This document shows positions 1 through 64,000 of a DNA stretch of 64,000 nucleotides, piece by piece; positions within the stretch are counted from its first letter, which is position 1; each line of letters starts with the position of its first letter. The notes below the pieces were generated by a model. It searched no databases and was not told where the DNA came from. It worked only from the letters and a program-made list of their open reading frames with translations. Origin of the DNA: Salibaculum halophilum (lineage in GTDB: Bacteria > Pseudomonadota > Alphaproteobacteria > Rhodobacterales > Rhodobacteraceae); contig NZ_MSIT01000003.1 of assembly GCF_002094885.1 (NCBI RefSeq), positions 186,001 through 250,000 on the forward strand. Direction: 5' to 3'. The position numbers and the translations under genes are program-made.

Positions 1-278
1 CGGATGGTTTCGGGGTCCGAACTCGGGGTGACCTCCAGAAAGTCGGTGTCGAGCCGGATTTCCTTGTCGAAATAGGTGGTGAACAGGGCACCGCCGGCCT
101 GGAAGACGACCGTGGACAGCAGCGCGATCAAGGCTGCCGCGGCGATGCCGATGGCCGAAAGGCCGTAGATTTTCAACCGCAGCTCGGCGCGGCGGCGCTT
201 GCGCAGGCGCGCGGACCCGGCGGCAAGGCTGCCGGGGCGCGGTGCTGCGGCGGGGCTATCGGAGGCGAGGTCAGCCAT
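1..278 (-). CDS. pstA: Phosphate ABC transporter permease PstA, N-terminal part
   Basis: Only the first 92 or so residues are in the window; the gene runs off the left edge. PstA is one of the two membrane subunits of the PstSCAB high-affinity phosphate importer in the inner membrane. The visible part has an Ala/Pro-rich cytoplasmic start, a basic stretch (RLRKRRRAELRLK, about residues 24-36), one membrane segment (about residues 40-62) and then a periplasmic stretch. This matches the extended N-terminus of alphaproteobacterial PstA. It lies 12 bp downstream of pstC on the same strand, so it is surely the third gene of a pstS-pstC-pstA operon. The identification rests mainly on this context because the permease core is not visible. 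Confidence 0.85.
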   Translation of the reverse strand, partial: MADLASDSPAAAPRPGSLAAGSARLRKRRRAELRLKIYGLSAIGIAAAALIALLSTVVFQAGGALFTTYFDKEIRLDTDFLEVTPSSDPETI

Positions 279-290
279 GATCGTTTCCCG

Positions 291-1667
291 TCAGTCGTAG
301 GCTTCGCGGAAGCGGGCAACCAGCCGCTGGGCGAGCATGTTCATCAGAAGTGTCATCACAAAGAGCGTGAAACCGAGCGTGAAGGCCGGACCGGCGGCCG
401 TCTCGGCCTCGGTGTCGCCCGTGATCAGCGCGACGATCTGGACCGTCACGGTCGTCATCGCCTCCAGCGGGTTGCCGGTCAGGTTGGGCCCCTGCCCCGC
501 GGCCATGACCACGATCATGGTCTCGCCGATGGCCTTGCTGACGCCGAGCACGATGGCCGAGACAATACCGGGCAACGCCGCCGGCAAGACAACCTTGCGG
601 ATTGTTTCGGCCTTGGTGGCGCCGAGGCTCAGCGAGCCGTCGCGCAAACTCTGCGGGACCGAGGTGATCACGTCGTCGCTGAGCGACGAGATGAAGGGGA
701 TGATCATGATTCCCATCACCAGCCCGGCCGCGAGCGCGGATTCCGAGGCTACGCGGATGCCGATCGCTTCGCCGGTGTCGCGCAGCAGGGGCGCGACGGT
801 GATCGCGGCGAAGAACCCGTAAACAACCGTCGGGATACCGGCGAGCAGTTCCATCACCGGCTTGACCACGGCGCGCACGCGATGGTTGGCAAAGTCCGAC
901 AGGTAGATCGCTGCGAAGAGGCCCACGGGCACTGCCACCAGCATGGCGATCAGCGTGATCATCAGGGTGCCCGCGAAGAGCGGCACGATACCGACCTTGT
1001 CAGCGTCCATCTCGCCCTCGAAGACGCCGGACAGCGGGCTCCAGGTGGTGCCGAACAGGAATTTGTGCAGCTGCCAGTCGATGGCGTTGAAAAAGCGGAC
1101 GGTCTCGAAAATCAGCGAGAACACGATTCCGATGGTCGTGAGAACGGCGACCGTCGCCATAACGGCAAGGCCGCGTCGAATTATGGTCTCGGACTGGACG
1201 CGGGCGCGCGCCTCGACGGTGATGCCCTTGTAGGTCCACCAGGCCGCGGCGGCCGCTCCGCCGAGGGTCGCCAGAACGGTCAGCCATAGCCGCGTGCCGT
1301 TCATCCAGGAAAAGGCGCCGGCAATCCGTTCGCGCAGCGGGTCCATCTCCGAGGACACCGCCCCCTGGGCAAAGCTCCGCGCATCAGACAGGACGAGGTT
1401 CCACTGCAGCGGCCCCTCGTCGGGCAGGGCATCGCTGATCCGGGCCATGAGAACCCGCTGGATCAGCGCCTCGCCCACCACCGTCAGGACGATCAGCGCA
1501 CCCCAACCGGCGATGAGGACCCACAGGGCGCTGTGCAGGCCGTGATGCTGCGGGCGCGAATGCAGCCGCTGCCCGGCGGCCGTCGACAACGCCGTCGCGC
1601 GCTGGCGCGCCGTGACATAGGCGGCCGCGGCCGCGACGGGAACAAGCAGGAAAAGAGCGAAGAGCAT
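291..1667 (-). CDS. pstC: Phosphate ABC transporter permease PstC
   Basis: Inner-membrane permease that pairs with PstA in the phosphate importer. The 458-residue protein is clearly longer than the E. coli-type PstC of about 320 residues. It has an N-terminal membrane segment, a second one near residues 45-65, a periplasmic domain (about 66-120), and then the usual permease core in the C-terminal half. The ABC permease EAA loop is visible in the stretch beginning DGSLSLGATKAETIRK (about residue 340), which contacts the ATPase PstB. The long N-terminal extension is normal for alphaproteobacterial PstC. It follows pstS with a hairpin in the gap and precedes pstA. PhoB control is inferred from the PHO box upstream of pstS. 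Confidence 0.95.
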   Translation of the reverse strand: MLFALFLLVPVAAAAAYVTARQRATALSTAAGQRLHSRPQHHGLHSALWVLIAGWGALIVLTVVGEALIQRVLMARISDALPDEGPLQWNLVLSDARSFAQGAVSSEMDPLRERIAGAFSWMNGTRLWLTVLATLGGAAAAAWWTYKGITVEARARVQSETIIRRGLAVMATVAVLTTIGIVFSLIFETVRFFNAIDWQLHKFLFGTTWSPLSGVFEGEMDADKVGIVPLFAGTLMITLIAMLVAVPVGLFAAIYLSDFANHRVRAVVKPVMELLAGIPTVVYGFFAAITVAPLLRDTGEAIGIRVASESALAAGLVMGIMIIPFISSLSDDVITSVPQSLRDGSLSLGATKAETIRKVVLPAALPGIVSAIVLGVSKAIGETMIVVMAAGQGPNLTGNPLEAMTTVTVQIVALITGDTEAETAAGPAFTLGFTLFVMTLLMNMLAQRLVARFREAYD

Positions 1668-1725
1668 GCAGGAACCCCGGTGGTTCCGACCCGGCAGGAC
1701 AATCGGGCCGTGCTTGAGTGAAAAC

Positions 1726-1751
1726 GCCGGGGGCGGCGCAGCGCCCCCGGC
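1726..1751 (-). terminator. GC-rich hairpin between pstS and pstC (attenuator or mRNA stabiliser)
   Basis: A perfect 10-bp inverted repeat: arm GCCGGGGGCG at 1726-1735, 6-nt loop, complementary arm at 1742-1751. Read in the direction of transcription (minus strand) the stem is followed by GTTTTCAC, a short U-run. It starts 18 bp after the pstS stop. This is the usual place for a partial terminator or 3'-end stabiliser that keeps the binding-protein mRNA more abundant than the permease mRNA. The structure is seen; the function is inferred. Confidence 0.6.
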
Positions 1752-1769
1752 CAGGTCCGATCAAAGGGA

Positions 1770-2756
1770 TCAGTAGGTGTCGGTGGTCAGCGCCGGCAGG
1801 TTCTCGATGGCGTCGAGGTTGGCCTGCTGCATGTCCTCCGAAACCGGGATCATGCCGAGCTCGACGAGGTAGCCGTCGGGACCTTGGGCGCTCACGAATT
1901 CACGGGCATAGTCCAGGACGCCGGGGATCACGTCGACGTGGGCGTGCTTGATGTAGAAGTACATCGAACGCGACACCGGGTAGGCTTCCGAGGCGATGTT
2001 CTCGAAGGTGGGCTCGACACCCTCGATCACGGTGCCCTGCAGCGAGTCCTGGTTCTGGTCCAGGAACGAGAAGCCGAAGATGCCCAGCGCGCGGTCGTTG
2101 GCTTCCAGCTTGGAGACGATCAGGTTGTCGTTCTCGCCGGCTTCGACATAGGGGCCGTCTTCACGGATCTCCATGCCGGCGCCTTCGCAGTCTTCGCCAC
2201 CGGCGTCTTCACACCCAGCTGCCATCATCAGCTCTTCGAAGGCGTCACGGGTGCCCGAGGTCGGCGGGGGGCCCAGCACTTCGATTTCCTCGGCCGGCAG
2301 GGCCGGGTCGATGTCGGACCACATGGTCGGCATCGGGCCTTCGGCGGCCAGGGCTTCCCAGACCTGCGCCTTGCTCAGCTCGTAGGCAGGGCCGGATTCG
2401 GCATTGGCCATGACGATGCCGTCATAGCCGGCCACGACCTCGGTGAACTCGACGCCGTTCTCGGCGCAGGTCTCGACCTCGGACATCTTCACACGACGCG
2501 AGGCGTTGGTCACGTCGGGATGCTCGACGCCGACACCGGCGCAGAACAGCTTCAGGCCGCCGCCCGAGCCGGTCGATTCGACGACGGGGGTGTCGAAGTC
2601 GGTGGAGTTGCCGAACTGCTCGGCCGCGGCCGTGGCAAACGGGAAAACGGTGGACGAGCCGACGATGCGGATCGTGCTGCGCTCCTGCGCGGCCACCGCG
2701 GTGGCCGAGACGGCAGCGATCGCCACGGCAGAGGCGGTCATTTTTGCAAGCGACAT
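1770..2756 (-). CDS. pstS: Phosphate-binding periplasmic protein PstS
   Basis: Periplasmic receptor that delivers phosphate to PstCA. A signal peptide is clear (residues 1-23, cleavage after AVAA before QERS). The mature protein begins with the family's phosphate-binding strand IVGSSTVFPF. A later STGSGGG segment and the PTSGTRDAFEELM stretch complete the ligand pocket. The length of 328 residues is normal for the alphaproteobacterial type. A Cys- and Glu-rich loop (GCEDAGGEDCEGAG, about residues 180-195) may form a disulfide in the periplasm. The start is supported by AGGAG eight bases upstream of ATG. A PHO box lies about 90 bp upstream, so expression under phosphate limitation is expected. 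The gene heads the pstSCA operon. Confidence 0.95.
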   Translation of the reverse strand: MSLAKMTASAVAIAAVSATAVAAQERSTIRIVGSSTVFPFATAAAEQFGNSTDFDTPVVESTGSGGGLKLFCAGVGVEHPDVTNASRRVKMSEVETCAENGVEFTEVVAGYDGIVMANAESGPAYELSKAQVWEALAAEGPMPTMWSDIDPALPAEEIEVLGPPPTSGTRDAFEELMMAAGCEDAGGEDCEGAGMEIREDGPYVEAGENDNLIVSKLEANDRALGIFGFSFLDQNQDSLQGTVIEGVEPTFENIASEAYPVSRSMYFYIKHAHVDVIPGVLDYAREFVSAQGPDGYLVELGMIPVSEDMQQANLDAIENLPALTTDTY

Positions 2757-3067
2757 GGGATACTCCTGATATTGTCTTGCAGGCGGTCAGCCGCGAGCCG
2801 ACTGACCTTGGGCCGCAGGGCTAAGGATTGCCGATGATGCTTATGCAACAGTTATATGACGGTTTTGTAACAGCCCCGGCGGCGAGGCCCGTCCGCAAAG
2901 GATTTTTCGCCGGGTTGCCGCGCGGCCTTGCAGGGTTGACGCGGGGTTTACCACCGGCGGTTGTCGACCCCCGCGCAGGAACCCCCGACGCCCGGACCCC
3001 GGCTCGAATCGTTGCCCGCGCGCACCCGGGATTGACGCGGCGCGCGCCCCGGTCCAACGCTTGCCGA
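2757..3067. other. 311-bp divergent intergenic region pstS / argE
   Basis: Separates pstS (leftward) from argE (rightward). The left third carries the PHO box and the presumed pstS promoter. The right part, about 2875-3067, is very GC-rich and contains no convincing coding sequence. It is open in the argE frame, but it lacks ATG starts with ribosome-binding sites and does not resemble the ArgE family, so it is treated as leader. No RNA gene was recognised. Confidence 0.6.
2845..2873 (-). promoter_or_regulatory. PHO box (PhoB binding site) upstream of pstS
   Basis: On the minus strand three 7-mers are spaced exactly 11 bp apart: CTGTTAC (2867-2873), AAAA, CCGTCAT (2856-2862), ATAA, CTGTTGC (2845-2851). 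The PhoB box consensus is direct repeats of CTGTCAT separated by 4 AT-rich bases, so sequence and spacing both fit. A CATAAG -10-like element follows immediately (2838-2844). The site is about 90 bp upstream of the pstS start codon. Confidence 0.85.
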
Positions 3068-4222
3068 ATGACCGATCTGACCACCTGCATTGACGAGCTG
3101 CGCACCCTCGTCGGTTTTCCGACCGTTTCGGCGGACAGCAACCTCGGGCTGATCCATCATGTTGCCGGCGTGCTGGAACACCACGGCGCGCGGGTCGAGG
3201 TGCAGCATGACGCCAGCGGGCAGAAGGCCAACGTGCTGGCCACCTTCGGGCCCGATCGCGACGGCGGCATCGTGCTGTCGGGGCATACCGATGTCGTGCC
3301 GGTGGCCGATCAGCCCTGGAGCAGCGATCCGTTCGAGCTGACGCAAGCCGAGGGCAAGCTGTTCGGCCGCGGCACCTGCGACATGAAGGGCTTCATAGCC
3401 GCCTGCCTAGCGCTGGCGCCCCGGTTTGCCGCGGCGGCGCAGACCCGCCCGTTGCACATGGCCTTTACCTATGACGAGGAGGTGGGATGTCTCGGCGGGC
3501 AGGCGCTGGTCGCCCGGCTGCGCGAGACGGGCCTGCGGCCGGCGATGGCGATCATCGGCGAGCCGACCGAGATGCGCGTGATCGAAGGGCACAAGGGCTG
3601 CTTCGAATACACCACCCGGTTCACCGGGCTGGAAGGGCACGGCTCGTCGCCCGACCTGGGCGTCAACGCCGTGGACTACGCCGTTCGCTACGTCACCCGG
3701 CTGCTGGACTTGTCCGACCGCCTGCGGGACCGGGCGCCGGAGGGGTCGGCTTTCGACCCGCCCTGGAGCACCATCAACACCGGCGCGCTGCATGGCGGCA
3801 TCGCGCACAACGTCATCCCCGGCATGGCCGAGGTGGAGTGGGAGATGCGCCCGGTGCAGGCCTCCGACGCCGAGTTCGTGAAGGCCGATCTGGCCACCTA
3901 CGTGTCCGACACGCTGCTGCCCGCCATGCGGCGGGTGGACCCGCGCGCGCGGATCGAGACCGAGACCATCGCCGAAGTCGAGGGCCTCGCGCCCATGGAC
4001 GACAATGCCGCGCGCGATCTGTGCATGGAACTGACGGGCGCCAATGGCTGTGGACTGGTGCCCTTCGGGACCGAGGCCGGGCTGTTCCAGACCCTGGGCT
4101 GTTCGGCGGTGGTCTGCGGGCCGGGGTCCATCGCGCAGGCGCACAAGCCCGACGAATATGTCGCGGTGGACCAGCTCGAGGCCTGCCTGGCGATGCTGAC
4201 CCGGCTGACGCGCAAGGTGTGA
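3068..4222 (+). CDS. argE: Acetylornithine deacetylase ArgE (M20 family)
   Basis: Hydrolyses N-acetyl-L-ornithine to ornithine and acetate in arginine biosynthesis; cytoplasmic, metal-dependent. M20 landmarks appear in order: SGHTDVVPV with the first metal ligands (about residue 75), GRGTCDMKGF with the bridging Asp (about 105), TYDEEVGCLGG with the catalytic Glu pair (about 135), and FGTEAGLF near the C-terminus with the last ligand region. The ATG at 3068 gives 384 residues, the same as classical ArgE. The frame stays open upstream to a TTG at 2828, but that would add 80 low-complexity residues. Some M20 relatives have other N-acyl substrates; the length and motif set favour ArgE. It is monocistronic and convergent with copA-cueR. 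Confidence 0.88.
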   Translation: MTDLTTCIDELRTLVGFPTVSADSNLGLIHHVAGVLEHHGARVEVQHDASGQKANVLATFGPDRDGGIVLSGHTDVVPVADQPWSSDPFELTQAEGKLFGRGTCDMKGFIAACLALAPRFAAAAQTRPLHMAFTYDEEVGCLGGQALVARLRETGLRPAMAIIGEPTEMRVIEGHKGCFEYTTRFTGLEGHGSSPDLGVNAVDYAVRYVTRLLDLSDRLRDRAPEGSAFDPPWSTINTGALHGGIAHNVIPGMAEVEWEMRPVQASDAEFVKADLATYVSDTLLPAMRRVDPRARIETETIAEVEGLAPMDDNAARDLCMELTGANGCGLVPFGTEAGLFQTLGCSAVVCGPGSIAQAHKPDEYVAVDQLEACLAMLTRLTRKV

Positions 4223-4230
4223 GACGTCGT

Positions 4231-4300
4231 CGGGGGGCGCTGCCCCCCGTCGCGCAAGCGCGACTCCCCCCGCGGTATTTGGCACCCAAAGAAGCCGGGC
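4231..4300 (-). repeat. Post-stop repeat element, copy A (3' of cueR)
   Basis: On the minus strand this reads CTTCTTTGGGTGCCAAATAC, then a G-rich stretch, a 7-bp hairpin (arms GTCGCGC / GCGCGAC, 4249-4264) and a second hairpin (GGGGGGC / GCCCCCC, 4232-4248). It is nearly identical in core and layout to copy B at 41853-41921, and more distantly related to copies at 14472 and 49550. It sits about 30 bp after the cueR stop in the sense direction, in the convergent gap with argE. It probably acts as a transcription end or mRNA 3' structure. Confidence 0.7.
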
Positions 4301-4328
4301 GCGCGTTAACCTTGAATTGTCGGCGAAT

Positions 4329-4715
4329 TCAGCCCGATTCCAGCCGTTTCAGGATCGGGCAATCGGGGCGGTCGTCGCCGTGGCAGGCGGCGACGAGGTC
4401 GGACAGGGTCGCGCGCATCTCTTCAAGACCGGCGATCTTTTCCTCGATTTCGGCCAGGTGTGCCTTGGCGATGGCGCGGACATCGCCGCTGGCGCGGTCG
4501 CGGTCCTCCCACAGGGCGAGCAGCCCACGGCAATCCTCGATGGAGAATCCCAGGCCCCGGGCCCGGGCGAGGAAAGCCAGCTTGTGGACATGGGTGCGGT
4601 CGAAACTGCGATAGCCGTTGTCGGCCCGGTCAGGGGTGACCAGGCCGATGTCCTCGTAGTAGCGGATGGTCTTGGCCGGCAGGCCGGTGCGGGTCGCGAC
4701 CTCCTTGATGTTCAT
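4329..4715 (-). CDS. cueR: Copper-responsive MerR-family regulator CueR
   Basis: Cytoplasmic Cu(I) sensor that activates the copper-efflux promoter by bending DNA. The 128-residue protein starts with the MerR winged helix (IKEVATRTGLPAKTIRYYEDIGL), has a long dimerisation helix (about residues 75-108), and ends with the CueR metal loop C-H-G-D-D-R-P-D-C. Its two Cys residues seven apart match the Cu/Ag/Au-selective members. The ATG overlaps the copA stop by 4 bp (ATGA), so copA and cueR are translationally coupled. The operator it would use is upstream of copA, giving an autoregulated operon. Confidence 0.93.
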   Translation of the reverse strand: MNIKEVATRTGLPAKTIRYYEDIGLVTPDRADNGYRSFDRTHVHKLAFLARARGLGFSIEDCRGLLALWEDRDRASGDVRAIAKAHLAEIEEKIAGLEEMRATLSDLVAACHGDDRPDCPILKRLESG

Positions 4716-7147
4716 GACAGAGCCTCCGTCTTTACGCGGCGCAGGCGCAGCGCGTTGGTGACCACCAGCACCGACGAGAGCGCCATGGCCCCGGCGGCAA
4801 GCTGCGGCGACAGGAGCGGGCCGTCGAAAACGTAGAGCAACCCCGCCGCGACGGGGATCAAGGCAACGTTGTAGCCGAAGGCCCAGCCGAGGTTCTGCCA
4901 GATGTTGCGCAGGGTGCGGCGGCTGATCTCGACCGCCTCGGCCACGCCGCCGGGATTGCCCGAGACCAGCACCACGTCGGCGCTTTCCACGGCGACATCG
5001 GTGCCCGAGCCCATGGCGATGCCGATATCGGCGGCCGCCAGCGCGGGGGCGTCGTTGATCCCGTCGCCGACGAAGGCCAGCTTGCGCCCGCCCTGCTGCA
5101 GATCGCGGACGGCCGCGACCTTGCCGTCGGGCAGGACACCGGCGACGACATGGTCGATGCCCAGCTCGGCCGCGATGGCGCGGGCGGCCGGTTCGCTGTC
5201 GCCCGAGATTAGCGCGGTTTGCACGCCCCACGCATGCAGGGCCGCAACGGTGGCCCGGGCCGTGGGCTTGAGCGTATCGGCCAGGCCCAGCACCCCGGCG
5301 GGCACCCCGTCGATGGCGACCATGACGACCGTGCGCCCCTCGCGGGCCAGCGCCTCGGCCTGCTCGGTCAGGCCGCCGGCGTCCACGCCGGCCTGCTCCA
5401 GCATCCGGGCGTTGCCGATGGCCACGGACCGGCCGTCCGCCGTGCCGGACAGCCCCTGCCCCGGCACCGCCTGCACATCACTGGCCTGTGGCAGGTCCAA
5501 CCCGCGCACCTCGGCGGCGGCGACGATCGCCCCTGCGAGCGGATGGTCCGAGGCGGACTCGACAGCGGCGACGGTGGCGAGGAAATCGTCCTCGTCCCCC
5601 TTGCTGGCAACATCGGTCACCTGCGGCGCGCCCATGGTCAACGTGCCGGTCTTGTCGAAGGCCACGACGTCAACTGATTGCAGGCTTTGCAACGCGTCAC
5701 CGCGGCGGAACAGCACGCCGAGGTCAGCCGCCCGCCCTGTGCCGACCATGATCGACATCGGCGTCGCCAGCCCCATGGCGCAGGGGCAGGCGATGATGAG
5801 CACGGACACCCCCGAGACCAGCGCGAAGGGCAAGGCGGGCGCAGGCCCGACGGCCAGCCAGAGCGCGACGGTGACGAGCGCCACGCCCATGACGACCGGC
5901 ACGAACCACGCCGTGATGCGGTTGACGAGGTCCTGCACCGGCAGACGGGTGCCCTGCGCCTCTTCGACCATCTCGATGATCCGGGCCAGCATCGTGTCGG
6001 CGCCCACGGCGGTGGCCCGCATGACGAGGGCGCCGTTGCCATTGACGGTGCCGGCGACGAGCGCGGCGCCAGCCGTCTTTTCCACCGCGACGGGTTCGCC
6101 CGTTACCATGCTTTCGTCGACGAAGGAACGGCCGTCGATGACCTCGCCGTCGACGGGGATGCGGTCCCCGGCGCGCAGGTACACGCGGTCGCCGCGCACG
6201 ATCTCGCCGACGGGCACCTCGCGGATCGCGCCGTCGCGGTCGACGCGGGCGGTGTCGGGGCGCAGCCCCACCAGCCGCTTGATCGCCGCGCCGGTGCGAC
6301 CCTTGGCGCGCGCTTCCAGCCAGCGGCCCAGCAGGATCAGCGTGACGATCACCGCCGCGGCCTCGAAATAGACGGCCACCGTGCCCGCGGGCAGCCAGCC
6401 GGGGCGGAAGGTCGCAACGCTCGAATAGGCCCAGGCCGCGCCGGCGCCCATGGCCACCAGCGCGTTCATGTCCGGCGCCCGCCGCATTAGCGCGGGCAGG
6501 CCCTTGGCGAAGAAGATACGGCCCGGCCCAGCCAACACCAGCGTGGCCAAGACGAACTGGATCATCCAGCTGGCCTGCATCCCGATCGTGGCGGCGATAG
6601 CGTCGTGCAGGGCGGGCACCGCATGGCCGCCCATCTCGACGACGAAGATCGGCAGGGTCAGGATGGCAGAGACCACGACGGAGCGGCGCAGGTGACGGAT
6701 CTCGGCGCCGACGGTATCCGCGGCGGTGGTGCCGGTCTGCACCGGGCGGGCCTCGTAGCCGACGGACTTGACCGCCGCGATCAGCGGCGCGGTGTCCTTG
6801 TCCAGCGTCGTCACCGCGGCGACGCCATCGGCCAGGTTCACGGTCACCCCCGTCACGCCGGGCACCTGCTCCAGCGCAGACTCCACGCGCGCCACGCAGG
6901 AGGCGCAGGTCATCCCCGCGATCTCCAGCCGCTGTCGGTGCGGCACCGCCGGGTAGCCCGCCGTGTCGAGCGCGCGGCTGACCTCCTGGGCATCGCCACC
7001 CTCTAGGGCAACGCGCGCCGACTTTGTGGCCAGGTTGACCTCGGCCCCGGATACCCCGGAAACCCCCTTGATGGCGGTCTCGGCCCGGCCCACGCAGCCG
7101 GCGCAGCTCAGCCCGTCGATCTCGAAATCCAGTCGTTGAACAGTCAT
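4712..7147 (-). CDS. copA: Copper-exporting P-type ATPase CopA (P1B-1)
   Basis: Inner-membrane pump that expels Cu(I) using ATP. The order is: two heavy-metal-binding domains with CxxC motifs (GLSCAGC near residue 14, GMTCASC near residue 80); membrane segments from about 155; the actuator motif TGE (about 345); the CPC metal site in IIACPCAMGL (about 455); the phosphorylation motif DKTGTLT (about 496); the nucleotide-binding His-Pro in SDHPLAGAI; and GDGINDAPAL (about 692). The length of 811 residues is typical. It is transcribed from a CueR-type promoter and overlaps cueR by 4 bp. P1B-1 selectivity for Cu(I)/Ag(I) is inferred from CPC plus the CueR context. Confidence 0.96.
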   Translation of the reverse strand: MTVQRLDFEIDGLSCAGCVGRAETAIKGVSGVSGAEVNLATKSARVALEGGDAQEVSRALDTAGYPAVPHRQRLEIAGMTCASCVARVESALEQVPGVTGVTVNLADGVAAVTTLDKDTAPLIAAVKSVGYEARPVQTGTTAADTVGAEIRHLRRSVVVSAILTLPIFVVEMGGHAVPALHDAIAATIGMQASWMIQFVLATLVLAGPGRIFFAKGLPALMRRAPDMNALVAMGAGAAWAYSSVATFRPGWLPAGTVAVYFEAAAVIVTLILLGRWLEARAKGRTGAAIKRLVGLRPDTARVDRDGAIREVPVGEIVRGDRVYLRAGDRIPVDGEVIDGRSFVDESMVTGEPVAVEKTAGAALVAGTVNGNGALVMRATAVGADTMLARIIEMVEEAQGTRLPVQDLVNRITAWFVPVVMGVALVTVALWLAVGPAPALPFALVSGVSVLIIACPCAMGLATPMSIMVGTGRAADLGVLFRRGDALQSLQSVDVVAFDKTGTLTMGAPQVTDVASKGDEDDFLATVAAVESASDHPLAGAIVAAAEVRGLDLPQASDVQAVPGQGLSGTADGRSVAIGNARMLEQAGVDAGGLTEQAEALAREGRTVVMVAIDGVPAGVLGLADTLKPTARATVAALHAWGVQTALISGDSEPAARAIAAELGIDHVVAGVLPDGKVAAVRDLQQGGRKLAFVGDGINDAPALAAADIGIAMGSGTDVAVESADVVLVSGNPGGVAEAVEISRRTLRNIWQNLGWAFGYNVALIPVAAGLLYVFDGPLLSPQLAAGAMALSSVLVVTNALRLRRVKTEALS

Positions 7148-7168
7148 GCAAGTCCCCTTTCGACAGGG

Positions 7169-7199
7169 GATATAAAGGTTCCAGTAATGGGAAGGTCAA
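7169..7199 (-). promoter_or_regulatory. CueR-activated copA promoter with 19-bp spacer
   Basis: On the minus strand: -35 TTGACC (7194-7199), 19 bp, -10 TATATC (7169-7174). Within the spacer lies an imperfect dyad ACCTTCC - 7 bp - GGAACCT. A 19-bp spacer, too long for ordinary sigma-70 promoters, with an operator placed between the elements is the hallmark of MerR/CueR activation. The -10 is 21 bp upstream of the copA ATG, so the mRNA leader is short. Confidence 0.87.
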
Positions 7200-7348
7200 G
7201 CCCCGCGCGACGAAACAGGGCCCGGGGCACCGGGCGGCGGTCAATCCACCTTGACCCGGCCCCCGCCGCCCGCGCAGATTATCGGCGAAAGCGTCGGCCA
7301 CCGCGCCCGGCCGGGCGGTGCCGCGCAACCCCGGAAAGGCCCCGCATC

Positions 7349-8740
7349 ATGGACGGCACGCTCAGCCCCAACGACATTTCCCGTGTGGTCGAGGCCGACC
7401 GCGCCAACGTCTGGCACCACCTGGTACAGCACAAGCCCTTCGAGACCGGCGCGCCGCGCATCATCATCGAGGGCCGCGGCATGCACGTCTGGGACCAGGC
7501 CGGCAAGGAGCACATCGACGGTGTATCCGGCGGGGTCTGGACGGTGAACCTCGGCTACGGCCGCGAACGCATCGCCAATGCCGTGCGCGACCAGTTGATC
7601 AAACTGCCCTATTTCGCAGGCGCGGCCGGCACGGTGCCCGGCGCGCTGTTCGCCGAGAAATTGATCGACAAGATGCCGGGGCTGTCGCGCGTCTATTACT
7701 GCAACTCCGGGTCCGAGGCGAACGAGAAGGCCTTCAAGATGGTGCGCCAGATCGCGCAGAAGCGCCACGGCGGCCGCAAGCACAAGATCCTGTATCGCGA
7801 CCGCGATTACCACGGCACGACCATCGGCTGTCTGTCCGCGGGCGGGCAGGATGAACGGGGCGCCCAGTATGGCCCCTTCGCGCCCGGTTTCGTGCGCGTT
7901 CCGCATTGCCTGGAATACCGCAAGCACGAACAGGACGGCGCGCCCGAGGAACACTACGGCGAATGGGCCGCCGACCAGATCGAACAGGTGATCCTGCGCG
8001 AAGGCCCCGACACGGTCGGCGCGCTCTGCCTCGAACCGGTCACCGCCGGGGGCGGCGTGATCGTCGCGCCCGAGGGCTACTGGCCGCGGGTGCAGGAGAT
8101 CTGCCGCAAATACGATATCCTGCTGCATATCGACGAGGTCGTCTGCGGCGTGGGCCGCACCGGCACCTGGTTCGGCTACCAGCACCATGGTATCGAGCCG
8201 GATTTCGTCACCATGGCCAAGGGCGTGGCCAGTGGTTATGCCGCCATCGCCTGCTGCGTGACTTCGGAACGGGTCTTCGAGATGTTCAAGGACGATGCCG
8301 AAGACCCGCTGAACCATTTCCGCGACATCTCGACCTTCGGCGGCTGCACCGCCGGCCCCGCGGCGGCGCTGGAAACGATGGCCATCATCGAGGACGAGGA
8401 CCTGCTGGCCAACACCCGCGCCATGGGCGACTATATGCACGACCAGTTGCAGGCCCTGGCCGAGCGGCATGCCGTCATCGGCGACGTGCGCGGCAAGGGG
8501 CTGTTCCTTGGCGCGGAACTGGTGGCCGACCGCGACAGCCGCGAACCGGTGGACGAAAAGCTGGCCGGGCAGGTCGTGGCCGAGTGCAACGCACAGGGCG
8601 TCATAATCGGCGTCACCAACCGATCGGTGCCCGGGCGCAACAACACGCTGTGCTTTTCGCCCGCCCTGATAGCGACGCGCGACGACATCGACCGGATCGT
8701 CGCGGCCACAGATACCGCGCTGGCCCGCGTTTTCGGATGA
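7349..8740 (+). CDS. tpa: Taurine:pyruvate aminotransferase (class III PLP enzyme)
   Basis: Transfers the amino group of taurine to pyruvate, giving sulfoacetaldehyde and alanine, the first step of taurine dissimilation. The 463-residue protein is a class III omega-aminotransferase: NSGSEANEKAFKM (PLP phosphate region), DYHGTTIG, HIDEVVCGVGRTG with the PLP ring Asp (about residue 261), and TMAKGVASGY with the Schiff-base Lys (about residue 290). The assignment to Tpa rather than another omega-aminotransferase relies on overall resemblance to Roseobacter Tpa and on the pta/ackA/soeABC genes downstream. The ATG at 7349 follows GGAAAGG. The stop overlaps the next start by 4 bp. No tauR or xsc gene is present here. 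Confidence 0.82.
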   Translation: MDGTLSPNDISRVVEADRANVWHHLVQHKPFETGAPRIIIEGRGMHVWDQAGKEHIDGVSGGVWTVNLGYGRERIANAVRDQLIKLPYFAGAAGTVPGALFAEKLIDKMPGLSRVYYCNSGSEANEKAFKMVRQIAQKRHGGRKHKILYRDRDYHGTTIGCLSAGGQDERGAQYGPFAPGFVRVPHCLEYRKHEQDGAPEEHYGEWAADQIEQVILREGPDTVGALCLEPVTAGGGVIVAPEGYWPRVQEICRKYDILLHIDEVVCGVGRTGTWFGYQHHGIEPDFVTMAKGVASGYAAIACCVTSERVFEMFKDDAEDPLNHFRDISTFGGCTAGPAAALETMAIIEDEDLLANTRAMGDYMHDQLQALAERHAVIGDVRGKGLFLGAELVADRDSREPVDEKLAGQVVAECNAQGVIIGVTNRSVPGRNNTLCFSPALIATRDDIDRIVAATDTALARVFG

Positions 8741-9492
8741 CCGACCCGCTGATCACCGGCCAGCGGAGCAACGAACACGGCCAGCCCGTGGGCCTTCCCA
8801 TGGCGCAGACCGCCGACTGCCCGCACCCCACACGCGCGCCGATGGCGGGGCGGTACTGCAGGCTCGACCCGCTTGATCCTGCCCATGCCGGGGCGCTGCA
8901 CGCGGCCTTCGCCGAAGATCACAGCGGCGCGCTGTGGACCTACATGCCGCACGGCCCATTCGACAGCGCCGCGGCCTTGCAGGACTGGATCGCGCGGGCC
9001 GCCGCGGGCGACGATCCGCTGTTCTTCGCGGTCATGGTGGAGGGGGCGCCGCTGGGTCTGGCCAGTTATCTGCGGATCAAGCCTGCGGCCCACAGCCTCG
9101 AGACCGGCTGGATCACCTTCGCCCCGCGCCTGCAAGCCACCCGCGCCGCGACCGAGGCCCATTACCTGATGATGGCGCGCACCTTCGCGCTGGGCTATCG
9201 CCGGTACGAATGGAAATGCGACGCGCTCAACGCCGCCTCGCGGCGGGCGGCCGCGCGGCTGGGCTTCACCTACGAGGGCACCTTTCGCAAGGCGACGCAT
9301 TACAAGGGGCGCAACCGCGACACCGCCTGGTTCTCGGTTATCGACAGCGACTGGCCGGCGGTGCGGGCCCGGTTCGAGGCCTGGCTGGACCCGGCGAATT
9401 TCACCGCCGCTGGCGCCCAGCGGCGCCGGCTGGGCAGCGCTGCGTCGACGCAGCGCGCTCGCGCTCGGTCGACCGAGCGCCCGCCCTGTTGA
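8737..9492 (+). CDS. GNAT-family N-acetyltransferase (RimJ/RimL-like)
   Basis: Predicted cytoplasmic acetyl-CoA-dependent acetyltransferase of unknown substrate. The GNAT fold is supported by the RimL-type sequence: the end of motif A is seen in KCDALNAASRRAAARLGFTY (about residues 165-184), followed by the EGTFRKATHYKGRNRDT segment typical of the family. The ATG overlaps the tpa stop (ATGA), so it is co-translated with tpa. The last 25 or so residues (beginning RRLGSAAS) are odd. They are rich in Arg, Ala and Ser and are encoded by two adjacent perfect palindromes, suggesting a repeat element inserted at the 3' end and captured as coding sequence. A metabolic link to taurine is inferred only from position. 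Confidence 0.8.
   Translation: MTDPLITGQRSNEHGQPVGLPMAQTADCPHPTRAPMAGRYCRLDPLDPAHAGALHAAFAEDHSGALWTYMPHGPFDSAAALQDWIARAAAGDDPLFFAVMVEGAPLGLASYLRIKPAAHSLETGWITFAPRLQATRAATEAHYLMMARTFALGYRRYEWKCDALNAASRRAAARLGFTYEGTFRKATHYKGRNRDTAWFSVIDSDWPAVRARFEAWLDPANFTAAGAQRRRLGSAASTQRARARSTERPPC
9437..9480. repeat. Two tandem 20-bp perfect palindromes in the 3' end of the GNAT gene
   Basis: GCGCTGCGTCGACGCAGCGC at 9437-9456 and GCGCTCGGTCGACCGAGCGC at 9461-9480 are each perfectly self-complementary, both centred on GTCGAC, with GCTC between them. They lie in the last 56 bases of the coding sequence. This is REP/BIME-like architecture: paired hairpins at a 3' end. In RNA they would form two strong stems just before the stop codon. 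Confidence 0.75.
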
Positions 9493-9540
9493 TGCCGCAG
9501 CGCCGGGGACACACCGATCCGTCACCCAGAGGAGCCGCCA

Positions 9541-10475
9541 TGACGCCGCCGTATCCCTTCCTGTCTACACGCGCACCGCGGACGCCGCAGCGCCTGCTGG
9601 ACCAGGCCCGGGGCCTGCCGCGCCCCCGGGTGGCGCTGGTCAACGCCGGCGCGGCGCACCCCCTCGCGGGAGTGCGCGAGGCCGCCCAAGCCGGCCTCGC
9701 CGAGCCTGTCCTGATCGGCGACCGCCCGAGGATCGAGGCCGCCGCCGATGAAATCGGCTACGACATCGCGGGGCTGCGCCTGGTCCACGCCCCCCGCGCC
9801 GAGGCCAGCACCCGGGCCGCCGACCTCGCCCGCGCGGGCGAGGTCGATGCCATCATGAAAGGGCAGGTCCATACCTCGACTTTCCTCAAGGGTCTCCTGC
9901 CCGCCGCCGCTGGGCTGCGCGACCGCGACACCCGCTGCGGCCATGTGTTCCATATCACGGCCCCGGGCAGCGACCGGCCGCTGCTCATGACCGATGCCGC
10001 GCTGAACGTGGACCCGGACGTGGAAACCCGCCAGGCCTGCCTGTCGCTCGCTGTGCAGCTGTCCGAACTTCTGGACGTCGAACGGCCCCGCGCCGCCCTG
10101 CTGGCCCCGACCGAGGACCCGATCCCGTCGGTCGCCAACACCATGGAAAGCGCGGCCATCGCGACCTGGGCACGCGATCACCTGCCCGATGCGGACGTGG
10201 CCGGACCCATGGCCATGGACCTGATCCTGTCGCGCGAGGCCGCCCGCATCAAGGGCTACGACAGCCCGGTGGCGGGGGATGCGGATATCATCCTGACGCC
10301 CAACATCACCACCGGCAACGCCATCTTCAAACTGATGGTGCTGGGCATGGGCTGCTGCGCAGGCGGGCTGGTGATGGGGGCCAGGGTGCCGATCCTGCTG
10401 ACCTCGCGCAGCCAGGCCGCCCCGGCACGGCTGGCCTCGGCGGCGCTGGGCATGATCGTGGCGGCGGCCGGGTGA
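9541..10475 (+). CDS. pta: Phosphate acetyl/butyryltransferase family protein (Pta-like)
   Basis: Interconverts an acyl phosphate and acyl-CoA; in this setting acetyl phosphate to acetyl-CoA. The 311 residues form a single PTA/PTB domain. Visible features are RVALVNAG near the N-terminus, the stretch around MKGQVHTSTFLKGLL (about residues 105-119), HVFHITAPGSDRPLLMTDAA, PTEDPIPSVANTMES, and the C-terminal GNAIFKLMVLGMGCCAGGLV, a signature of the PtB-like subfamily. It lacks the MaoC/enoyl-CoA hydratase part fused to some relatives. AGAGGAG precedes the ATG. It is coupled to the downstream kinase gene (TGATG overlap). Phosphate butyryltransferase is the alternative name; acetyl specificity is inferred from the tpa and ackA neighbours. 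Confidence 0.8.
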
Positions 10476-11539
10476 TGCTGCTGGTGCTCAATACCGGGTC
10501 ATCCTCGATCAAGATGGCCCTGTTCCGCCCCGACCTGGAGCAGGTGTTGGAAGGCCAGGTCACCGCAATCGGCGGGCAAGCGCGGCTGAGCCTCGGCGCA
10601 GCCAAGAAGCGATTGGATGCGACCAGCCATTCCGCGGGGATCGCGGCGATCCTCGACGCGCTGGAGGATCAGGGCATCACCGCCACCGACATCACCGCCG
10701 CGGCCCACCGGGTGGTCCATGGCGGCACGGCGCTGACCGCGCCTGCCCGGCTTGACGACGCGGCCATCGCCGCGATCGAGGCCAACGTGCCGCTGGCCCC
10801 GCTGCACAACCCGCCGGCGCTTGCGGGCATCCGGGCGGTGACCGAGACCCTGCCCGATCTGCCGCAATACGCCAGTTTCGACACGGCCTTTCACGCGGAT
10901 CAGCCCGCGCTGGCCACGACCTACGCGATCCCGGCGGCGTGGCGCGCCAAGGGGCTGCGCCGCTACGGGTTCCACGGGCTGTCCTACGCGGGAATGGTGG
11001 CGCAGTTCGGCGATGCCCTGCCGGACCGCCTTCTGGCCCTGCACCTTGGTGCGGGCGTCAGCCTTTGTGCCATCCGCGACGGGACATCGCTGTCCACCTC
11101 GATGGGGTATTCGCCGTTGTCGGGGCCGACCATGGCCACCCGGTCGGGCGACATCGACGGCATGGCGGTCCTGCGGATGGCCGAGGAGATCGGCATCGCG
11201 GCGGCGGGCCACCTGCTGAACACCGACAGCGGGCTTGCGGCCCTCGGCGGCACCCCCGACATGCGCGACCTGCTGGCCGACGACTCGGATGCGGCACGCT
11301 TTGCCGTCGATCACTTCGTCTGGTCCGTCACCCACCAGGCCGGCGCCCTGATCGCCGACATGGGCGGGGTGGACGCCGTGGCCTTTACCGGCGGCATTGG
11401 CGAGCACTCGGAAGAGATTCGCCGGCGGATCATGGATCGCCTCGCCTGGGTCGGCCCGCTGCCCGTGCATGTCATCGCGGCCGAGGAAGAGCGCCAGATC
11501 GCCCGCGACGCGCTGGCCGTGATCGGCCGGGAGGGCTGA
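10475..11539 (+). CDS. ackA: Acetate kinase (acetate/propionate kinase family)
   Basis: Catalyses acetyl phosphate + ADP to acetate + ATP, reversibly. ASKHA-family motifs: VLNTGSSSIKMALF at the N-terminus, AHRVVHGG (about residue 75), FDTAFHADQP, RYGFHGLSY (about 155-163), HLGAGVSLCAIRDG, and AFTGGIGEHSEEIR near the C-terminus. The length of 354 residues is slightly shorter than the usual 390-400. A GTG three bases upstream (10472) could also start it; the ATG overlapping the pta stop as TGATG is preferred. With pta it links acetyl phosphate from sulfonate breakdown to acetyl-CoA, acetate and ATP. Confidence 0.88.
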   Translation: MLLVLNTGSSSIKMALFRPDLEQVLEGQVTAIGGQARLSLGAAKKRLDATSHSAGIAAILDALEDQGITATDITAAAHRVVHGGTALTAPARLDDAAIAAIEANVPLAPLHNPPALAGIRAVTETLPDLPQYASFDTAFHADQPALATTYAIPAAWRAKGLRRYGFHGLSYAGMVAQFGDALPDRLLALHLGAGVSLCAIRDGTSLSTSMGYSPLSGPTMATRSGDIDGMAVLRMAEEIGIAAAGHLLNTDSGLAALGGTPDMRDLLADDSDAARFAVDHFVWSVTHQAGALIADMGGVDAVAFTGGIGEHSEEIRRRIMDRLAWVGPLPVHVIAAEEERQIARDALAVIGREG

Positions 11540-11603
11540 AATCGACCGCCCCGCCCGACAATTCCGACCCGTCAGACCGCCTGCCCCCTATGGCCATCCG
11601 GGC

Positions 11604-11620
11604 CAATTGATATACAATTG
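11604..11620. promoter_or_regulatory. Candidate operator upstream of soeA (repeated CAATTG)
   Basis: CAATTG (11604-11609), ATATA, CAATTG (11615-11620) forms both a near-palindrome and an 11-bp-spaced direct repeat of AATTGAT. This AT-rich island stands out in a GC-rich 102-bp gap and lies 21 bp before the soeA ATG, overlapping where a -10 would be. A regulator such as a GntR- or LysR-type protein may bind here, but none is identified in the window. Confidence 0.4.
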
Positions 11621-11641
11621 ATGCAGGGAGGAGCCTGACCG

Positions 11642-14464
11642 ATGGCAAAGGACCAGCCGCATCTGGACACGTCGCCGCATGTCTCGGACGAGGTGCGCAA
11701 GACGACCTGCTACATGTGCGCCTGCCGCTGCGGGATCAACGTGCACATGAAAGAGGGCAAGGTCGCCTATATCGAGGGCAACCGCGACCACCCTGTGAAT
11801 CGCGGCGTGCTCTGTGCCAAGGGCAGCGCCGGGATCATGCAGGTCAACGCGCCCTCGCGGCTGCGCGCGCCGCTCAAGCGGGTCGGCCCGCGCGGGTCGG
11901 GCGAATTCGAGGAGATCAGCTGGGACGAGGCGCTCGAGATCGCCACCGGCTGGCTGAAACCCCTGCGAGAGACCGCCCCCGAAAAGCTGGCCTTCTTCAC
12001 CGGGCGCGACCAGTCGCAAAGCTTCACCGGGCTCTGGGCGCAATCCTTCGGCACGCCCAACTATGCCGCGCACGGGGGCTTTTGTTCCGTAAACATGGCG
12101 GCGGCGGGCATCTACACCATGGGCGGGGCCTTCTGGGAATTCGGCCAGCCCGACTGGGACCACACGAAACTGTTCCTGCTGTTCGGCGTGGCCGAGGATC
12201 ATGACAGCAACCCCATCAAGATGGGCATCGGCAGGATCAAGGAACGCGGCGCGCGGATGATCGGCGTCAACCCGATCCGGTCGGGCTACAACGCCGTGGC
12301 CGACGACTGGTTCGGGATCACGCCGGGCACCGACGGGCTGCTGATCATGGCGCTGATCCACGAGCTGATGAAGGCCGGCAAGGTGGACCTCGACTACCTG
12401 GCGCAGTTCACAAATGCCGCCTGCCTGGTCGACAGCGACCCGAAATCCGACAGCCACGGGCTGCTGCTCAAGGACAGCGAGGGCCAGCCGCAGGTGATCG
12501 ACCGCCGCACGGGCCAGCTTGCGCCCTGGAACGGACAAGGCGTGCAGCCGGACCTGAGCGCGACCCACCGCCGCGCCGGTGTCACCCACCGCCCCGTGTT
12601 CCATGCCATGGCCGACAGGTTCCTTGATCCGCAATGGGCGCCCGAGGCCGTTGCCGACCGGACGGGGATCAGCGCCGACCGCATCCGCGCCCTGGCCGCC
12701 GAGCTGGCCCGCGTGGCCTTTGACGAGGCCATCGCGCTTGACCGGGAATGGACAGATTTCCGCGGCATCACGCACGACCAAATGATCGGCCGGCCGGTGT
12801 CCATGCACGCCATGCGCGGTATCTCGGCCCATTCCAACGGGTTCCAGACCGCTCGCGCGCTGCACACGCTGCAAATCCTGCTGGGCTCGGTGGAAACGCC
12901 GGGCGGCATGCGCTTCAAGCCGCCCTACCCCAAACCGCACACGGGGCACCCGAAACCCCATTGCAAGGTCACGCCGGGCGCGGCGCTGGACGGCCCGCAC
13001 CTGGGCTACCCGCAAGGCCCCGAGGACCTGTGCCTGACGCAGGCTGGCGGCCCGGCCCGCATCGACAAGGCGTTTTCCTGGGACAACCCGCTGTCGGCGC
13101 ACGGGATGATGCACATGGTCATCTCCAACGCCCATGCGGGGGACCCCTACAGGATCGACACGCTGTTTCTCTACATGGCGAACATGTCGTGGAATTCGTC
13201 GATGAACACCCGCCAGACCATGGATATGCTGACAGACACCGACGCCCACGGCGATTACGTCATTCCACGGATCATCTATTCGGATGCCTACAGTTCGGAA
13301 ATGGTGGCCTATGCCGACCTGGTGCTGCCCGACACGACCTACCTGGAACGCCACGACTGCATCTCGCTGCTCGACCGGCCGATCAGCGAGGCCGACGCGG
13401 TGGCCGACGCGATCCGCTGGCCGGTGGTGGAACCAGACCGTGACGTGCGCGCCTTCCAGTCGGTGCTGTGCGATCTCGGCGCGCGGCTGGGCCTGCCCGG
13501 CTTCGTCAACGCCGATGGCAGTCGGAAATACGCCGACTACGCCGACTACATGACGAATCATATCCGCCGCCCCGGCATCGGGCCGCTGGCCGGCTGGCGC
13601 ATGGGCGAGACCGGCCTGCAGCACGGGCGCGGCGAGCCGAACGCGGGCCAGATCGACAGCTATATCCGCGAGGGCGGTTACTGGATGGAACACGTCCCCG
13701 AGGGCGCGGCCTATTACAAGCCCTTCAACAGCGCCTATCAGGACTGGGCGGTGCGGATGGGCTTCTACGACAGCCCGCAACCCTACGTCTTCTCGCTTTA
13801 TTCCGAGCCGCTGCGGCGCATGCAGATGGCCGCCGAGGGCAAGGGCGCGCACCAGCCGCCCGAGCACCTGCGCGCGCGGCTGAAAACCCACATGGACCCG
13901 TTGCCCTTCTGGTTCGAGCCGCTGGGCGACGAAACGGCCCAGGGCTACCCGCTTCACGCCCTGACCCAGCGGCCCATGGCGATGTATCACTCCTGGGGGT
14001 CGCAGAACGCCTGGCTGCGCCAGATCCACGGGGTGAACCCGCTCTTCGTGCCCACGAAAATCTGGCAAGAGCACGGCTTTGCCGAGGGCGACTGGGCGGT
14101 GGTCTCCTCGCCCACCGGGTCGATCACCGTGCCGGTGGCCCACATGGCCGCGCTGAACGAGAACACCGTCTGGACGTGGAACGCCATCGGCAAGCGCAAG
14201 GGCGCCTGGGCGCTGGACGCCGACGCCCCCGAGGCAACCAAGGGCTACCTGCTCAATCACCTGATCCACGAATTGCTGCCCGAAAAGGACGACGGGATGC
14301 GCTGGTCCAATTCCGACCCGGTCACGGGCCAGGCCGCCTGGTTCGACCTGCGCGTGAAAATCGCCAAGGCCCCGGCCCCGCAAGAGGCGCAACCGGCCTT
14401 CGCCCCGGTCGCCTCCCCCGTGCCGCCCGCGACGGAAACACTCGCGTGGAAGGTCGGAAAATGA
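11642..14464 (+). CDS. soeA: Sulfite dehydrogenase molybdopterin subunit SoeA-like (DMSO reductase family)
   Basis: Predicted catalytic subunit of a membrane-bound, cytoplasm-facing sulfite:quinone oxidoreductase (sulfite to sulfate). The 940 residues carry an N-terminal [4Fe-4S] motif C23-x2-C26-x3-C30-x27-C58, the molybdopterin domains, a candidate Mo-ligand Cys148 in GGFCSVNM, and the C-terminal dinucleotide-binding domain (about 800-900). There is no twin-arginine signal, which agrees with the cytoplasmic SoeA and argues against DmsA, PhsA or TtrA. GGGAGGAG precedes the ATG. A ferredoxin subunit and an NrfD/DmsC-like anchor follow. The sulfite assignment rests on family resemblance plus the upstream taurine genes; another DMSO-reductase-family substrate remains possible. 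Confidence 0.8.
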   Translation: MAKDQPHLDTSPHVSDEVRKTTCYMCACRCGINVHMKEGKVAYIEGNRDHPVNRGVLCAKGSAGIMQVNAPSRLRAPLKRVGPRGSGEFEEISWDEALEIATGWLKPLRETAPEKLAFFTGRDQSQSFTGLWAQSFGTPNYAAHGGFCSVNMAAAGIYTMGGAFWEFGQPDWDHTKLFLLFGVAEDHDSNPIKMGIGRIKERGARMIGVNPIRSGYNAVADDWFGITPGTDGLLIMALIHELMKAGKVDLDYLAQFTNAACLVDSDPKSDSHGLLLKDSEGQPQVIDRRTGQLAPWNGQGVQPDLSATHRRAGVTHRPVFHAMADRFLDPQWAPEAVADRTGISADRIRALAAELARVAFDEAIALDREWTDFRGITHDQMIGRPVSMHAMRGISAHSNGFQTARALHTLQILLGSVETPGGMRFKPPYPKPHTGHPKPHCKVTPGAALDGPHLGYPQGPEDLCLTQAGGPARIDKAFSWDNPLSAHGMMHMVISNAHAGDPYRIDTLFLYMANMSWNSSMNTRQTMDMLTDTDAHGDYVIPRIIYSDAYSSEMVAYADLVLPDTTYLERHDCISLLDRPISEADAVADAIRWPVVEPDRDVRAFQSVLCDLGARLGLPGFVNADGSRKYADYADYMTNHIRRPGIGPLAGWRMGETGLQHGRGEPNAGQIDSYIREGGYWMEHVPEGAAYYKPFNSAYQDWAVRMGFYDSPQPYVFSLYSEPLRRMQMAAEGKGAHQPPEHLRARLKTHMDPLPFWFEPLGDETAQGYPLHALTQRPMAMYHSWGSQNAWLRQIHGVNPLFVPTKIWQEHGFAEGDWAVVSSPTGSITVPVAHMAALNENTVWTWNAIGKRKGAWALDADAPEATKGYLLNHLIHELLPEKDDGMRWSNSDPVTGQAAWFDLRVKIAKAPAPQEAQPAFAPVASPVPPATETLAWKVGK

Positions 14465-14470
14465 CCGTTT

Positions 14471-14530
14471 GTCTTCTGGCCTTAAATATCCCGGGGTCTG
14501 GGGCAGAGCCCCAGTCCGGCGGGCGCAAAC
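14471..14530 (+). repeat. Post-stop repeat element, copy D (between soeA and soeB)
   Basis: Begins 7 bp after the soeA stop with GTCTTCTGGCCTTAAATATC and a G-run, then a 7-bp hairpin (CTGGGGC / GCCCCAG, 14498-14514). Core and layout match copies A-C only loosely, as a diverged member. It separates the catalytic subunit from soeB inside one operon, so it may adjust relative expression or mRNA stability rather than end transcription. Confidence 0.5.
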
Positions 14531-14546
14531 CTTTTAAGGAGCGAAC

Positions 14547-15290
14547 ATGACCGCCTTGCCCGAAACGACCGACCGCAAGCTCGGCCTTGTCATCGACCTG
14601 GACACCTGCGTGGGCTGCCATGCCTGCGTGATCTCCTGCAAGGGCTGGAACACCGAGAACTACGGCGCGCCCCTGGCCGATACCGAACCCTATGGTGCCG
14701 ATCCCTCGGGCACCTACCTCAATCGGGTGCACAGCTACGAGATCCAGCCCAACGACGGCCCCGCCCAGCTGGTGCACTTCCCCAAGTCCTGCCTGCACTG
14801 CGAGGACGCGCCCTGCGTGACGGTCTGCCCCACCGGGGCCAGCTACAAGCGCAGCGCGGACGGCATCGTGCTGGTCAACGAGGCCGATTGCATCGGCTGC
14901 GGCTTGTGCGCCTGGGCCTGCCCCTACGGCGCGCGGGAAATGGACCCGACCGCGGGCGTGATGAAGAAATGCACCCTCTGCGTCGATCGCATCTACAACG
15001 AGAACCTGCCCGAAGAGGACCGCGAGCCGGCCTGCGTGCGCACCTGCCCGGCCGGGGCGCGGCATTTCGGCGATTTTGCCGACCCCGACAGCCATGTCAG
15101 CAAACTGACGGCCGAGCGCGGCGGCATGGACCTGATGCCTGAACAGGGCACCAGGCCGGTCAACAAGTACCTGCCGCCGCGTGCGCGTGACGCGCAGATG
15201 CAACCCCCGGCGCTGAAACCCGTGGCCGAGGATGCCAAGGGGTTCGTCGGCTGGCTGGACAAGGCGCTGTCCAGGGTCGGGGGCGGCTGA
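14547..15290 (+). CDS. soeB: Sulfite dehydrogenase iron-sulfur subunit SoeB-like
   Basis: Electron-transfer subunit with four [4Fe-4S] clusters passing electrons from SoeA to the membrane anchor. In 247 residues the Cys groups are CVGCHACVISCK (about residues 17-28), CLHCEDAPCVTVCP (about 83-96), CIGCGLCAWACP (about 116-127) and CTLCVDRI plus ACVRTCP (about 143-170). This is the DmsB/NrfC/SoeB pattern. AAGGAG precedes the ATG, and the stop overlaps the soeC start (TGATG). No signal peptide is seen, consistent with a cytoplasmic complex. Confidence 0.88.
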   Translation: MTALPETTDRKLGLVIDLDTCVGCHACVISCKGWNTENYGAPLADTEPYGADPSGTYLNRVHSYEIQPNDGPAQLVHFPKSCLHCEDAPCVTVCPTGASYKRSADGIVLVNEADCIGCGLCAWACPYGAREMDPTAGVMKKCTLCVDRIYNENLPEEDREPACVRTCPAGARHFGDFADPDSHVSKLTAERGGMDLMPEQGTRPVNKYLPPRARDAQMQPPALKPVAEDAKGFVGWLDKALSRVGGG

Positions 15291-16162
15291 TGCATCCCGC
15301 GCCGTCGGTTATCCTGTTCACCTCGCTTTCGGGGCTGGGCTTCGGGCTGCTGGTCTGGCTGGGGCTGGGGGTGCTGGCGCCCACGGGCTGGGTCGCCTTC
15401 GTGTTCTTCACCATCGCCTATCTGCTTGCGGTGGGCGGACTCATGGCCTCGACTTTTCACCTGGGCCACCCGGAACGGGCGCTCAAGGCCTTCACCCAGT
15501 GGCGCACCAGCTGGCTCAGCCGCGAGGCCTGGGCCTCGGTCGCCGCCCTCGTGATAATGGCGGTTTACGGCGCGGGGCTGGTGTTCTTCGACAACCGCTG
15601 GGCGGTGCCGGGCTATCTCGGCGCCGCGCTGAGCCTGTTCACCGTCGTCACCACCTCGATGATCTACGCGCAGATGCGCACGGTGCCGCGCTGGAACAAC
15701 CCGACGACTCCGGCGATGTTCCTGTCGTTCAGCCTGGCGGGCGGGGCGCTGCTGGCCGGGCAGGTCACGCTGGCCGCGGTGTTGCTGGCGCTCGCGGGTG
15801 CCGCGCAGGTGGCGCACTGGGCGGTGGGCGACCGGGCGCTGGCGGGCTCGGGCACGACCATGGCCAGCGCCACCGGGCTGGGCGATCGCGGCGCGGTGCG
15901 CAGCTTCGAGCCGCCCCATACCGGCACCAACTACCTGATGGATGAATTCGTCCATGTCGTGGGCCGCAAGCACAGCCGCACCCTGCGCGCCATCGCGCTG
16001 GTCTCGGGCTTCGGGCTGCCGATCCTGATCCTGCTGGCCGGCGCCGGGCATATCCTGGCCGCGGTGGCGGTGCTGCTGCACCTGGCGGGTGTCTTCGCCG
16101 CGCGCTGGCTCTTCTTTGCCGAGGCCGAACATGTGGTTGGTCTCTATTACGGAAAGCGTTAG
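15290..16162 (+). CDS. soeC: Sulfite dehydrogenase membrane anchor SoeC-like (DmsC/NrfD type)
   Basis: Integral membrane subunit that would hand electrons to quinone. The 290 residues contain about eight hydrophobic segments, starting VILFTSLSGLGFGLLVWLGL, and the DmsC-family features TFHLGHPERALKAF with conserved His (about residues 58-71) and WRTSWLSREAW (about 74-84). The start overlaps the soeB stop. It is the last gene of the soeABC operon. Quinone as the acceptor is known for characterised SoeABC and is inferred here. Confidence 0.85.
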   Translation: MHPAPSVILFTSLSGLGFGLLVWLGLGVLAPTGWVAFVFFTIAYLLAVGGLMASTFHLGHPERALKAFTQWRTSWLSREAWASVAALVIMAVYGAGLVFFDNRWAVPGYLGAALSLFTVVTTSMIYAQMRTVPRWNNPTTPAMFLSFSLAGGALLAGQVTLAAVLLALAGAAQVAHWAVGDRALAGSGTTMASATGLGDRGAVRSFEPPHTGTNYLMDEFVHVVGRKHSRTLRAIALVSGFGLPILILLAGAGHILAAVAVLLHLAGVFAARWLFFAEAEHVVGLYYGKR

Positions 16163-16195
16163 CGTTACCGCGACCGTTCCAAGGCAAGGCCCGCC

Positions 16196-17026
16196 ATGAT
16201 CCACGACGAAACGCAATGCACGCTCGGCGAAGGCCCGCTCTGGCACCCCAAGCGGCAGGAACTGTTCTGGTTCGACATCCTCGGCAAGCGGCTGCACCGC
16301 AACGGCCAGCACTGGCAGTTCGACGATTACGTCTCGGCGGCGGGCTGGGTCGACGACGCGACGCTGCTGGTGGCCGATGCCGCGGGTCTTTTCCTGTTCG
16401 ACCTCGAAACCGGCGCGCGGGAGGATCTTGTCGCGCTGGAGGCCGACAACCCCGCCACCCGATCCAACGACGGCCGCGCCGACCCGCACGGCGGGTTCTG
16501 GATCGGCACCATGGGGATCAAGGCGGAACCGGGCGCGGGCGCGATCTTTCGCTATTACCGCGGCGAGTTGCGGCAGCTTCACGCGGGCCTGACCATTCCC
16601 AACGCGATCTGTTTCAGCCCGGATGGTGGCCATGTCCATTTCACTGACACGCCGACGCGCCGCATCCTGCGCCAGCGCCTGTCCGCGCGCGATGGCTGGC
16701 CCGAGGGCGCGCCGGAACCCTGGCTGGACCTGGCCGCCGAGGGCCTGAACCCCGACGGGGCCGTGATCGACGCCGCGGGCAATTTCTGGAACGCCCAGTG
16801 GGGGGCCGGGCGCGTCGCCTGTTACAGCCCCGACGGGGGCTTTGCCGGGGCAGTGGAATTCAACGTCACGCAGACAAGCTGCCCCGCCTTTGGCGGGCCC
16901 GACCTGAAAACGCTGTTCTGCACCTCGGCCGCCGAGGGGCTATCGGACCCTGACCCGGACGACGGCAAGACCTTCTCGACCCCGGTCGCGGCGACGGGGC
17001 AGCAAGAACACCGGGTCATTCTCTGA
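16196..17026 (+). CDS. SMP-30/gluconolactonase family protein
   Basis: Predicted cytoplasmic metal-dependent sugar-lactone hydrolase with a six-bladed beta-propeller. In 276 residues the metal ligands of the family are in place: Glu in TLGEGPLWHP (about residue 13), Asn in SNDGRADPHGGFWIGTMG (about residue 98), and Asp in NPDGAVIDAAGNFWNAQWG (about residue 190). The substrate lactone cannot be told from sequence. It is followed 11 bp later by an aldose 1-epimerase, so both probably serve one aldose-oxidation route (aldose epimerisation, then lactone opening), although no aldose dehydrogenase is adjacent. Confidence 0.87.
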   Translation: MIHDETQCTLGEGPLWHPKRQELFWFDILGKRLHRNGQHWQFDDYVSAAGWVDDATLLVADAAGLFLFDLETGAREDLVALEADNPATRSNDGRADPHGGFWIGTMGIKAEPGAGAIFRYYRGELRQLHAGLTIPNAICFSPDGGHVHFTDTPTRRILRQRLSARDGWPEGAPEPWLDLAAEGLNPDGAVIDAAGNFWNAQWGAGRVACYSPDGGFAGAVEFNVTQTSCPAFGGPDLKTLFCTSAAEGLSDPDPDDGKTFSTPVAATGQQEHRVIL

Positions 17027-17037
17027 GGGAGGGCGCC

Positions 17038-17988
17038 ATGCGCGCGTTCGGAACCACAAGGGCGGGCGAGACCGTCCACGCCATCGACCTGCGCGCGCAC
17101 GGCCTGTCGGTCACGGTGCTGACCCGGGGCGGCATCCTGCAGGACCTGCGCCTGGACGGCATGGCGCACAGTCTTGTCCTGGGGCGCGACAGCCTGGCCG
17201 ATTACGAAGGCGCCTGCGGCTATTTCGGGGCACTGGTGGGGCCGGTTGCGAACCGGCTGCGCGATGCGACAGCGCGGATTGGCGGCGTGTCTTATCATTT
17301 CGAGAGGAACGAGAACGGCAAGACGCTGCTGCACGGTGGCTCGAACGGGCTACACACCAAGATATGGCATGTTGATGAAACGGCCGATAATATGGTCACT
17401 ATGTCCGTCCATTTGCCTGATGGCGAGGGCGGCATGCCCGGCAACCGCCACATCAAGGCGCGCTACGAGATCACCGCGCCGGGCACCCTGCGCCTGACGG
17501 TCACGTCCCACACCGATGCCGAGACGCTGATCAACGTGGCGCATCACGGCTACTGGAACATGGACGGCAGCGACAGCGTGATCGGGCATCACCTGCGCAT
17601 CGCCGCCGATCACTACCTGCCCGTCGATGGCGACACCCTGCCCACCGGGGTGATCCGGCCCGTGGCGGGCCGCGCCTTCGACTTTCGCGACGGCAAACCG
17701 TTTACACCCGGCGCGCCCGATCTGGACCACAACTTCTGCCTGTCCCGCGCGCGGACCGAGTTGCGTGATGTCCTTTGGCTGACGGGAAAATCCGGCCGGC
17801 GGATGACCCTGGCCACGACCGAGCCGGGCCTGCAGGTCTTCGATCACAGCGACATGGACCCGCTCTATCACGGGCTGGCGATCGAGGCGCAAGGCTGGCC
17901 CGACGCCCCCAATTGCCCGGGTTTTCCAGATGTCACCCTTCGGCCGGGCGACCCCACGAACCAGATCACCGAGTGGCGCTTCAGCTGA
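17038..17988 (+). CDS. Aldose 1-epimerase (GalM family)
   Basis: Catalyses alpha/beta interconversion of aldoses; cytoplasmic beta-sandwich enzyme of 316 residues. Family markers are [16 protein letters not shown] (about residues 66-81), the catalytic His in [11 protein letters not shown] (about residue 165) and the catalytic Glu in [12 protein letters not shown] (about residue 285). GGGAGGGC precedes the ATG. Its 3' end overlaps the convergent oxoprolinase-like gene by 8 bp. It is likely co-transcribed with the SMP-30 gene. The specific sugar is unknown, so no gene symbol is assigned. Confidence 0.88.
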
Positions 17989-20900
17989 CGCCCCAACCGC
18001 CGCCGCCCGGGGTTTCCATCACGAAGGCCGACCCGGCCGTAAGGTCGATCTCGTCGTCACCCGCAAGGTCCACGCGCGTGCCATCGGGCAGTTCGGCCCA
18101 GTTGCGCCCGGTCTTGCCCGGCGCCCCGCCCTGCGCGCCAAAGGGCGGGATGCGCCGATGCGAGGACAGCGTCGTGACGGTTACATCGGTCAGGAACCGC
18201 ATGCGCCGCAGCACGCCGTGCCCGCCGCGATACTGCCCCGCGCCGCCCGAGCCGGGCCGGATCGCGAAATCCTCCAGCCGCACCGGGAAGCGTTTCTCCA
18301 GCACCTCCGGGTCGGTCATGCGGGTGTTGGTCATGTGGCTTTGCACCGCGTCGCAGCCCGCGAACCCCGGCCCCGCGCCGGTGCCGCCGGCGATGGTCTC
18401 GTAGTTCTGGAAGTCGTCATTGCCCCAGACGAAATTGTTCATCGTCGCCTGCGATCCGGCGATCACCCCCAGCGCGCCGTAAAGCGCGTTGCACGCCGCC
18501 TGCGAGACCTCGGTGTTGCCCGCGATCACCGCTGCCGGGTAACGCGGGTTCAGCATGCAGCCCTCTGGCGCGATGATGTTCAACGGCTTCAGGCAGCCCT
18601 CGTTGAGCGGGATGTCCGTGCCCACCAGCGTGCGGAACACGTAAAGCACCACCGCCCGGCAGACCGCGAATGGCGCGTTGTAATTGCCTGCGTGCTGGGC
18701 GCTGGTGCCGGTGAAATCCACCGTGGCCGCGCGCGCCGCGTGATCCACCGAGACGGCCACCTCGATCTGCTGGCCGTTGTCCATCGGGTAACTGAAGCGC
18801 CCGTCACCCAGCCGATCCACGACGCGGCGCACGCTCTCCTCGGCGTTGCGCTGGACGTGGCCCATGTAGGCGGTGACAACCTTGGCCCCCTGCTCGTCGC
18901 AGACGCGCAGCAACTCGCGCCGCCCCGTGGCGTTTGCGGCGACCTGCGCCTTGAGGTCGGCGATGTTCTGGTCCGGGGTGCGGCAGGGGTAGCGCCCCGA
19001 GGCCAGCACGCGCCGGGCCTCGTCCTCCAGGAACCGACCCCGGCTGACCAGCTTGACATTGTCGATCAGCACGCCCTCGTCGTCGATATGGGTGCTGTCG
19101 GGCGGGGCCGACCCCGGCGTGCGCCCCCCGATATCCGCATGATGGCCGCGGCTGCCAAGCCAGAAGGCCGGCGCGTCATCTACGAACACCGGGGTGACAA
19201 CGGTGACATCGGGCAGATGCGTGCCCCCGCGATAGGGCGAGTTGAGCATGAAGACGTCGCCATCGGCGGCATCCGGGTTCAACCGCATGACTGTCCTGAT
19301 ACTGTCGGACATAGACCCGAGGTGCACCGGCACATGCGGCGCGTTGGCCACCAGATCGCCCGCCGCATCGAAGATCGCGCAGGAAAAGTCGAACCGTTCC
19401 TTGATATTGACCGACCACGAGGTATTGGCCAGCGTCGCGCCCATCTGGTCGGCCACGTTGCGAAAGAGGTTCGACATGACCTCGAGCACCACCGGGTCGG
19501 CCTCGGTGTCGGCGGCGAGGGCGCGCCGATTGGCCCCGTCACGCGACAGGACGAGGTTACCCATGGCATCGACCGCGGCCGACCAGCCGGGTTCGACGAT
19601 ATTTGTTCCCGTCGGCTCAAGGATGATCGCGGGGCCGGTCACTGTCTGCCCCTCGGCCAGATCGGCGCGCTGGTAGATCGGCGCGTCGCTGCGGCGGCCG
19701 CCGGTATGGACCGCGCCGGTCGCGATGGGTTCTGCCGGTGTCGCGACACTGGCGCCGATCCGTTCAGGCATCTCGCCGGCCGCGCCGATGGCCTCGAGGC
19801 TGAGCATCTCGAAGAGAATGGCCCGGTCCGGGCTGGTGAACCCGAAGCGCGCGGCATGTGCTGCCTCGAAATCCGCTTGCATCCGCTCGGGCGGGGCGAA
19901 GTCCACGGGCAGCGGCTGATGAGACCCGTCATAGCGCAGATGCGCGCGGGCGCGCGTCTCTATCCCGTCGCCGATCCCCTGCGCCTGCAGCGCCGCGCAG
20001 GCCTGCGCGGCCAGCGCGTCGATCCGCGCGGCCGCGCCCGCGTGATCGGACAGCGGCGCATCGTATTGTTCCTCGACCATCTCGCGCAGCTCGGCCAGCC
20101 CCATGCCGAAGGCCGAGAGCACCCCGGCGAAGGGATGGATCAGCACTCGCCCCATGCCCAGCGCCTCGGCGACGCGGCAGGCATGCTGTCCCCCGGCCCC
20201 GCCGAAGCACTGCAGGGTGTAGCCGGTCACGTCATGGCCGCGCTGGACCGATATCTTCTTGATCGCGCCCGCCATGTTGTCGACGGCGATCGCCAGGAAC
20301 CCCTCGGCCATGTCCTCGGGCGCGCGGGGGGGCTCGCCGGTTGCCCGCGCGACCTCCTCCGAAAGCGAGAGGAAAGCCGCGCGCACCACGTCGGCATCCA
20401 GCGGCTGGTCGCCCTCGGGGCCGAAGACGCGCGGGAAATGGTCGGCGGTCAGCTTGCCCAGCATGACATTGCAATCGGTCACGGTCAGCGGCCCGCCGCG
20501 GCGATAGCAGGCCGGGCCGGGATCGGCCCCGGCACTTTCCGGCCCGACCTGGAAGCGGCCGTCGCGGAACGTGCAAATCGACCCGCCCCCGGCCGCCACG
20601 GTGTGAATATCCATCATCGGGGCGCGCATGCGCACGCCAGCGACCTCGGTCTCGAAGCTGCGTTCGTAATCGCCCGCGTAGTGGCTCACGTCCGTCGAAG
20701 TGCCGCCCATGTCGAAGCCGATCAGGCGATCATGACCTGCCGCGACGCCGGTCTTGACCATGCCGACGATCCCGCCCGCCGGGCCGGACAGGATCGCGTC
20801 CTTGCCCTGGAACCGCATCGCGTCTGTCAGGCCGCCGCTGGACTGCATGAAGAGCAACTGTCCCGTCACACGGCCCACGTCCAGCGCCTGCGCCACCTGT

Positions 20901-21574
20901 TCCACGTAGCGCCGCAGGATGGGCGAGAGGTAGGCATCGACCACCGTGGTATCCCCGCGCCCCACCAGCTTGGCCAGCCCGGACACCCCGTGCGAGGTGC
21001 TGACCTGCGCAAAGCCCAACTCTTGCGAGATCGCGGCGGCACGCGCCTCGTGCACGGGGTTGAGGTAGGCATGCAGGAAGGCGATGGCGACTGCCCTGAA
21101 GCCGGCGGCGCGGGCCGCCTCAAGTTCGGTGCGCAGCTGGTCTTCGTCCAGGGGCGTCAGAACCTTGCCCGTCGCGTCCAGCCGCTCGGTCACTTCCGCC
21201 ACCCGGCCGAAAAGCGGCGCGGGCCGTGCCACGTTCAGCGCGAAAAGATCCGGCCGAGCCTGATCGCCGATCCGCAGCAGGTCGCCGAAGCCCCGCGTCA
21301 TCAGCAGGAGCGTCGGCTCGCCCTTGCGTTCCAGCAGCGCGTTGGTCGCGACGGTCGTGCCCATCTTGACCGACCTGATCGCGCCGGGCGCCGGGGCGTC
21401 GGTGCCCATCAGGTCGTGAATTCCCTGGACGGCCGCATCGCGGTAGCGCTCCGGGTTCTCCGACAGCAGCTTGTGGGAGACCAGCCCGCCATCGGGCCGG
21501 CGGGCGACGATGTCGGTGAAGGTTCCGCCGCGGTCGATCCAGAATTCCCAGGCCGCGTTCGCCGTTTCTGCCAT
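17981..21574 (-). CDS. 5-oxoprolinase-like hydantoinase A/B fusion protein
   Basis: Probable ATP-dependent 5-oxoprolinase (5-oxo-L-proline + ATP to glutamate + ADP + Pi), cytoplasmic. The 1197 residues join a HyuA domain (about 1-690) to a HyuB domain (about 700-1190), as in eukaryotic and many bacterial single-chain oxoprolinases. Visible motifs are [16 protein letters not shown] (about residue 14), [15 protein letters not shown] (about 290), [25 protein letters not shown] (about 470), and in HyuB MPVHLGSM-like [25 protein letters not shown] (about 775) and [11 protein letters not shown] (about 1120). The ATG at 21574 has GGAGG upstream; an earlier in-frame ATG (21646) lacks one. N-methylhydantoinase is the alternative. 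Confidence 0.83.
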
Positions 21575-21714
21575 CGTCCTGCCTCCTGCGCGTCGCGGCA
21601 GCATCGTCAAGATCGGGCGGCCGAACAAGGGGGCGAAAAGCGGCAAGTCCCGCCACGCGGGTGCAGAATCGAATTGACAGGCTCCGGCCCCGCGAGTAAG
21701 CGGCCATCGGTGAT

Positions 21715-21791
21715 GGCGTGGTAGCTCAGCCGGTTAGAGCACAGCACTCATAATGCTGGGGTCGGCGGTTCAAGTCCGCCCCACGCTACCA
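21715..21791 (+). tRNA. tRNA-Met (CAT anticodon)
   Basis: Full cloverleaf of 77 nt with encoded CCA: 7-bp acceptor GGCGTGG / CCACGCT (one G-U), D-arm GCTC / GAGC, anticodon stem CAGCA / TGCTG around loop CTCATAA (anticodon CAT), T-arm GGCGG-TTCAAGT-CCGCC. The first pair is G-U rather than mismatched C-A, and the anticodon stem lacks the three G-C pairs of initiators, so it is an elongator-type Met tRNA. A lysidine-modified Ile tRNA cannot be fully excluded. Confidence 0.93.
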
Positions 21792-21850
21792 TCACGTCCC
21801 CTTTCCAAGCCGGTCGCTTTGCGGCAGTGTTTTCACCGGGGGGTTGTGCC

Positions 21851-23260
21851 ATGACATCGCTGCGCGCGTTCACGGAAATCGTCGGGGCCGACCACGCCAT
21901 GATCGGCGCGGACACGGCGAGGTGGGCGCGGGACTGGACCGGCACCTACATCGGCGCGCCGGGCGTGGTGTTGCGCCCCGCCGATACCGCGCAGGTCGCG
22001 GCGATCCTGCGCAAGGCCTCGCAATTGCGGCTGTCGGTGACGCCCGTGTCGGGCAACACCGGGCTGGTAGGCGGGGCGCATGCGCCCGGCGGCGTGCTGC
22101 TATCGCTGGACAGGATGAACGCCATCCGCGAGATCAATCCCCGCGCCCGAACGGCAACGGTCGAGGCCGGGGTGATCCTGTCCGGCTTGCACGCGGCCGC
22201 CGAAGCGCAGGACCTGATCTTTCCGCTGACCTTCGGTGCACGCGGCTCGGCCATGATCGGCGGGGTGCTGTCGACCAACGCGGGCGGGTCCAACGTGCTG
22301 CGCCACGGCAATGCGCGGGACCTGTGCCTCGGGCTCGAGGCGGTTCTGGCCGATGGCCGCGTGGTCGACCTGATGAAGGCCGTTCACAAGGACAACTCCG
22401 GGCTGGACCTGCGCAACCTCCTGATCGGGTCGGAGGGGCAGCTGGGGGTCATCACCGCCGCGGTGCTCAAGCTGTCGCCCCGACCGCGCGCCCATGCCAC
22501 GGCCATGGTCGCCGTGCCCGAGCTAACGGATGCGCTGGACCTGCTGAACCGGCTCAACGATGCCTCGGGCGGCGCGGTGGAGGCCTTCGAATACATGCCC
22601 CGCGCCTATATCCAGACCCATCTGGACAGGGTCGCGGGCGCCCGGCCGCCCTTCGACGCGATGCACGAGGTCAACATCCTGGTCGACCTCGCGGCGACAT
22701 CGGAGCGCGACGCCACCCCGGGCGGCGATGGCCAGACGCCGATCACCGACCTGCTGGAGCAGGAACTGGGGGCGATGCTGGACGCGGGGCGGGTCCTCGA
22801 CGCCACGGTTGCCCGGTCCGAGGCCCAGCGCGCCGAGATCTGGGCCCGCCGCGAGGCTGCCGCCGAGCTGACCTTCTGGCGCAAGCCCGTCATCGACACC
22901 GATGTCGCCGTTCCGCTGGACTTCGTGCCGCGCTTTCTGGAACTGGCCGATGCCCGCGTGACGGCCCATGATCCGGGGGCGGAGCCGTTCTACATCGCCC
23001 ACCTGGGCGACGGGAACGTGCACTACTGCGTCTACCCGAGCGGTGACTCCTCGGCCCTGAAGGACGCGATCGTCACCATCGTCGAGGACGTGGTAACCGA
23101 GCTTGGCGGCAGCTTTTCGGCGGAGCATGGCGTGGGCCAGTCCAAGCTGGCCACCATGCGCCGCCGCAAGGACCCGACTGCGCTGGCGATGATGCGGCGC
23201 ATCAAGCAGGCGCTCGACCCGCAGGGCATCCTGAACCCCGGCAAGACCATCCCGGATTAG
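21851..23260 (+). CDS. FAD-linked D-2-hydroxyacid dehydrogenase (D-lactate / D-2-hydroxyglutarate type)
   Basis: Flavoprotein of the VAO/GlcD family oxidising a D-2-hydroxyacid. The 469 residues have the FAD-binding part (about 35-215) with TPVSGNTGLVGGAHAPGG and FGARGSAMIGGVLSTNAGG, LIGSEGQLGVIT (about 195), and the C-terminal cap with IAHLGDGNVHYCVYP (about 385) and SAEHGVGQSK (about 425), which carry catalytic and metal-binding His/Glu. The closest family resemblance is to D-2-hydroxyglutarate dehydrogenases; the substrate is not decided by sequence. The ATG at 21851 gives the usual length. It stands alone after tRNA-Met and converges with the rhodanese gene. Confidence 0.82.
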   Translation: MTSLRAFTEIVGADHAMIGADTARWARDWTGTYIGAPGVVLRPADTAQVAAILRKASQLRLSVTPVSGNTGLVGGAHAPGGVLLSLDRMNAIREINPRARTATVEAGVILSGLHAAAEAQDLIFPLTFGARGSAMIGGVLSTNAGGSNVLRHGNARDLCLGLEAVLADGRVVDLMKAVHKDNSGLDLRNLLIGSEGQLGVITAAVLKLSPRPRAHATAMVAVPELTDALDLLNRLNDASGGAVEAFEYMPRAYIQTHLDRVAGARPPFDAMHEVNILVDLAATSERDATPGGDGQTPITDLLEQELGAMLDAGRVLDATVARSEAQRAEIWARREAAAELTFWRKPVIDTDVAVPLDFVPRFLELADARVTAHDPGAEPFYIAHLGDGNVHYCVYPSGDSSALKDAIVTIVEDVVTELGGSFSAEHGVGQSKLATMRRRKDPTALAMMRRIKQALDPQGILNPGKTIPD

Positions 23261-23267
23261 GTCGTCG

Positions 23268-23849
23268 TTAGCTGCCCGGAACCACCGTCAGGCCCAGCAT
23301 CTGCCAGTTCTGCATCCCGCCACGGTAATAGTGGATCTTGTCCGCCGGAAAGCCCGCCTCGATCATGCGGCGGGCCGCGGTGGGGGACTGGCCGCACCAC
23401 GGGCCGTTGCAGAACAGCGCGACGCGCGGCACATCGGCCGGGCACTCGAACCCGTCGAAGTCGATGGTGCAGCCCAGCTCGCCCAGCCTGTCGGCGGCCT
23501 CGTTGTAGGGCACCGAGACCGCGCCGGGGATCGTGCCCTGCTCGAACTGGGGGCGGATGCGGCCGTCGATCACGACGGCCTCGGGGTCCTGCAGAAAGTC
23601 CATCACTTCCAGTTCCCCGATGGGCGTCACGCCCGGGGCGGGCACGATGGGCTGTATGCAGAAGTTGGGACAGGGCCGAGAGGTCAGGGTCCATTCGGTC
23701 CCGAGGCGGTTGTCATTGTCCTGAACCCGGCCGATCTCGACCGGGCCATCGGGGGTTTCGACCGTCACCGACATGGTATCGGGGGTGATCCCCACCGGCT
23801 CGGCCCGGGCCACGCCGGCCATGAGCAAAAGGGCAATCAAAACGCGCAT
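23268..23849 (-). CDS. Periplasmic rhodanese-like protein with CxxxxC active-site loop
   Basis: Exported 193-residue protein: signal peptide at residues 1-16 (ends VARA, before EPVG), then a rhodanese fold from about residue 75 (EAVVIDGRIRPQFEQGTIPGAV). The catalytic loop is CNGPWCGQSP (about residues 146-155), where the first Cys is the expected persulfide carrier and a second Cys lies four residues on. Another Cys pair, RPCPNFC (about 58-64), precedes the domain. It resembles the PQQ-catabolism CxxCW-type rhodaneses. The start overlaps the stop of the upstream ABM-domain gene by one base, so the two are coupled. The sulfur substrate is unknown. Confidence 0.78.
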   Translation of the reverse strand: MRVLIALLLMAGVARAEPVGITPDTMSVTVETPDGPVEIGRVQDNDNRLGTEWTLTSRPCPNFCIQPIVPAPGVTPIGELEVMDFLQDPEAVVIDGRIRPQFEQGTIPGAVSVPYNEAADRLGELGCTIDFDGFECPADVPRVALFCNGPWCGQSPTAARRMIEAGFPADKIHYYRGGMQNWQMLGLTVVPGS

Positions 23850-24166
23850 CAGTATACCTCCACGACGTCGTACATTACGGGCTCGAAGCCCTTGGTGAGT
23901 TGATTGATCTCGCGGTTGCGGCGGCGCATTTCCTCGGTGCGGAGCATGGCCTGGTAGTCCTCGCGCCGCGTCCATTGCGAATAGTTGGCGATGCGGGTCT
24001 GGGCATCGTTCACGTGCAGCCCCGCCGAGATGAAACCCGGCTGTTTCGAAATGACCTCGGCATAGGCCGCGCGCAGCATTTCCAGCACGTCGTCGCAGAT
24101 CGCGGGGTTGACCTCGAAGGTGGTGATGACCGTCTGGCAGGCCTTGCCCGTCTCGATGCGTGTCAT
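23849..24166 (-). CDS. Antibiotic biosynthesis monooxygenase (ABM)-domain protein
   Basis: Small 105-residue ferredoxin-like alpha/beta protein of the ABM/YgiN superfamily. The core pattern runs TVITTFEVNPAICDDVLEMLRAAY (strand and helix, about residues 13-36), QPGFISAGLHVNDAQTRIANYSQWTRREDYQAML (about 42-75). The typical W-x-x-x-x-x-Y/F segment is present in SQWTRREDYQ. ABM proteins are often dimeric heme- or quinol-modifying enzymes, but the substrate here is unknown. It is co-transcribed with the exported rhodanese (1-base stop/start overlap). Confidence 0.72.
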   Translation of the reverse strand: MTRIETGKACQTVITTFEVNPAICDDVLEMLRAAYAEVISKQPGFISAGLHVNDAQTRIANYSQWTRREDYQAMLRTEEMRRRNREINQLTKGFEPVMYDVVEVY

Positions 24167-24257
24167 GTGGCCTCCTTCCGCTGTCGACTAGACCGCAAGG
24201 CCGGTGCGGGGTCAACGGGTTCTGGCGCGCATCGAATGCTCGCGCTAGGGTTGTTTC

Positions 24258-24956
24258 ATGCTGCGATTGGCCGCAATGTGCCTGCTGGGCCTGACCATCG
24301 CCACGCCGGCCAGATCGGGGGCGTGGCTGCGCGACGAGCGCGCGGTTTTCCTGTCCTTCGGGGCGAATGTGCTGCTGTCCGAGGGCACGCACGTGCCTGT
24401 GGGCCGAGACCCGAGCCTTTACCTGGAATGGGGCTACGGGCCGCGGACGACCCTCGCCTTCGGTCTCCATACCGGGGGCCGCGGCGACAGCCGCACCGCG
24501 GAAATCCGCTTGATCCGCCCGCTTCCCCTGCCTGAGCGTCTGGGCGTGGCCACGGTGTCCGGCGGGTTGGCCCTGCGCGAATTCGACAGCGTCCTGTATG
24601 ATGCGGACGGGGCCGAAACCGACCGGCAGGACCATCTGGCCTCCCTCGGGCTGGCCTGGGGGCAGGGGTCGGACGCCGGCTGGATCACCGCCGAGGGCCG
24701 GGTCATGACCGATCTGGCCGGTGGCGACATCGAGGCCAAGCTGGACCTGACCGGCGGCTACCACATCACGCCGGCCTGGTCGGCCATGGTGCAGCTTCAA
24801 ACGGGGCGTGGCCGCAGCGGCGATGACTACGCCAAGCTGTTGCCCTCGGTGATCTACCGGGTCAACGACCGGCTCCGGATCAACGCCGGGGCCAGCCATG
24901 CCCTGACCGGGGATCGCGGCACCGGGCTTTTCCTGGCCGGTTGGCTGGAGTTCTGA
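24258..24956 (+). CDS. Putative outer-membrane beta-barrel protein
   Basis: Unrecognised 232-residue secreted protein. There is a signal peptide at residues 1-20 (ends PARS, before GAWL). The rest alternates polar and aromatic/hydrophobic residues in short stretches (SLYLEWGYG, TTLAFGLHTGG, AAEGRV-like WITAEGRV, AMVQLQTGRG, INAGASHAL). The chain ends with a C-terminal Phe (LAGWLEF), the terminal signature used by the BAM machinery. An 8- to 10-strand barrel is likely. It is divergent from the ABM/rhodanese pair and convergent with the universal stress gene. Function unknown. Confidence 0.65.
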   Translation: MLRLAAMCLLGLTIATPARSGAWLRDERAVFLSFGANVLLSEGTHVPVGRDPSLYLEWGYGPRTTLAFGLHTGGRGDSRTAEIRLIRPLPLPERLGVATVSGGLALREFDSVLYDADGAETDRQDHLASLGLAWGQGSDAGWITAEGRVMTDLAGGDIEAKLDLTGGYHITPAWSAMVQLQTGRGRSGDDYAKLLPSVIYRVNDRLRINAGASHALTGDRGTGLFLAGWLEF

Positions 24957-24965
24957 GGGGGCGCG

Positions 24966-25373
24966 TCAGCGCAGCACATGCACCGCGCACTGGGCATGGC
25001 GCACGACCCGCGCCGCGGTCGAGCCGAGGAAGTAATCGGCCAACCCCGGGCGATGCGAATCGATTATGATCAGGTCCACCCCGTTGTCCCCGGCCCAATC
25101 CACGATGGTCCGGCCGGAATGGCCATGGATCACCTGCGCCTCGCCCTTGGCGAAGTTCCCCGCCTTGCCGTCAAGCTGGGCCTGAACGGCATCGCGGGTC
25201 TCCTTGTCATAGCCCTCGGGGATGTAGTTAACCGCATAGGCGGGCAGCTCCTCCATCACGTGCAGGAACGTCACGCGCGCACCGGGCGCCGACAGGGTGT
25301 GGGCGACCTGCTCGGCCGGTTTCGTGGGGTGGTCGCCGTCAAAGGCGACGGGAATCAGGATGTGGCTGTACAT
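24966..25373 (-). CDS. Universal stress protein (UspA family)
   Basis: 135-residue single Usp domain: N-terminal strand MYSHILIPVAFDGD and the C-terminal region VDLIIIDSHRPGLADYFLGSTAARVVRHAQCAVHVLR. The latter matches the ATP-binding Usp signature (G-2x-G-9x-G-S/T) only in part, since a single Gly appears before LGSTAARVV. GAGGAGG precedes the ATG. Usp proteins are cytoplasmic dimers induced by stress; the partner is unknown. The preceding gene on the same strand, 61 bp upstream, encodes a rhodanese, so the two may form one transcript. Confidence 0.88.
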   Translation of the reverse strand: MYSHILIPVAFDGDHPTKPAEQVAHTLSAPGARVTFLHVMEELPAYAVNYIPEGYDKETRDAVQAQLDGKAGNFAKGEAQVIHGHSGRTIVDWAGDNGVDLIIIDSHRPGLADYFLGSTAARVVRHAQCAVHVLR

Positions 25374-25434
25374 GGCATTCCTCCTCTTCTCGAGGCAGGA
25401 TATGCCCAGCCTGCAAAACCCGCCTTGATCAGGA

Positions 25435-25812
25435 TCAGACGTCGCGTTCCGTCGCGCCGTCGGCCTCGACCCAGTCCTTGTAGCCGCCGAGATTGCGGAC
25501 ATCCCCGAACCCCATGGCCCGCAAGGTCTGCCCCGCCAGCGCGGCCCGCCCGCCGCCAGCGCAATAGACGATCACGGTCTTGTCTTCCGACAGCGCCTCG
25601 GGGCGGTTCTCGGCCGAGCCGACCTGGAATTCCAGCACCCCGCGCGGGATCGCGACAGCCCCCCGGACCTTGCCGGCGGCCACCTCGGCCGGTTCGCGCA
25701 CATCGAGGAAAACCGCCGCGCTGCTGCCGTGCAGGCGCTTGGCCTCGGCCGGCGAGATGGCGGGCACCTCGGCACGGGCGGCCTTGACCAGGTCTTCAAC
25801 TGTCTTCGTCAT
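25435..25812 (-). CDS. Cytoplasmic single-domain rhodanese
   Basis: 125-residue sulfurtransferase domain without signal peptide. It contains AAVFLDVREPAEVAAGKVRGAVAIPRG (about residues 32-58), the CDC25/rhodanese loop CAGGGRAAL with the persulfide Cys (about residue 86), and LGGYKDWVEAD near the C-terminus. It probably moves sulfane sulfur between small thiols or proteins. It is the second rhodanese within 2.5 kb and is divergent from the FMN-binding-like gene. The usp gene follows it. The ATG at 25812 gives the normal length; upstream in-frame extension is low-complexity. Confidence 0.88.
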   Translation of the reverse strand: MTKTVEDLVKAARAEVPAISPAEAKRLHGSSAAVFLDVREPAEVAAGKVRGAVAIPRGVLEFQVGSAENRPEALSEDKTVIVYCAGGGRAALAGQTLRAMGFGDVRNLGGYKDWVEADGATERDV

Positions 25813-25951
25813 GAGGGTCCCCAGGTGCCAGTGCGCTTGTGCCAAGACGCTACCCCGGCTTGGCGGCAGGCTCAATGGATTGTTGGACCGCCGACCGACA
25901 GGGGCTAGGCTTGCGACACCGACGACCAGACGCAGCAAGGAGCCTTCCCCC

Positions 25952-26431
25952 GTGCCCGCGACCACCCCCTTCCGCGACGTGGATGCCGAGGCCCTGGCAC
26001 TGACCCGCCGGCTCTTGATACAGGCACGCCATGCCGCGTTGGGCGTGATCGACCCGCAGACAGGCGCGCCGATGGTGTCGCGCATCGCCTTTGCCGTGCT
26101 GTCGGGACGGCCGCACACGCTGGTTTCCGACCTGTCGCACCACGCCGACGCTCTGCGGGTTAATCCGGCCGCCTCGGTCCTCGTGGGCGAGCCGGGCACG
26201 AAGGGCGATCCGCTGGCCCACCCGCGCCTGACCCTGCAGGTCCGGGCCGAAGCGGCGGACAAGGCCGCGCTGAAAGAGGCTTGGCTGGCGGCCTGCCCCA
26301 AGGCGGGGCTCTACTACGACTTCGCCGATTTCAACCTGCTGTACCTGGCCCCGACATCCGCGCTGCTTAACGGCGGGTTCGGCAAGGCCTACCGCCTCGA
26401 TCCGGGGTCCATTCGCACGGCGCTGGCTTGA
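25952..26431 (+). CDS. Pyridoxamine 5'-phosphate oxidase-like FMN-binding split-barrel protein (HugZ-like)
   Basis: 159-residue split-barrel protein. The pattern [35 protein letters not shown] (about residues 15-50), followed by [26 protein letters not shown] (about 56-82), is typical of HugZ/PPOX-type flavin- or heme-binding proteins. It ends in the conserved [26 protein letters not shown] segment. The start is a GTG at 25952 with AAGGAG nine bases upstream. The role may be heme or flavin chemistry; substrate unknown. It is immediately followed by tRNA-Ala. Confidence 0.75.
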
Positions 26432-26470
26432 CACCGGATCGGCGTGGGGCCAAACAGGCAGCCGACTCGT

Positions 26471-26546
<76 letters not shown>

Positions 26547-26583
26547 AATTCCCGCAGGTCCGATCGGCTGGGCACACGTCAAG

Positions 26584-27507
26584 TCAGGGTGCCCCCGTGC
26601 TACTTGTGGCGATGGCATCGCGCAGCACGCCGCCCGCGGCATCAAGCGCGGCCGCCGCCGTCTGCGCGTCCTGGCCGCTGATCTGCATCAGGATCGCCAG
26701 TTTCACCTTGCCGCCGCTGGCCGCCAGCGCCGCCTCGGCCTCTTCGGCGGTGCAGCCGGTGGCCTCCTGCACGATTCCCGCGGCCCGGCGGGCCAGCTTG
26801 GCGTTGGAAATCGCGACATCGACCATCAGGTTGCCGTAGCTCTTGCCGATGCGCACCATGCTGGCCGTGGACAGCATGTTGAGCACCATCTTCTGCGCCG
26901 TACCGGATTTGAGCCGCGTCGAGCCGGTCAGCACCTCAGGGCCGACGACGGGGCAGATGGCTATCTCGGCAATCTCGGTGACCGGCGCACCGGGGTTGCA
27001 GCACAGCGCCACCGTGCCGGCGCCCTCGGCGCGCGCGTGCTCCAGCGCGCCGACGACATAAGGCGTCTTGCCGCTGACCGCGATGCCCACGACCACGTCC
27101 GCGGCACCGACCGCGACACTGTCGAGATCCGCCGCGCCCTGCGCGCGGTCATCCTCGGCATCCTCGACCGAATGGCGGATGGCCTGATCGCCGCCCGCGA
27201 TCAGGCCGATAACCATGCCCGGCGGCACCGAATAGGTGGGCGGGCACTCCGAGGCGTCCAGCACGCCCAGTCGCCCGCTGGTGCCGGCGCCGACGTAGAT
27301 CAGCCGCCCCCCGGCGCGGAAGGCCGCGACGATACGGTCCACCGCGGCGGCGATAGCCTCCGCCTCGGCGCCCACGGCGGCGGCGACGCCGGCATCCTCG
27401 GCGTTCATCAGGGCGACGATCTCGCGCGCCGACAGCCGGTCCAGGTCCGTGCTGCGCGGGTTGCGCCCCTCGGAGACGAGGGCGCGACGGTCACTGTCCC
27501 GGGTCAT
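26584..27507 (-). CDS. murQ: N-acetylmuramic acid 6-phosphate etherase MurQ
   Basis: Cleaves the lactyl ether of MurNAc-6-phosphate to GlcNAc-6-phosphate and D-lactate; cytoplasmic. The SIS-domain signature [26 protein letters not shown] is intact, including the catalytic Glu, and the second half has [16 protein letters not shown] and [21 protein letters not shown]-terminal UBA-like helical part follows. The ATG at 27507 (307 residues) has AAAGGGG upstream; an ATG 18 bases earlier (27525) overlaps the preceding stop as TGATG and may be used instead. It is the last gene of the ABC transporter operon and feeds GlcNAc-6P to NagA encoded divergently. Confidence 0.92.
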
Positions 27508-27524
27508 CGCGCGATCCCCTTTCA

Positions 27525-28619
<1,095 letters not shown>

Positions 28620-28649
28620 TTTTTCGAACCTCCCAAAGGTGGTGCGGGG

Positions 28650-29522
28650 TCAGCCCTTGACGGCGCCCGAGGTGATGCCGGCGATGAGCTGGCGCGAGAA
28701 CAGGGCGTAAAGCCCTAGGACGGGCAGGATGGCGATCGAGAGCGAAGCAAGCACCGCGCTCCAGTTCACGGTGTATTGCCCGATGAACTGCTGCACGCCC
28801 AGCGTGACGGTCTTGGTGGCATCCCCCGAGGCGAGGATCAGCGGGAACCACAGGTCGTTCCAGATCGGGATCATGGAAAACACCGCGACCGTGGCCAGAA
28901 CCGGCCGGATCAGCGGCACGACCACCTCGAAGAAGATGCGGTATTCGCTGAGCCCGTCGACGCGGGCGCAGTCCTTGATGTCGCGCGACAGGGTGCGCAT
29001 GAATTCCGTCAGGATGAAGACGGCCACCGGCAAACCCTGTGCGGTATAGACAAGGATCAGCGCCAGCAGCGTGTTGACCAGGTTCAGGTCCACCATCAGT
29101 TCCAGGATGGCGACGGTGCCCAGCCGGATCGGCACCATGATCCCCAGAATCAGGTAGATGCCCAGCAGCGTGTTGAACCGAAAGCGGTACTCGGCCAGCG
29201 CGTGGGCCGCCATCGCGCCCAGCCACAGGATCAGGAACAGGGCCGTGACCGTGACGATCAGCGAGTTCGAGAAATAGGTCGCGAAATCGCCCTGGGTCAG
29301 GACCGTTGCATAACCTTCAAGGCTGAAGGTCCCCTCGCCGGGCAGGCCAAGCGGATCGGTGAAGATGCCGCGCCGGTTCTTGAAGGAATTGAGGATCACC
29401 AGGAACACCGGGAAGATCGCGATCAGGGTATAGCCCGCCAGCACCATGTGCACGCCGGCCCGGGTCGAAAGGCCCCGGAGGCGGCTGGCGCGGGCGCGAT
29501 GGCTGGATGCGGTCTCGGTCAT
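28650..29522 (-). CDS. Carbohydrate ABC transporter permease, MalG type
   Basis: 290-residue inner-membrane permease with six hydrophobic segments. The first is GVHMVLAGYTLIAIFPVFLVIL (about residues 24-45). The EAA loop is CARVDGLSEYRIFFEVVVPL (about residues 190-209), which docks on the ATPase. It ends LIAGITSGAVKG, the typical end of MalG-like CUT1 permeases. It follows the MalF-type permease with a 9-bp gap and precedes the ATPase gene by 30 bp. Confidence 0.92.
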   Translation of the reverse strand: MTETASSHRARASRLRGLSTRAGVHMVLAGYTLIAIFPVFLVILNSFKNRRGIFTDPLGLPGEGTFSLEGYATVLTQGDFATYFSNSLIVTVTALFLILWLGAMAAHALAEYRFRFNTLLGIYLILGIMVPIRLGTVAILELMVDLNLVNTLLALILVYTAQGLPVAVFILTEFMRTLSRDIKDCARVDGLSEYRIFFEVVVPLIRPVLATVAVFSMIPIWNDLWFPLILASGDATKTVTLGVQQFIGQYTVNWSAVLASLSIAILPVLGLYALFSRQLIAGITSGAVKG

Positions 29523-29531
29523 CTGCGTCCC

Positions 29532-30497
29532 TCACATCTCGTAGCGTTGCAGGCGGCGCTGGACCAGCGCCAGGTAGATCGACACGCCCACCAGGATGAT
29601 GAAGAACATCATGCTGGCGATCGTCGCGCCCATGTGGATGTCGCCGACCTGCAACTGCTGGCCGAAGAACGTGCGGAACAGCAGCGTGCCCATCACGTCG
29701 GTGGCGAAGTTCGGGGCGCCCAATGCCCCCTGGATCGAGTAGATCAGGTCGAAACTGACGGTGAAGTTGCCGATGTAGGTCAGGATCGCGACGATCCCCA
29801 GCGTCGGCAGGATCAGCGGCAGCTTGACCTTCCAGAAGATCGACCACCCGTTCAGCCCGTCCACCCGGGCGGCGTCGATCAATTCGTCCGGGATCGACAG
29901 CAGCGCCGCGTAGATCAGCATCATCGGGATGCCGACGTATTGCCACACCGAGATCAGCGACACCGTGGTCAGCGCGCTGGACTCCAGCCCCAGCCAGGGC
30001 TGGTAGAGCCAGGCCAGGCCGATGGTACCCAGCAGCGTCTCGGACACCCCCCACAGCGGCGAGAGGATCAGTTCCCAGATGAAGCCGACAATGACGACCG
30101 ACAGCAGCGTCGGCACGAAGATCAGCGTGCGGTAGGCCGACCCGAAGCGCGGCGCGAGGCTGAGCAGCGCCGCCAGCAACAGGCCCAGCGGGTTCTGCAC
30201 CACCATGTGGATGAAGAACAGCACGAGGTTGTTCCAGAAGGCCCGCCAGAACTGCGTGGCCCAGTTGGGATCGAAGAGCAGCGTGGCGTAGTTCTCGAGG
30301 CCGGCCCAGACGGCCGTGCCATCCTCCAGCCCGTCGAAGAGGCTCAGACGCAGACTCTCGACCAGCGGGTAGATCGAGAAGACGGAATAGATCAGCACCG
30401 CCGGCGCCAGGAAGACGACGATATGCAGCCCCCCGGACCGGCGGCGCTTGCGACGCGTGCGGACGTCTTTCGCGGTATCTGTCACGGGGTCGGACAC
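29532..30497 (-). CDS. Carbohydrate ABC transporter permease, MalF type
   Basis: 321-residue inner-membrane permease of the CUT1 class. A basic N-terminus (RTRRKRRRSGG) precedes the first membrane segment (LHIVVFLAPAVLIYSVFSIYPL, about residues 24-45). The EAA loop is DAARVDGLNGWSIFWKVKLPL (about 215-235). It forms the heterodimeric pore with the MalG-type partner just downstream. A strong hairpin lies in the 77-bp gap to the upstream binding-protein gene. Confidence 0.92.
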   Translation of the reverse strand: MSDPVTDTAKDVRTRRKRRRSGGLHIVVFLAPAVLIYSVFSIYPLVESLRLSLFDGLEDGTAVWAGLENYATLLFDPNWATQFWRAFWNNLVLFFIHMVVQNPLGLLLAALLSLAPRFGSAYRTLIFVPTLLSVVIVGFIWELILSPLWGVSETLLGTIGLAWLYQPWLGLESSALTTVSLISVWQYVGIPMMLIYAALLSIPDELIDAARVDGLNGWSIFWKVKLPLILPTLGIVAILTYIGNFTVSFDLIYSIQGALGAPNFATDVMGTLLFRTFFGQQLQVGDIHMGATIASMMFFIILVGVSIYLALVQRRLQRYEM

Positions 30498-30529
30498 GTC
30501 CGGTCCTCCAATCTGGCGCGGCGGCGGGA

Positions 30530-30556
30530 CCCGCCCCCGCGCGAGGCGGGGGCGGG
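30530..30556 (-). promoter_or_regulatory. 11-bp-stem hairpin after the sugar-binding-protein gene
   Basis: Perfect inverted repeat CCCGCCCCCGC (30530-30540) / GCGGGGGCGGG (30546-30556) with a 5-nt loop, 18 bp after the binding-protein stop and before the first permease. No U-run follows on the transcribed strand, so it is better seen as an mRNA 3'-stabiliser or processing barrier that raises binding-protein expression than as a full terminator. Confidence 0.6.
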
Positions 30557-30574
30557 CCTGTCAGTGCGGCAGGG

Positions 30575-31834
30575 TCAGTCCTGCTGCGGTTCGTACCATG
30601 ACTCGAGGCCCTCCTGCAGCGTCTGCGCGGCCTCTTGCGGAGTCGATGCCTCGTTGAACACGTTGGCGCTGACGCTCCACATGGTGTTCCAGGTGTTGGG
30701 CTCGCCGCGCGACAGGATCTGGTGGGCGACGCGGATCGTGCTTTCGCAATCCTGCCGCCACGAGATCATTTCCTGCGCCAGCGGGTCCTCGACCTCGAAC
30801 TGCGCGTTCGACAACGAGAAGAAGCCGGGCAGCTCGTTGGTGTAAAGGCTGGCGAATTCCGGGCTGGCGACCCATTCCAGGAAGGTGCGCGCAGCTTCGG
30901 GGTTGTCGGTACCCGCGTTCATGCCGATGCCGATGTCGGTGTGATCCGAGATGTAGCAGGTATCACCCGCGGCCTCGACGGGCGGGGGAAAGGCGCCCAT
31001 CTCGAAGACGGCCTGATCGTTGAAGCCGCCGATTTCCCAGGACCCGGCCGGGTAGATCGCCGCGCGACCCAACGTGAACAGGTTCTGGCTGTCGGTGTAG
31101 CCCTGCGCCTGGTAGGCGCGGCCCATGTAGTCGTTCCAGCGCTGCATCACCTCGAAGGGCTTGACGAACTGCGGGTCGGTGAATTCCGCCGACCCGTCGA
31201 GCAGGGCCTGCCGGCCTTCCTCGCCGTTCCAGTAGGTCGGGCCGATGTTGGTATAGGCCATGGTGGCCGCCTCCCACTGGTCGGCCGAACCGATGGCCAG
31301 CGGCGTGTAGGTGCCATCCTCCTTGATCGCGTCGAGGACACCGAAGAACTCCTCGACGGTCTCGGGCTCCTCCAGGCCCAGCTCCGCAAAGGCCTCGGCA
31401 TTGTAGATGAAGCCATGGATGACCGAGGCCATGGGAACGCAGAAGGTGGCGCTGCCGTCGTCGGTCTGCCAAGCGGCCTTGGCAAAATCAGGGAAATTGT
31501 CCAGCCCGTCGAGCCCCGAGATATCCGCCAGCTGGCCGCGCTGATAGAGCGCGAGCGAGCCGTCGAAGGGCCGGCAGGTGATCAGGTCGCCGGCGGTGCC
31601 GCCGTCGAGCCGCGCGTTCAGGGCCGCGTTGTATTCGGTGGGCGAGGTCGGCGTGAACTCGACGTCGATCTCCGGGTGCTGGGCCTCGAAGGCGGGGATC
31701 AGGACATCGTCCCAGATCGCCTGGTCCTCGGACCGCCAGCTTTCGATGGACAGAGTGGCGTCCTGCGCCAGCGCCGCCGTCCCGGCAACGCATAGCGCCA
31801 GGGTGGCCGTGGTGGTCTTCATGATGCGCGTCAT
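30575..31834 (-). CDS. Sugar ABC transporter substrate-binding protein (CUT1)
   Basis: Periplasmic receptor of 419 residues. Signal peptide: residues 1-23 (MTRIMKTTTATLALCVAGTAALA), cleaved before QDATLSIESW. The mature chain has the type-I solute-binding fold of the MalE/UgpB family: HPEIDVEFTPTSPTEYNAALNARLDGGTAGDLITC (about residues 60-95), the VPMASVIHGFIYNAEAFAELGL segment (about 145-166) and WEIGGF (about 280). The ATG at 31834 has GAGGGAG upstream. First gene of the operon; the divergent AT-rich region upstream carries candidate operators. The substrate is inferred to be an amino sugar or amino-sugar oligomer. Confidence 0.9.
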   Translation of the reverse strand: MTRIMKTTTATLALCVAGTAALAQDATLSIESWRSEDQAIWDDVLIPAFEAQHPEIDVEFTPTSPTEYNAALNARLDGGTAGDLITCRPFDGSLALYQRGQLADISGLDGLDNFPDFAKAAWQTDDGSATFCVPMASVIHGFIYNAEAFAELGLEEPETVEEFFGVLDAIKEDGTYTPLAIGSADQWEAATMAYTNIGPTYWNGEEGRQALLDGSAEFTDPQFVKPFEVMQRWNDYMGRAYQAQGYTDSQNLFTLGRAAIYPAGSWEIGGFNDQAVFEMGAFPPPVEAAGDTCYISDHTDIGIGMNAGTDNPEAARTFLEWVASPEFASLYTNELPGFFSLSNAQFEVEDPLAQEMISWRQDCESTIRVAHQILSRGEPNTWNTMWSVSANVFNEASTPQEAAQTLQEGLESWYEPQQD

Positions 31835-32010
31835 CTCGCACTCCCTCTTGTTTTGGTCTGGCGTCGTTGTTCCGTGTGACCCCTCGAAGGCATGCGCCAG
31901 GTGCACGCCGGCAAACGAGGAGCGATCGGGCCACCCCGGGCCGCCGGAAACGGCAAGTTGGGCGACGAATCGATCTATCTTTGACAATCGCGAATCTTAA
32001 CTCCAATAGC

Positions 32011-32064
32011 AAGACCAATTTGCAATATGTAATACCAAATATGATTTTGGTATTGTAATTGGAC
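32011..32064. promoter_or_regulatory. AT-rich divergent operator region of the amino-sugar locus
   Basis: Between the binding-protein gene (leftward) and the kinase gene (rightward), an AT-rich island carries AATACCAAA (32031-32039) and TTTGGTATT (32046-32054) as a perfect 9-bp inverted repeat. Outside these are ACCAATT (32014-32020) and AATTGG (32057-32062). TTGGT/ACCAA half-sites resemble operators of GntR/HutC-type NagR and DasR regulators, and such a regulator is encoded two genes downstream. The site could control both directions. Binding is inferred. Confidence 0.6.
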
Positions 32065-32118
32065 GGGCGGTTGGATACGCTGCACCCGAACCGCACACAG
32101 AGGAAAGGTCCGCGACCG

Positions 32119-33018
32119 ATGGCACCCCCTATCCCCCTTGTCGTGATCGACGGCGGCGGTACAGGCTCGCGCCTGCGCGCCATCGCCGGCGACGGGGGTG
32201 TTCTGGCCGAGGCCAGCGCCGGCCCGTCGAACCTGACCTACGGTGTCGAGGCCGCCTGGCGCAGCGTTGCCGGCGGCCTTGCCGACCTGTCTGACAGGAC
32301 CGGCCTGTCAATCGAGGGCACGCGCCTTTGGTGCGGCTTCGCCGGCGGGCGCTCGCCCCAGCGGCAGGCCGAATTCCGCGCCGCCAACCCGGTCGCCGCC
32401 TCCGATATCGCCATTGTCACCGACGGCTTTGCCGCGCTGGTGGGTGCCCATGGCGGACGGCCCGGCATCGTGCTGGCGGTGGGCACCGGCGTTGCCGCCT
32501 ATGCCCTCTCGGCGCGGGGCGCCGTCGCGTCGTCCAGCGCCTGGGGCTACAAGATCGGGGACGAAGGCAGCGGCGGCTGGCTCGGCAACCGTGCGGTGGC
32601 CCTACTGGCCCGCCATCTGGACGGCCGTCACCCCGGGAACAGCGCCCTGTTCGACACCCTGCGCGGCGAGGTGGGCAGTGATTTCAACGCCATCCAGGCG
32701 TGGCTGGCGCAGGCCGATGCCACGCGCTTTGCATCCCTCGCCCCGCGCGTCATCGAAGCGGCGGAGGCGGGCGACGCCGTCGCGCGCGACCTGCTGGAAA
32801 CCGCCGGGGCGGAACTGTCCTGTGCTGTCCGCGCGGTCGATTCGGGTCAGCCGCTGGCAGTGCTCGGTGGCTTGGCCGGGATCATGACACCGTACCTTGC
32901 CGCCGACCTGCAGGCCCGGGTGGTCCCTGCACGCGGCACCGCGCTTGACGGACTGAGGATCATGGCCGCACGCGACTGGCGCAGCGAAGAGAGTCTGGCC
33001 GCGGAGGTCGGGCCATGA
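32119..33018 (+). CDS. N-acetylglucosamine kinase-like ATPase (BadF/BadG/BcrA/BcrD family)
   Basis: Predicted cytoplasmic ASKHA kinase phosphorylating GlcNAc and/or MurNAc after import. The 299 residues start with the phosphate-1 loop VVIDGGGTGSRLRAI (about 8-22). VTDGFAALVGAHGGRPGIVLAVGTG (about 100-124) holds the catalytic Asp and phosphate-2 loop, and SAWGYKIGDEGSGGWLGNRAV (about 139-159) is typical of NagK-type members. The start at 32119 is chosen because homology begins here; a 20-residue extension is possible. It overlaps gntR by 4 bp. Since the importer is an ABC system, a kinase is required to feed NagA and MurQ, which fits. Confidence 0.8.
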   Translation: MAPPIPLVVIDGGGTGSRLRAIAGDGGVLAEASAGPSNLTYGVEAAWRSVAGGLADLSDRTGLSIEGTRLWCGFAGGRSPQRQAEFRAANPVAASDIAIVTDGFAALVGAHGGRPGIVLAVGTGVAAYALSARGAVASSSAWGYKIGDEGSGGWLGNRAVALLARHLDGRHPGNSALFDTLRGEVGSDFNAIQAWLAQADATRFASLAPRVIEAAEAGDAVARDLLETAGAELSCAVRAVDSGQPLAVLGGLAGIMTPYLAADLQARVVPARGTALDGLRIMAARDWRSEESLAAEVGP

Positions 33019-33725
33019 CCGAAGTCACGCAACCCGCACAGGCCCGGTACAAGCGTCTGGCCGACGGGCTGATACGCCAGATCGAGGCGGGCGAGCTGGC
33101 CCCCGGCACCGCGCTGCCGCCCGAACGCAGCCTGGCCGAGATGCACGGGGTCAGCCGCGTGACCGTGCGGCGCGCCATCAAGCACCTGGGCGAGCGCGGC
33201 CTGATCGAGCAGCGCCGTGGTGCAGGCACCTTCGTGTCCCAGCGCGTCTCGCAGCCGCTGTCGGTGCTGACGAGCTTTTCCGAGGACCTGGCCGCGCGCG
33301 GCATGACCGGGCAGTCGCGCGTCATCTCCAGCGGCCGGGGCCGCGCCACCCCCGAGGAGGTCATCGCACTCGGGCTCGGGCCGAACGCGCCGGTCACGCG
33401 GATCACCCGGTTGCGGTCCGCCGACGGCCAGCCCCTGGCCGTGGAGGCCACGACCGTCCTGTCCGAGGCGCTGGCCAACCCCCGGCTGATCTCGGACTCG
33501 CTCTATGAAACCATGGAAACCTGCGGGATGCGCCCGGTGCGGGCCGTGCAGCGGCTGACCGCCGTCGCCATCGAGCCCGAGATGTCCAGGCGTCTGGACG
33601 TTGCCCCCGGCGCCCCGGGGCTGCTGATCACGCGCATCGGCTATACCGCCGCCGACCGCGCCGTCGAACTGACGCGGTCGACCTTTCGCGGCGACCGCTG
33701 GGACTTCGTCACGGAGCTTTCATGA
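33015..33725 (+). CDS. GntR-family regulator with UTRA domain (NagR-like)
   Basis: 236-residue HutC-subfamily repressor. The winged helix comprises residues about 12-75 (PPERSLAEMHGVSRVTVRRAI, then GLIEQRRGAGTFV). The UTRA effector domain (about 90-230) shows RITRLRSADGQPLAVEAT and the end VELTRSTFRGDRWDFVTEL. UTRA domains in NagR bind GlcN-6P or GlcNAc-6P, so it likely represses the divergent transporter and the nag operon until amino-sugar phosphate accumulates. Start and stop overlap the neighbouring genes by 4 bp each. Confidence 0.9.
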   Translation: MTEVTQPAQARYKRLADGLIRQIEAGELAPGTALPPERSLAEMHGVSRVTVRRAIKHLGERGLIEQRRGAGTFVSQRVSQPLSVLTSFSEDLAARGMTGQSRVISSGRGRATPEEVIALGLGPNAPVTRITRLRSADGQPLAVEATTVLSEALANPRLISDSLYETMETCGMRPVRAVQRLTAVAIEPEMSRRLDVAPGAPGLLITRIGYTAADRAVELTRSTFRGDRWDFVTELS

Positions 33726-34846
33726 CATCACCGGAGCCGACACCGCCGCGCAGCCTGACCGGCTGCATCCTGACCGAAACCGGCTGGATCGACGGCACCC
33801 TGCATTGCGGCGACCGGATCACCGCGATCGAGGGCGAGACGGTCGAGACCCCGGCCGCGCCCTACATCCTGCCCGGTTTCGTGGACCTGCACGTTCACGG
33901 CGGCGGGGGCCACGACATGATGACCGGCGCCGGGGCGATCCGCGGGGCGGCCGCGCTGCATGCCCGCCACGGCACCACCGCGATGCTGCCCACCTCCGTG
34001 ACCGCGCCGACCGCCGACCTGAGCGCCTTCCTGTCGGCCGTCGCCGCCTGCATGGACCGGCCCGATCCCGGGGTCGCGCGCATCCTCGGCGCGCATCTGG
34101 AGGGCCCGGTCATCAATCCCCACAAGCTGGGCGCCCAGCCGCCCCACACCGCCCCGCCGGACCCGGACCAGCTGCGCGCCTGGGCGGCGATGGCCCCGAT
34201 CCGGGTGATGACCTTCGCCCCCGAAATGGACCCGGGCCACGCCCTGGAGGATACCATGCACGCGCTGGATATCCGCGCCCAGCTGGGCCATTCGCTGTGC
34301 GACTATGCCACCGCCCGGGGCGCCCTGGCGCGCGGCTGCGGCGTCACCCACCTGTTCAACGCCATGAGCCCGCTGTCACACCGGGACAACGGCCTGGCCG
34401 GCGCCGCGCTGGCCCATGCCGATCATGCCGAGATCATTCCCGACCTGATCCACGTCGAACCCGGCGCCATCCTCGCTGCGCGGCGGGCGATCCCGCACCT
34501 TCACGGCGTCACCGACGCCACCGCGGGCGCCGGGATGCCGGACGGGCCCTACCAGCTGGGCCGCCACGCGGTGACCAAGGCGCGCGGGGCCATGCGGCTG
34601 GACGACGGCACACTGGCCGGGTCGGCGCTGACGATGGATGTGGCGCTGCGCAATCTGGTCGGCCTTGGCCTGCCGCTGGCCGAGGCGGCGCGGCGCCTCT
34701 CGACCCTGCCCGCCGATTGGCTTGGCGAGGCCGAGATCGGCCGGCTGACCCCCGGCGCCCAAGCGGATGTCCTGCACTTCGATCGCGACCTGGCACTCGT
34801 TGACGTGATGATCGGCGGCCAGTCCCTGCCACCCGAGGAGACCTGA
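33722..34846 (+). CDS. nagA: N-acetylglucosamine-6-phosphate deacetylase NagA
   Basis: Removes acetate from GlcNAc-6P to give GlcN-6P; cytoplasmic amidohydrolase-fold enzyme of 374 residues. Landmarks: GFVDLHVHGGGGHDMM (metal His pair, about 52-67), HLEGPVINPHKLGAQ (metal Glu, about 122-136), GHSLCDYATARGAL (about 185), THLFNAMSPLSHRDNGLAGAAL (substrate binding, about 202-223) and DATAGAGMPDGPYQLG with the catalytic Asp (about 263). It receives substrate both from the kinase and from MurQ. It is coupled to nagB by a 1-base TGATG overlap. Confidence 0.95.
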   Translation: MTSPEPTPPRSLTGCILTETGWIDGTLHCGDRITAIEGETVETPAAPYILPGFVDLHVHGGGGHDMMTGAGAIRGAAALHARHGTTAMLPTSVTAPTADLSAFLSAVAACMDRPDPGVARILGAHLEGPVINPHKLGAQPPHTAPPDPDQLRAWAAMAPIRVMTFAPEMDPGHALEDTMHALDIRAQLGHSLCDYATARGALARGCGVTHLFNAMSPLSHRDNGLAGAALAHADHAEIIPDLIHVEPGAILAARRAIPHLHGVTDATAGAGMPDGPYQLGRHAVTKARGAMRLDDGTLAGSALTMDVALRNLVGLGLPLAEAARRLSTLPADWLGEAEIGRLTPGAQADVLHFDRDLALVDVMIGGQSLPPEET

Positions 34847-35631
34847 TGGAAATCCTGCCCTGCAAGAGCCGCGCCGACGCCGTGGCGCTGACCGCCAAGC
34901 TGATCGGTGCGCGCCTGGACGCGACACCCGAGATGGTGCTGGGCCTGGCCACCGGGCGCACCATGGAAGAGGTCTACGACCACCTGGCCACCAATGGTGC
35001 GCGTTTCGACCGCTGCACGACCTTCAACCTGGACGAATACGTCGGCCTGCCGCCAAACCACCCGCAAAGCTACGCCGCCTACATGGCCGGGCACCTCTTC
35101 GACCGGGTCGATATCGACCGCGCATGCACCCACCTGCCCGATGGCATGGCCGCGGACCTCGGCCACGCCGCGCGCGACTACGAGGCGCGGATCGCCGCCG
35201 CCGGCGGCATCGACCTGCAGCTACTGGGGATCGGCGCGGCGGGCCACATCGGTTTCAACGAACCGTTGTCGGCCTTCCGCTCGCGCACGCGCGACAAGAT
35301 CCTGACCCCGACGACCCGTGACCAGAACGCCGGCATGTTCGGCGGCGACGCCGCGCGCGTGCCCAAGCGGGCCCTGACCATGGGGGTGGGCACGATCCTC
35401 GAGGCGGGCGAGCTGATCCTGCTGGCCTGCGGCGCGGCCAAGGCCGAGGTCGTCGCCCGCGCTGTCGAGGGGCCGCTGACCGCGCGGGTCAGCGCCTCGG
35501 CGATCCAGCTGCACCCGGCCTGCAAGGTGATCCTGGATCCGGAGGCCGCCGCGGCCCTCGAGGATATCGCCTACTATCGTTTTGTCTGTGCCAACGAAGA
35601 GAAATGGGACCCCTACCGCGACCACCTGTGA
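34846..35631 (+). CDS. nagB: Glucosamine-6-phosphate deaminase NagB
   Basis: Converts GlcN-6P to fructose-6-phosphate and ammonia, the last step before glycolysis. The 261 residues contain GLATGRTMEEVYDHL (phosphate loop, about 34-48), TFNLDEYVGLPPNHPQSY with the catalytic Asp (about 59-76), and GIGAAGHIGFNEPLSAF (about 126-142), where His and Glu of the active site lie. The length is normal for NagB. It is the end of the kinase-gntR-nagA-nagB operon. Confidence 0.95.
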   Translation: MEILPCKSRADAVALTAKLIGARLDATPEMVLGLATGRTMEEVYDHLATNGARFDRCTTFNLDEYVGLPPNHPQSYAAYMAGHLFDRVDIDRACTHLPDGMAADLGHAARDYEARIAAAGGIDLQLLGIGAAGHIGFNEPLSAFRSRTRDKILTPTTRDQNAGMFGGDAARVPKRALTMGVGTILEAGELILLACGAAKAEVVARAVEGPLTARVSASAIQLHPACKVILDPEAAAALEDIAYYRFVCANEEKWDPYRDHL

Positions 35632-35706
35632 AGGGCCGCCCCGCGGCCGCCTGCCGACCCGAAAGAACTTGACCCCGCAAGGTCCGGTAATATCCCGCCA
35701 ACACGA

Positions 35707-36486
35707 ATGAACAGGTCCGACGTGAACGCCAGTGCCGATACCCTCTTCGCAGCCTCCGCCTGGCACGCGCCCGGGGACGGCCCGCGGTATCTGCAACTGT
35801 CGCGCCACATCGCCGATGCCATCAAGGACGGCACCCTGCGCGAGGGCGAGAGACTGCCTGCCGAACGCGACCTTGCCGATCTGGCCGATGTCAGCCGCGT
35901 CACCGTGCGCCGGGCGGTGGCCGAGCTTGTCCGCTCGGGCCTGATCGCGCAGCGCCGCGGTGCGGGCAGCTTCGTGACCGGCACCGCACCCCGGACGGAA
36001 CAATCCCTGTCGACCCTCGTCTCGTTCACCGAGAACATGAAGGCGCGCGGGCGGATCTCGACCAGCCGCGTGCTCGGCCGGGGGCTGCATGCCCCCAGCC
36101 CCGACGAGATGATGGCGCTGGGCCTGTCGCCCGCGCGCCAGGTCGCGCGGCTGGAACGGTTGCGCAGCGCCGATGGCACGCCAATGGCGATCGAGCGGTC
36201 CTCTCTGCCGGCCGATGTGCTGCCCGATCCCGGGGCGGTTGAAACCTCGCTCTACGAGGTGCTGCGCCGCCGCGGACAGGCGCCCGGCCGGGCCGTCCAG
36301 CGGGTCACGGCCGTGAACGTGACAGGGCCGGACGCCGAGTTGCTCTGCCTGCCCGAGAATACCGCGATCCTGCGGATCGACCGGACCGGCTATCTCGACA
36401 GTGGCCGCCCTGTGGAGTTCACGCGCGGTTTCTACCGGTCGGATTTCTACGATTTCGTCTCGGAATTGCGCCCGGACCGCGAATGA
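35707..36486 (+). CDS. Second GntR-family regulator with UTRA domain
   Basis: 259-residue HutC-type regulator paralogous to the one at 33015-33725, sharing blocks such as RVTVRRAVAELVRSGLIAQRRGAGSFV and RLRSADGTPMAIERSS. Winged helix about residues 30-95, UTRA domain about 105-250, ending VEFTRGFYRSDFYDFVSEL. It lies 75 bp after nagB and may be transcribed separately. It probably senses another sugar phosphate, either for the amino-sugar locus or for the following uronate dehydrogenase-like gene. The target is unknown. Confidence 0.85.
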   Translation: MNRSDVNASADTLFAASAWHAPGDGPRYLQLSRHIADAIKDGTLREGERLPAERDLADLADVSRVTVRRAVAELVRSGLIAQRRGAGSFVTGTAPRTEQSLSTLVSFTENMKARGRISTSRVLGRGLHAPSPDEMMALGLSPARQVARLERLRSADGTPMAIERSSLPADVLPDPGAVETSLYEVLRRRGQAPGRAVQRVTAVNVTGPDAELLCLPENTAILRIDRTGYLDSGRPVEFTRGFYRSDFYDFVSELRPDRE

Positions 36487-36583
36487 AGGCCCACCAGCCG
36501 GACCCCGCCGCACGCGCCCGGGCCACTTGACCTTGCCCGCGCCGCGGCGCAGCCTCGCTGCAGGCATCAAGGAGACGGCCGAC

Positions 36584-37507
36584 ATGAAGAAGATCGTTCT
36601 CACCGGGGCCTGCGGCGCCCTTGGCATGCAGATCCGCGAGACCCTGGCCGGTCAGGCCGCGGAGTTGCTGTCGGTCGACATATCGCCCACACCCGAGACG
36701 CTTCTGCCCAACGAGCGGTTCGAGCAGGTGGACGTGGCCGACATGGCCGCCTTCGCGCCGCTGGTCGCCGGGGCCGACATGGTCGTCCATTTCGCCGCCA
36801 TCGTCGACGAACGCCCTTTCGAGGAGCTTCTGGGCCCGAATTTCATCGCCGCCTACAACGTCTGGGAGGCGGCCTGGCAGCACGGCGCCCGGCGGGTCGT
36901 CTATGCCTCGTCGGTGCACGCGGTGGGCATGCACGAGACGACCGCCGGCATCGGTCTGGACGCGCCGCACCGGCCCGACACCTACTATGGGCTGGCCAAG
37001 TGCTTTGCCGAGGACATGGGCCGGATGTACTGGGAAAAGCGCGGGCTGGAAGCGGTCTGCCTGCGCATCTTTTCCTGCACCGCCGCGCCGCAGAACCTGC
37101 GCGCCCTGCAGACCTGGCTGAGCTTCGATGACCTGCGCCAGCTGGTCCGCCGGGCGGTCGAGGCGCCGGTGACCGGCTTTGCCACCGTCTACGGGGTTTC
37201 CGCCAACACCCGCGCGCCGATCCGTAACGACACCGCCGGGTTCCTCGGCTTTCGCCCCGTCGACAATGCCGAGGACTGGGCCGAGGCGCTACAGGCCGAT
37301 AGCCCCCACCCGGCGCCCGACGACATGAACTTCACCCGGCTGGGCGGCCCCTTTGCCGCCGTGCCGCTAGGCGAGTCCGGCCTGGCCGGGATCAGGGCCA
37401 TGAGTGGCGGCGACGGCGCCCCGCCGCCCGAGGCCGAAACCGCGCCGGCGGCGGGGTCGAACGCCGACAAGCTGCCCCGCTTCCTGTCGCGCAAGATGGG
37501 TGACTGA
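36584..37507 (+). CDS. NAD-dependent epimerase/dehydratase-family protein, uronate dehydrogenase-like
   Basis: 307-residue short-chain dehydrogenase with extended fold. The N-terminal NAD loop TGACGALGMQI (about residues 7-17) is followed by FAAIVDERPFEELLGPNFIAAYNVWEAA, the catalytic Ser in YASSVHAVGMH (about residue 110) and the YxxxK pair in YYGLAK (about 135-140). This pattern resembles uronate dehydrogenases that oxidise glucuronate/galacturonate to aldaric lactones. The C-terminal 45 or so residues (from GESGLAG) are low-complexity and extend beyond the usual length of about 265. AAGGAG precedes the ATG. Other sugar epimerases are possible. Confidence 0.72.
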   Translation: MKKIVLTGACGALGMQIRETLAGQAAELLSVDISPTPETLLPNERFEQVDVADMAAFAPLVAGADMVVHFAAIVDERPFEELLGPNFIAAYNVWEAAWQHGARRVVYASSVHAVGMHETTAGIGLDAPHRPDTYYGLAKCFAEDMGRMYWEKRGLEAVCLRIFSCTAAPQNLRALQTWLSFDDLRQLVRRAVEAPVTGFATVYGVSANTRAPIRNDTAGFLGFRPVDNAEDWAEALQADSPHPAPDDMNFTRLGGPFAAVPLGESGLAGIRAMSGGDGAPPPEAETAPAAGSNADKLPRFLSRKMGD

Positions 37508-37561
37508 GGCCCGGCGTACTCCGCGGCTGCGCCCGGGCGCCGGGCGCGGCATGGGGCGCCC

Positions 37562-38413
37562 ATGACCGAGGCGGGCACCCCTGTTCTGGCCTTTCCCGAG
37601 GGGGTTTTTCCGGGTGCGACGCACCACCTGGTGCGCGCGGAACTGACAGCGCGGCGGCCGCGCCGCCTGCACGGGCACGCATTTCATGAACTGCTCTGGG
37701 TGCAGAACGGGCGCGTGCGCCATCACCTGCCCGACCGGCGCGAGGACCTGACCGAGGGCGACCTGATCTTCCTGCGCCCCGGCGACGTCCACGGCCTGCA
37801 GGGGCGGGGCGCGGCGGCCATGGTCGTCTCGCTGTCGATCCGCGACAGTGCCATCGCAACGCTGGGTGCGCACCACCCGACGCTGGCCGGAACGGGCTTC
37901 TGGTCGGAGGCGGCCGACCCGCCCCGGCATCACCTGGACATGCGCCGCATGGCCGAGGTCAATCACGCCGCCCTGCGGCTGGAACGCGCGCCGCGCGATG
38001 CGCTCGCGCTCGAGGCCTTCCTGCTGCCGCTGTTGGCCGACCTCGCGCAGGTGCCCGCGGACGTCCCGCCCGAGGCGCCGGCCTGGCTGCACCGGGCCTG
38101 CACCGGCGCGCAGCGGCCCGAGGTCTTTCGCGAGGGCGCCGCGGGGCTGGTCCGCGTGGCCGGCCGCGCCCACCCGCACGTGGCGCGCACGATGCGCCGC
38201 TTCATGGGCCAGACACCGTCGGACTACGTCAACGCCCGGCGCATGGCCCATGCCGCAACCCGCCTGCTAGGCAGCGAGGACAGCCTGGTCGAGATCGCCG
38301 CCGAGTGCGGGGTTGCCAACCTTTCGCATTTTCACAAGCTGTTCCTGGCCGCCCACGGCCAGACGCCGCAGCGGTTCCGCCGCGCCCGCCGCCAGCAGTT
38401 GATACAGCCCTGA
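37562..38413 (+). CDS. AraC-family transcriptional regulator
   Basis: 283 residues: an N-terminal cupin sensor domain (HGHAFHELLWVQNGRVRHHLPD and EGDLIFLRPGDVHGLQ, about residues 37-85) and a C-terminal pair of helix-turn-helix motifs (about 190-275) with LVEIAAECGVANLSHFHKLFLAAHGQTPQRFRR, the AraC signature. The cupin His residues suggest sugar or metal-ligand sensing. It lies directly before deoC on the same strand (66-bp gap), so it may regulate deoC-aldh16 or the preceding dehydrogenase. Confidence 0.88.
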   Translation: MTEAGTPVLAFPEGVFPGATHHLVRAELTARRPRRLHGHAFHELLWVQNGRVRHHLPDRREDLTEGDLIFLRPGDVHGLQGRGAAAMVVSLSIRDSAIATLGAHHPTLAGTGFWSEAADPPRHHLDMRRMAEVNHAALRLERAPRDALALEAFLLPLLADLAQVPADVPPEAPAWLHRACTGAQRPEVFREGAAGLVRVAGRAHPHVARTMRRFMGQTPSDYVNARRMAHAATRLLGSEDSLVEIAAECGVANLSHFHKLFLAAHGQTPQRFRRARRQQLIQP

Positions 38414-38479
38414 CGCCGCGCCACGTCTTGCCAGCCCACGCCCCCCGTGACAGGCTTCGCCCATCGACGGGAGGCCCCT

Positions 38480-39478
38480 TTGAACACCACCGACACCCAC
38501 GTGACGCGCGCCGACGCGCACCTGCCGCAGGTCCATGAGCCCCGCAACGCCGGGGTGGCGGTGGACCTGTCCTGGGTGCGCGCCGTGCAGGCCAATACAT
38601 CCGCCATCGAACGCCGCGCCGCGACCCTGCCGGGCCGGCGCAGCGTCAAGAAGGATCACCAGGCCGCCTGGCTCTGCAAGGCCATCAGCCTGATCGACCT
38701 GACCACGCTGGCCGGTGACGACACGGAGGGCCGCGTGCGCCGCCTCTGCGCCAAGGCGCGCCAGCCCGCGCGCGCCGATATCCTCGACGCGCTGGGGATG
38801 CAGGGCCTGACCACTGGCGCGGTCTGCGTCTATCACGAGATGGTCGCACCGGCGGTTGAGGCGCTTCGCGGCTCGGGCATTCCCGTCGCGGCCGTCTCCA
38901 CCGGTTTTCCCGCGGGCCTGTCGCCCTACCGCCTGCGCCTCGCCGAGATCGGCGAAAGCGTCGCCGCCGGGGCCGACGAGATCGACATCGTGATATCCCG
39001 CCGCCACGTCCTGCAAGGCAACTGGCAAGCTCTCTACGACGAGATGCGAGAGATGCGCGCGGCCTGCGGCGAGGCGCATGTCAAGGCCATCCTCGCCACG
39101 GGCGAGTTGGGCACGCTGCGCAACGTCGCGCGCGCCTCGCTGGTCTGCATGATGGCGGGCGCCGATTTCATCAAGACCTCGACCGGCAAGGAGGGCGTGA
39201 ATGCCACCCTGCCCGTTTCACTCACAATGATCCGCGCCATCCGCGACTACGAGACACGCACCGGCTTCAAGGTCGGCTACAAACCCGCGGGCGGCATTTC
39301 CAAGGCCAAGGATGCACTCACCTACCTGGCCCTGATCAAGGACGAGCTGGGCAACCGCTGGCTGCAGCCTGACCTGTTCCGCTTCGGCGCCTCGTCCCTG
39401 CTGGGCGACATCGAGCGGCAGTTGGAGCATCACTTGACCGGCGCCTATTCCGTGGGCTGGCGGCACGCCGTCGGATAA
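38480..39478 (+). CDS. deoC: Deoxyribose-phosphate aldolase DeoC
   Basis: Splits 2-deoxyribose-5-phosphate to glyceraldehyde-3-phosphate and acetaldehyde. The 332-residue class I aldolase is longer than the E. coli type of about 259 because of an N-terminal extension. The Schiff-base Lys is in GADFIKTSTGKEG (about residue 232), with the second active-site Lys in VGYKPAGGIS (about 270). A TTG start at 38480 is preferred because GGGAGG lies 6-7 bases upstream; a GTG at 38447 lacks such a site. The adjacent ALDH16 could remove the acetaldehyde product. Confidence 0.9.
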   Translation: MNTTDTHVTRADAHLPQVHEPRNAGVAVDLSWVRAVQANTSAIERRAATLPGRRSVKKDHQAAWLCKAISLIDLTTLAGDDTEGRVRRLCAKARQPARADILDALGMQGLTTGAVCVYHEMVAPAVEALRGSGIPVAAVSTGFPAGLSPYRLRLAEIGESVAAGADEIDIVISRRHVLQGNWQALYDEMREMRAACGEAHVKAILATGELGTLRNVARASLVCMMAGADFIKTSTGKEGVNATLPVSLTMIRAIRDYETRTGFKVGYKPAGGISKAKDALTYLALIKDELGNRWLQPDLFRFGASSLLGDIERQLEHHLTGAYSVGWRHAVG

Positions 39479-39528
39479 GTCGGGATCGTAAGTTTATTCG
39501 CCAATATGAAGACAGGAGCGGGTCGCGC

Positions 39529-41853
39529 ATGACAGTCAAGGAGATTTTCGAGACTATGGACTACGGCCCCGCCCCGGAATCCGCCGCCCCGGCGCTGGAA
39601 TGGCTGGTGGACATGGGCGACCGGTTCGGCTGTTTCATCGACGGCAAATTCACCGACCCGGGCGAAACCTTCGAGGCGAAGAACCCCGCCACCGGCAACG
39701 TGCTGGCCCATGTCACGCAGGCCGGGCAGGCGGACGTGGACGCCGCCGTTACCGCCGCACGCAAGGCACAGGCGAAATGGGCGAAGGACGGTCACAAAAG
39801 GGCGCGCACGCTCTATGCCATCGCGCGGCTGCTGCAGAAACACGCCCGCCTCTTCGCGGTGCTGGAAACCCTCGACAACGGCAAGCCGATCCGCGAAAGC
39901 CGCGACATCGACATCCCCCTGGCCGCGCGGCATTTCTACTACCACGCTGGCATGGCCGAGCTGATGGACGAGGAACTGCCCGACCAGGTGCCGCTGGGCG
40001 TCTGTGGCCAGATCGTGCCCTGGAACTTCCCGCTGCTGATGCTGGCCTGGAAGATCGCCCCGGCGCTGGCCATGGGCAACACCGTGGTGCTGAAACCGGC
40101 CGAATACACCTCGCTCACGGCGCTTCTCTTCGCCGATATCTGCCGCCAGGCGGGCCTGCCGCGCGGCGTCGTCAACATCGTCACCGGCGACGGCGCCGTG
40201 GGCGAGATGATCACCGCCGCTGACGTGGACAAGATCGCCTTCACCGGCTCCAGCGCCGTGGGCCGCCGCATCCGCGCGGCCACCGCCGGGTCGGGCAAGG
40301 CGCTGACACTCGAACTGGGGGGCAAATCCCCCTACATCGTCTTCGAGGATGCCGATATTGACTCAGCTGTCGAGGGGCTGGTCGACGCCATCTGGTTCAA
40401 CCAGGGCGAGGTCTGCTGCGCCGGCTCGCGCCTGCTGGTGCAGGAGGGCATCGCGCCGCGGTTCTACGACAAGCTGCGCGCGCGGATGGACACGCTGCGC
40501 CTGGGCGATCCGCTGGACAAGGCCATCGACGTGGGTGCCGTGGTGGACCCTGTTCAGCTGCAGGCCATCACCAAGATGGTCGATGGCGCGCAGGGCGACA
40601 TTCACCGCACGCCCGGCCCGCTGCCGGCGCAGGGCTGCTACTATCCGCCCACGCTGATCACCGGCCTGTCCCCGGCCGACCGGCTGATGCAGGAGGAGAT
40701 CTTCGGCCCGGTCCTCGTCTCGACAACCTTCCGCACACCGGCCGAGGCGGTCGAGCTGGCCAACAACACGCGCTACGGGCTGGCAGCTTCTCTGTGGACC
40801 GAGAACATCAACCTCGCCCTCGATATCGCACCCGGACTGACCGCGGGCGTGGTCTGGGTCAACGCCACGAACCTTTTCGACGCCGCCGCCGGCTTCGGCG
40901 GCGTCCGCGAGAGCGGCTTCGGCCGCGAAGGCGGCTGGGAGGGGCTGATGGCCTATACCCGGCCCAGGGGCACGGCCAAGAAACTGTCCCCGATCGCGCC
41001 CTACACCACCGATGACGGTGACCCGATCCCGCCGCTGGACCGCACCGCCAAGCTCTATATCGGGGGCAAGCAGGCCCGCCCAGATGCCGGCTATTCGCGC
41101 CCCGTTTATACCCGCACGGGCAAGCTGCTGGGCCATGCCTCGCTGGCCAACCGCAAGGATCTCCGCAACGCGGTCGAGGCCATGACGGCGGCAAAGGCCT
41201 GGTCGGCGACCACCGGCCACCTGCGCGCGCAAATCCTGTATTATATGGCCGAGAACCTCTCGGCCCGCGCGGACGAGTTCGCCAGCCGGATCAACGCCCT
41301 GACCGGCGGCCGCTCGGGCGAGGCGGAGGTGACGCAGGCCATTCGCACCCTGTTCAAATGGGCGGCCTGGGCCGACAAGCACGACCACCGCGCCAAGCCG
41401 GTGCCCCTGCGCGGCACGGCGCTGGCCATGAATGAACCGGTCGGCAACATCGGCGTGCTCTGCGACGACGCCCGCCCCCTGATGGGCCTGATCGAGCCCG
41501 TCGCGCCGGCCCTTGCCATGGGCAACCGCGTTGCGGCCGTCGCCTCCGGCCCCTACCCGCTGTCTGCCACGGATTTCTACCAGGTGCTCGAGACCTCGGA
41601 CCTGCCCGGCGGCGTCCTCAACATCCTGACCGGCGACCACGCCGACCTCGTCCCGCACATGGCCGCCCACGCCGGGCTGGACGCGGTCTGGTCCTTCTCC
41701 TCGAGCGCCCTGTCGGCAGAGATCGAGCGCGCCTCGGCTGCCACGCTCAAACGCACCTGGGTCAACAACGGCCAGACCCGCACCTGGCCCAGCGCCACCT
41801 GGCTGGCGCAGGCGACCGAGGTCAAGACCGTCTGGATTCCCTACGGCGAATAG
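39529..41853 (+). CDS. ALDH16-type double-domain aldehyde dehydrogenase
   Basis: 774-residue protein with two aldehyde dehydrogenase units in one chain. The N-terminal unit (about residues 35-500) looks complete: PWNFPLLMLAWKIAPAL, FTGSSAVGRRI, the Glu in LELGGKSPYIV (about 265) and the catalytic Cys in NQGEVCCAGSRLLV (about 298). The C-terminal unit (about 510-774) retains the fold (NEPVGNIGVLCDDARPLMGLIEP, GGVLNILTGDH) but has no catalytic Cys motif and is truncated. That is the ALDH16 architecture, known from animals and from Loktanella, where the second domain is a pseudo-domain. It lies 50 bp after deoC, so acetaldehyde oxidation is a reasonable inference. Confidence 0.9.
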   Translation: MTVKEIFETMDYGPAPESAAPALEWLVDMGDRFGCFIDGKFTDPGETFEAKNPATGNVLAHVTQAGQADVDAAVTAARKAQAKWAKDGHKRARTLYAIARLLQKHARLFAVLETLDNGKPIRESRDIDIPLAARHFYYHAGMAELMDEELPDQVPLGVCGQIVPWNFPLLMLAWKIAPALAMGNTVVLKPAEYTSLTALLFADICRQAGLPRGVVNIVTGDGAVGEMITAADVDKIAFTGSSAVGRRIRAATAGSGKALTLELGGKSPYIVFEDADIDSAVEGLVDAIWFNQGEVCCAGSRLLVQEGIAPRFYDKLRARMDTLRLGDPLDKAIDVGAVVDPVQLQAITKMVDGAQGDIHRTPGPLPAQGCYYPPTLITGLSPADRLMQEEIFGPVLVSTTFRTPAEAVELANNTRYGLAASLWTENINLALDIAPGLTAGVVWVNATNLFDAAAGFGGVRESGFGREGGWEGLMAYTRPRGTAKKLSPIAPYTTDDGDPIPPLDRTAKLYIGGKQARPDAGYSRPVYTRTGKLLGHASLANRKDLRNAVEAMTAAKAWSATTGHLRAQILYYMAENLSARADEFASRINALTGGRSGEAEVTQAIRTLFKWAAWADKHDHRAKPVPLRGTALAMNEPVGNIGVLCDDARPLMGLIEPVAPALAMGNRVAAVASGPYPLSATDFYQVLETSDLPGGVLNILTGDHADLVPHMAAHAGLDAVWSFSSSALSAEIERASAATLKRTWVNNGQTRTWPSATWLAQATEVKTVWIPYGE

Positions 41854-41921
41854 CCCGGCTTCTTTGGGTGACAAATACCGCGGGGGAGTCCGCGCCGCGC
41901 GCGGACGGGGGCAGCGCCCCC
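41853..41921 (+). repeat. Post-stop repeat element, copy B (3' of the ALDH16 gene)
   Basis: Starts at the stop codon of the ALDH16 gene: CCCGGCTTCTTTGGGTGACA then AATACCG and a G-run. It continues with an 8-bp hairpin (GTCCGCGC / GCGCGGAC, 41888-41906) and a 6-bp hairpin (GGGGGC / GCCCCC, 41907-41921). This is almost the same unit as copy A at 4231-4300, 37 kb away. A further 7-bp hairpin (CGCCGCC / GGCGGCG, 41933-41949) follows before the convergent DUF1523 gene. Confidence 0.75.
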
Positions 41922-41990
41922 ACCTCCCGAGACGCCGCCAAAGGCGGCGGCGAGACAAGCAGGCCTGCGCCCGCGGCGCAGACCGTGCGG

Positions 41991-42665
41991 TCACTTGCCG
42001 CGCAGGCGGTCCCACCAGCGCCGCAGCCGACCCCGCCGCTCGGCGAAATCGGCCTGGACGTGGTCGATGCGGTCCTCGGCGCTCTCGGCCAGCGGGTCCA
42101 GCGTGCGTTCGCGGAACTGCCGCCACATCGCCCGCACGAAGAGCACACCCGCCAGCATCAGCACGTAGATCACGATGTTCGACCAGGGCACGGGGCGGAA
42201 ATCCTCGCCCGGGGCGGGGCGGATCGACACCGCGTTGGGATATATCGACAGCCAGTTGATGCGCCAGCCGTAGTGGGTGATCACCACCCAGTCATACGGC
42301 GCCTCGGTCGAGATCGCCGCCCCCGCCTCGGCCTGCAGGTCGGCGCTGTCGAACTTGAAATAGGGCGGGTAGATCCAGCCGGTATCCTCGTTGCGATACA
42401 CCATGGTCTGGTTGCCGCCCCGGATCAGGCCGAACAGGTAGGTCCGTTTGCGCTGGGAATTGATGAACCTGAGGTCGCGCGACAGGCTCTCGGCGTTGCC
42501 CGTGTCCGTCTGCGCGAAAAAGATCCGGTTGAGCCCCGACAGATCGGTGCGCACGACCTCGGTCGAGGTCACCCGGGCGACGTCGCGATGCGGCAGCACG
42601 TAGTGCAGCCAGAGGGCGAGGATTACGAGGATCGTGATGCGGAACGCACGGCGGATATTGCGCAT
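41991..42665 (-). CDS. DUF1523 family membrane protein
   Basis: 224-residue protein of a family found mainly in Rhodobacterales, function unknown. There is an N-terminal membrane segment (about residues 8-24), a periplasmic domain (about 30-160) containing RKRTYLFGLIRGGNQTMVYRNEDTGWIYPPYFKFDSADLQ, typical of DUF1523, a second membrane segment (about 164-182) and a charged C-terminal tail ending RRWWDRLRGK. It lies 12 bp downstream of a small membrane-protein gene with the same orientation, so the two are probably one operon. Confidence 0.82.
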   Translation of the reverse strand: MRNIRRAFRITILVILALWLHYVLPHRDVARVTSTEVVRTDLSGLNRIFFAQTDTGNAESLSRDLRFINSQRKRTYLFGLIRGGNQTMVYRNEDTGWIYPPYFKFDSADLQAEAGAAISTEAPYDWVVITHYGWRINWLSIYPNAVSIRPAPGEDFRPVPWSNIVIYVLMLAGVLFVRAMWRQFRERTLDPLAESAEDRIDHVQADFAERRGRLRRWWDRLRGK

Positions 42666-42677
42666 GTCGGACTCTTT

Positions 42678-42938
42678 TCAGTTTACGACAAGTATGATGG
42701 CACCGACCAGGATCGGCGGGATGACGTAGACAAGCAGGATCAGCCGCCGTCTCAGGCTGGCCTCGTACTCTTTCATGCCCTCCTTGACAAAGGCGTCGCG
42801 GTGGATGCCCTCGGGCCGGGTCTCTTCCCATTCGGCCTCCAGCTTCTCGCGCCGGACCGAGCGCGAATAGAGTGACACGCAGACATAGACCACGGTAAGG
42901 ACGAGGAACCCGAAGATAACCAGCCGGACAAAGTTCAT
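42678..42938 (-). CDS. Small two-TM membrane protein, uncharacterised
   Basis: 86 residues with membrane segments near residues 4-24 (VRLVIFGFLVLTVVYVCVSLY) and 66-85 (ILLVYVIPPILVGAIILVV), joined by a charged, helical loop (RREKLEAEWEETRPEGIHRDAFVKEGM). The ATG at 42938 has AAGAGG eight bases upstream; a GTG nine bases earlier is an alternative. It is probably co-transcribed with the DUF1523 gene. No function recognised. Confidence 0.72.
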   Translation of the reverse strand: MNFVRLVIFGFLVLTVVYVCVSLYSRSVRREKLEAEWEETRPEGIHRDAFVKEGMKEYEASLRRRLILLVYVIPPILVGAIILVVN

Positions 42939-43060
42939 CTCTCGCACCTCTTGAACGCATGTGCCGAACGGGCCCGTCGTCCCGGCCCATCCTGTTTACA
43001 GCATATCGGGGCGGGCGAAAGGCCGCGATGGGGCTCCTCCGCGCAGCCGGCTTCTCCGAC

Positions 43061-43405
43061 CTACCATTCCTTCTCCCGCCACCGTTTCGGCAGGCTGGCC
43101 ACACCGAGCACCATCACCGGCCCCCAGAGCAGGGCCGAAATCGCCCCAAGTTCCAGAAAATGCCCCAGGAATGCGACCCATCCGTCGCGCAACAGGGCCG
43201 ACCAGTCGATGCCCTGCGCGAGGTAGAGCACCGTGAAAAAGGCAATCCCGAGCACCATCATGACCAGGGCCGAGCACAGGCCGAGCAGGATAAGCGCTTT
43301 CACCCCCTCGGGAAAAACGTGGAACAGCAGGCGTGGAACGGACCACCCCATGGCCGCCAGCGCAAGCGCCGGAACGATCAGGTCAAGCCCCACACCTCCG
43401 GTCAA
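43061..43405 (-). CDS. Hypothetical membrane protein with three hydrophobic segments
   Basis: About 114 residues with three hydrophobic stretches (LIVPALALAAMGWSVPRLLF; ALILLGLCSALVMMVLGIAF and the following residues; GAISALLWGPVMVLGVASL) and a basic end (PKRWREKEW). The start is uncertain. A TTG at 43405 has GGAGGAAAGG about 9 bases upstream and is preferred; the frame extends to another TTG at 43459. It lies on the same strand just downstream of the L,D-transpeptidase gene. No family recognised. Confidence 0.55.
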   Translation of the reverse strand: MTGGVGLDLIVPALALAAMGWSVPRLLFHVFPEGVKALILLGLCSALVMMVLGIAFFTVLYLAQGIDWSALLRDGWVAFLGHFLELGAISALLWGPVMVLGVASLPKRWREKEW

Positions 43406-43476
43406 ATCCGAACCCTTTCCTCCGCGGCCGCGCTGACCCCTGTCAGTCGCATACGACAAACACGGACGCGGCTCAT

Positions 43477-44247
43477 TCAGGCCTCATCCGGCGCCGCCGG
43501 GGCCTCGTCAGCGGTCACATCCGTGGCGCCGTAGATGGAAGCAGGGTCCACGATAGTGGGCGGCAGCTCCTCGCCGCGGTTGGCCAGATCTTCGCCCTCG
43601 GCAGCGACGGATTCCTCGTAGGTCCGCACGGTCACGCGCGCGCCACGTTCGACCCGTTCGTAGAGGTCGATGATATCCTGGTTGAACAAGCGGATGCAGC
43701 CCGCGGATCCGGAATTGCCAATCGAGGGCAGGTCGTTGGTGCCGTGAATGCGAAAGAAGGTGTCGCGCCCGTTCTGGTAGAGGTAGAGCGCCCGCGCACC
43801 CAGCGGGCTGGCCAAGCCGCCCTCGACGCCGTCGGCGAAGGGGCCGTAAACCTCGGGCTGCGTGCGCAGCATGTTGGCAGTGGGCGTCCAGCCGGGCCAT
43901 TCGCGTTTCATCCCCACGGTGGAATCCCCCCGCATCCGCAGCCCGGCGCGGCCCACGGCGATGGGATAGCGCATGGCGGCACCGTCTTCCTCGACGAGAT
44001 AGAGAAACTTGGCATGGGGATCGACGACGATGGTGCCCGGCGATTCGGAGCCGTCGTAGACGACGGGCATGCGCCGGTTGACCCCCTGCAGGTGCTTTGC
44101 CGGGACCGGCGGCAGGACATATTCACCGTCCTCCAGCGCGCCATACCCCGCGACCGGGCCACCCGGGATCAGCCCGGCGCCGCCGGAACACCCCGCGACG
44201 GCCAACAGTGACGCAAGCGTAAGCACGAGGCGGAAAACATGGCGCAT
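43477..44247 (-). CDS. L,D-transpeptidase (YkuD domain) lipoprotein
   Basis: 256-residue envelope protein. The lipobox LLAVAGC predicts lipid attachment at Cys20. The YkuD catalytic domain (about residues 65-215) has TIVVDPHAKFLYLVEEDGAAMRYPIAVGRAG and the active site HGTNDLPSIGNS-SAGCIRLFNQDI, with catalytic His and Cys. Such enzymes form 3-3 peptidoglycan cross-links or attach proteins to peptidoglycan. After the domain there is an acidic, Ala/Glu/Pro-rich tail of about 35 residues (ending DEAPAAPDEA) without a known role. The start at 44247 is chosen because the signal sequence begins there. Confidence 0.88.
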   Translation of the reverse strand: MRHVFRLVLTLASLLAVAGCSGGAGLIPGGPVAGYGALEDGEYVLPPVPAKHLQGVNRRMPVVYDGSESPGTIVVDPHAKFLYLVEEDGAAMRYPIAVGRAGLRMRGDSTVGMKREWPGWTPTANMLRTQPEVYGPFADGVEGGLASPLGARALYLYQNGRDTFFRIHGTNDLPSIGNSGSAGCIRLFNQDIIDLYERVERGARVTVRTYEESVAAEGEDLANRGEELPPTIVDPASIYGATDVTADEAPAAPDEA

Positions 44248-44372
44248 GGGACGGTATCCTGTTGAATTCTGGCGCAGCCTAGCAGGCCCGCGCGCCGAGG
44301 CAATCCCGCCGATCCCGGCCGGGCCCATTCTATCCCCGATGGACCCGGGAGCCGGAAACGCCCGGTCGGGCC

Positions 44373-45575
44373 TCAGCCGACCACGTTGAACTCCGGGCCA
44401 TAGGGATACCCGGTGATGCGATCGTTGCCGTCATCAGTAATGACCAGGATATCATGTTCCCGGTACCCGCCGGCGCCGGGCTGGCCCTCGGGGATGGTCA
44501 GCATCGGCTCCATCGAGATGACCATCCCCGGTTCGAGGACCGTGTCGACATCCTCGCGCAGTTCCAGCCCCGCCTCGCGGCCGTAGTAGTGGCTGAGTAT
44601 CCCGAAGGAGTGGCCATAGCCGAAGGTGCGGTAGTGCAGCAGGTCGCGCTCTGCGAGGAAGTCGTTGATCTTTTCGGTGATCGTGGCACAGCTCACGCCG
44701 GGCTTCAGCAGGGACATGCCGTATTCATGCGCCGCGATGTTGGCCTGCCAGATCCGCAGGCTGGCCACGTCGACCTCGCCCAGGAACATCGTCCGTTCCA
44801 GAGCCGTGTAATATCCCGAGATCATCGGGAAGGTGTTCAGGCTGAGGATGTCGCCGCGCCCCAGCCTGCGGGCCGTCACGGGGTTGTGGGCGCCGTCGGT
44901 GTTGATGCCCGACTGGAACCAGACCCAGGTGTCGCGATACTCGGCCTGGGGAAACCTGTCGGCGATTTCCAGTTCCATCGCGTCGCGGCCGGCCATGGCC
45001 ACGTCGATCTCGCGCGCGCCCTCGCGCACCGCCTCGCGGATGGCATAGCCGCCCGTGTCGGCCACCGCGGCGCCGGCCCGGATCAGCGCGATCTCGGCGT
45101 GCGACTTACGCATGCGCTGGGCCATGGTCGCCGGCGCGATATCCAGAGTCAGGGCCGGTTCCAGCATATCCTCCAGCAGATCCCGCTGCGCGAGGGTCAT
45201 GTGGTCGGCCTCGATCCCGATCGCGGCACCTGTGCCGGTCACGGACCTTATCGCGCGCCAGTAGTTGTTCCGCCGCCAGTCCGTGTAGGTGATGCTGTCA
45301 TCGAAGGATCGCCGCCAGGGCTGCGCGGCGTCGATGCCCGCGCTGATAGTCACGCAGTCGGTCTCGGTCACGACCAGTCCATAGGGCCGGCCGAAGGCGC
45401 AGTAGAGAAAACCCGCGTAGTAGGCGATGTTGTGCATCGAGGTGAGGACGCAGGCCCCGATGCCGCTCTCGTCCATCGCGGCACGCAGGCCGGCGAGCCG
45501 CGCCTCGTATTCCGAGGCCTCGAAGGGCAACACCCGGTCGCCCTGGTGAAAACGATAGAAGTCGGGACGGTCCAT
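44373..45575 (-). CDS. Creatinase (creatine amidinohydrolase, M24 fold)
   Basis: Hydrolyses creatine to sarcosine and urea; cytoplasmic homodimer. The 400 residues match creatinases of about 403 residues over the whole length: MHNIAYYAGFLYCAFGRPYG in the N-terminal domain, GAHNPVTARRLGRGD holding the general-base His (about residue 230), TALERTMF with Glu (about 260), GHSFGILSHYYGREAGLELRED, and SMEPMLTIPEGQPGAGGYREHDIL with the last Glu (about 355). It is pita-bread fold like methionine aminopeptidase, but creatinases work without metal. No creatininase or sarcosine oxidase gene is adjacent, so the rest of the route must be elsewhere. A related dimethylsulfoniopropionate- or Xaa-Pro-type hydrolase is less likely. 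Confidence 0.82.
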   Translation of the reverse strand: MDRPDFYRFHQGDRVLPFEASEYEARLAGLRAAMDESGIGACVLTSMHNIAYYAGFLYCAFGRPYGLVVTETDCVTISAGIDAAQPWRRSFDDSITYTDWRRNNYWRAIRSVTGTGAAIGIEADHMTLAQRDLLEDMLEPALTLDIAPATMAQRMRKSHAEIALIRAGAAVADTGGYAIREAVREGAREIDVAMAGRDAMELEIADRFPQAEYRDTWVWFQSGINTDGAHNPVTARRLGRGDILSLNTFPMISGYYTALERTMFLGEVDVASLRIWQANIAAHEYGMSLLKPGVSCATITEKINDFLAERDLLHYRTFGYGHSFGILSHYYGREAGLELREDVDTVLEPGMVISMEPMLTIPEGQPGAGGYREHDILVITDDGNDRITGYPYGPEFNVVG

Positions 45576-45684
45576 GTCTGGCCCCCTTTGCTGAAAGAGG
45601 TCCCGGCGTTCAGGACGACAAGGCGCAGGAAACCGGGGGCGACGCCATCGCGCCCAGCGCGGTCACGTCCGTAGGCGAGCGGGG

Positions 45685-45706
45685 AACAAAATTCCAGAAT
45701 TTTGTT
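45685..45706. repeat. Palindromic element, copy 1 (centre TTCTGGAA on the minus strand)
   Basis: Perfect 10-bp inverted repeat AACAAAATTC / GAATTTTGTT with a 2-nt centre, an AT-rich island in the 214-bp divergent gap between the creatinase and DUF418 genes. With its flanks it aligns with the palindrome at 57805-57832 over 28 bp with about three quarters identical positions and the same 2-nt centre. Rest of the gap 45576-45789: no coding sequence recognised. Confidence 0.6.
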
Positions 45707-45789
45707 GCCGCCCGGCCCCGTCTGCAGTGCATTTTAAACAGTGGGCCGACCGGCCGGCATATTCCTCTCCGCCCGATCAAAGGCCGACC

Positions 45790-46908
45790 ATGACCGAAAG
45801 CAGCCGCGCCCTCATGCCCGACTACCTGCGCCTCGTTGCACTGTTCGGAATCGTCGTGGTGAACGTGCAATACATCGCCTTCTCCTCGCTTCACGGTATT
45901 GTCGATCCGGGCGGCATCACGCCCGCGGACGCCGTCACGCTCTGGCTGGTCAACGGGCTTGCGACGCTCAAGACCTATGGCCTGTTTTCCTTCATGTTCG
46001 GGGTCGGGCTGGGCTTTCTGATGCGATCGGCAGACCGGCAGGGACTGGCTTTCGGCCGCATCTACCGCAACCGCATGCTCGGCCTGCTGTTTCTGGGCAT
46101 CGCGCATGGCTGCCTGTTCTTTCCCGGGGATATCCTTGTCATCTACGCGGTGGTCGGCACCATCCTCTACCGCGTTCGGAGCTGGCCGGCGGGCCGGCTC
46201 GTGCGCCTCGGCGCGGCGCTATTGCTGGTCCAGGTGGTGATCGCGCCGCCCATCCTGTTGTCGATACCGGACGCGCCGGCCGATATGATTGCCCGCGAAC
46301 GCGAGATCATCACCCGAGGCAGCTTTGCGGAGGTGGTGCTGTTCCGGGCCATCGGCTTCGCCTTTGCCCTGCCCGTCTTTCTGATTGTCCAGGGCACCGC
46401 CGCGCTGGGATGGTTCTGCCTGGGACTGGCGGCGGTGAAAACAGGCATGATCGACAATGCGGCGCATCCGCTCTGGCGGCGGGCGCGCCGTGCTTGCCTT
46501 GGTCCCGGCCTCATCCTAAGCCTCGGCGCCGCCGCGGCATGGCAATGGGGTCCGGGCGTTGCAGGCGCTGCCCTGACCATCGCGGTCGCGCCGATCGCAA
46601 CGCTCGGCTACCTCGGTCTGATCGCCGCCACCGCCCGTCCGCCCGGCCCGCTTCTGTCCCGCGCCCTCGTGGCCGGCGGATCGAGCCTGAGCATCTATCT
46701 CGGCCATTCCATTCTGCTGTCGACACTTTTCGCAGGCTACGGCCTGGGGCTGTGGGGCGCGGTCGACCGGGCCACCGCGACGGGGATCGCCCTTGCCGTC
46801 ACCCTCGCCCTGATCTGCGTGGTCGCGATCTGGCGCATGCGCTTCTCTCTAGGACCGTTCGAATGGGTCTTGCGGCGGATCACCCATGCCGGCGGCGCAC
46901 GGGCCTGA
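45790..46908 (+). CDS. DUF418 / YeiB-family membrane protein
   Basis: 372 residues with about nine hydrophobic segments. The N-terminal LRLVALFGIVVVNVQYIAF (about residues 14-32), the FSFMFGVGLGFLMRSADRQG segment (about 76-95) and RNRMLGLLFLGIAHGCLFFPGDILVIYAVVG (about 103-133) are typical of DUF418 (YeiB) proteins. The C-terminal SLSIYLGHSILLSTLFAGYGLGLWGAVDR is the conserved DUF418 domain. The family is related to membrane acyltransferases, but the activity is unknown. The ATG at 45790 removes a low-complexity upstream extension. Confidence 0.85.
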   Translation: MTESSRALMPDYLRLVALFGIVVVNVQYIAFSSLHGIVDPGGITPADAVTLWLVNGLATLKTYGLFSFMFGVGLGFLMRSADRQGLAFGRIYRNRMLGLLFLGIAHGCLFFPGDILVIYAVVGTILYRVRSWPAGRLVRLGAALLLVQVVIAPPILLSIPDAPADMIAREREIITRGSFAEVVLFRAIGFAFALPVFLIVQGTAALGWFCLGLAAVKTGMIDNAAHPLWRRARRACLGPGLILSLGAAAAWQWGPGVAGAALTIAVAPIATLGYLGLIAATARPPGPLLSRALVAGGSSLSIYLGHSILLSTLFAGYGLGLWGAVDRATATGIALAVTLALICVVAIWRMRFSLGPFEWVLRRITHAGGARA

Positions 46909-47013
46909 CAGCGGGCCGGGCACGGATGGCTGGTCATTGGCGGCCTGATGGCGCAGGGTGTGCGGCATGACCGATCGCGCCATGGCAACCAACGGCCCCG
47001 GGCGCCGCACCCG

Positions 47014-47991
47014 ATGACGGCAGGTGCACGCAACCTCATCACCGACGTCGCCGGCCTGCGGGTGGGCAACGCGCAGGACGCGCGGTTGAAATCCGGCGTC
47101 ACGGTCCTGACCGCCGAGGACCGTTTCACCGCCGGCGTCGCCGTCATGGGCGGCGCCCCCGGCACCCGCGAGACCGACCTCCTGGCCCCCGACAAGACGG
47201 TGCAGCAGGTTGACGCGCTGGTCCTGTCGGGCGGCAGCGCCTTCGGCCTCGCCGCCGCCGACGGCGTCGCGACGGGCCTGCGCGCGATGGAGCGCGGCTT
47301 TGCCGTTGGCCCCCACCGCGTGCCCATCGTGCCCGCCGCGATCCTCTTCGACCTGATGGCCGGCGGGGTACAAGACTGGCAGGACACTCCCTATCCCGGT
47401 CTCGGCCGGGCCGCACTGGTGGCCGCCGGACCCGACTTCGCGCTGGGCAGCGCCGGGGCGGGCACAGGCTGCACCACCGCCACGGTCAAGGGCGGGCTGG
47501 GCTCGGCCTCGGCGCGGCTGGCCTCGGGGCATACCGTGGGCGCGCTGGTCGCCGTCAACGCGCTGGGCAGCGCGACGGTGGGCACCACGCGCCACTTCTG
47601 GGCCGCGCCCTTCGAGCAGGGCACCGAGTTCGGCGGCCTCGGCCCCGCCCCGACCTTCCCAGCGCATCACCCGACCAAACTGGACGCCGCGCCCAACACG
47701 ACCCTCGCCGTCGTGGCCACCGATGCCGCGCTTGACCAGGCCCAGTGCACCCGCATGGCCACCGCCGCGCATGACGGCCTGGCCCGAGCGCTGGTGCCCG
47801 CGCATACGCCCATGGACGGTGACCTTGTCTTCGCCGCCAGCACCGGGGCAAGGCCGCTGTCGGAGCCCGTGGCCGAAACCCTCGCGCTGGGCCATGCCGC
47901 GGCCACCTGCCTGGCCCGGGCCGTCGCCCGGGGCGTCCATGCGGCGAGCCCGGCGCCGGATGATCCCCTGCCCTGCTGGTCCGCCGGATGA
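47014..47991 (+). CDS. P1 family peptidase (DmpA-type L-aminopeptidase/D-esterase)
   Basis: 325-residue N-terminal-nucleophile hydrolase that should self-cleave to an alpha/beta heterodimer. Markers are ITDVAGLRVGNAQDARLKSGVTVL (about residues 9-32), LVLSGGSAFGLAAADGV (about 69-85), GAGTGCTTATVKGGLGSAS (about 150-168) and PNTTLAVVATDAAL (about 228-241), where the Thr after Asn is the predicted nucleophile and cleavage site. It acts on N-terminal residues or beta-peptides, with the substrate unknown. The ATG at 47014 matches the family start. Followed by gabD-like dehydrogenase with a 73-bp gap. Confidence 0.87.
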   Translation: MTAGARNLITDVAGLRVGNAQDARLKSGVTVLTAEDRFTAGVAVMGGAPGTRETDLLAPDKTVQQVDALVLSGGSAFGLAAADGVATGLRAMERGFAVGPHRVPIVPAAILFDLMAGGVQDWQDTPYPGLGRAALVAAGPDFALGSAGAGTGCTTATVKGGLGSASARLASGHTVGALVAVNALGSATVGTTRHFWAAPFEQGTEFGGLGPAPTFPAHHPTKLDAAPNTTLAVVATDAALDQAQCTRMATAAHDGLARALVPAHTPMDGDLVFAASTGARPLSEPVAETLALGHAAATCLARAVARGVHAASPAPDDPLPCWSAG

Positions 47992-48064
47992 GGGCCCCGC
48001 CCCCTTGGCCGGGCCGCGCCGGGGCCATAACCTGCCACGTAGCACCCGAATCGAAAGGCCGAGC

Positions 48065-49537
48065 ATGACAGCGCCCACATCCCTCGAGGACATCCTCTCC
48101 CGCCCCGACCTGGTGATCGAACAGGCCCTTGTCGGGGGCGAGTGGATCGACGGCCCCGAGGGTGCCACCTTCGATGTGACCAACCCCGCCCGCGGCGATG
48201 TCATCGCCCGCGTCGCCGACCTCGACCGCGCGCAGGCCGCCCGGGCCATCGCGGCCGCCGAAGAGGCCCGCCACCCTTGGGCCGCGCGCACCGCCAAGGA
48301 CCGCGCCGGGGTCCTGCGCCGCTGGTTCGACTTGATGATGCGCCACCAGGAGGACCTCGCCCGCATCATGACCGCGGAACAGGGCAAGCCGCTGGCCGAA
48401 GCGCGCGGCGAGGTTGCCTATGGCGCGTCCTTCATCGAGTGGTTCGGCGAAGAGGCCAAGCGCCTTTACGGCGAGACCGTCCCCGGCCACCAGCCCGACA
48501 AGCGCATCACCGTGATCCGCCAGCCCGTGGGTGTCTGCGCCTCGATCACGCCCTGGAACTTTCCCATCGCCATGATCGCGCGCAAGGTGGCCCCGGCGCT
48601 GGCGGCGGGCTGCGCTATGGTCGCCCGGCCGGCCGAACTGACCCCGCTCTCGGCGTTGGCCATGGCGAAACTGGCCGAAGAGGCCGGCGTGCCGCCGGGC
48701 GTCTTCTCAGTCGTGACCGGGACCGACGCCGCGGGGCTGGGCCGCGAGTTCTGCGAGAACCCGCTGGTGCGCAAGTTGACCTTCACCGGCTCCACGCAGG
48801 TGGGCCGGCTCCTGCTGCGCCAGGCCGCCGACCAGGTCATGAAATGCTCGATGGAGCTGGGCGGCAATGCCCCCTTCATCGTCTTCGACGACGCCGACAT
48901 CGACGCCGCCGTCGCCGGGGCCATCGCCTGCAAGTTCCGCAACACCGGCCAGACCTGCGTCTGTGCCAACCGAATCTACGTGCAGGACGGCATCTACGAC
49001 ACCTTCGCCGCCCGCCTGAAAGACGCCGTCGCGGCCCTGCGCGTCGGCGACGGACTGGCCGACGACGGCGCCGACCTCGGGCCGCTGATCTCGGCCGCGG
49101 CGGTCGACAAGGTGCAGGATCACCTCGACGACGCGCTGGCCAATGGTGGCACCGTCCTGACAGGCGGCAACCGGATCGGGGGCCAGTTCTTCGAACCAAC
49201 GCTGCTGGGCGAGGCCACGCCCGCGATGAAGGTCGCCACCGAGGAAACCTTCGGCCCCTTCGCCCCGCTGTTCCGCTTCACCGACGAGGACGAGGTCATC
49301 GCCATGGCCAACGACACGATCTTCGGGCTGGCCTCGTATTTCTACGCGCGCGACATCTCGCGCGTCCACAAGGTCGCCGAGGCGCTGGACTACGGCATCG
49401 TCGGCATCAACACCGGGATCATCTCGACCGAAGCCGCCCCCTTCGGCGGCGTCAAGCAGTCGGGCCTGGGCCGCGAGGGCTCGGCCCACGGCATCGACGA
49501 GTTCACCGAGATGAAGTACATGTGCCTTGCGATCTGA
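48065..49537 (+). CDS. gabD: NAD(P)-dependent succinate-semialdehyde dehydrogenase (GabD-like)
   Basis: 490-residue aldehyde dehydrogenase. Sequence order: TPWNFPIAMIARKVAPALAAGCAMVARPAE (about 160-190), FTGSTQVGRLL (about 240), the general-base Glu in MELGGNAPFIVFDDADID (about 264), the catalytic Cys in NTGQTCVCANRIYV (about 298) and the C-terminal FGGVKQSGLGREGSAHGIDEFTEMKYMCLAI, a close match to GabD. It oxidises succinate semialdehyde to succinate (GABA or polyamine breakdown). No GABA transaminase is adjacent. The preceding gene is a P1 peptidase on the same strand. Confidence 0.87.
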   Translation: MTAPTSLEDILSRPDLVIEQALVGGEWIDGPEGATFDVTNPARGDVIARVADLDRAQAARAIAAAEEARHPWAARTAKDRAGVLRRWFDLMMRHQEDLARIMTAEQGKPLAEARGEVAYGASFIEWFGEEAKRLYGETVPGHQPDKRITVIRQPVGVCASITPWNFPIAMIARKVAPALAAGCAMVARPAELTPLSALAMAKLAEEAGVPPGVFSVVTGTDAAGLGREFCENPLVRKLTFTGSTQVGRLLLRQAADQVMKCSMELGGNAPFIVFDDADIDAAVAGAIACKFRNTGQTCVCANRIYVQDGIYDTFAARLKDAVAALRVGDGLADDGADLGPLISAAAVDKVQDHLDDALANGGTVLTGGNRIGGQFFEPTLLGEATPAMKVATEETFGPFAPLFRFTDEDEVIAMANDTIFGLASYFYARDISRVHKVAEALDYGIVGINTGIISTEAAPFGGVKQSGLGREGSAHGIDEFTEMKYMCLAI

Positions 49538-49549
49538 ACCGCGCGCCCG

Positions 49550-49640
49550 CGTCTTCGGGTGCCCAAATACCGCCGCCGGAGGCCCCCGCCTGCCACCGGC
49601 GCGGCCTGGGGGCGGCGCGTCACCCCGCCGCTGGCGGAAT
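49550..49640 (+). repeat. Post-stop repeat element, copy C (3' of gabD-like gene)
   Basis: Starts 13 bp after the stop with CGTCTTCGGGTGCCCAAATA then CCGCCG, a diverged version of the core in copies A and B. It is followed by GC-rich sequence that can fold (GCCCCC / GGGGGC over a long loop) and by a 5-bp hairpin CCGCC-GCT-GGCGG. It lies between two convergent genes, so a terminator role is plausible. Confidence 0.5.
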
Positions 49641-49658
49641 GAAAGCGCGCGGACGCGC

Positions 49659-50399
49659 TCAATTCGGCAGCCAGTCCAACCCGTCCTGCGTCGCCTCGCG
49701 CGGGTGGTAGTCGGCCCCGACCCAGCCGTCGTAGCCGTCGGCGTCCAGCCGCGCGAAGAACGCGGGATAGTCCACGGCCCCGCCCGCAGGCTCATGCCGG
49801 CCCGGCACCCCGGCCACCCGGACGTGGCGCACCCAGGGGGCCACCGCGGCCCAGGTGCCCGGCACGTCGCCGGTGATGCGATGGGCGTGGTAGGCGTCGA
49901 ACTGCAGGCCGAGGTTGGGGGCGCCGATCTCGTCCAGCAGGGCCAGCGCGACCGAGAAATCGTCGAGGAAATCGCCCGGCCGGTCGGCGGGATTGACCGG
50001 CGCGATGGTCAACTGCCGGCCCTGCGCGGCCTCGGCGGCCCAGGCCAGGTTGTCGGCGAAGACGCCCGCCGCCTCGGGGCCTTCGGCGACGCCCGACATG
50101 ACGCGCAGCCGCTGCGCGCCCAGCGCGTCCATCGTGCGCAGGCTGCGCTCGAACACCGCGCGGAACCGCGCCTCCTGCCCCGGCACAGCGGCGAGGCCCG
50201 CCGGGTCGGGTGGCGGGCATGTGACCAGCGCCAGAGGCAGGCCCGCCGTGTCGAGCGCCCGCTGCAGCGCCGCGGTGTCCGCGTCATGGGGCAAGGCGAT
50301 CTCGGCGCCCGCGAAACCGGCCGCGGCGGCCTGCGCGGGCCGCTCCAGCAGCGGGGCTTCGGTGAAAAGCGTCGTCAGGTTGGCGCAGAATCGGGGCAC
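49659..50399 (-). CDS. Hydroxypyruvate isomerase-like TIM-barrel protein
   Basis: 246-residue xylose-isomerase-like TIM barrel, resembling Hyi/OtnI-type hydroxypyruvate isomerases (hydroxypyruvate to tartronate semialdehyde). Supporting segments are PRFCANLTTLFTEAPLLERPAQAAAAGFAGAEIALPHD (N-terminus to about residue 37), TIAPVNPADRPGDFLDD (about 128-144) where a family Glu is replaced (see findings), LGLQFDAYHAHRITGD (about 160-175) and HVRVAGVPGRHEPAGGAVDYPAFF (about 187-210). GTG at 50399 is the likely start, 13 bp after the upstream DUF1285 stop. Role in glyoxylate or glycerate metabolism is inferred, in keeping with the glycolate oxidase operon 8 kb away. Confidence 0.78.
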   Translation of the reverse strand: MPRFCANLTTLFTEAPLLERPAQAAAAGFAGAEIALPHDADTAALQRALDTAGLPLALVTCPPPDPAGLAAVPGQEARFRAVFERSLRTMDALGAQRLRVMSGVAEGPEAAGVFADNLAWAAEAAQGRQLTIAPVNPADRPGDFLDDFSVALALLDEIGAPNLGLQFDAYHAHRITGDVPGTWAAVAPWVRHVRVAGVPGRHEPAGGAVDYPAFFARLDADGYDGWVGADYHPREATQDGLDWLPN

Positions 50400-50412
50400 G
50401 GCGCGCCGCGGC

Positions 50413-51003
50413 CTAGGGAAGCTCGGCCGCGGGGATGATCGGAAAGAACACCCCCTGCGAGCGCAGGCCGAACCAGTCTTCCCCGTCATGCGGCGCCGTC
50501 TCGCCGATCTCGACCAGGCGGTAAAAGGACTTGCGGTCGATCAGCGCCTCCAGGTTACGCCGGATCAGGACGTAAGGAGACGGCTCGCCCGTCTCGGGGT
50601 CACGCGCGACGCGGATAGGGTGCTCGGGCCCGGCCATGGCATGATCGCCCACGTTGGTCTCGAACCGCAGCGCATCGCCGTCGCGTTCGAAATCCACCGC
50701 CACGAAGGGCGCATCCTCCACGGTGATGCCAACCTTTTCGACGGGGGTGACGAGGAAATAGTCGTCCCCGTCCTTGCGCAGGATGGTCGAGAACAGCCGC
50801 ACCAGTTCGGGCCGGCCTATGGGCGTGCCCAGGTAGAACCAGGTGCCGTCGCGGGCGATGCGCATGTCCAGGTCGCCGCAGAAGGGCGGGTTCCAGTCCT
50901 CGACCGGCGGCAATCCGCGCCCCTTGCTGGCGGCGCGCGCCGAGGAGGCTATGTTTTCAGCCGAGACGGTCACGGAGGTGTCAGAGGGGTTTGTCTTTGC
51001 CAT
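50413..51003 (-). CDS. DUF1285 domain-containing protein
   Basis: 196-residue cytoplasmic protein of a conserved proteobacterial family with no assigned role. The DUF1285 core spans about residues 30-190: PPVEDWNPPFCGDLDMRIARDGTWFYLGTPIGRPELVRLFSTIL, then a mixed sheet with YFLVTPVEKVGITVEDAPFVA, and the end DWFGLRSQGVFFPI. The ATG at 51003 is preferred; another ATG nine codons upstream (51030) is possible and would leave only 36 bp to the divergent moxR gene. It probably shares a divergent promoter with the moxR operon. Confidence 0.83.
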   Translation of the reverse strand: MAKTNPSDTSVTVSAENIASSARAASKGRGLPPVEDWNPPFCGDLDMRIARDGTWFYLGTPIGRPELVRLFSTILRKDGDDYFLVTPVEKVGITVEDAPFVAVDFERDGDALRFETNVGDHAMAGPEHPIRVARDPETGEPSPYVLIRRNLEALIDRKSFYRLVEIGETAPHDGEDWFGLRSQGVFFPIIPAAELP

Positions 51004-51066
51004 TGGGGCCGGGCGCGATATCTGTTCCATTGCAGGTTATACATAGTCTTTGCAGGAGAATTTGCC

Positions 51067-52074
51067 ATGGCCGATGATGCCGAGCTAGTCGCCGAAATGG
51101 ACGCGCTGGGCGAGCGTCTTGCCGCGGCCCGCAGCGCCATCGCGCGCCGCTTCATCGGCCAGGAAAGCGTGGTCGACCTGACCATGGCGGCGCTGCTGTG
51201 CGGTGGCCATGCGCTGCTGATCGGGTTGCCGGGGCTGGGCAAGACGCGGCTGGTCGACACCCTGTCCACGGTCATGGGCCTGACGGGCAACCGCATCCAG
51301 TTCACCCCCGACCTGATGCCGGCCGATATCCTAGGCTCCGAGGTGCTGGAAACCGGCACCGATGGCGCGCGCAGCTTCAAGTTCATCGAGGGGCCGATCT
51401 TCTGTCAGCTTCTCATGGCCGACGAGATCAACCGTGCCAGCCCGCGCACGCAGTCGGCCCTGTTGCAAGCCATGCAGGAAAAGGAAGTCACCATCGCGGG
51501 CGCGCACCGCCGCCTCGCGCCGCCCTTCCACGTGCTGGCCACTCAGAACCCGATCGAGCAGGAAGGCACCTACCCCCTGCCCGAGGCGCAGCTGGACAGG
51601 TTCCTGGTGCAGGTCGACGTGCCCTATCCCGACCGCGACACCGAGCGCGACATCCTCATGGCGACCACCGGCGTGGCCGAGGACACCGCGCCCAACGTCC
51701 TGACCGCGGATCAGTTGCTGGAGGCGCAGACCCTGCTGCGCCGGATGCCGGTGGGCGAGGCCGTGGTCGAGATGATCCTCGATCTGGTGCGGGCCTGCCG
51801 CCCGCAGGACGAGGCCGCCCCGCAGATCGTGCGCGACACCGTCAGCTGGGGGCCGGGGCCGCGCGCCGCGCAGGCGCTGATGCTGACCGTGCGGGCCGAG
51901 GCGCTGCTCCATGGCCGGCTCGTGCCCGGCGCCGAGGACGTGCGCCGCATGGCCGCGCCGGTCCTGAGCCACCGCATGGCGCTGTCCTTTGCCGCCCGCG
52001 CGCGTGGCGAGAGCCTGGCGCAGGTCATCGCGCAGGTCGCCGACCGCATCACCCGCATCGAGGCCGCCGCGTGA
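51067..52074 (+). CDS. MoxR-family AAA+ ATPase
   Basis: 335-residue MoxR ATPase, a chaperone-like motor believed to act on VWA-domain partners. Walker A is in GLPGLGKTRLVD (about residues 54-65), Walker B in LLMADEINRASPRTQSALLQAMQEKEVTI (about 116-144, with the sensor-type Asp-Glu), then the HVLATQNPIEQEGTYPLPEAQLDRFL signature (about 156-181) and the C-terminal helical lid. AGGAGA precedes the ATG. It is the first gene of a four-gene operon in which all junctions overlap by 1 to 4 bases. Confidence 0.92.
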   Translation: MADDAELVAEMDALGERLAAARSAIARRFIGQESVVDLTMAALLCGGHALLIGLPGLGKTRLVDTLSTVMGLTGNRIQFTPDLMPADILGSEVLETGTDGARSFKFIEGPIFCQLLMADEINRASPRTQSALLQAMQEKEVTIAGAHRRLAPPFHVLATQNPIEQEGTYPLPEAQLDRFLVQVDVPYPDRDTERDILMATTGVAEDTAPNVLTADQLLEAQTLLRRMPVGEAVVEMILDLVRACRPQDEAAPQIVRDTVSWGPGPRAAQALMLTVRAEALLHGRLVPGAEDVRRMAAPVLSHRMALSFAARARGESLAQVIAQVADRITRIEAAA

Positions 52075-52946
52075 CGGAACGGCCGCTTTCCCTGCGCAGC
52101 GGGGCCGAGGCGCTGGCCGCGCCGCTGCCGCCGCTTCTGGCCGAGGCCGAGCACCTGGCGAGCACGGTGATCGTGGGTGACCACGGCCGTCGCAGGGCAG
52201 GGCTGGGCGACACCTTCTGGCAATACCGCCCGGCGCAGTACCACGACGAACGCCGCCACATCGACTGGCGCCGCAGCGCCAAGTCCGACGCCCAGTTCGT
52301 GCAGGACAAGGAATGGCAAATCGCCCAGTCGGTGCAGGTCTGGGTGGACCAGTCTGCCGCGATGGCCTTTTCCTCGACGGCCCAAGGCGTGACCAAGGCC
52401 GACCGCGCGCGCGTGCTGGCGCTGGCGGTTGCCATCCTGCTCCTGCGCGGGGGCGAGCGTGTGGGGCTGACAGGCGACCTGCTGCCCCCGAAACGGGGCG
52501 AGGCGCAGGCCGCGCAGATGGCGCGGCTGTTGTCCGAGGATCACCCCGACGATTTCGGGGCGCCGGTGGCCGACGGGATGCTGGCCCATTCGCGCGCGGT
52601 CTTCCTGTCGGATTTCCTGGGCGATCTGGACGCGGTCGAACGCGCGCTTGGCCGGGCCGCCGACCGCGACGTGCGCGGCGCGCTGGTGCAGGTCCTCGAC
52701 CCCGCCGAAGAAGCCTTTCCCTTTGACGGGCGCACCGTATTCGAGAGCATGACCGGCGCCATACGGCACGAGACGCTCAAGGCCGGCGAGCTGCGCGCGC
52801 GCTACCTCGACCGGCTGGCCGAACGCCAGGCGCGGCTGGCGGAACTGGCGCGGCTCTCTGGCTGGCAGTTTCACACCCATCACACCGGCGACAGCGCCAC
52901 CGCGGCATTGCTGTGGCTATACGCGGCGCTGGAGCGGCACGCCTGA
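52071..52946 (+). CDS. DUF58 domain-containing protein
   Basis: 291-residue cytoplasmic DUF58 protein, the usual MoxR partner. The diagnostic segment is FWQYRPAQYHDERRHIDWRRSAKSD (about residues 45-69), followed by a VWA-like fold with VWVDQSAAMAF (about 86-96), a degenerate MIDAS motif (D-x-S-A-A instead of D-x-S-x-S), and AVFLSDFLGDLDAVERAL (about 180-197). The start is GTG at 52071, overlapping the moxR stop (GTGA). It is coupled to the following DUF4159 gene (TGATG). Confidence 0.9.
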   Translation: MTERPLSLRSGAEALAAPLPPLLAEAEHLASTVIVGDHGRRRAGLGDTFWQYRPAQYHDERRHIDWRRSAKSDAQFVQDKEWQIAQSVQVWVDQSAAMAFSSTAQGVTKADRARVLALAVAILLLRGGERVGLTGDLLPPKRGEAQAAQMARLLSEDHPDDFGAPVADGMLAHSRAVFLSDFLGDLDAVERALGRAADRDVRGALVQVLDPAEEAFPFDGRTVFESMTGAIRHETLKAGELRARYLDRLAERQARLAELARLSGWQFHTHHTGDSATAALLWLYAALERHA

Positions 52947-55732
52947 TGTGGACGCTGGGGCCGATCGCCTTTGCCGCGCCCTGGCTGCTGCTCGGTCTGG
53001 TGGCGCTGCCGATCCTGTGGCTGTTGCTGCGCGCCGTGCCGCCCGCGCCGATCCGGCGGCGCTTTCCCGGTGTCGCCCTGCTGCTGGGGCTGACCGACGA
53101 CGAGAGCCAGACCGATCGCACGCCCTGGTGGCTGTTGCTGCTGCGCATGCTGGCGGTGGCGGCGGTAATACTGGGCTTCGCGGGGCCGGTGCTGAACCCG
53201 CAGGAAGAGCGGCCCGGGGGCGGACCGCTGCTGGTGCTGGTCGATGGCACCTGGGCCGATGCGCGTGACTGGCCCCGGCGGCTCGACCGAATCGAGGCGG
53301 CTTTGCGGGACGCCGCCAGCGACGGCCGCCGCGCGGCGCTGGTCCGGTTGACCGACCTGCCCGCCGAGGGGCCGGTGTTCCGCGACGCGCAGGCCGTCGC
53401 GCAAGAGGCCGCCGGTATGGTCCCCGCCCCGCATGGCCCCGACCCGGAAGGCCTGTCCGACTGGGCCGACAGCCTGTCAGGCGATTTCGACACCTTCTGG
53501 CTGTCCGACGGGGTGGCCCGCGACAGCCGGGCGGACCTGCTGGCCGCGCTGGAAGAACGCGGCACGGTTCGCGTTTTCGAAAGCCCCCGGCCCGTCTACG
53601 GGCTGACCCCGCCGCGCTTCGAGGATGGCACTATCACGCTTGACGCCCTGCGCGCCCGCACCGGGGGCGCGGCCGAGGTCCGCGTCAACGCCATGGGGCC
53701 GGACCCTGCCGGCGTCGAACGCCGGCTGGCCAGCGAAAGCCTGGCCTTCATAGCCGGCGAGGGCCGCGCAACGCTGGAGCTGTCCCTGCCGCCGGAACTG
53801 CGCAACCGGATCACCCGGTTCGAGATTCAGGGCGTGTCCTCGGCCGGGGCGGTGGCGCTGACCGACGACGCGCTCAAGCGGCGCGAGGTGGCGCTGATCT
53901 CGGGCGGCAACGACCGCGAGGAATTGGAACTTCTTGACCCGCTGCACTACCTGCGGCAGGCGCTGGCCCCCTCGGCGGAGCTGATCGAGGGGACACTGGC
54001 GGACGTGCTGCTGGCCAACCCGGACGTGATCATCCTGGCCGACGTCGCCACGCTGTCGTCGCTGGAGGCCGAGGACCTGCAAGCCTGGGTCGAGGACGGC
54101 GGCCTGTTGGTGCGCTTCGCCGGGCCGCGGCTGGCGGCCAGCGATGTCAGCCGGCAGTCGCTCGACCCGCTGATGCCGGTGCGCCTGCGCGCCGGGGGCC
54201 GGTCCATCGGCGGCGCCATGAGCTGGGGCGAACCCAAGGCGCTGGCCCCCTTCGCGGCCGACAGCCCCTTCTACGGCCTGACCATCCCCGACGATGTCTC
54301 CGTCAACGCCCAGGTCATGGCCCAGCCCGACCCGACCCTGGCAGCGCGGGTCATCGCGCAGCTGGCCGACGGCACGCCGCTTGTCACCCGCAAGGACTCG
54401 GGCCAGGGCAACATCGTTCTGTTCCATGTCACCGCCAATGCCGAATGGTCGACGCTGCCGCTGTCGGGGCTGTTCGTTCAGATGCTCGAACGGCTGGCCG
54501 TCTCGACGCGTCCTGCGGTGCCCGACCTCGAGGCGCTGGAGGGCACCAGCTGGATGCCCGAGGACGTGCTCGACGCTTTCGGCGTTCTTGAGGATGCCGG
54601 GGCCCTGCCGGGCGTCGACGGGGACCGGCTGGCCGATCTCACCCCCGGGGCGGAGATGCCGCCCGGGCTTTATGCCGGAGAGGAGCGCCGCATCGCCGTG
54701 AATGTCTTCACCGCCGACAGCACCCTGCAACCCACCGCCTGGCCTGACCGCATCCCCGTCGAGGGGCTGGAGGTAACGCGCGAAACCCCGCTCAAGGGCT
54801 GGCTGATCGGAGGCGCGCTGATGCTGCTGATGCTCGACATCCTGGCCGCGCTGGCCCTGTCGGGCCGGTTGCGCGGACCGCGCGCCGGGGTCGCCGCCGC
54901 CATGCTCGGCCTTGTGCTTGCCGGGCTGCCAACGCCGCCGCAGGCACAGGAGGACGACGCCGACCCGCCCGTGTCCGAGGACTTCGCGGTCGCCGCGACC
55001 TCGGACGTTGTCCTCGCCTATGTCGAGACGGGCGTGCCCCGCGTCGACGAGATGTCCGAGGCCGGGCTTTACGGTTTGTCCAACACCCTGTTCCAGCGCA
55101 CCTCGATCGAGCCCGCTATGCCCATGGGCGTGGACCCGGAAACCGACGAACTGGCCTTCTTTCCGTTCCTCTACTGGCCCGTCACCGCCGAGCAGGACCT
55201 GCCCAGCCGCGCGGCCTATGCCAAGCTCAACCGCTACCTGCGCACGGGCGGGATGATCCTGTTCGACACGCGTGATGCGGACCTGGCACGCTTCGGGTCC
55301 TCCAGCCCCGAGGGCAAGCGCCTGCAGGCCATCGCGCGCGGGCTGGACATCCCGCCGCTGGAACCCATCCCGCAGGATCACGTTCTGACCCGGACCTTCT
55401 ACCTGTTGCAGGATTTTCCCGGCCGCCACGCAACCCGCGACGTCTGGGTCGAGGCCGCGCCGCCGGATGCGCAGGCCGCCGAGGGCATGCCCTTTCGTGA
55501 TCTCAACGACGGCGTCACGCCGGTGGTAATCGGCGGCAACGACTGGGCCGCGGCCTGGGCCACCGACGAGGATGGCAACCCGCTGGTGCCCATCGGGCGC
55601 GGCATGGCCGGTGAGCGCCAGCGCGAGATCGCGCTGCGCTTCGGCGTCAACCTCGTGATGCATGTGCTGACCGGCAACTACAAGTCCGACCAGGTGCATG
55701 TGCCCGCGCTTCTCGACAGGTTGGGCCAATGA
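52946..55732 (+). CDS. Large BatA-N / DUF4159 membrane protein
   Basis: 928-residue inner-membrane protein. It starts with a BatA-type N-terminal region of two membrane segments (about residues 8-27 and 60-80; FAAPWLLLGLVALPILWLLL). A periplasmic or cytoplasmic region with degenerate VWA-like and glutamine-amidotransferase-like parts follows (about 90-610), then another membrane pair (about 628-670, with LIGGALMLLMLDILAALAL) and the C-terminal DUF4159 domain (about 685-925; YGLSNTLFQRTSIEP, AFFPFLYWPVT, LFDTRDADLARFG). Function unknown; probably an envelope-quality or cell-wall complex driven by MoxR. It overlaps the next gene by 4 bases. Confidence 0.85.
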   Translation: MWTLGPIAFAAPWLLLGLVALPILWLLLRAVPPAPIRRRFPGVALLLGLTDDESQTDRTPWWLLLLRMLAVAAVILGFAGPVLNPQEERPGGGPLLVLVDGTWADARDWPRRLDRIEAALRDAASDGRRAALVRLTDLPAEGPVFRDAQAVAQEAAGMVPAPHGPDPEGLSDWADSLSGDFDTFWLSDGVARDSRADLLAALEERGTVRVFESPRPVYGLTPPRFEDGTITLDALRARTGGAAEVRVNAMGPDPAGVERRLASESLAFIAGEGRATLELSLPPELRNRITRFEIQGVSSAGAVALTDDALKRREVALISGGNDREELELLDPLHYLRQALAPSAELIEGTLADVLLANPDVIILADVATLSSLEAEDLQAWVEDGGLLVRFAGPRLAASDVSRQSLDPLMPVRLRAGGRSIGGAMSWGEPKALAPFAADSPFYGLTIPDDVSVNAQVMAQPDPTLAARVIAQLADGTPLVTRKDSGQGNIVLFHVTANAEWSTLPLSGLFVQMLERLAVSTRPAVPDLEALEGTSWMPEDVLDAFGVLEDAGALPGVDGDRLADLTPGAEMPPGLYAGEERRIAVNVFTADSTLQPTAWPDRIPVEGLEVTRETPLKGWLIGGALMLLMLDILAALALSGRLRGPRAGVAAAMLGLVLAGLPTPPQAQEDDADPPVSEDFAVAATSDVVLAYVETGVPRVDEMSEAGLYGLSNTLFQRTSIEPAMPMGVDPETDELAFFPFLYWPVTAEQDLPSRAAYAKLNRYLRTGGMILFDTRDADLARFGSSSPEGKRLQAIARGLDIPPLEPIPQDHVLTRTFYLLQDFPGRHATRDVWVEAAPPDAQAAEGMPFRDLNDGVTPVVIGGNDWAAAWATDEDGNPLVPIGRGMAGERQREIALRFGVNLVMHVLTGNYKSDQVHVPALLDRLGQ

Positions 55733-57804
55733 CCGGACAGATCCTCCTTGACCCGCTGATCCCGCTGCCGCTGATCTACGCGCTGGCGGCGCTGGCCGCC
55801 CTGGGCCTGGGGCTGGCCGTCTGGCGGCGGCTGGCGGGCTGGGCGCTGCGGGCTCTGGCCGCGCTGGTCCTGCTGGCCGCCATCGCCAACCCGTCGCTGC
55901 AGACCGAGGACCGCGCGGCGCTGTCGGATATCGTCATCGCCGTGGTCGATCGCTCGGCCAGCCAGCGCATTTCGGACCGTCCCGCGCAGACACAGGCGGC
56001 ACTGGACAACCTGCGCGCCGAGGTCGCCGACCGCGCCAATACCGAACTGCGCGTGGTCGAACTGGGCGACGGCGAGGGGGACCGCGGCACGCAACTGATG
56101 ACCGCCCTGTCCGAGGCGCTGTCCGAGGAGCCGCGCGGCCGCGTCGCCGGCATGGTGCTGATCACAGATGGCCGCGCCCACGACATGGCCAGCGCCCCGC
56201 TTGACCTGCCCGCCCCGCTGCATGCCCTGCTGACCGGGCAAGAGGATGACTGGGATCGCCGCCTCGTGGTCAAGAACGCGCCCAGCTTCGCCATCCTGGG
56301 CGAGTCCGTCACCCTGACGCTGCGGATCGAGGATCAGGGCGCGGCCCCCGAGGCCGGGCAGGTCGACCTGACCATCGCCGTGGACGGCGGCGAGCCGATG
56401 GAGTTCGAGGTGCCCGTCAACGAGGATATCGAACTGCCCGTGGATATCCCGCATGGCGGCATGAACGTGCTGCAATTCGCCACCCCCGAGGCCGAGGGCG
56501 AGTTGACCGACCGCAACAATGCCTCGGTCGTGCAGATCAACGGCGTGCGCGACCGGCTCAGCGTGCTGCTGGTCTCGGGCGAGCCGCATGCCGGCGAACG
56601 CACCTGGCGCAACCTGCTCAAGTCCGATTCGGCGGTGGACCTGGTGCATTTCACGATCCTCAGGCCGCCGAACAAGCAGGACGGCGTGCCGGTCAACGAG
56701 TTGTCGCTCATCGCCTTTCCGACGCGCGAGCTGTTTCTGGAAAAGATCGACGATTTCGACCTCATCATTTTCGACCGCTACCAGCGGCGCGGTATCCTGC
56801 CCTCGGTCTACCTCGACAACGTGTCCAACTTCGTGCGCGAGGGCGGCGCGGTGCTGATCGCCGCCGGGCCGGACTATGCCAGCGCCGATTCGCTCTACCG
56901 CTCGCCCCTCGGCGCGGTGTTGCCGGGCGCGCCGACGGCCGGGGTCTACGAACAGGGCTTCCGCCCCACACTGACCGAGCTGGGCAAACGCCACCCGGTG
57001 ACCGAGGGCCTGACCGATTTCGCCCCGGCCCCCGAGACCGAGGACGGCACCCCCGGCTGGGGCCGCTGGTTCCGCCACATCGAGGTCACGCCGACGCCTG
57101 GCGCCACCACGGTGATGAACGGCGTGGACGACCAGCCCTTGCTGATGCTGGAACGGGTCGACGAGGGGCGCGTGGCGCTCATGGCGTCGGACCATGCCTG
57201 GCTGTGGAACCGCGGCTTCGAGGGGGGCGGGCCGCAGCTGGAACTGCTGCGCCGGCTGGCCCACTGGATGATGAAGGAACCCGAGCTGGAGGAAGAGGCG
57301 CTCTGGGCCGAGCCGACCGGGCAGACCATGCGGATCATCCGCCGAACCCTCGGCGAAGAGGTGGGCGATGTGGCCATTACCCACCCCGACGGAACGGAAA
57401 CCGTCGTGGAACTCGACAAGGTCAGCCCCGGCCGGTTCGAAACCCTCTGGGAGGCGCCCGAGATCGGGCTTTACCGCCTCACAGACGGCGAGGAGGAGGC
57501 CGTGATCGCCCTCGGCCCCGCCGCACCGCGCGAGTTCGAGGAAACGATCGCCAGCGCCGAGGTCCTCGCCCCGGCCATCGACACCGTGAACGGCGGGACG
57601 CCCCGCATTTCCAATGGCCTGCCGGACCTGCGCGACGTGCGAGAGGGCCGTCCCGCCGCGGGCAATGGCTGGATCGGGATCACCCCGCGCGACGCCTACC
57701 GGACGGCCGATATCACCGTCGCGCCGGTGCTGCCGGCCTGGGCTTTCCTGCTGCTTGCCGCGGCCTTGATCATCGGGGCCTGGCTGCGCGAGGGGCGCCG
57801 CTAA
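55729..57804 (+). CDS. Large membrane protein with glutamine-amidotransferase-like domain
   Basis: 691 residues, last gene of the moxR operon. Two N-terminal membrane segments (about residues 12-30 and 37-54), then a VWA-like part starting IVIAVVDRSASQRISD (about 68-83, again a degenerate MIDAS), an immunoglobulin-like section (about 190-270), a class-I glutamine-amidotransferase-like fold without an evident catalytic Cys (about 275-520; LSVLLVSGEPHAGERTWRNLL, FDLIIFDRYQRRGILP, GGAVLIAAGPDYA) and a C-terminal membrane segment (about 668-685). Start ATG overlaps the previous stop as ATGA. No enzymatic role can be assigned. Confidence 0.8.
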   Translation: MTGQILLDPLIPLPLIYALAALAALGLGLAVWRRLAGWALRALAALVLLAAIANPSLQTEDRAALSDIVIAVVDRSASQRISDRPAQTQAALDNLRAEVADRANTELRVVELGDGEGDRGTQLMTALSEALSEEPRGRVAGMVLITDGRAHDMASAPLDLPAPLHALLTGQEDDWDRRLVVKNAPSFAILGESVTLTLRIEDQGAAPEAGQVDLTIAVDGGEPMEFEVPVNEDIELPVDIPHGGMNVLQFATPEAEGELTDRNNASVVQINGVRDRLSVLLVSGEPHAGERTWRNLLKSDSAVDLVHFTILRPPNKQDGVPVNELSLIAFPTRELFLEKIDDFDLIIFDRYQRRGILPSVYLDNVSNFVREGGAVLIAAGPDYASADSLYRSPLGAVLPGAPTAGVYEQGFRPTLTELGKRHPVTEGLTDFAPAPETEDGTPGWGRWFRHIEVTPTPGATTVMNGVDDQPLLMLERVDEGRVALMASDHAWLWNRGFEGGGPQLELLRRLAHWMMKEPELEEEALWAEPTGQTMRIIRRTLGEEVGDVAITHPDGTETVVELDKVSPGRFETLWEAPEIGLYRLTDGEEEAVIALGPAAPREFEETIASAEVLAPAIDTVNGGTPRISNGLPDLRDVREGRPAAGNGWIGITPRDAYRTADITVAPVLPAWAFLLLAAALIIGAWLREGRR

Positions 57805-57832
57805 GCGAACGAATTTCTGGAAATTCGTTCGC
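57805..57832. terminator. Palindromic element, copy 2: bidirectional terminator-like hairpin
   Basis: Perfect 13-bp inverted repeat with arm GCGAACGAATTTC, a 2-nt centre and the complementary arm, filling the 32-bp gap between two convergent genes (stops at 57804 and 57837). It would give a long stem in either transcript. It aligns with the palindrome at 45685-45706 and its flanks, suggesting a dispersed family. Confidence 0.7.
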
Positions 57833-57836
57833 CCGC

Positions 57837-58184
57837 TCAGGGAAGACCGAGCGCGACCCGATCGGCGTTCCAGCCATCGACGGAGCACTTGGCGCGGATA
57901 TACACGGTTTCGATGCCCTCCGGGATATCGACCCCTGACAGGGACCGGGTGAAGGGCTGTTCGGTCACATGCGGATGCGCAAGACCCCGCGTGCCCAGCA
58001 CCGTGCCCTCCGCGGTCTCGATCCGCCATCCATCGGCGTAGTGATCCCAGCCGATGTCGGGGTGCGAGAGGGTGACACGGAAGGTCCATCCGCTGCCCGC
58101 GGCCCGCGCCTCGGCATCGGTGATCGCGGGGGGATCGGCAAGGGCCGGACCGGCAAGGCAGAGAAACGGCAAAAGGTAACGCAT
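57837..58184 (-). CDS. Small secreted protein, uncharacterised
   Basis: 115 residues with a signal peptide (about 1-16, MRYLLPFLCLAGPALA before DPPAI). The mature part (about 99 residues) has beta-sandwich character: GSGWTFRVTLSHPDIGWDHYADGWRIETAEGTVLGTRGLAHPHV, with several Trp and His residues and a single Cys (AKCSVDG). It resembles small periplasmic proteins of Rhodobacterales annotated only as hypothetical. It lies 54 bp downstream of the CopD/HemJ-like gene, with which it may be co-transcribed. Confidence 0.75.
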   Translation of the reverse strand: MRYLLPFLCLAGPALADPPAITDAEARAAGSGWTFRVTLSHPDIGWDHYADGWRIETAEGTVLGTRGLAHPHVTEQPFTRSLSGVDIPEGIETVYIRAKCSVDGWNADRVALGLP

Positions 58185-58238
58185 GGTCTACGCATAACAG
58201 CTTGCCGCCTCCTGCGCTGTCACATCCACGAGAGGCTG

Positions 58239-58649
58239 TCAGAACGGCTTGAAGACGACGAGGTAGAGCACCACCAGCGTGCCCAGCACGCTGACCTCGT
58301 TGAAGACGCGCAGGTAGAAATCGCTTTCCTCGAACCGGCCCTGTTTTGCCCGCGCCACCAGCCGCCCGGTCCAGCCGTAGTGCAGCGCCAGCAGCGCGAC
58401 CAGCGCCAGCTTGGCCCAGACCCAGCCCTGCCAGTTCCAGTAGAAGGCGAGGATCAAGCCGGTGATCACCGCCAGAACGCCCAGGCCCAGCGAAAAGCGA
58501 TAGACCCGGAAGGTCAGGTCGCCCGCCGGCCCGAACGCGCCGGTCGCCGTATGTTCGCGCTTCCAGTAGATCAGCCCGCGCGGGGCCACGAAAATGCCCG
58601 CCATCCAGCCCATGACGCTCAGCAAGTGTACGACCTTGATCCAGTCCAT
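58239..58649 (-). CDS. CopD/HemJ-like membrane protein
   Basis: 136 residues with four membrane segments. The N-terminal pattern MDWIKVVHLLSVMGWMAGIFVAPRGLIYWKRE (His10, W-x-A-G, P-R-x-x-x-Y) is shared by the HemJ-type protoporphyrinogen oxidase and by CopD-family proteins. HemJ proteins use such a His to bind heme. The C-terminal half has KLALVALLALHYGWTGRLVARAKQG, with a second His. Whether it is the true HemJ or a paralog cannot be settled. It is convergent with nothing and is followed on its strand by the small secreted protein. Confidence 0.7.
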   Translation of the reverse strand: MDWIKVVHLLSVMGWMAGIFVAPRGLIYWKREHTATGAFGPAGDLTFRVYRFSLGLGVLAVITGLILAFYWNWQGWVWAKLALVALLALHYGWTGRLVARAKQGRFEESDFYLRVFNEVSVLGTLVVLYLVVFKPF

Positions 58650-58718
58650 GCGCCCTAGATGCCGTCGCGCGGCGGCGCCTGCAAGCCAAAGCCGGCTAGG
58701 CTTGTGGCGAATCCGTTT

Positions 58719-58739
58719 TTGGTATAGAAAACTTACCAA
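58719..58739. promoter_or_regulatory. Candidate operator upstream of glcD
   Basis: TTGGTA (58719-58724), 9 bp, TACCAA (58734-58739) is a perfect 6-bp inverted repeat in an AT-rich stretch 20 bp before the glcD ATG. TTGGT/ACCAA arms resemble operators of FadR-type GntR regulators such as GlcC, although the spacing is longer than usual. No glcC gene is in the window. Confidence 0.4.
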
Positions 58740-58759
58740 TCCATTGGAGGAGTGAGATC

Positions 58760-60193
58760 ATGGAAATGCCAGACCCCGATGCGGCGATCCTGTCGCGCAA
58801 GGCCAATGTCGTCGACCGGCTGCAGGCGGTGCTGCCCAAGGGGTCCGTGATCCACGAGACGACCGAGTTGCGCGCCTACGAATGCGACGCGCTGACGGCC
58901 TATACCTGTCCGCCGCTTTGCGCCGTGCTGCCCGGCAGCACCGAGGAGGTCGCGGCTGTGCTCTCGATCTGCCACGAAGAGGGCGTGCCGGTCGTGCCGC
59001 GCGGGGCGGGAACCTCGCTCGCCGGGGGGGCGCTGGCCACCGCCGATGCGGTAATGCTGGGCACCGCGCGGCTGAACGCGGTGCTGGAGACCAGCTTTGA
59101 TGACCGCTACATCCGTGTTCAGGCGGGCCGCACGAACCTTTCGGTCACCGGCGCGGTCGAGGACGAGGGGTTCTTCTATGCCCCGGACCCCTCCAGCCAG
59201 CTGGCCTGCGCCATCGCGGGCAACATCGCCATGAATTCGGGCGGGGCGCATTGCCTGAAATACGGGGTGACGACGAACAACCTTCTGGGGGTCAAGATGG
59301 TGCTGATGGACGGCACCGTGACCGAGATAGGTGGCGCACATCTGGACGCGGGCAGCTATGACCTGCTGGGCCTGATCTGCGGGTCCGAGGGCCAGCTCGG
59401 TGTGGTGACCGAGGCAACGCTGCGTATCCTGCACAAACCCGAGGGCGCGCGCCCGGTCCTGATGGGCTATGACAGTTCGGAAGTGGCCGGACAGGTGGTC
59501 ACCGAGATCATCAAGGCCGGGGTCCTTCCTGTCGCGATCGAGTTCATGGACCGCCCCTGCATCGAGGCCTGCGAGGCCTTCGCCAAGGCCGGCTACCCGA
59601 TGTGCGAGGCGCTGCTGATCGTCGAGGTCGAAGGCTCGGACGCCGAGATCGACGCGCAACTGGGCCGCATCACCGAGATCGCCGCACGGCACGAGCCCGT
59701 AGAGCTGCGCGAGGCCCGCGATGCCGACGAGGCCGGGCGCATCTGGCTGGGGCGCAAGTCCGCCTTCGGCGCCATGGGGCAGATCAACGATTACATGTGC
59801 CTTGATGGCACGATCCCGGTCAGCGAACTTCCCCACGTGCTGCGCCGGATCGGCGAACTGGCGCAGGACTACGGGCTGGCCGTGGCCAATGTCTTTCACG
59901 CCGGCGACGGCAACATGCACCCTCTGATCCTCTACAATGCCAATACCCCCGGCGAGCAGGAAAAATGCGAGGCGCTGGGCGCCGATATCCTGCGGCTCTG
60001 CGTCGAGGTGGGCGGCTGCCTGACCGGGGAACACGGCGTGGGCATCGAGAAACGCGACCTGATGCTGGTGCAATACGACGCGCCGGACCTGGAGGCGCAG
60101 ATGGCCGTCAAGGATGTCTTCGATCCCGCCTGGCTGCTCAACGCGGCCAAGGTCTTTCCGCTCTCCGTCTCCGCATCGCGGCGCGCGGCGTGA
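58760..60193 (+). CDS. glcD: Glycolate oxidase FAD subunit GlcD
   Basis: Large flavoprotein subunit of the glycolate (D-lactate) dehydrogenase complex, oxidising glycolate to glyoxylate. The 477 residues show VVPRGAGTSLAGGAL (FAD pyrophosphate loop, about 76-90), GNIAMNSGGAHCLKYGVTTNNLLG (about 154-177), CGSEGQLGVVTEATL (about 209-223), FHAGDGNMHPLILY (about 379-392) with His and metal ligands, and TGEHGVGIEKRD (about 420-431). GGAGGAG precedes the ATG. First gene of glcDEF. Confidence 0.94.
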   Translation: MEMPDPDAAILSRKANVVDRLQAVLPKGSVIHETTELRAYECDALTAYTCPPLCAVLPGSTEEVAAVLSICHEEGVPVVPRGAGTSLAGGALATADAVMLGTARLNAVLETSFDDRYIRVQAGRTNLSVTGAVEDEGFFYAPDPSSQLACAIAGNIAMNSGGAHCLKYGVTTNNLLGVKMVLMDGTVTEIGGAHLDAGSYDLLGLICGSEGQLGVVTEATLRILHKPEGARPVLMGYDSSEVAGQVVTEIIKAGVLPVAIEFMDRPCIEACEAFAKAGYPMCEALLIVEVEGSDAEIDAQLGRITEIAARHEPVELREARDADEAGRIWLGRKSAFGAMGQINDYMCLDGTIPVSELPHVLRRIGELAQDYGLAVANVFHAGDGNMHPLILYNANTPGEQEKCEALGADILRLCVEVGGCLTGEHGVGIEKRDLMLVQYDAPDLEAQMAVKDVFDPAWLLNAAKVFPLSVSASRRAA

Positions 60194-60220
60194 CACCATC
60201 GAACCCCGGGGGCGCTGCCC

Positions 60221-60261
60221 GTCGTCATTGTCTCTCGGATCCATGGCGCGACAATGACGAC
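60221..60261. repeat. 12-bp inverted repeat in the glcD-glcE gap
   Basis: GTCGTCATTGTC (60221-60232) and GACAATGACGAC (60250-60261) are perfectly complementary, separated by 17 nt. It fills most of the 100-bp gap between glcD and glcE, the only non-overlapping junction of the operon. An A-run, not a T-run, follows, so it is not a normal terminator. mRNA processing or stability is possible. Confidence 0.6.
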
Positions 60262-60293
60262 CCCAAAAAAATTTCGAGCCAGAAGATGCCAGC

Positions 60294-61409
60294 ATGACAC
60301 CGACAACCGAGGCCGACCTCGCCGAGATCATCGGCCATGCCAGCGGGCCGCTGCGGATCGCGGGCGGCGGCACGCGCAGTTGCGGCACCCCCGCGCCCGC
60401 GGAGCTTTTAAGCACCAGCGGGTTGCGCGGGATCACCCTGCACGAACCGGGCGCGCTGACGCTGGTCGCCAGGGCCGGCACGCCGGTGTCCGAGGTGCGC
60501 GCGGCCCTGCGCGCCGAGAACCAGCGCCTTGCCTTCGAGCCGATGGACCACCGCGCCCTGCTGGGCACGACCGGGGAACCCACCATCGGCGGCGTGGTCG
60601 CGGGCAATGTCAGCGGCCCGCGCCGGATCGCCGTGGGCGCAGCGCGCGATTTCATGCTGGGCGTGCGCGTCGTGGACGGCGCGGGGCGTATCCTCAAGAA
60701 CGGCGGGCGGGTGATGAAGAACGTCACCGGCTACGACCTGGTGCGCCTGATGACCGGCAGCCACGGCACGCTGGGCGTGCTCTCCGAAGTCTCGCTCAAG
60801 GTGTTGCCGGACGTGGAGTCGGCGGCGACGCTGACGCTGTCGGGGCTGTCGGACGCCCAAGCCGTCGAGGCGCTGTCCGCCGCGCTCGGCTCGCCCTTCG
60901 AGGTGACCGGCGCCGCCCATGACCCCGAGGCGGGCAAGACCTGCCTGCGCATCGAGGGCTTTGCCGACTCGGTGACCTACCGCGCCGGGCGCCTGCAGGA
61001 ACGGCTCGCCCCCTTCGGCCCGGTCGAGGTGCACGCGGGCAAGGACGCGACCGCCGCGACCTGGGCCGCGATCCGCGACGTCACCGATTTTGCCGATCGG
61101 GCGGGCGATGTCTGGCGGCTGTCGGTCAGACCCTCGGACGCGCCCGCGCTGGTGGCGCGGTCCGGCGCGGAGACCGTGCGCTACGACTGGGGCGGCGGGC
61201 TGGTCTGGCTGCTGATGCCCGAGGGCACGGACCTGCGCGCCAACCTCGGCCCATTCCAGGGCCACGCCACGCTGATCCGGGCGGGCGAGGCCACGCGCCG
61301 CGCCCTGCCCGTCTTTCAACCGGAAAACCCCGTGCTTGCCCGGCTGTCGGCCGGGTTGCGGTCGAAATTCGACCCGCGCGGCATTCTCAACCCGGGGGTC
61401 ATGGCCTGA
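60294..61409 (+). CDS. glcE: Glycolate oxidase FAD-binding subunit GlcE
   Basis: Second flavin-binding subunit of the complex. The 371 residues contain RIAGGGTRSCGTPAPAELL (about 22-40), TIGGVVAGNVSGPRRIAVGAARDFMLGVRVVDGAG (about 96-130) and NGGRVMKNVTGYDLVRLMTGSHGTLGVLSEVSLKVLP (about 134-170), typical of GlcE. The shortened cap domain ends with SAGLRSKFDPRGILNPG. The stop overlaps the glcF start (TGATG). GlcE and GlcD form the flavoprotein core and GlcF carries the electrons. Confidence 0.93.
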   Translation: MTPTTEADLAEIIGHASGPLRIAGGGTRSCGTPAPAELLSTSGLRGITLHEPGALTLVARAGTPVSEVRAALRAENQRLAFEPMDHRALLGTTGEPTIGGVVAGNVSGPRRIAVGAARDFMLGVRVVDGAGRILKNGGRVMKNVTGYDLVRLMTGSHGTLGVLSEVSLKVLPDVESAATLTLSGLSDAQAVEALSAALGSPFEVTGAAHDPEAGKTCLRIEGFADSVTYRAGRLQERLAPFGPVEVHAGKDATAATWAAIRDVTDFADRAGDVWRLSVRPSDAPALVARSGAETVRYDWGGGLVWLLMPEGTDLRANLGPFQGHATLIRAGEATRRALPVFQPENPVLARLSAGLRSKFDPRGILNPGVMA

Positions 61410-62722
61410 TGCAGACGCATTTCACCGCCGAACAATTGCAGGACCCCGGCACCGCGCGGGCCAACGAGATCCTGCGCGCCTGCGTGCACTGCGGGTTCTG
61501 CACCGCCACCTGCCCGACCTACCAGGTGTTGGGCGACGAGCTCGACAGCCCGCGCGGCCGCATCTACCTGATGAAGGACATGCTGGAAAACGAGCGGGTG
61601 CCCGACGACAAGACCGTCACCCATATCGATCGCTGCCTGTCCTGCCTCGCCTGCATGACGACCTGCCCCTCGGGCGTGCATTACATGCACCTGGTCGATC
61701 ACGCGCGCGAGTACATCCAGGCGCATTACAAACGGCCCTGGCATGACCGCGCCCTGCGCTGGGTGCTGTCGAAGATCCTGCCCTATCCCGGCCGCTTCCG
61801 GCTGGCCCTGCTGGGCGCCAAGATCGGGCGGCCCTTCGCGCCCCTCGTGCCCGATGCGCGCCTGCGCGCCATGCTGGAGATGGCGCCGAAGCGCATCCCG
61901 CCGGTCAGCCGCAACGACGACCCGCAGAGCTTCGCGCCGCAAGCGCCGCGCCGCAAGCGCGTCGCGCTGATGACCGGCTGCGCCCAGCGGGCGCTGAACA
62001 CCGATATCAACGATGCCACCATCCGCCTGCTGACCCGACTGGGCTGCGAGGTGGTTGTGGCCGAGGGCGCAGGCTGTTGCGGGGCGCTGACCCATCACAT
62101 GGGCAAGACCGACGAGAGCCACGCGACGGCGGCCAAGAACATCCGCGCCTGGGCGGCCGAGATGGACGGCGACGGCCTCGACGCCGTGGTCATCAACACC
62201 AGCGGCTGCGGCACGACCGTCAAGGACTACGGCCACATGTTCCGGGGCGGCCCGCTGGCCGAGGATGCCGCGCGGGTCAGCGCCATCGCCAAGGACGTCA
62301 GCGAGGTCCTGACCGAGCTCGACCTGCCCGAAGGCGCGGCCAGCGACCTGACGGTCGCCTACCACGCCGCCTGTTCGCTGCAGCATGGCCAGCAGATCAA
62401 GACCCACCCCAAGGACCTGCTGAAACGCGCCGGCTTCGCGATTGCCGAACCGGCCGACGCGCATCTGTGCTGCGGCAGCGCGGGCACCTACAACCTGATG
62501 CAGCCGACGATTTCCAAGCAGCTCAAGGATCGCAAGGTGCAAACGCTCGAGGCTGTGCGGCCCGACGTGATCGCCGCCGGCAACATCGGCTGCATGATGC
62601 AGATCGGCGGTGGCACGGATGTGCCGGTGGTCCACACGGTGGAACTGCTCGACTGGGCCACCGGCGGGCCGCCGCCCCCGGCGATGCGGGCCGACCGGCC
62701 GGGTGTGCCGATGCTGAGCTAG
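61409..62722 (+). CDS. glcF: Glycolate oxidase iron-sulfur subunit GlcF
   Basis: Electron-transfer subunit linking GlcDE to the quinone pool. The 437 residues have two ferredoxin motifs, CVHCGFCTATCPTYQ (about 24-38) and CLSCLACMTTCPSG (about 74-87), and two CCG domains of the heterodisulfide-reductase type: MTGCAQRALNTDIN with GCCGALTHHMG (about 190-230) and HAACSLQHGQQ with LCCGSAGTYNL (about 320-370). The full Cys set is intact. Last gene of glcDEF. Confidence 0.94.
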   Translation: MQTHFTAEQLQDPGTARANEILRACVHCGFCTATCPTYQVLGDELDSPRGRIYLMKDMLENERVPDDKTVTHIDRCLSCLACMTTCPSGVHYMHLVDHAREYIQAHYKRPWHDRALRWVLSKILPYPGRFRLALLGAKIGRPFAPLVPDARLRAMLEMAPKRIPPVSRNDDPQSFAPQAPRRKRVALMTGCAQRALNTDINDATIRLLTRLGCEVVVAEGAGCCGALTHHMGKTDESHATAAKNIRAWAAEMDGDGLDAVVINTSGCGTTVKDYGHMFRGGPLAEDAARVSAIAKDVSEVLTELDLPEGAASDLTVAYHAACSLQHGQQIKTHPKDLLKRAGFAIAEPADAHLCCGSAGTYNLMQPTISKQLKDRKVQTLEAVRPDVIAAGNIGCMMQIGGGTDVPVVHTVELLDWATGGPPPPAMRADRPGVPMLS

Positions 62723-62768
62723 CGCCTTATTCTTGCCCCATGTCGGCGATAGGCGCATGGGTGTGACG

Positions 62769-63611
62769 ATGACAGGCCCCCTCGCGATGCACCGCCCCCT
62801 GATTGCCCTTCTGTTGACGCTGCTTGCGGCGCTGGCCCTGCCCGGCGCGGGACAAGCGCAGGACAGCGCCCTGCGTCCGCTTCTGGATGGCAACGCGGCC
62901 CGCGGCTGGGAGGCGGTGGGCCGGATCGACGTGGCCGGCGGCGGGTTCTGCACCGGCACGCTGATCGCGCCCGACCGGGTTCTGACGGCCGCGCATTGCC
63001 TGTTCGACCGCGAAACCGGCCGCCGGCTGGACACCGCCGACCTCGAATTTCGCGCCGGCCTGCGCGGCGGCCGGGCCGAGGCCAGCCGCGGACTGCGGCG
63101 GGCGGTCATCCATCCCGACTACGTCTTCACGCGCGCGCCCTCCGCCGGCGAGGTGACCAAGGACCTTGCCCTGCTGGAACTGGATCAGCCAATCCGCAAC
63201 ACTCGCATCCATCCCTTTCGCGTGTCCAGACAGGTCGGGCGGGGCACCGAGGTCGGGGTCGTCTCCTACGCCAAGGGGCGGGCCGGGCATCCCTCGCTGC
63301 AGGAAATCTGCAACGTGCTGGGCACGGCCGGCCCGGCCCTGGTCATGGACTGCGCGGTGGACTTCGGCGCCTCGGGATCGCCCATCTTCCGCGACGAGGC
63401 CGGGGCGATGCGCCTGGTCTCGGTCGTGTCATCCATGGCCGAACTCAACGGCCGGCGCGTTGCCCTCGGGATGGACCTCGCCCGGCCGCTCGCGACCCTG
63501 CGCGCGGCGCTGGAGACGGACACCGAAGTCTTCGATACCGTTCCCGGCCGGGCCCGGGTGCTGGCCCCCGGCGAACGATCCGAGACAGGGGCGCGTTTCG
63601 TGCGGCCCTGA
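62769..63611 (+). CDS. Trypsin-like serine protease, secreted
   Basis: 280-residue S1-family protein with signal peptide (about residues 1-29, MHRPLIALLLTLLAALALPGAGQA). The catalytic triad is visible: His in VLTAAHCLFD (about residue 76), Asp in KDLALLELDQP (about 133) and Ser in DFGASGSPIFRDEAG (about 200), where the usual GDSGGP is GASGSP. Two Cys pairs (FCTGT / AHC and ICN / DCA) can form the S1 disulfides. It starts 46 bp after glcF but is unrelated to it. The start is uncertain between ATGs at 62757, 62769 and 62787. Confidence 0.85.
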   Translation: MTGPLAMHRPLIALLLTLLAALALPGAGQAQDSALRPLLDGNAARGWEAVGRIDVAGGGFCTGTLIAPDRVLTAAHCLFDRETGRRLDTADLEFRAGLRGGRAEASRGLRRAVIHPDYVFTRAPSAGEVTKDLALLELDQPIRNTRIHPFRVSRQVGRGTEVGVVSYAKGRAGHPSLQEICNVLGTAGPALVMDCAVDFGASGSPIFRDEAGAMRLVSVVSSMAELNGRRVALGMDLARPLATLRAALETDTEVFDTVPGRARVLAPGERSETGARFVRP

Positions 63612-63615
63612 GGGT

Positions 63616-63644
63616 CTTGAAACCCGCCACCGACCTTCCCAAAT
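63616..63644 (+). promoter_or_regulatory. Candidate RpoH (heat-shock) promoter of hsp20
   Basis: CTTG (63616-63619) then 18 bp then CCCAAAT (63638-63644). Alphaproteobacterial RpoH promoters have CTTG-17/18 bp-CYTATNT, so the -35 and spacing fit and the -10 fits moderately. It lies about 95 bp upstream of the Hsp20 start, just after the protease stop. Confidence 0.4.
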
Positions 63645-63649
63645 CTTTT

Positions 63650-63738
63650 GTGCGAGGCGCCGGTTTAGGGTCTCGCACACCCGCCTGTCCCGGATCGGGA
63701 AGGCATGACCCATAGGTATCGCTCAAAGGAGGATGACC
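63650..63738 (+). promoter_or_regulatory. Structured leader of hsp20, possible ROSE-like RNA thermometer
   Basis: The leader holds a 7-bp inverted repeat (GTGCGAG 63650-63656 / CTCGCAC 63672-63678), a 5-bp hairpin (TCCCG-GAT-CGGGA, 63688-63700) and finally ATCGCTCAAAGGAGGATGAC (63717-63736), in which UCGCUC can pair with the Shine-Dalgarno region GGAGGAU. ROSE elements carry a conserved U-Y-G-C-U opposite the ribosome-binding site. The layout fits but the pairing is short. Confidence 0.4.
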
Positions 63739-64000
63739 ATGAGACACTTCGATCTTGCACCGCTTTACCGTGCGACCGTCGGCTTCGACCAAATCGCCGA
63801 CATGATGGATCGGGTTCTGGACAATGATCCCAGCACCCAGACCTATCCGCCCTACAACATCGAGAAGACGGACGATGACGCCTGGCGCATTTCCGTCGCC
63901 GTTGCGGGCTTTTCGGAAAGCGACCTGACAGTCGAGGTACGTGAAAACGCCCTGCTGATCACCGGCCGCAAGGCCGAGGAGGCGGACAGCGAAAACGATC
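63739..64000 (+). CDS. Hsp20-family small heat-shock protein, N-terminal part
   Basis: First 87 residues; the gene continues beyond the window. MRHFDLAPLYRATVGFDQIADMMDRVL is the typical IbpA-like N-terminus of alphaproteobacteria. YPPYNIEKTDDDAWRISVAVAGFSESDLTVEVRENALLITGRKAEEADSE (about residues 37-86) is the start of the alpha-crystallin domain. It binds unfolding proteins and prevents aggregation. The start at 63739 is chosen because AAAGGAGG lies 6 bases upstream; an ATG two codons earlier is too close to it. Confidence 0.92.
   Translation, partial: MRHFDLAPLYRATVGFDQIADMMDRVLDNDPSTQTYPPYNIEKTDDDAWRISVAVAGFSESDLTVEVRENALLITGRKAEEADSEND

Follow-up and report, generated by a model that had tools for sequence, protein, structure and literature searches.

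A REP-like family of short hairpin-forming repeats dispersed across one bacterial family

REP hairpins of Escherichia coli block 3'-5' exonucleases and act as a border between transcripts. Intrinsic (Rho-independent) terminators also place a GC hairpin shortly past the stop codon, as does the repeat described here. Elements of the REP, BIME and REPIN type are short extragenic palindromic repeats that reach tens to more than 100 copies and are found in both orientations, in inverted pairs and in arrays, as set out in the available parts of two sources (PMC3733652, PMC3116915); the present repeat resembles them in each of these respects. It is also like attC sites (OTH-22-1) in consisting of imperfect intergenic palindromes, and like HRC-8-4 in being a hairpin motif of restricted range; HRC-8-4 is confined to Rhodobacterales, lies mostly at ccoP/ccoG and carries a U-run and a conserved loop (available sections of PMC8632094). 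Here, we describe short non-coding repeats that form hairpins, make up a REP-like family and are dispersed across one bacterial family.

In the window, the whole 64-kb stretch of DNA that was analyzed, a reading of the letters alone (the sequence-only reading) had pointed out four copies of the repeat. All four are present, two with an exact core and two diverged (14467-14513 and 49547-49575), but they are not the full set, as a fifth, overlooked copy was found (copy E; Table 1). The core CTTTGGGTGNCAAATACCGC occurs without mismatch at 4272-4291(-) and 41862-41881(+) in a search of the window that allowed up to three mismatches, and has no match in 100 dinucleotide shuffles of the window. Copies A and C are alike in 60 of 68 aligned columns. 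Further matches were scored with a covariance model, R1, made from 41 aligned copies; copies A, B and C were included, so their matches arise by construction. Genes around the copies are predictions of a purpose-written, codon-model gene finder. With these gene calls, the R1 matches of the first four copies start 2-31 bp past a predicted stop codon, in agreement with the earlier estimate of about 0-35 bp. The GC hairpins that had been proposed are borne out for three copies, with two each in those at 4.2 and 41.9 kb and one in the soeA copy, while the gabD copy has a different motif, CGCCGGAGGC. Among the 4227 Rfam families, searched at gathering score, the only matches in the window were two tRNAs; no model matched the repeat.

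Table 1. Copies of the repeat in the window, with R1 scores and flanking predicted genes (gene names in brackets are those of the sequence-only reading).
Copy	Position	Strand	Composition	R1 score (bits)	Flanking genes
A	4233..4297	-	Core and two hairpins, tracts G6/G6/C6	77.4	31 bp past stop of MerR-family gene (cueR); 10 bp from stop of convergent M20 peptidase gene
B	14467..14513	+	Second core type TCTTCTGGCCTTAAATATCCC, short form, one hairpin G4/G4/C4	35.6	Between molybdopterin oxidoreductase gene (soeA) and 4Fe-4S protein gene (soeB)
C (the copy under study)	41856..41921	+	Core, G5, hairpin 1, G5-CAGCG-C5 hairpin	81.5	2 bp past stop of aldehyde dehydrogenase gene that has two matched stretches; stop of convergent DUF1523 gene 69 bp away
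D	49547..49584	+	Core TCTTCGGGTGCCCAAATACC, then other hairpin class GCCGCCGGAGGCC	14.1 (49547-49575(+), core only)	After aldehyde dehydrogenase gene (gabD), opposite convergent TIM-barrel gene
E	60210..60291	-	Diverged core TCTTCTGGCTCGAAATTTTTTT, longer palindromic module instead of hairpin 1	21.9	Antisense to both flanking + strand FAD-binding oxidase-type genes

The element is built of a core of about 20 nt, a G-tract (G1), an optional and variable inverted repeat (hairpin 1) and a hairpin formed by a second G-tract and a C-tract (G2:C). The core follows the pattern TCTT..GG....AAATAyC, and the consensus reads as a T-rich start (TCTT, TTTTC or TCATC), a variable middle, AAATAyC, G1, optional hairpin 1 and G2-CAGMG-C. 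Hairpin 1 is rewritten among copies with its pairing largely retained: across the 41 copies, 83.5% of cells pair and two-sided changes are seen at all seven pairs. Both helices together hold 36 two-sided cells, compared with 10.8 for shuffles, none of 500 of which reached 36, in a control that ignores relatedness and with orthologues among the 41 copies. Slid versions of the test gave at most nine two-sided cells in five of six cases and 14 in the sixth. Among 25 distinct short forms, the positions next to G2:C also pair: the final two spacer bases match the two that follow the C-tract in 25 and 21 of them, with several pair types. Minimum folding energies are no better than those of shuffles (z -1.34 to +0.22, six sequences), and structure is thus supported by covariation, not by energy. 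Through its covarying stems, the repeat is hairpin-forming in the sense used for REP and REPIN elements. A constant core helix, TTTGG/CCAAA, can be drawn in some copies; the two bases before AAATA vary, and it was rejected as a family feature.

The lengths of the three tracts are coupled. Under a tract grammar that required at least 4 nt per tract, G1 equals G2 in 32 of 34 copies of the genome that carries the window (the home genome; shuffles: mean 12.7, highest 22) and in 39 of 50 copies of a second, copy-rich genome, G021 (mean 19.1, highest 30). The same holds for 21 of 23 copies at Salibaculum loci (mean 16.1) and 18 of 23 copies from other relatives (mean 13.3), where the highest shuffles, 21 and 18, were only equalled. 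Among 130 distinct elements, G1 equals G2 in 110, and the three tracts have one common length in 103; for 131 distinct strings among the family-scan matches listed, these counts are 118 (shuffles: mean 73.7, highest 88) and 96. For seven spacers, two or more tract sets were found. Of these spacers, three (TCC, TGT, TGC) vary only as complete sets (4/4/4, 5/5/5 or 6/6/6), and in the other four C alone changes, one of these occurring also with 6/6/6.

This coupling is a clean structural puzzle. The supported hairpin requires G2 and C only, so pairing accounts for these two tracts and not for G1. Candidate explanations are an exchange pairing of G1 with C, a three-stranded fold and common descent within sub-families. 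A further candidate is that G1 pairs in part with C-rich sequence upstream of the core, an arrangement that appears in the predicted folds and is weak in the sequence profile. Templated correction of quasi-palindromes is another possible cause of equal tract lengths. It is doubtful, at a low probability, that the element switches between G1:C and G2:C folds or takes a three-stranded G1*G2:C fold; if it did, the element would act at gene borders as a two-state nucleic-acid switch, present family-wide and spreading as a repeat, instead of being a passive palindrome.

The repeat is abundant within genomes and widespread in its host family. In the home genome (2.9 Mb, 66 contigs), R1 gave 55 matches at E<=1, with 150 scored out of 3,818 candidates, and 51 of the matches were retained; the others (C66:38552, C14:27915, C56:113885, C2:58368) were discarded by eye because the core was unrecognisable. 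G021 holds at least 148 matches at E<=0.01 among 150 candidates scored. At E<=0.001, R1 matched 22 of 41 relatives, comprising 19 of 25 inside one family (f1) and 3 of 16 outside it (1-4 matches each). With 35 candidates scored per genome and E<=1e-4, there were matches in 114 of 149 family genomes, representing 113 of the 148 genera sampled. A strict sequence pattern was found in 103 of 198 family genomes vs. 2 of 285 other genomes of the class; across a set of 289 class genomes it matched four, two in the family and two outside with single hits (G037 and G413), and a reversed-pattern control gave none among the matches listed. Loci L016 and L037 were left out as chance hits. The hairpin class of copy D, searched as AAATAYYSCCGCCGGAGGC, occurs in 87 of 120 family genomes, with no control match among the matches listed, and the two hairpin classes adjoin in two genomes (G110 and G061), their starts about 40-75 bp apart.

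Among named genomes, the exact core was found in Salibaculum griseiflavum and the metagenome-assembled genome GSL.Bin4, as well as once in Thiohalobacter, apparently by chance. The window thus appears to derive from a near relative of Salibaculum. Copy C matches eight annotated plasmid records, all from Paracoccus, Marinibacterium, Roseinatronobacter or Salipiger. The P. denitrificans plasmid record has only four features. Since the named relatives (Salibaculum) and these plasmids belong there, family f1 is apparently the Rhodobacteraceae. At the copy numbers and genus counts given above, the repeat shapes intergenic sequence in a major family of marine and soil bacteria. A phage-borne origin was considered and rejected, the phage matches being two weak ones (E 0.2 and 0.6). 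A search of 2.9 million viral contigs gave 32 matches; contigs of 13.6-14.8 kb account for 14 of these and are perhaps host or gene-transfer-agent DNA.

The sequence-only reading had described its copies as all sense-oriented, and proposed on this basis a sense-strand 3'-UTR element or terminator. Copies A-D do each lie past a stop codon in sense. Three of these (A, C and D) are between convergent genes, however, where either orientation is sense to one neighbor and the sense rule cannot fail. Among the 51 home-genome copies, 14 are between convergent genes, 4 between divergent genes and 33 between tandem genes; of the latter, 23 are antisense and 10 sense (p 0.035). In G021, 77 of 81 matches were placed, the duplicates L135 and L156 having been removed along with the two weakest matches. 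They divide into 34 convergent, 25 sense, 13 antisense and 5 divergent, with a tandem lean opposite to that of the home genome (13 antisense vs. 25 sense, p 0.07). Random orientation and position across the genome had been named in advance as one outcome that would tell against the sequence-only reading. As to orientation, the tandem copies of the two genomes, pooled, comprise 35 sense and 36 antisense; the sense rule does not hold.

Two further sets of loci were placed with the home-genome codon model, so that some of their genes may be misplaced, after five of 60 matches had been left out (L048, L120, L121, L122, L126:1444). The 22 copies at loci of relatives comprise 8 antisense, 7 sense, 6 convergent and 1 divergent; the 33 at Salibaculum loci, which were chosen by sequence and repeat some sites, comprise 15 antisense, 5 sense, 7 convergent, 5 divergent and 1 at an edge. 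On an annotated Roseinatronobacter plasmid, a plus-strand copy lies between two plus-strand genes. The sense-strand proposal, to which the start of seven of the ten home-genome tandem-sense copies within 8 nt of the stop codon lends some appeal, is largely refuted by these counts. Copy E, which is antisense to both its neighbors, also speaks against it, as does the finding that 0 of 51 home-genome copies have at least five T among the 8 nt that follow the hairpin; we consider it very unlikely. As tandem orientation is balanced when pooled, orientation lends no support to a strand-specific role in RNA. The counts correct a tempting inference drawn from four copies.

The antisense majority in the home genome would suit an intrinsic terminator on the opposite strand, in which the complement of AAATA (GGUAUUU or longer) would supply a short U-tract after the hairpins. 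On its minus strand, copy C reads as a hairpin followed by GTATTTG, and many G021 copies would read GGTATTTTTGG. Such a terminator is nevertheless unlikely given the reversed ratio in G021 and the shortness of the U-tract; moreover, terminator-like hits in 39000-52000 do not exceed those in shuffles (4 vs. 5.6), and locus L110 carries a conventional hairpin and T-run next to the element. A replication-oriented (KOPS-like) motif was also rejected, G021 having 77 plus and 71 minus copies and no significant runs of one orientation along any of four contigs.

In the window, which was not selected for copies, gaps of at least 60 nt hold a copy in three of four convergent cases (the fourth has a tRNA), 2 of 15 tandem cases and 0 of 9 divergent cases. 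Divergent genes flank 4 of the 51 home-genome copies, compared with 9 of 28 window gaps of at least 60 nt (p 0.009), and for 2 of 51 copies the overlap with a predicted gene exceeds 10 nt. For G021, base rates came from the 183 gaps of a 400-kb fixed-position sample, of which 15% are convergent and 23% divergent. Convergent gaps make up 21 of the 49 gaps with a copy in windows chosen by density (p 2e-6), and the best 30 loci by score include 12 convergent (p 0.0007) and 3 divergent (p 0.05). In the fixed-position 400 kb itself, occupancy of gaps of at least 60 nt is flat, at 2 of 27 for convergent gaps, 7 of 113 for tandem gaps and 2 of 43 for divergent gaps; one of 12 matches (L270:826) was left out of this sample, and 12 of 13 elements were placed, one of them apparently spurious. 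The claim that copies belong to gene 3' ends therefore stands in part: copies are rare between divergent gene starts, whereas the convergent preference seen in three samples is absent from the fixed-position one. We conclude with moderate confidence that copies avoid divergent gene starts, and with low confidence that they prefer convergent gaps. Again with moderate confidence, copies of either orientation are retained chiefly close to stop codons, at a distance from divergent starts.

Avoidance of divergent starts, indifference to orientation and the convergent excess of some samples would also be expected of a DNA-level site, topological or bound by a nucleoid protein, that absorbs supercoils at 3' ends; gyrase-BIME-like and GapR-like sites are models for this. 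This is distinctly unlikely, as such a site would have no need of covarying stems, the fixed-position sample has no convergent excess, and orientation along four G021 contigs shows no significant runs pattern (lowest p 0.09).

Comparison of orthologous sites shows that copies persist, and that presence also differs between related species at one site. At site A, an element occupies the same spot in the home genome and in the congeners G001 and G003. Neither G001 nor G003 has an element at site B, the soeA stop and soeB start overlapping there as ATGA, and in G002 this site holds a degraded element and a small ORF. In home DNA the site B copy has ATGACCG on both sides, a candidate target-site duplication, but the small ORF at this place in G002 starts ATGACC. 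At site E, an ordinary element of matching orientation is present in G001, G002 and G003, and in home DNA the longer palindromic module replaces hairpin 1. At L008, L025 and L050, an element lies upstream of the same gene end with its paired stems rewritten. Copies in G021 arrays follow one another at intervals of 107-121 bp, in one case of 216 bp, and inverted pairs are present in the home genome, G021 and G082: four core-to-core pairs with 5 or 116-119 bp between them in the home genome, and eight +/- pairs with starts 33-53 bp apart among the 33 places listed in G082. The sequence-only reading had offered a mobile repeat as its second possibility, and high copy number, arrays, inverted pairs and presence or absence between congeners fit this.

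The main rival to a role at 3' borders is a purely selfish or neutral non-autonomous repeat of no use to the host, spread by some transposase or by replication slippage and surviving only where promoters and coding sequence are left unbroken. A selfish repeat tolerated in 3' gaps would be expected to give much the same picture as a 3'-border role, and the indifference to orientation, the gain or loss at soeA-soeB, the arrays and inverted pairs, and the flat occupancy of gap types in fixed-position G021 DNA all agree with it. We hold it possible but not probable, because copies are kept at orthologous sites with rewritten paired stems (L008, L025, L050; site A) and because matches extend to so large a share of the family genera sampled.

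Anatomy, copy number, arrays, pairs and indifference to orientation together lead to the REP-like reading. We give an even chance to a REP-like repeat family whose copies are tolerated at gene ends or act there as 3'-border hairpins in either direction. By this account, copies would spread and then stay as useful, or at least harmless, hairpins at 3' borders. Once transcribed, GC hairpins past the stop codon may block 3'-5' exonucleases in the manner of E. coli REP, and by the same analogy they could form the border between adjacent transcripts. As the hairpins are palindromic, such a role would work both ways round; the core is probably a site for spread or protein binding. Several observations count against this explanation. 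Folding energies are no better than those of shuffles. Occupancy is flat in fixed-position G021 DNA, and the convergent excess appears in samples drawn by score or density. Finally, a usual partner of REPs, the Y1 transposase RAYT (PF01797), is missing: it was found 0 times in the home genome and in 0 of 18 copy-bearing genomes tested. Among 29 genomes, PF01797 occurs in G018 and G073 only, both without R1 matches; G018 has four matches to the copy-D pattern.

Among the matches listed from the open-access literature, a scope outside which most subscription journals lie, there is no description of the repeat, nor is it described in the available parts of PMC12306157, PMC3733652, PMC1590033, PMC5107571 and PMC8632094. 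It differs from attC sites in that its consensus has no RYYYAAC motif, and by description it is set apart from HRC-8-4 by being dispersed and having no sense U-run (both by comparison with the available sections of PMC8632094). Unlike intrinsic terminators, it has no T-rich tail in the sense direction, its antisense T-tail is only short, and its sequence is highly similar at unrelated loci. Tagged REPs carry a constant tag, whereas 7 of 51 home-genome copies have CGTCTT at the 5' end and 2 of 51 have GTAG; because CGTC precedes only those seven, the repeat is not equated with CGTC-tagged repeats, as these are described in the available parts of their sources. It also differs from REPs in having no RAYT beside its copies or elsewhere in the copy-bearing genomes tested, and for these two reasons, the lack of a constant tag and of RAYT, it is not filed as a classical REP. 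A further difference is that its conserved core lies outside the hairpin, with the hairpin sequence itself changing. As an apparent REP-like system without RAYT, the repeat makes the spread and upkeep of REP-like DNA open to study outside the RAYT paradigm.

The spacing between the aligned flanks at the gabD site (49537-49659 of the window) differs between S. halophilum and its congeners. Only ~0.14-0.17 kb separates the aligned flanks in its own DNA, compared with ~1.4 kb, ~5.3 kb and ~2.4 kb in the congener genomes G001, G002 and G003 respectively. DNA was therefore gained or lost at the site.

In some copies of the repeat element, from two genera, hairpin 1 is replaced by a palindromic module of greater length that has a GCGCCATTGGTCCGAG-like stretch in its interior. 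This module may be a separate repeat that was either inserted into hairpin 1 or exchanged for it. Downstream of the hairpins, there is often a second recurrent motif, which either resembles AATGAAAGCG or is a small hairpin that varies, for example GTGCGCAGCAC. The association of the element with this recurrent downstream motif suggests a mosaic of repeat modules. Copies are also arranged head-to-tail at four loci of the copy-rich relative genome G021 (L163, L165, L168, L173), with steps of 107-121 bp and, in L173, an array step of 216 bp.

Locations of the modules and spacers associated with the element
Feature	Genome	Location	Detail
Longer palindromic module	Window	60210-60291	
Longer palindromic module	G000	C6:60262 (L084)	
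Longer palindromic module	G021	L161:1354-1438	
Longer palindromic module	G021	L178:12080-12165	
Longer palindromic module	G021	L281:17982-18066	
Longer palindromic module	G021	L282:8550-8637	
Second motif 3' of hairpins	Window	49639-49661	
Second motif 3' of hairpins		L005, L018, L033 and others	
Conserved spacer	Own genome	L007, L094, L101	Core-to-core pairs ~116-130 bp apart
Conserved spacer	G009	L126	Core-to-core pair ~116-130 bp apart

Where copies are inverted, the spacer contains a conserved stretch, GCGGTACAGGC.G.G..GCCGATGA.CGC, at three loci of the source genome and in another genus. An Rfam search with this stretch gave no match at the gathering score; it may represent either a small RNA or a very short open reading frame (ORF). 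At the soeA-soeB junction of G002 (L209/L203), a small ORF overlaps the soeA stop codon and, judged by eye from the alignment, seems to run into remains of the element. In S. halophilum, the copy at this junction appears to be open in that reading frame. The element may supply C-termini to small proteins.
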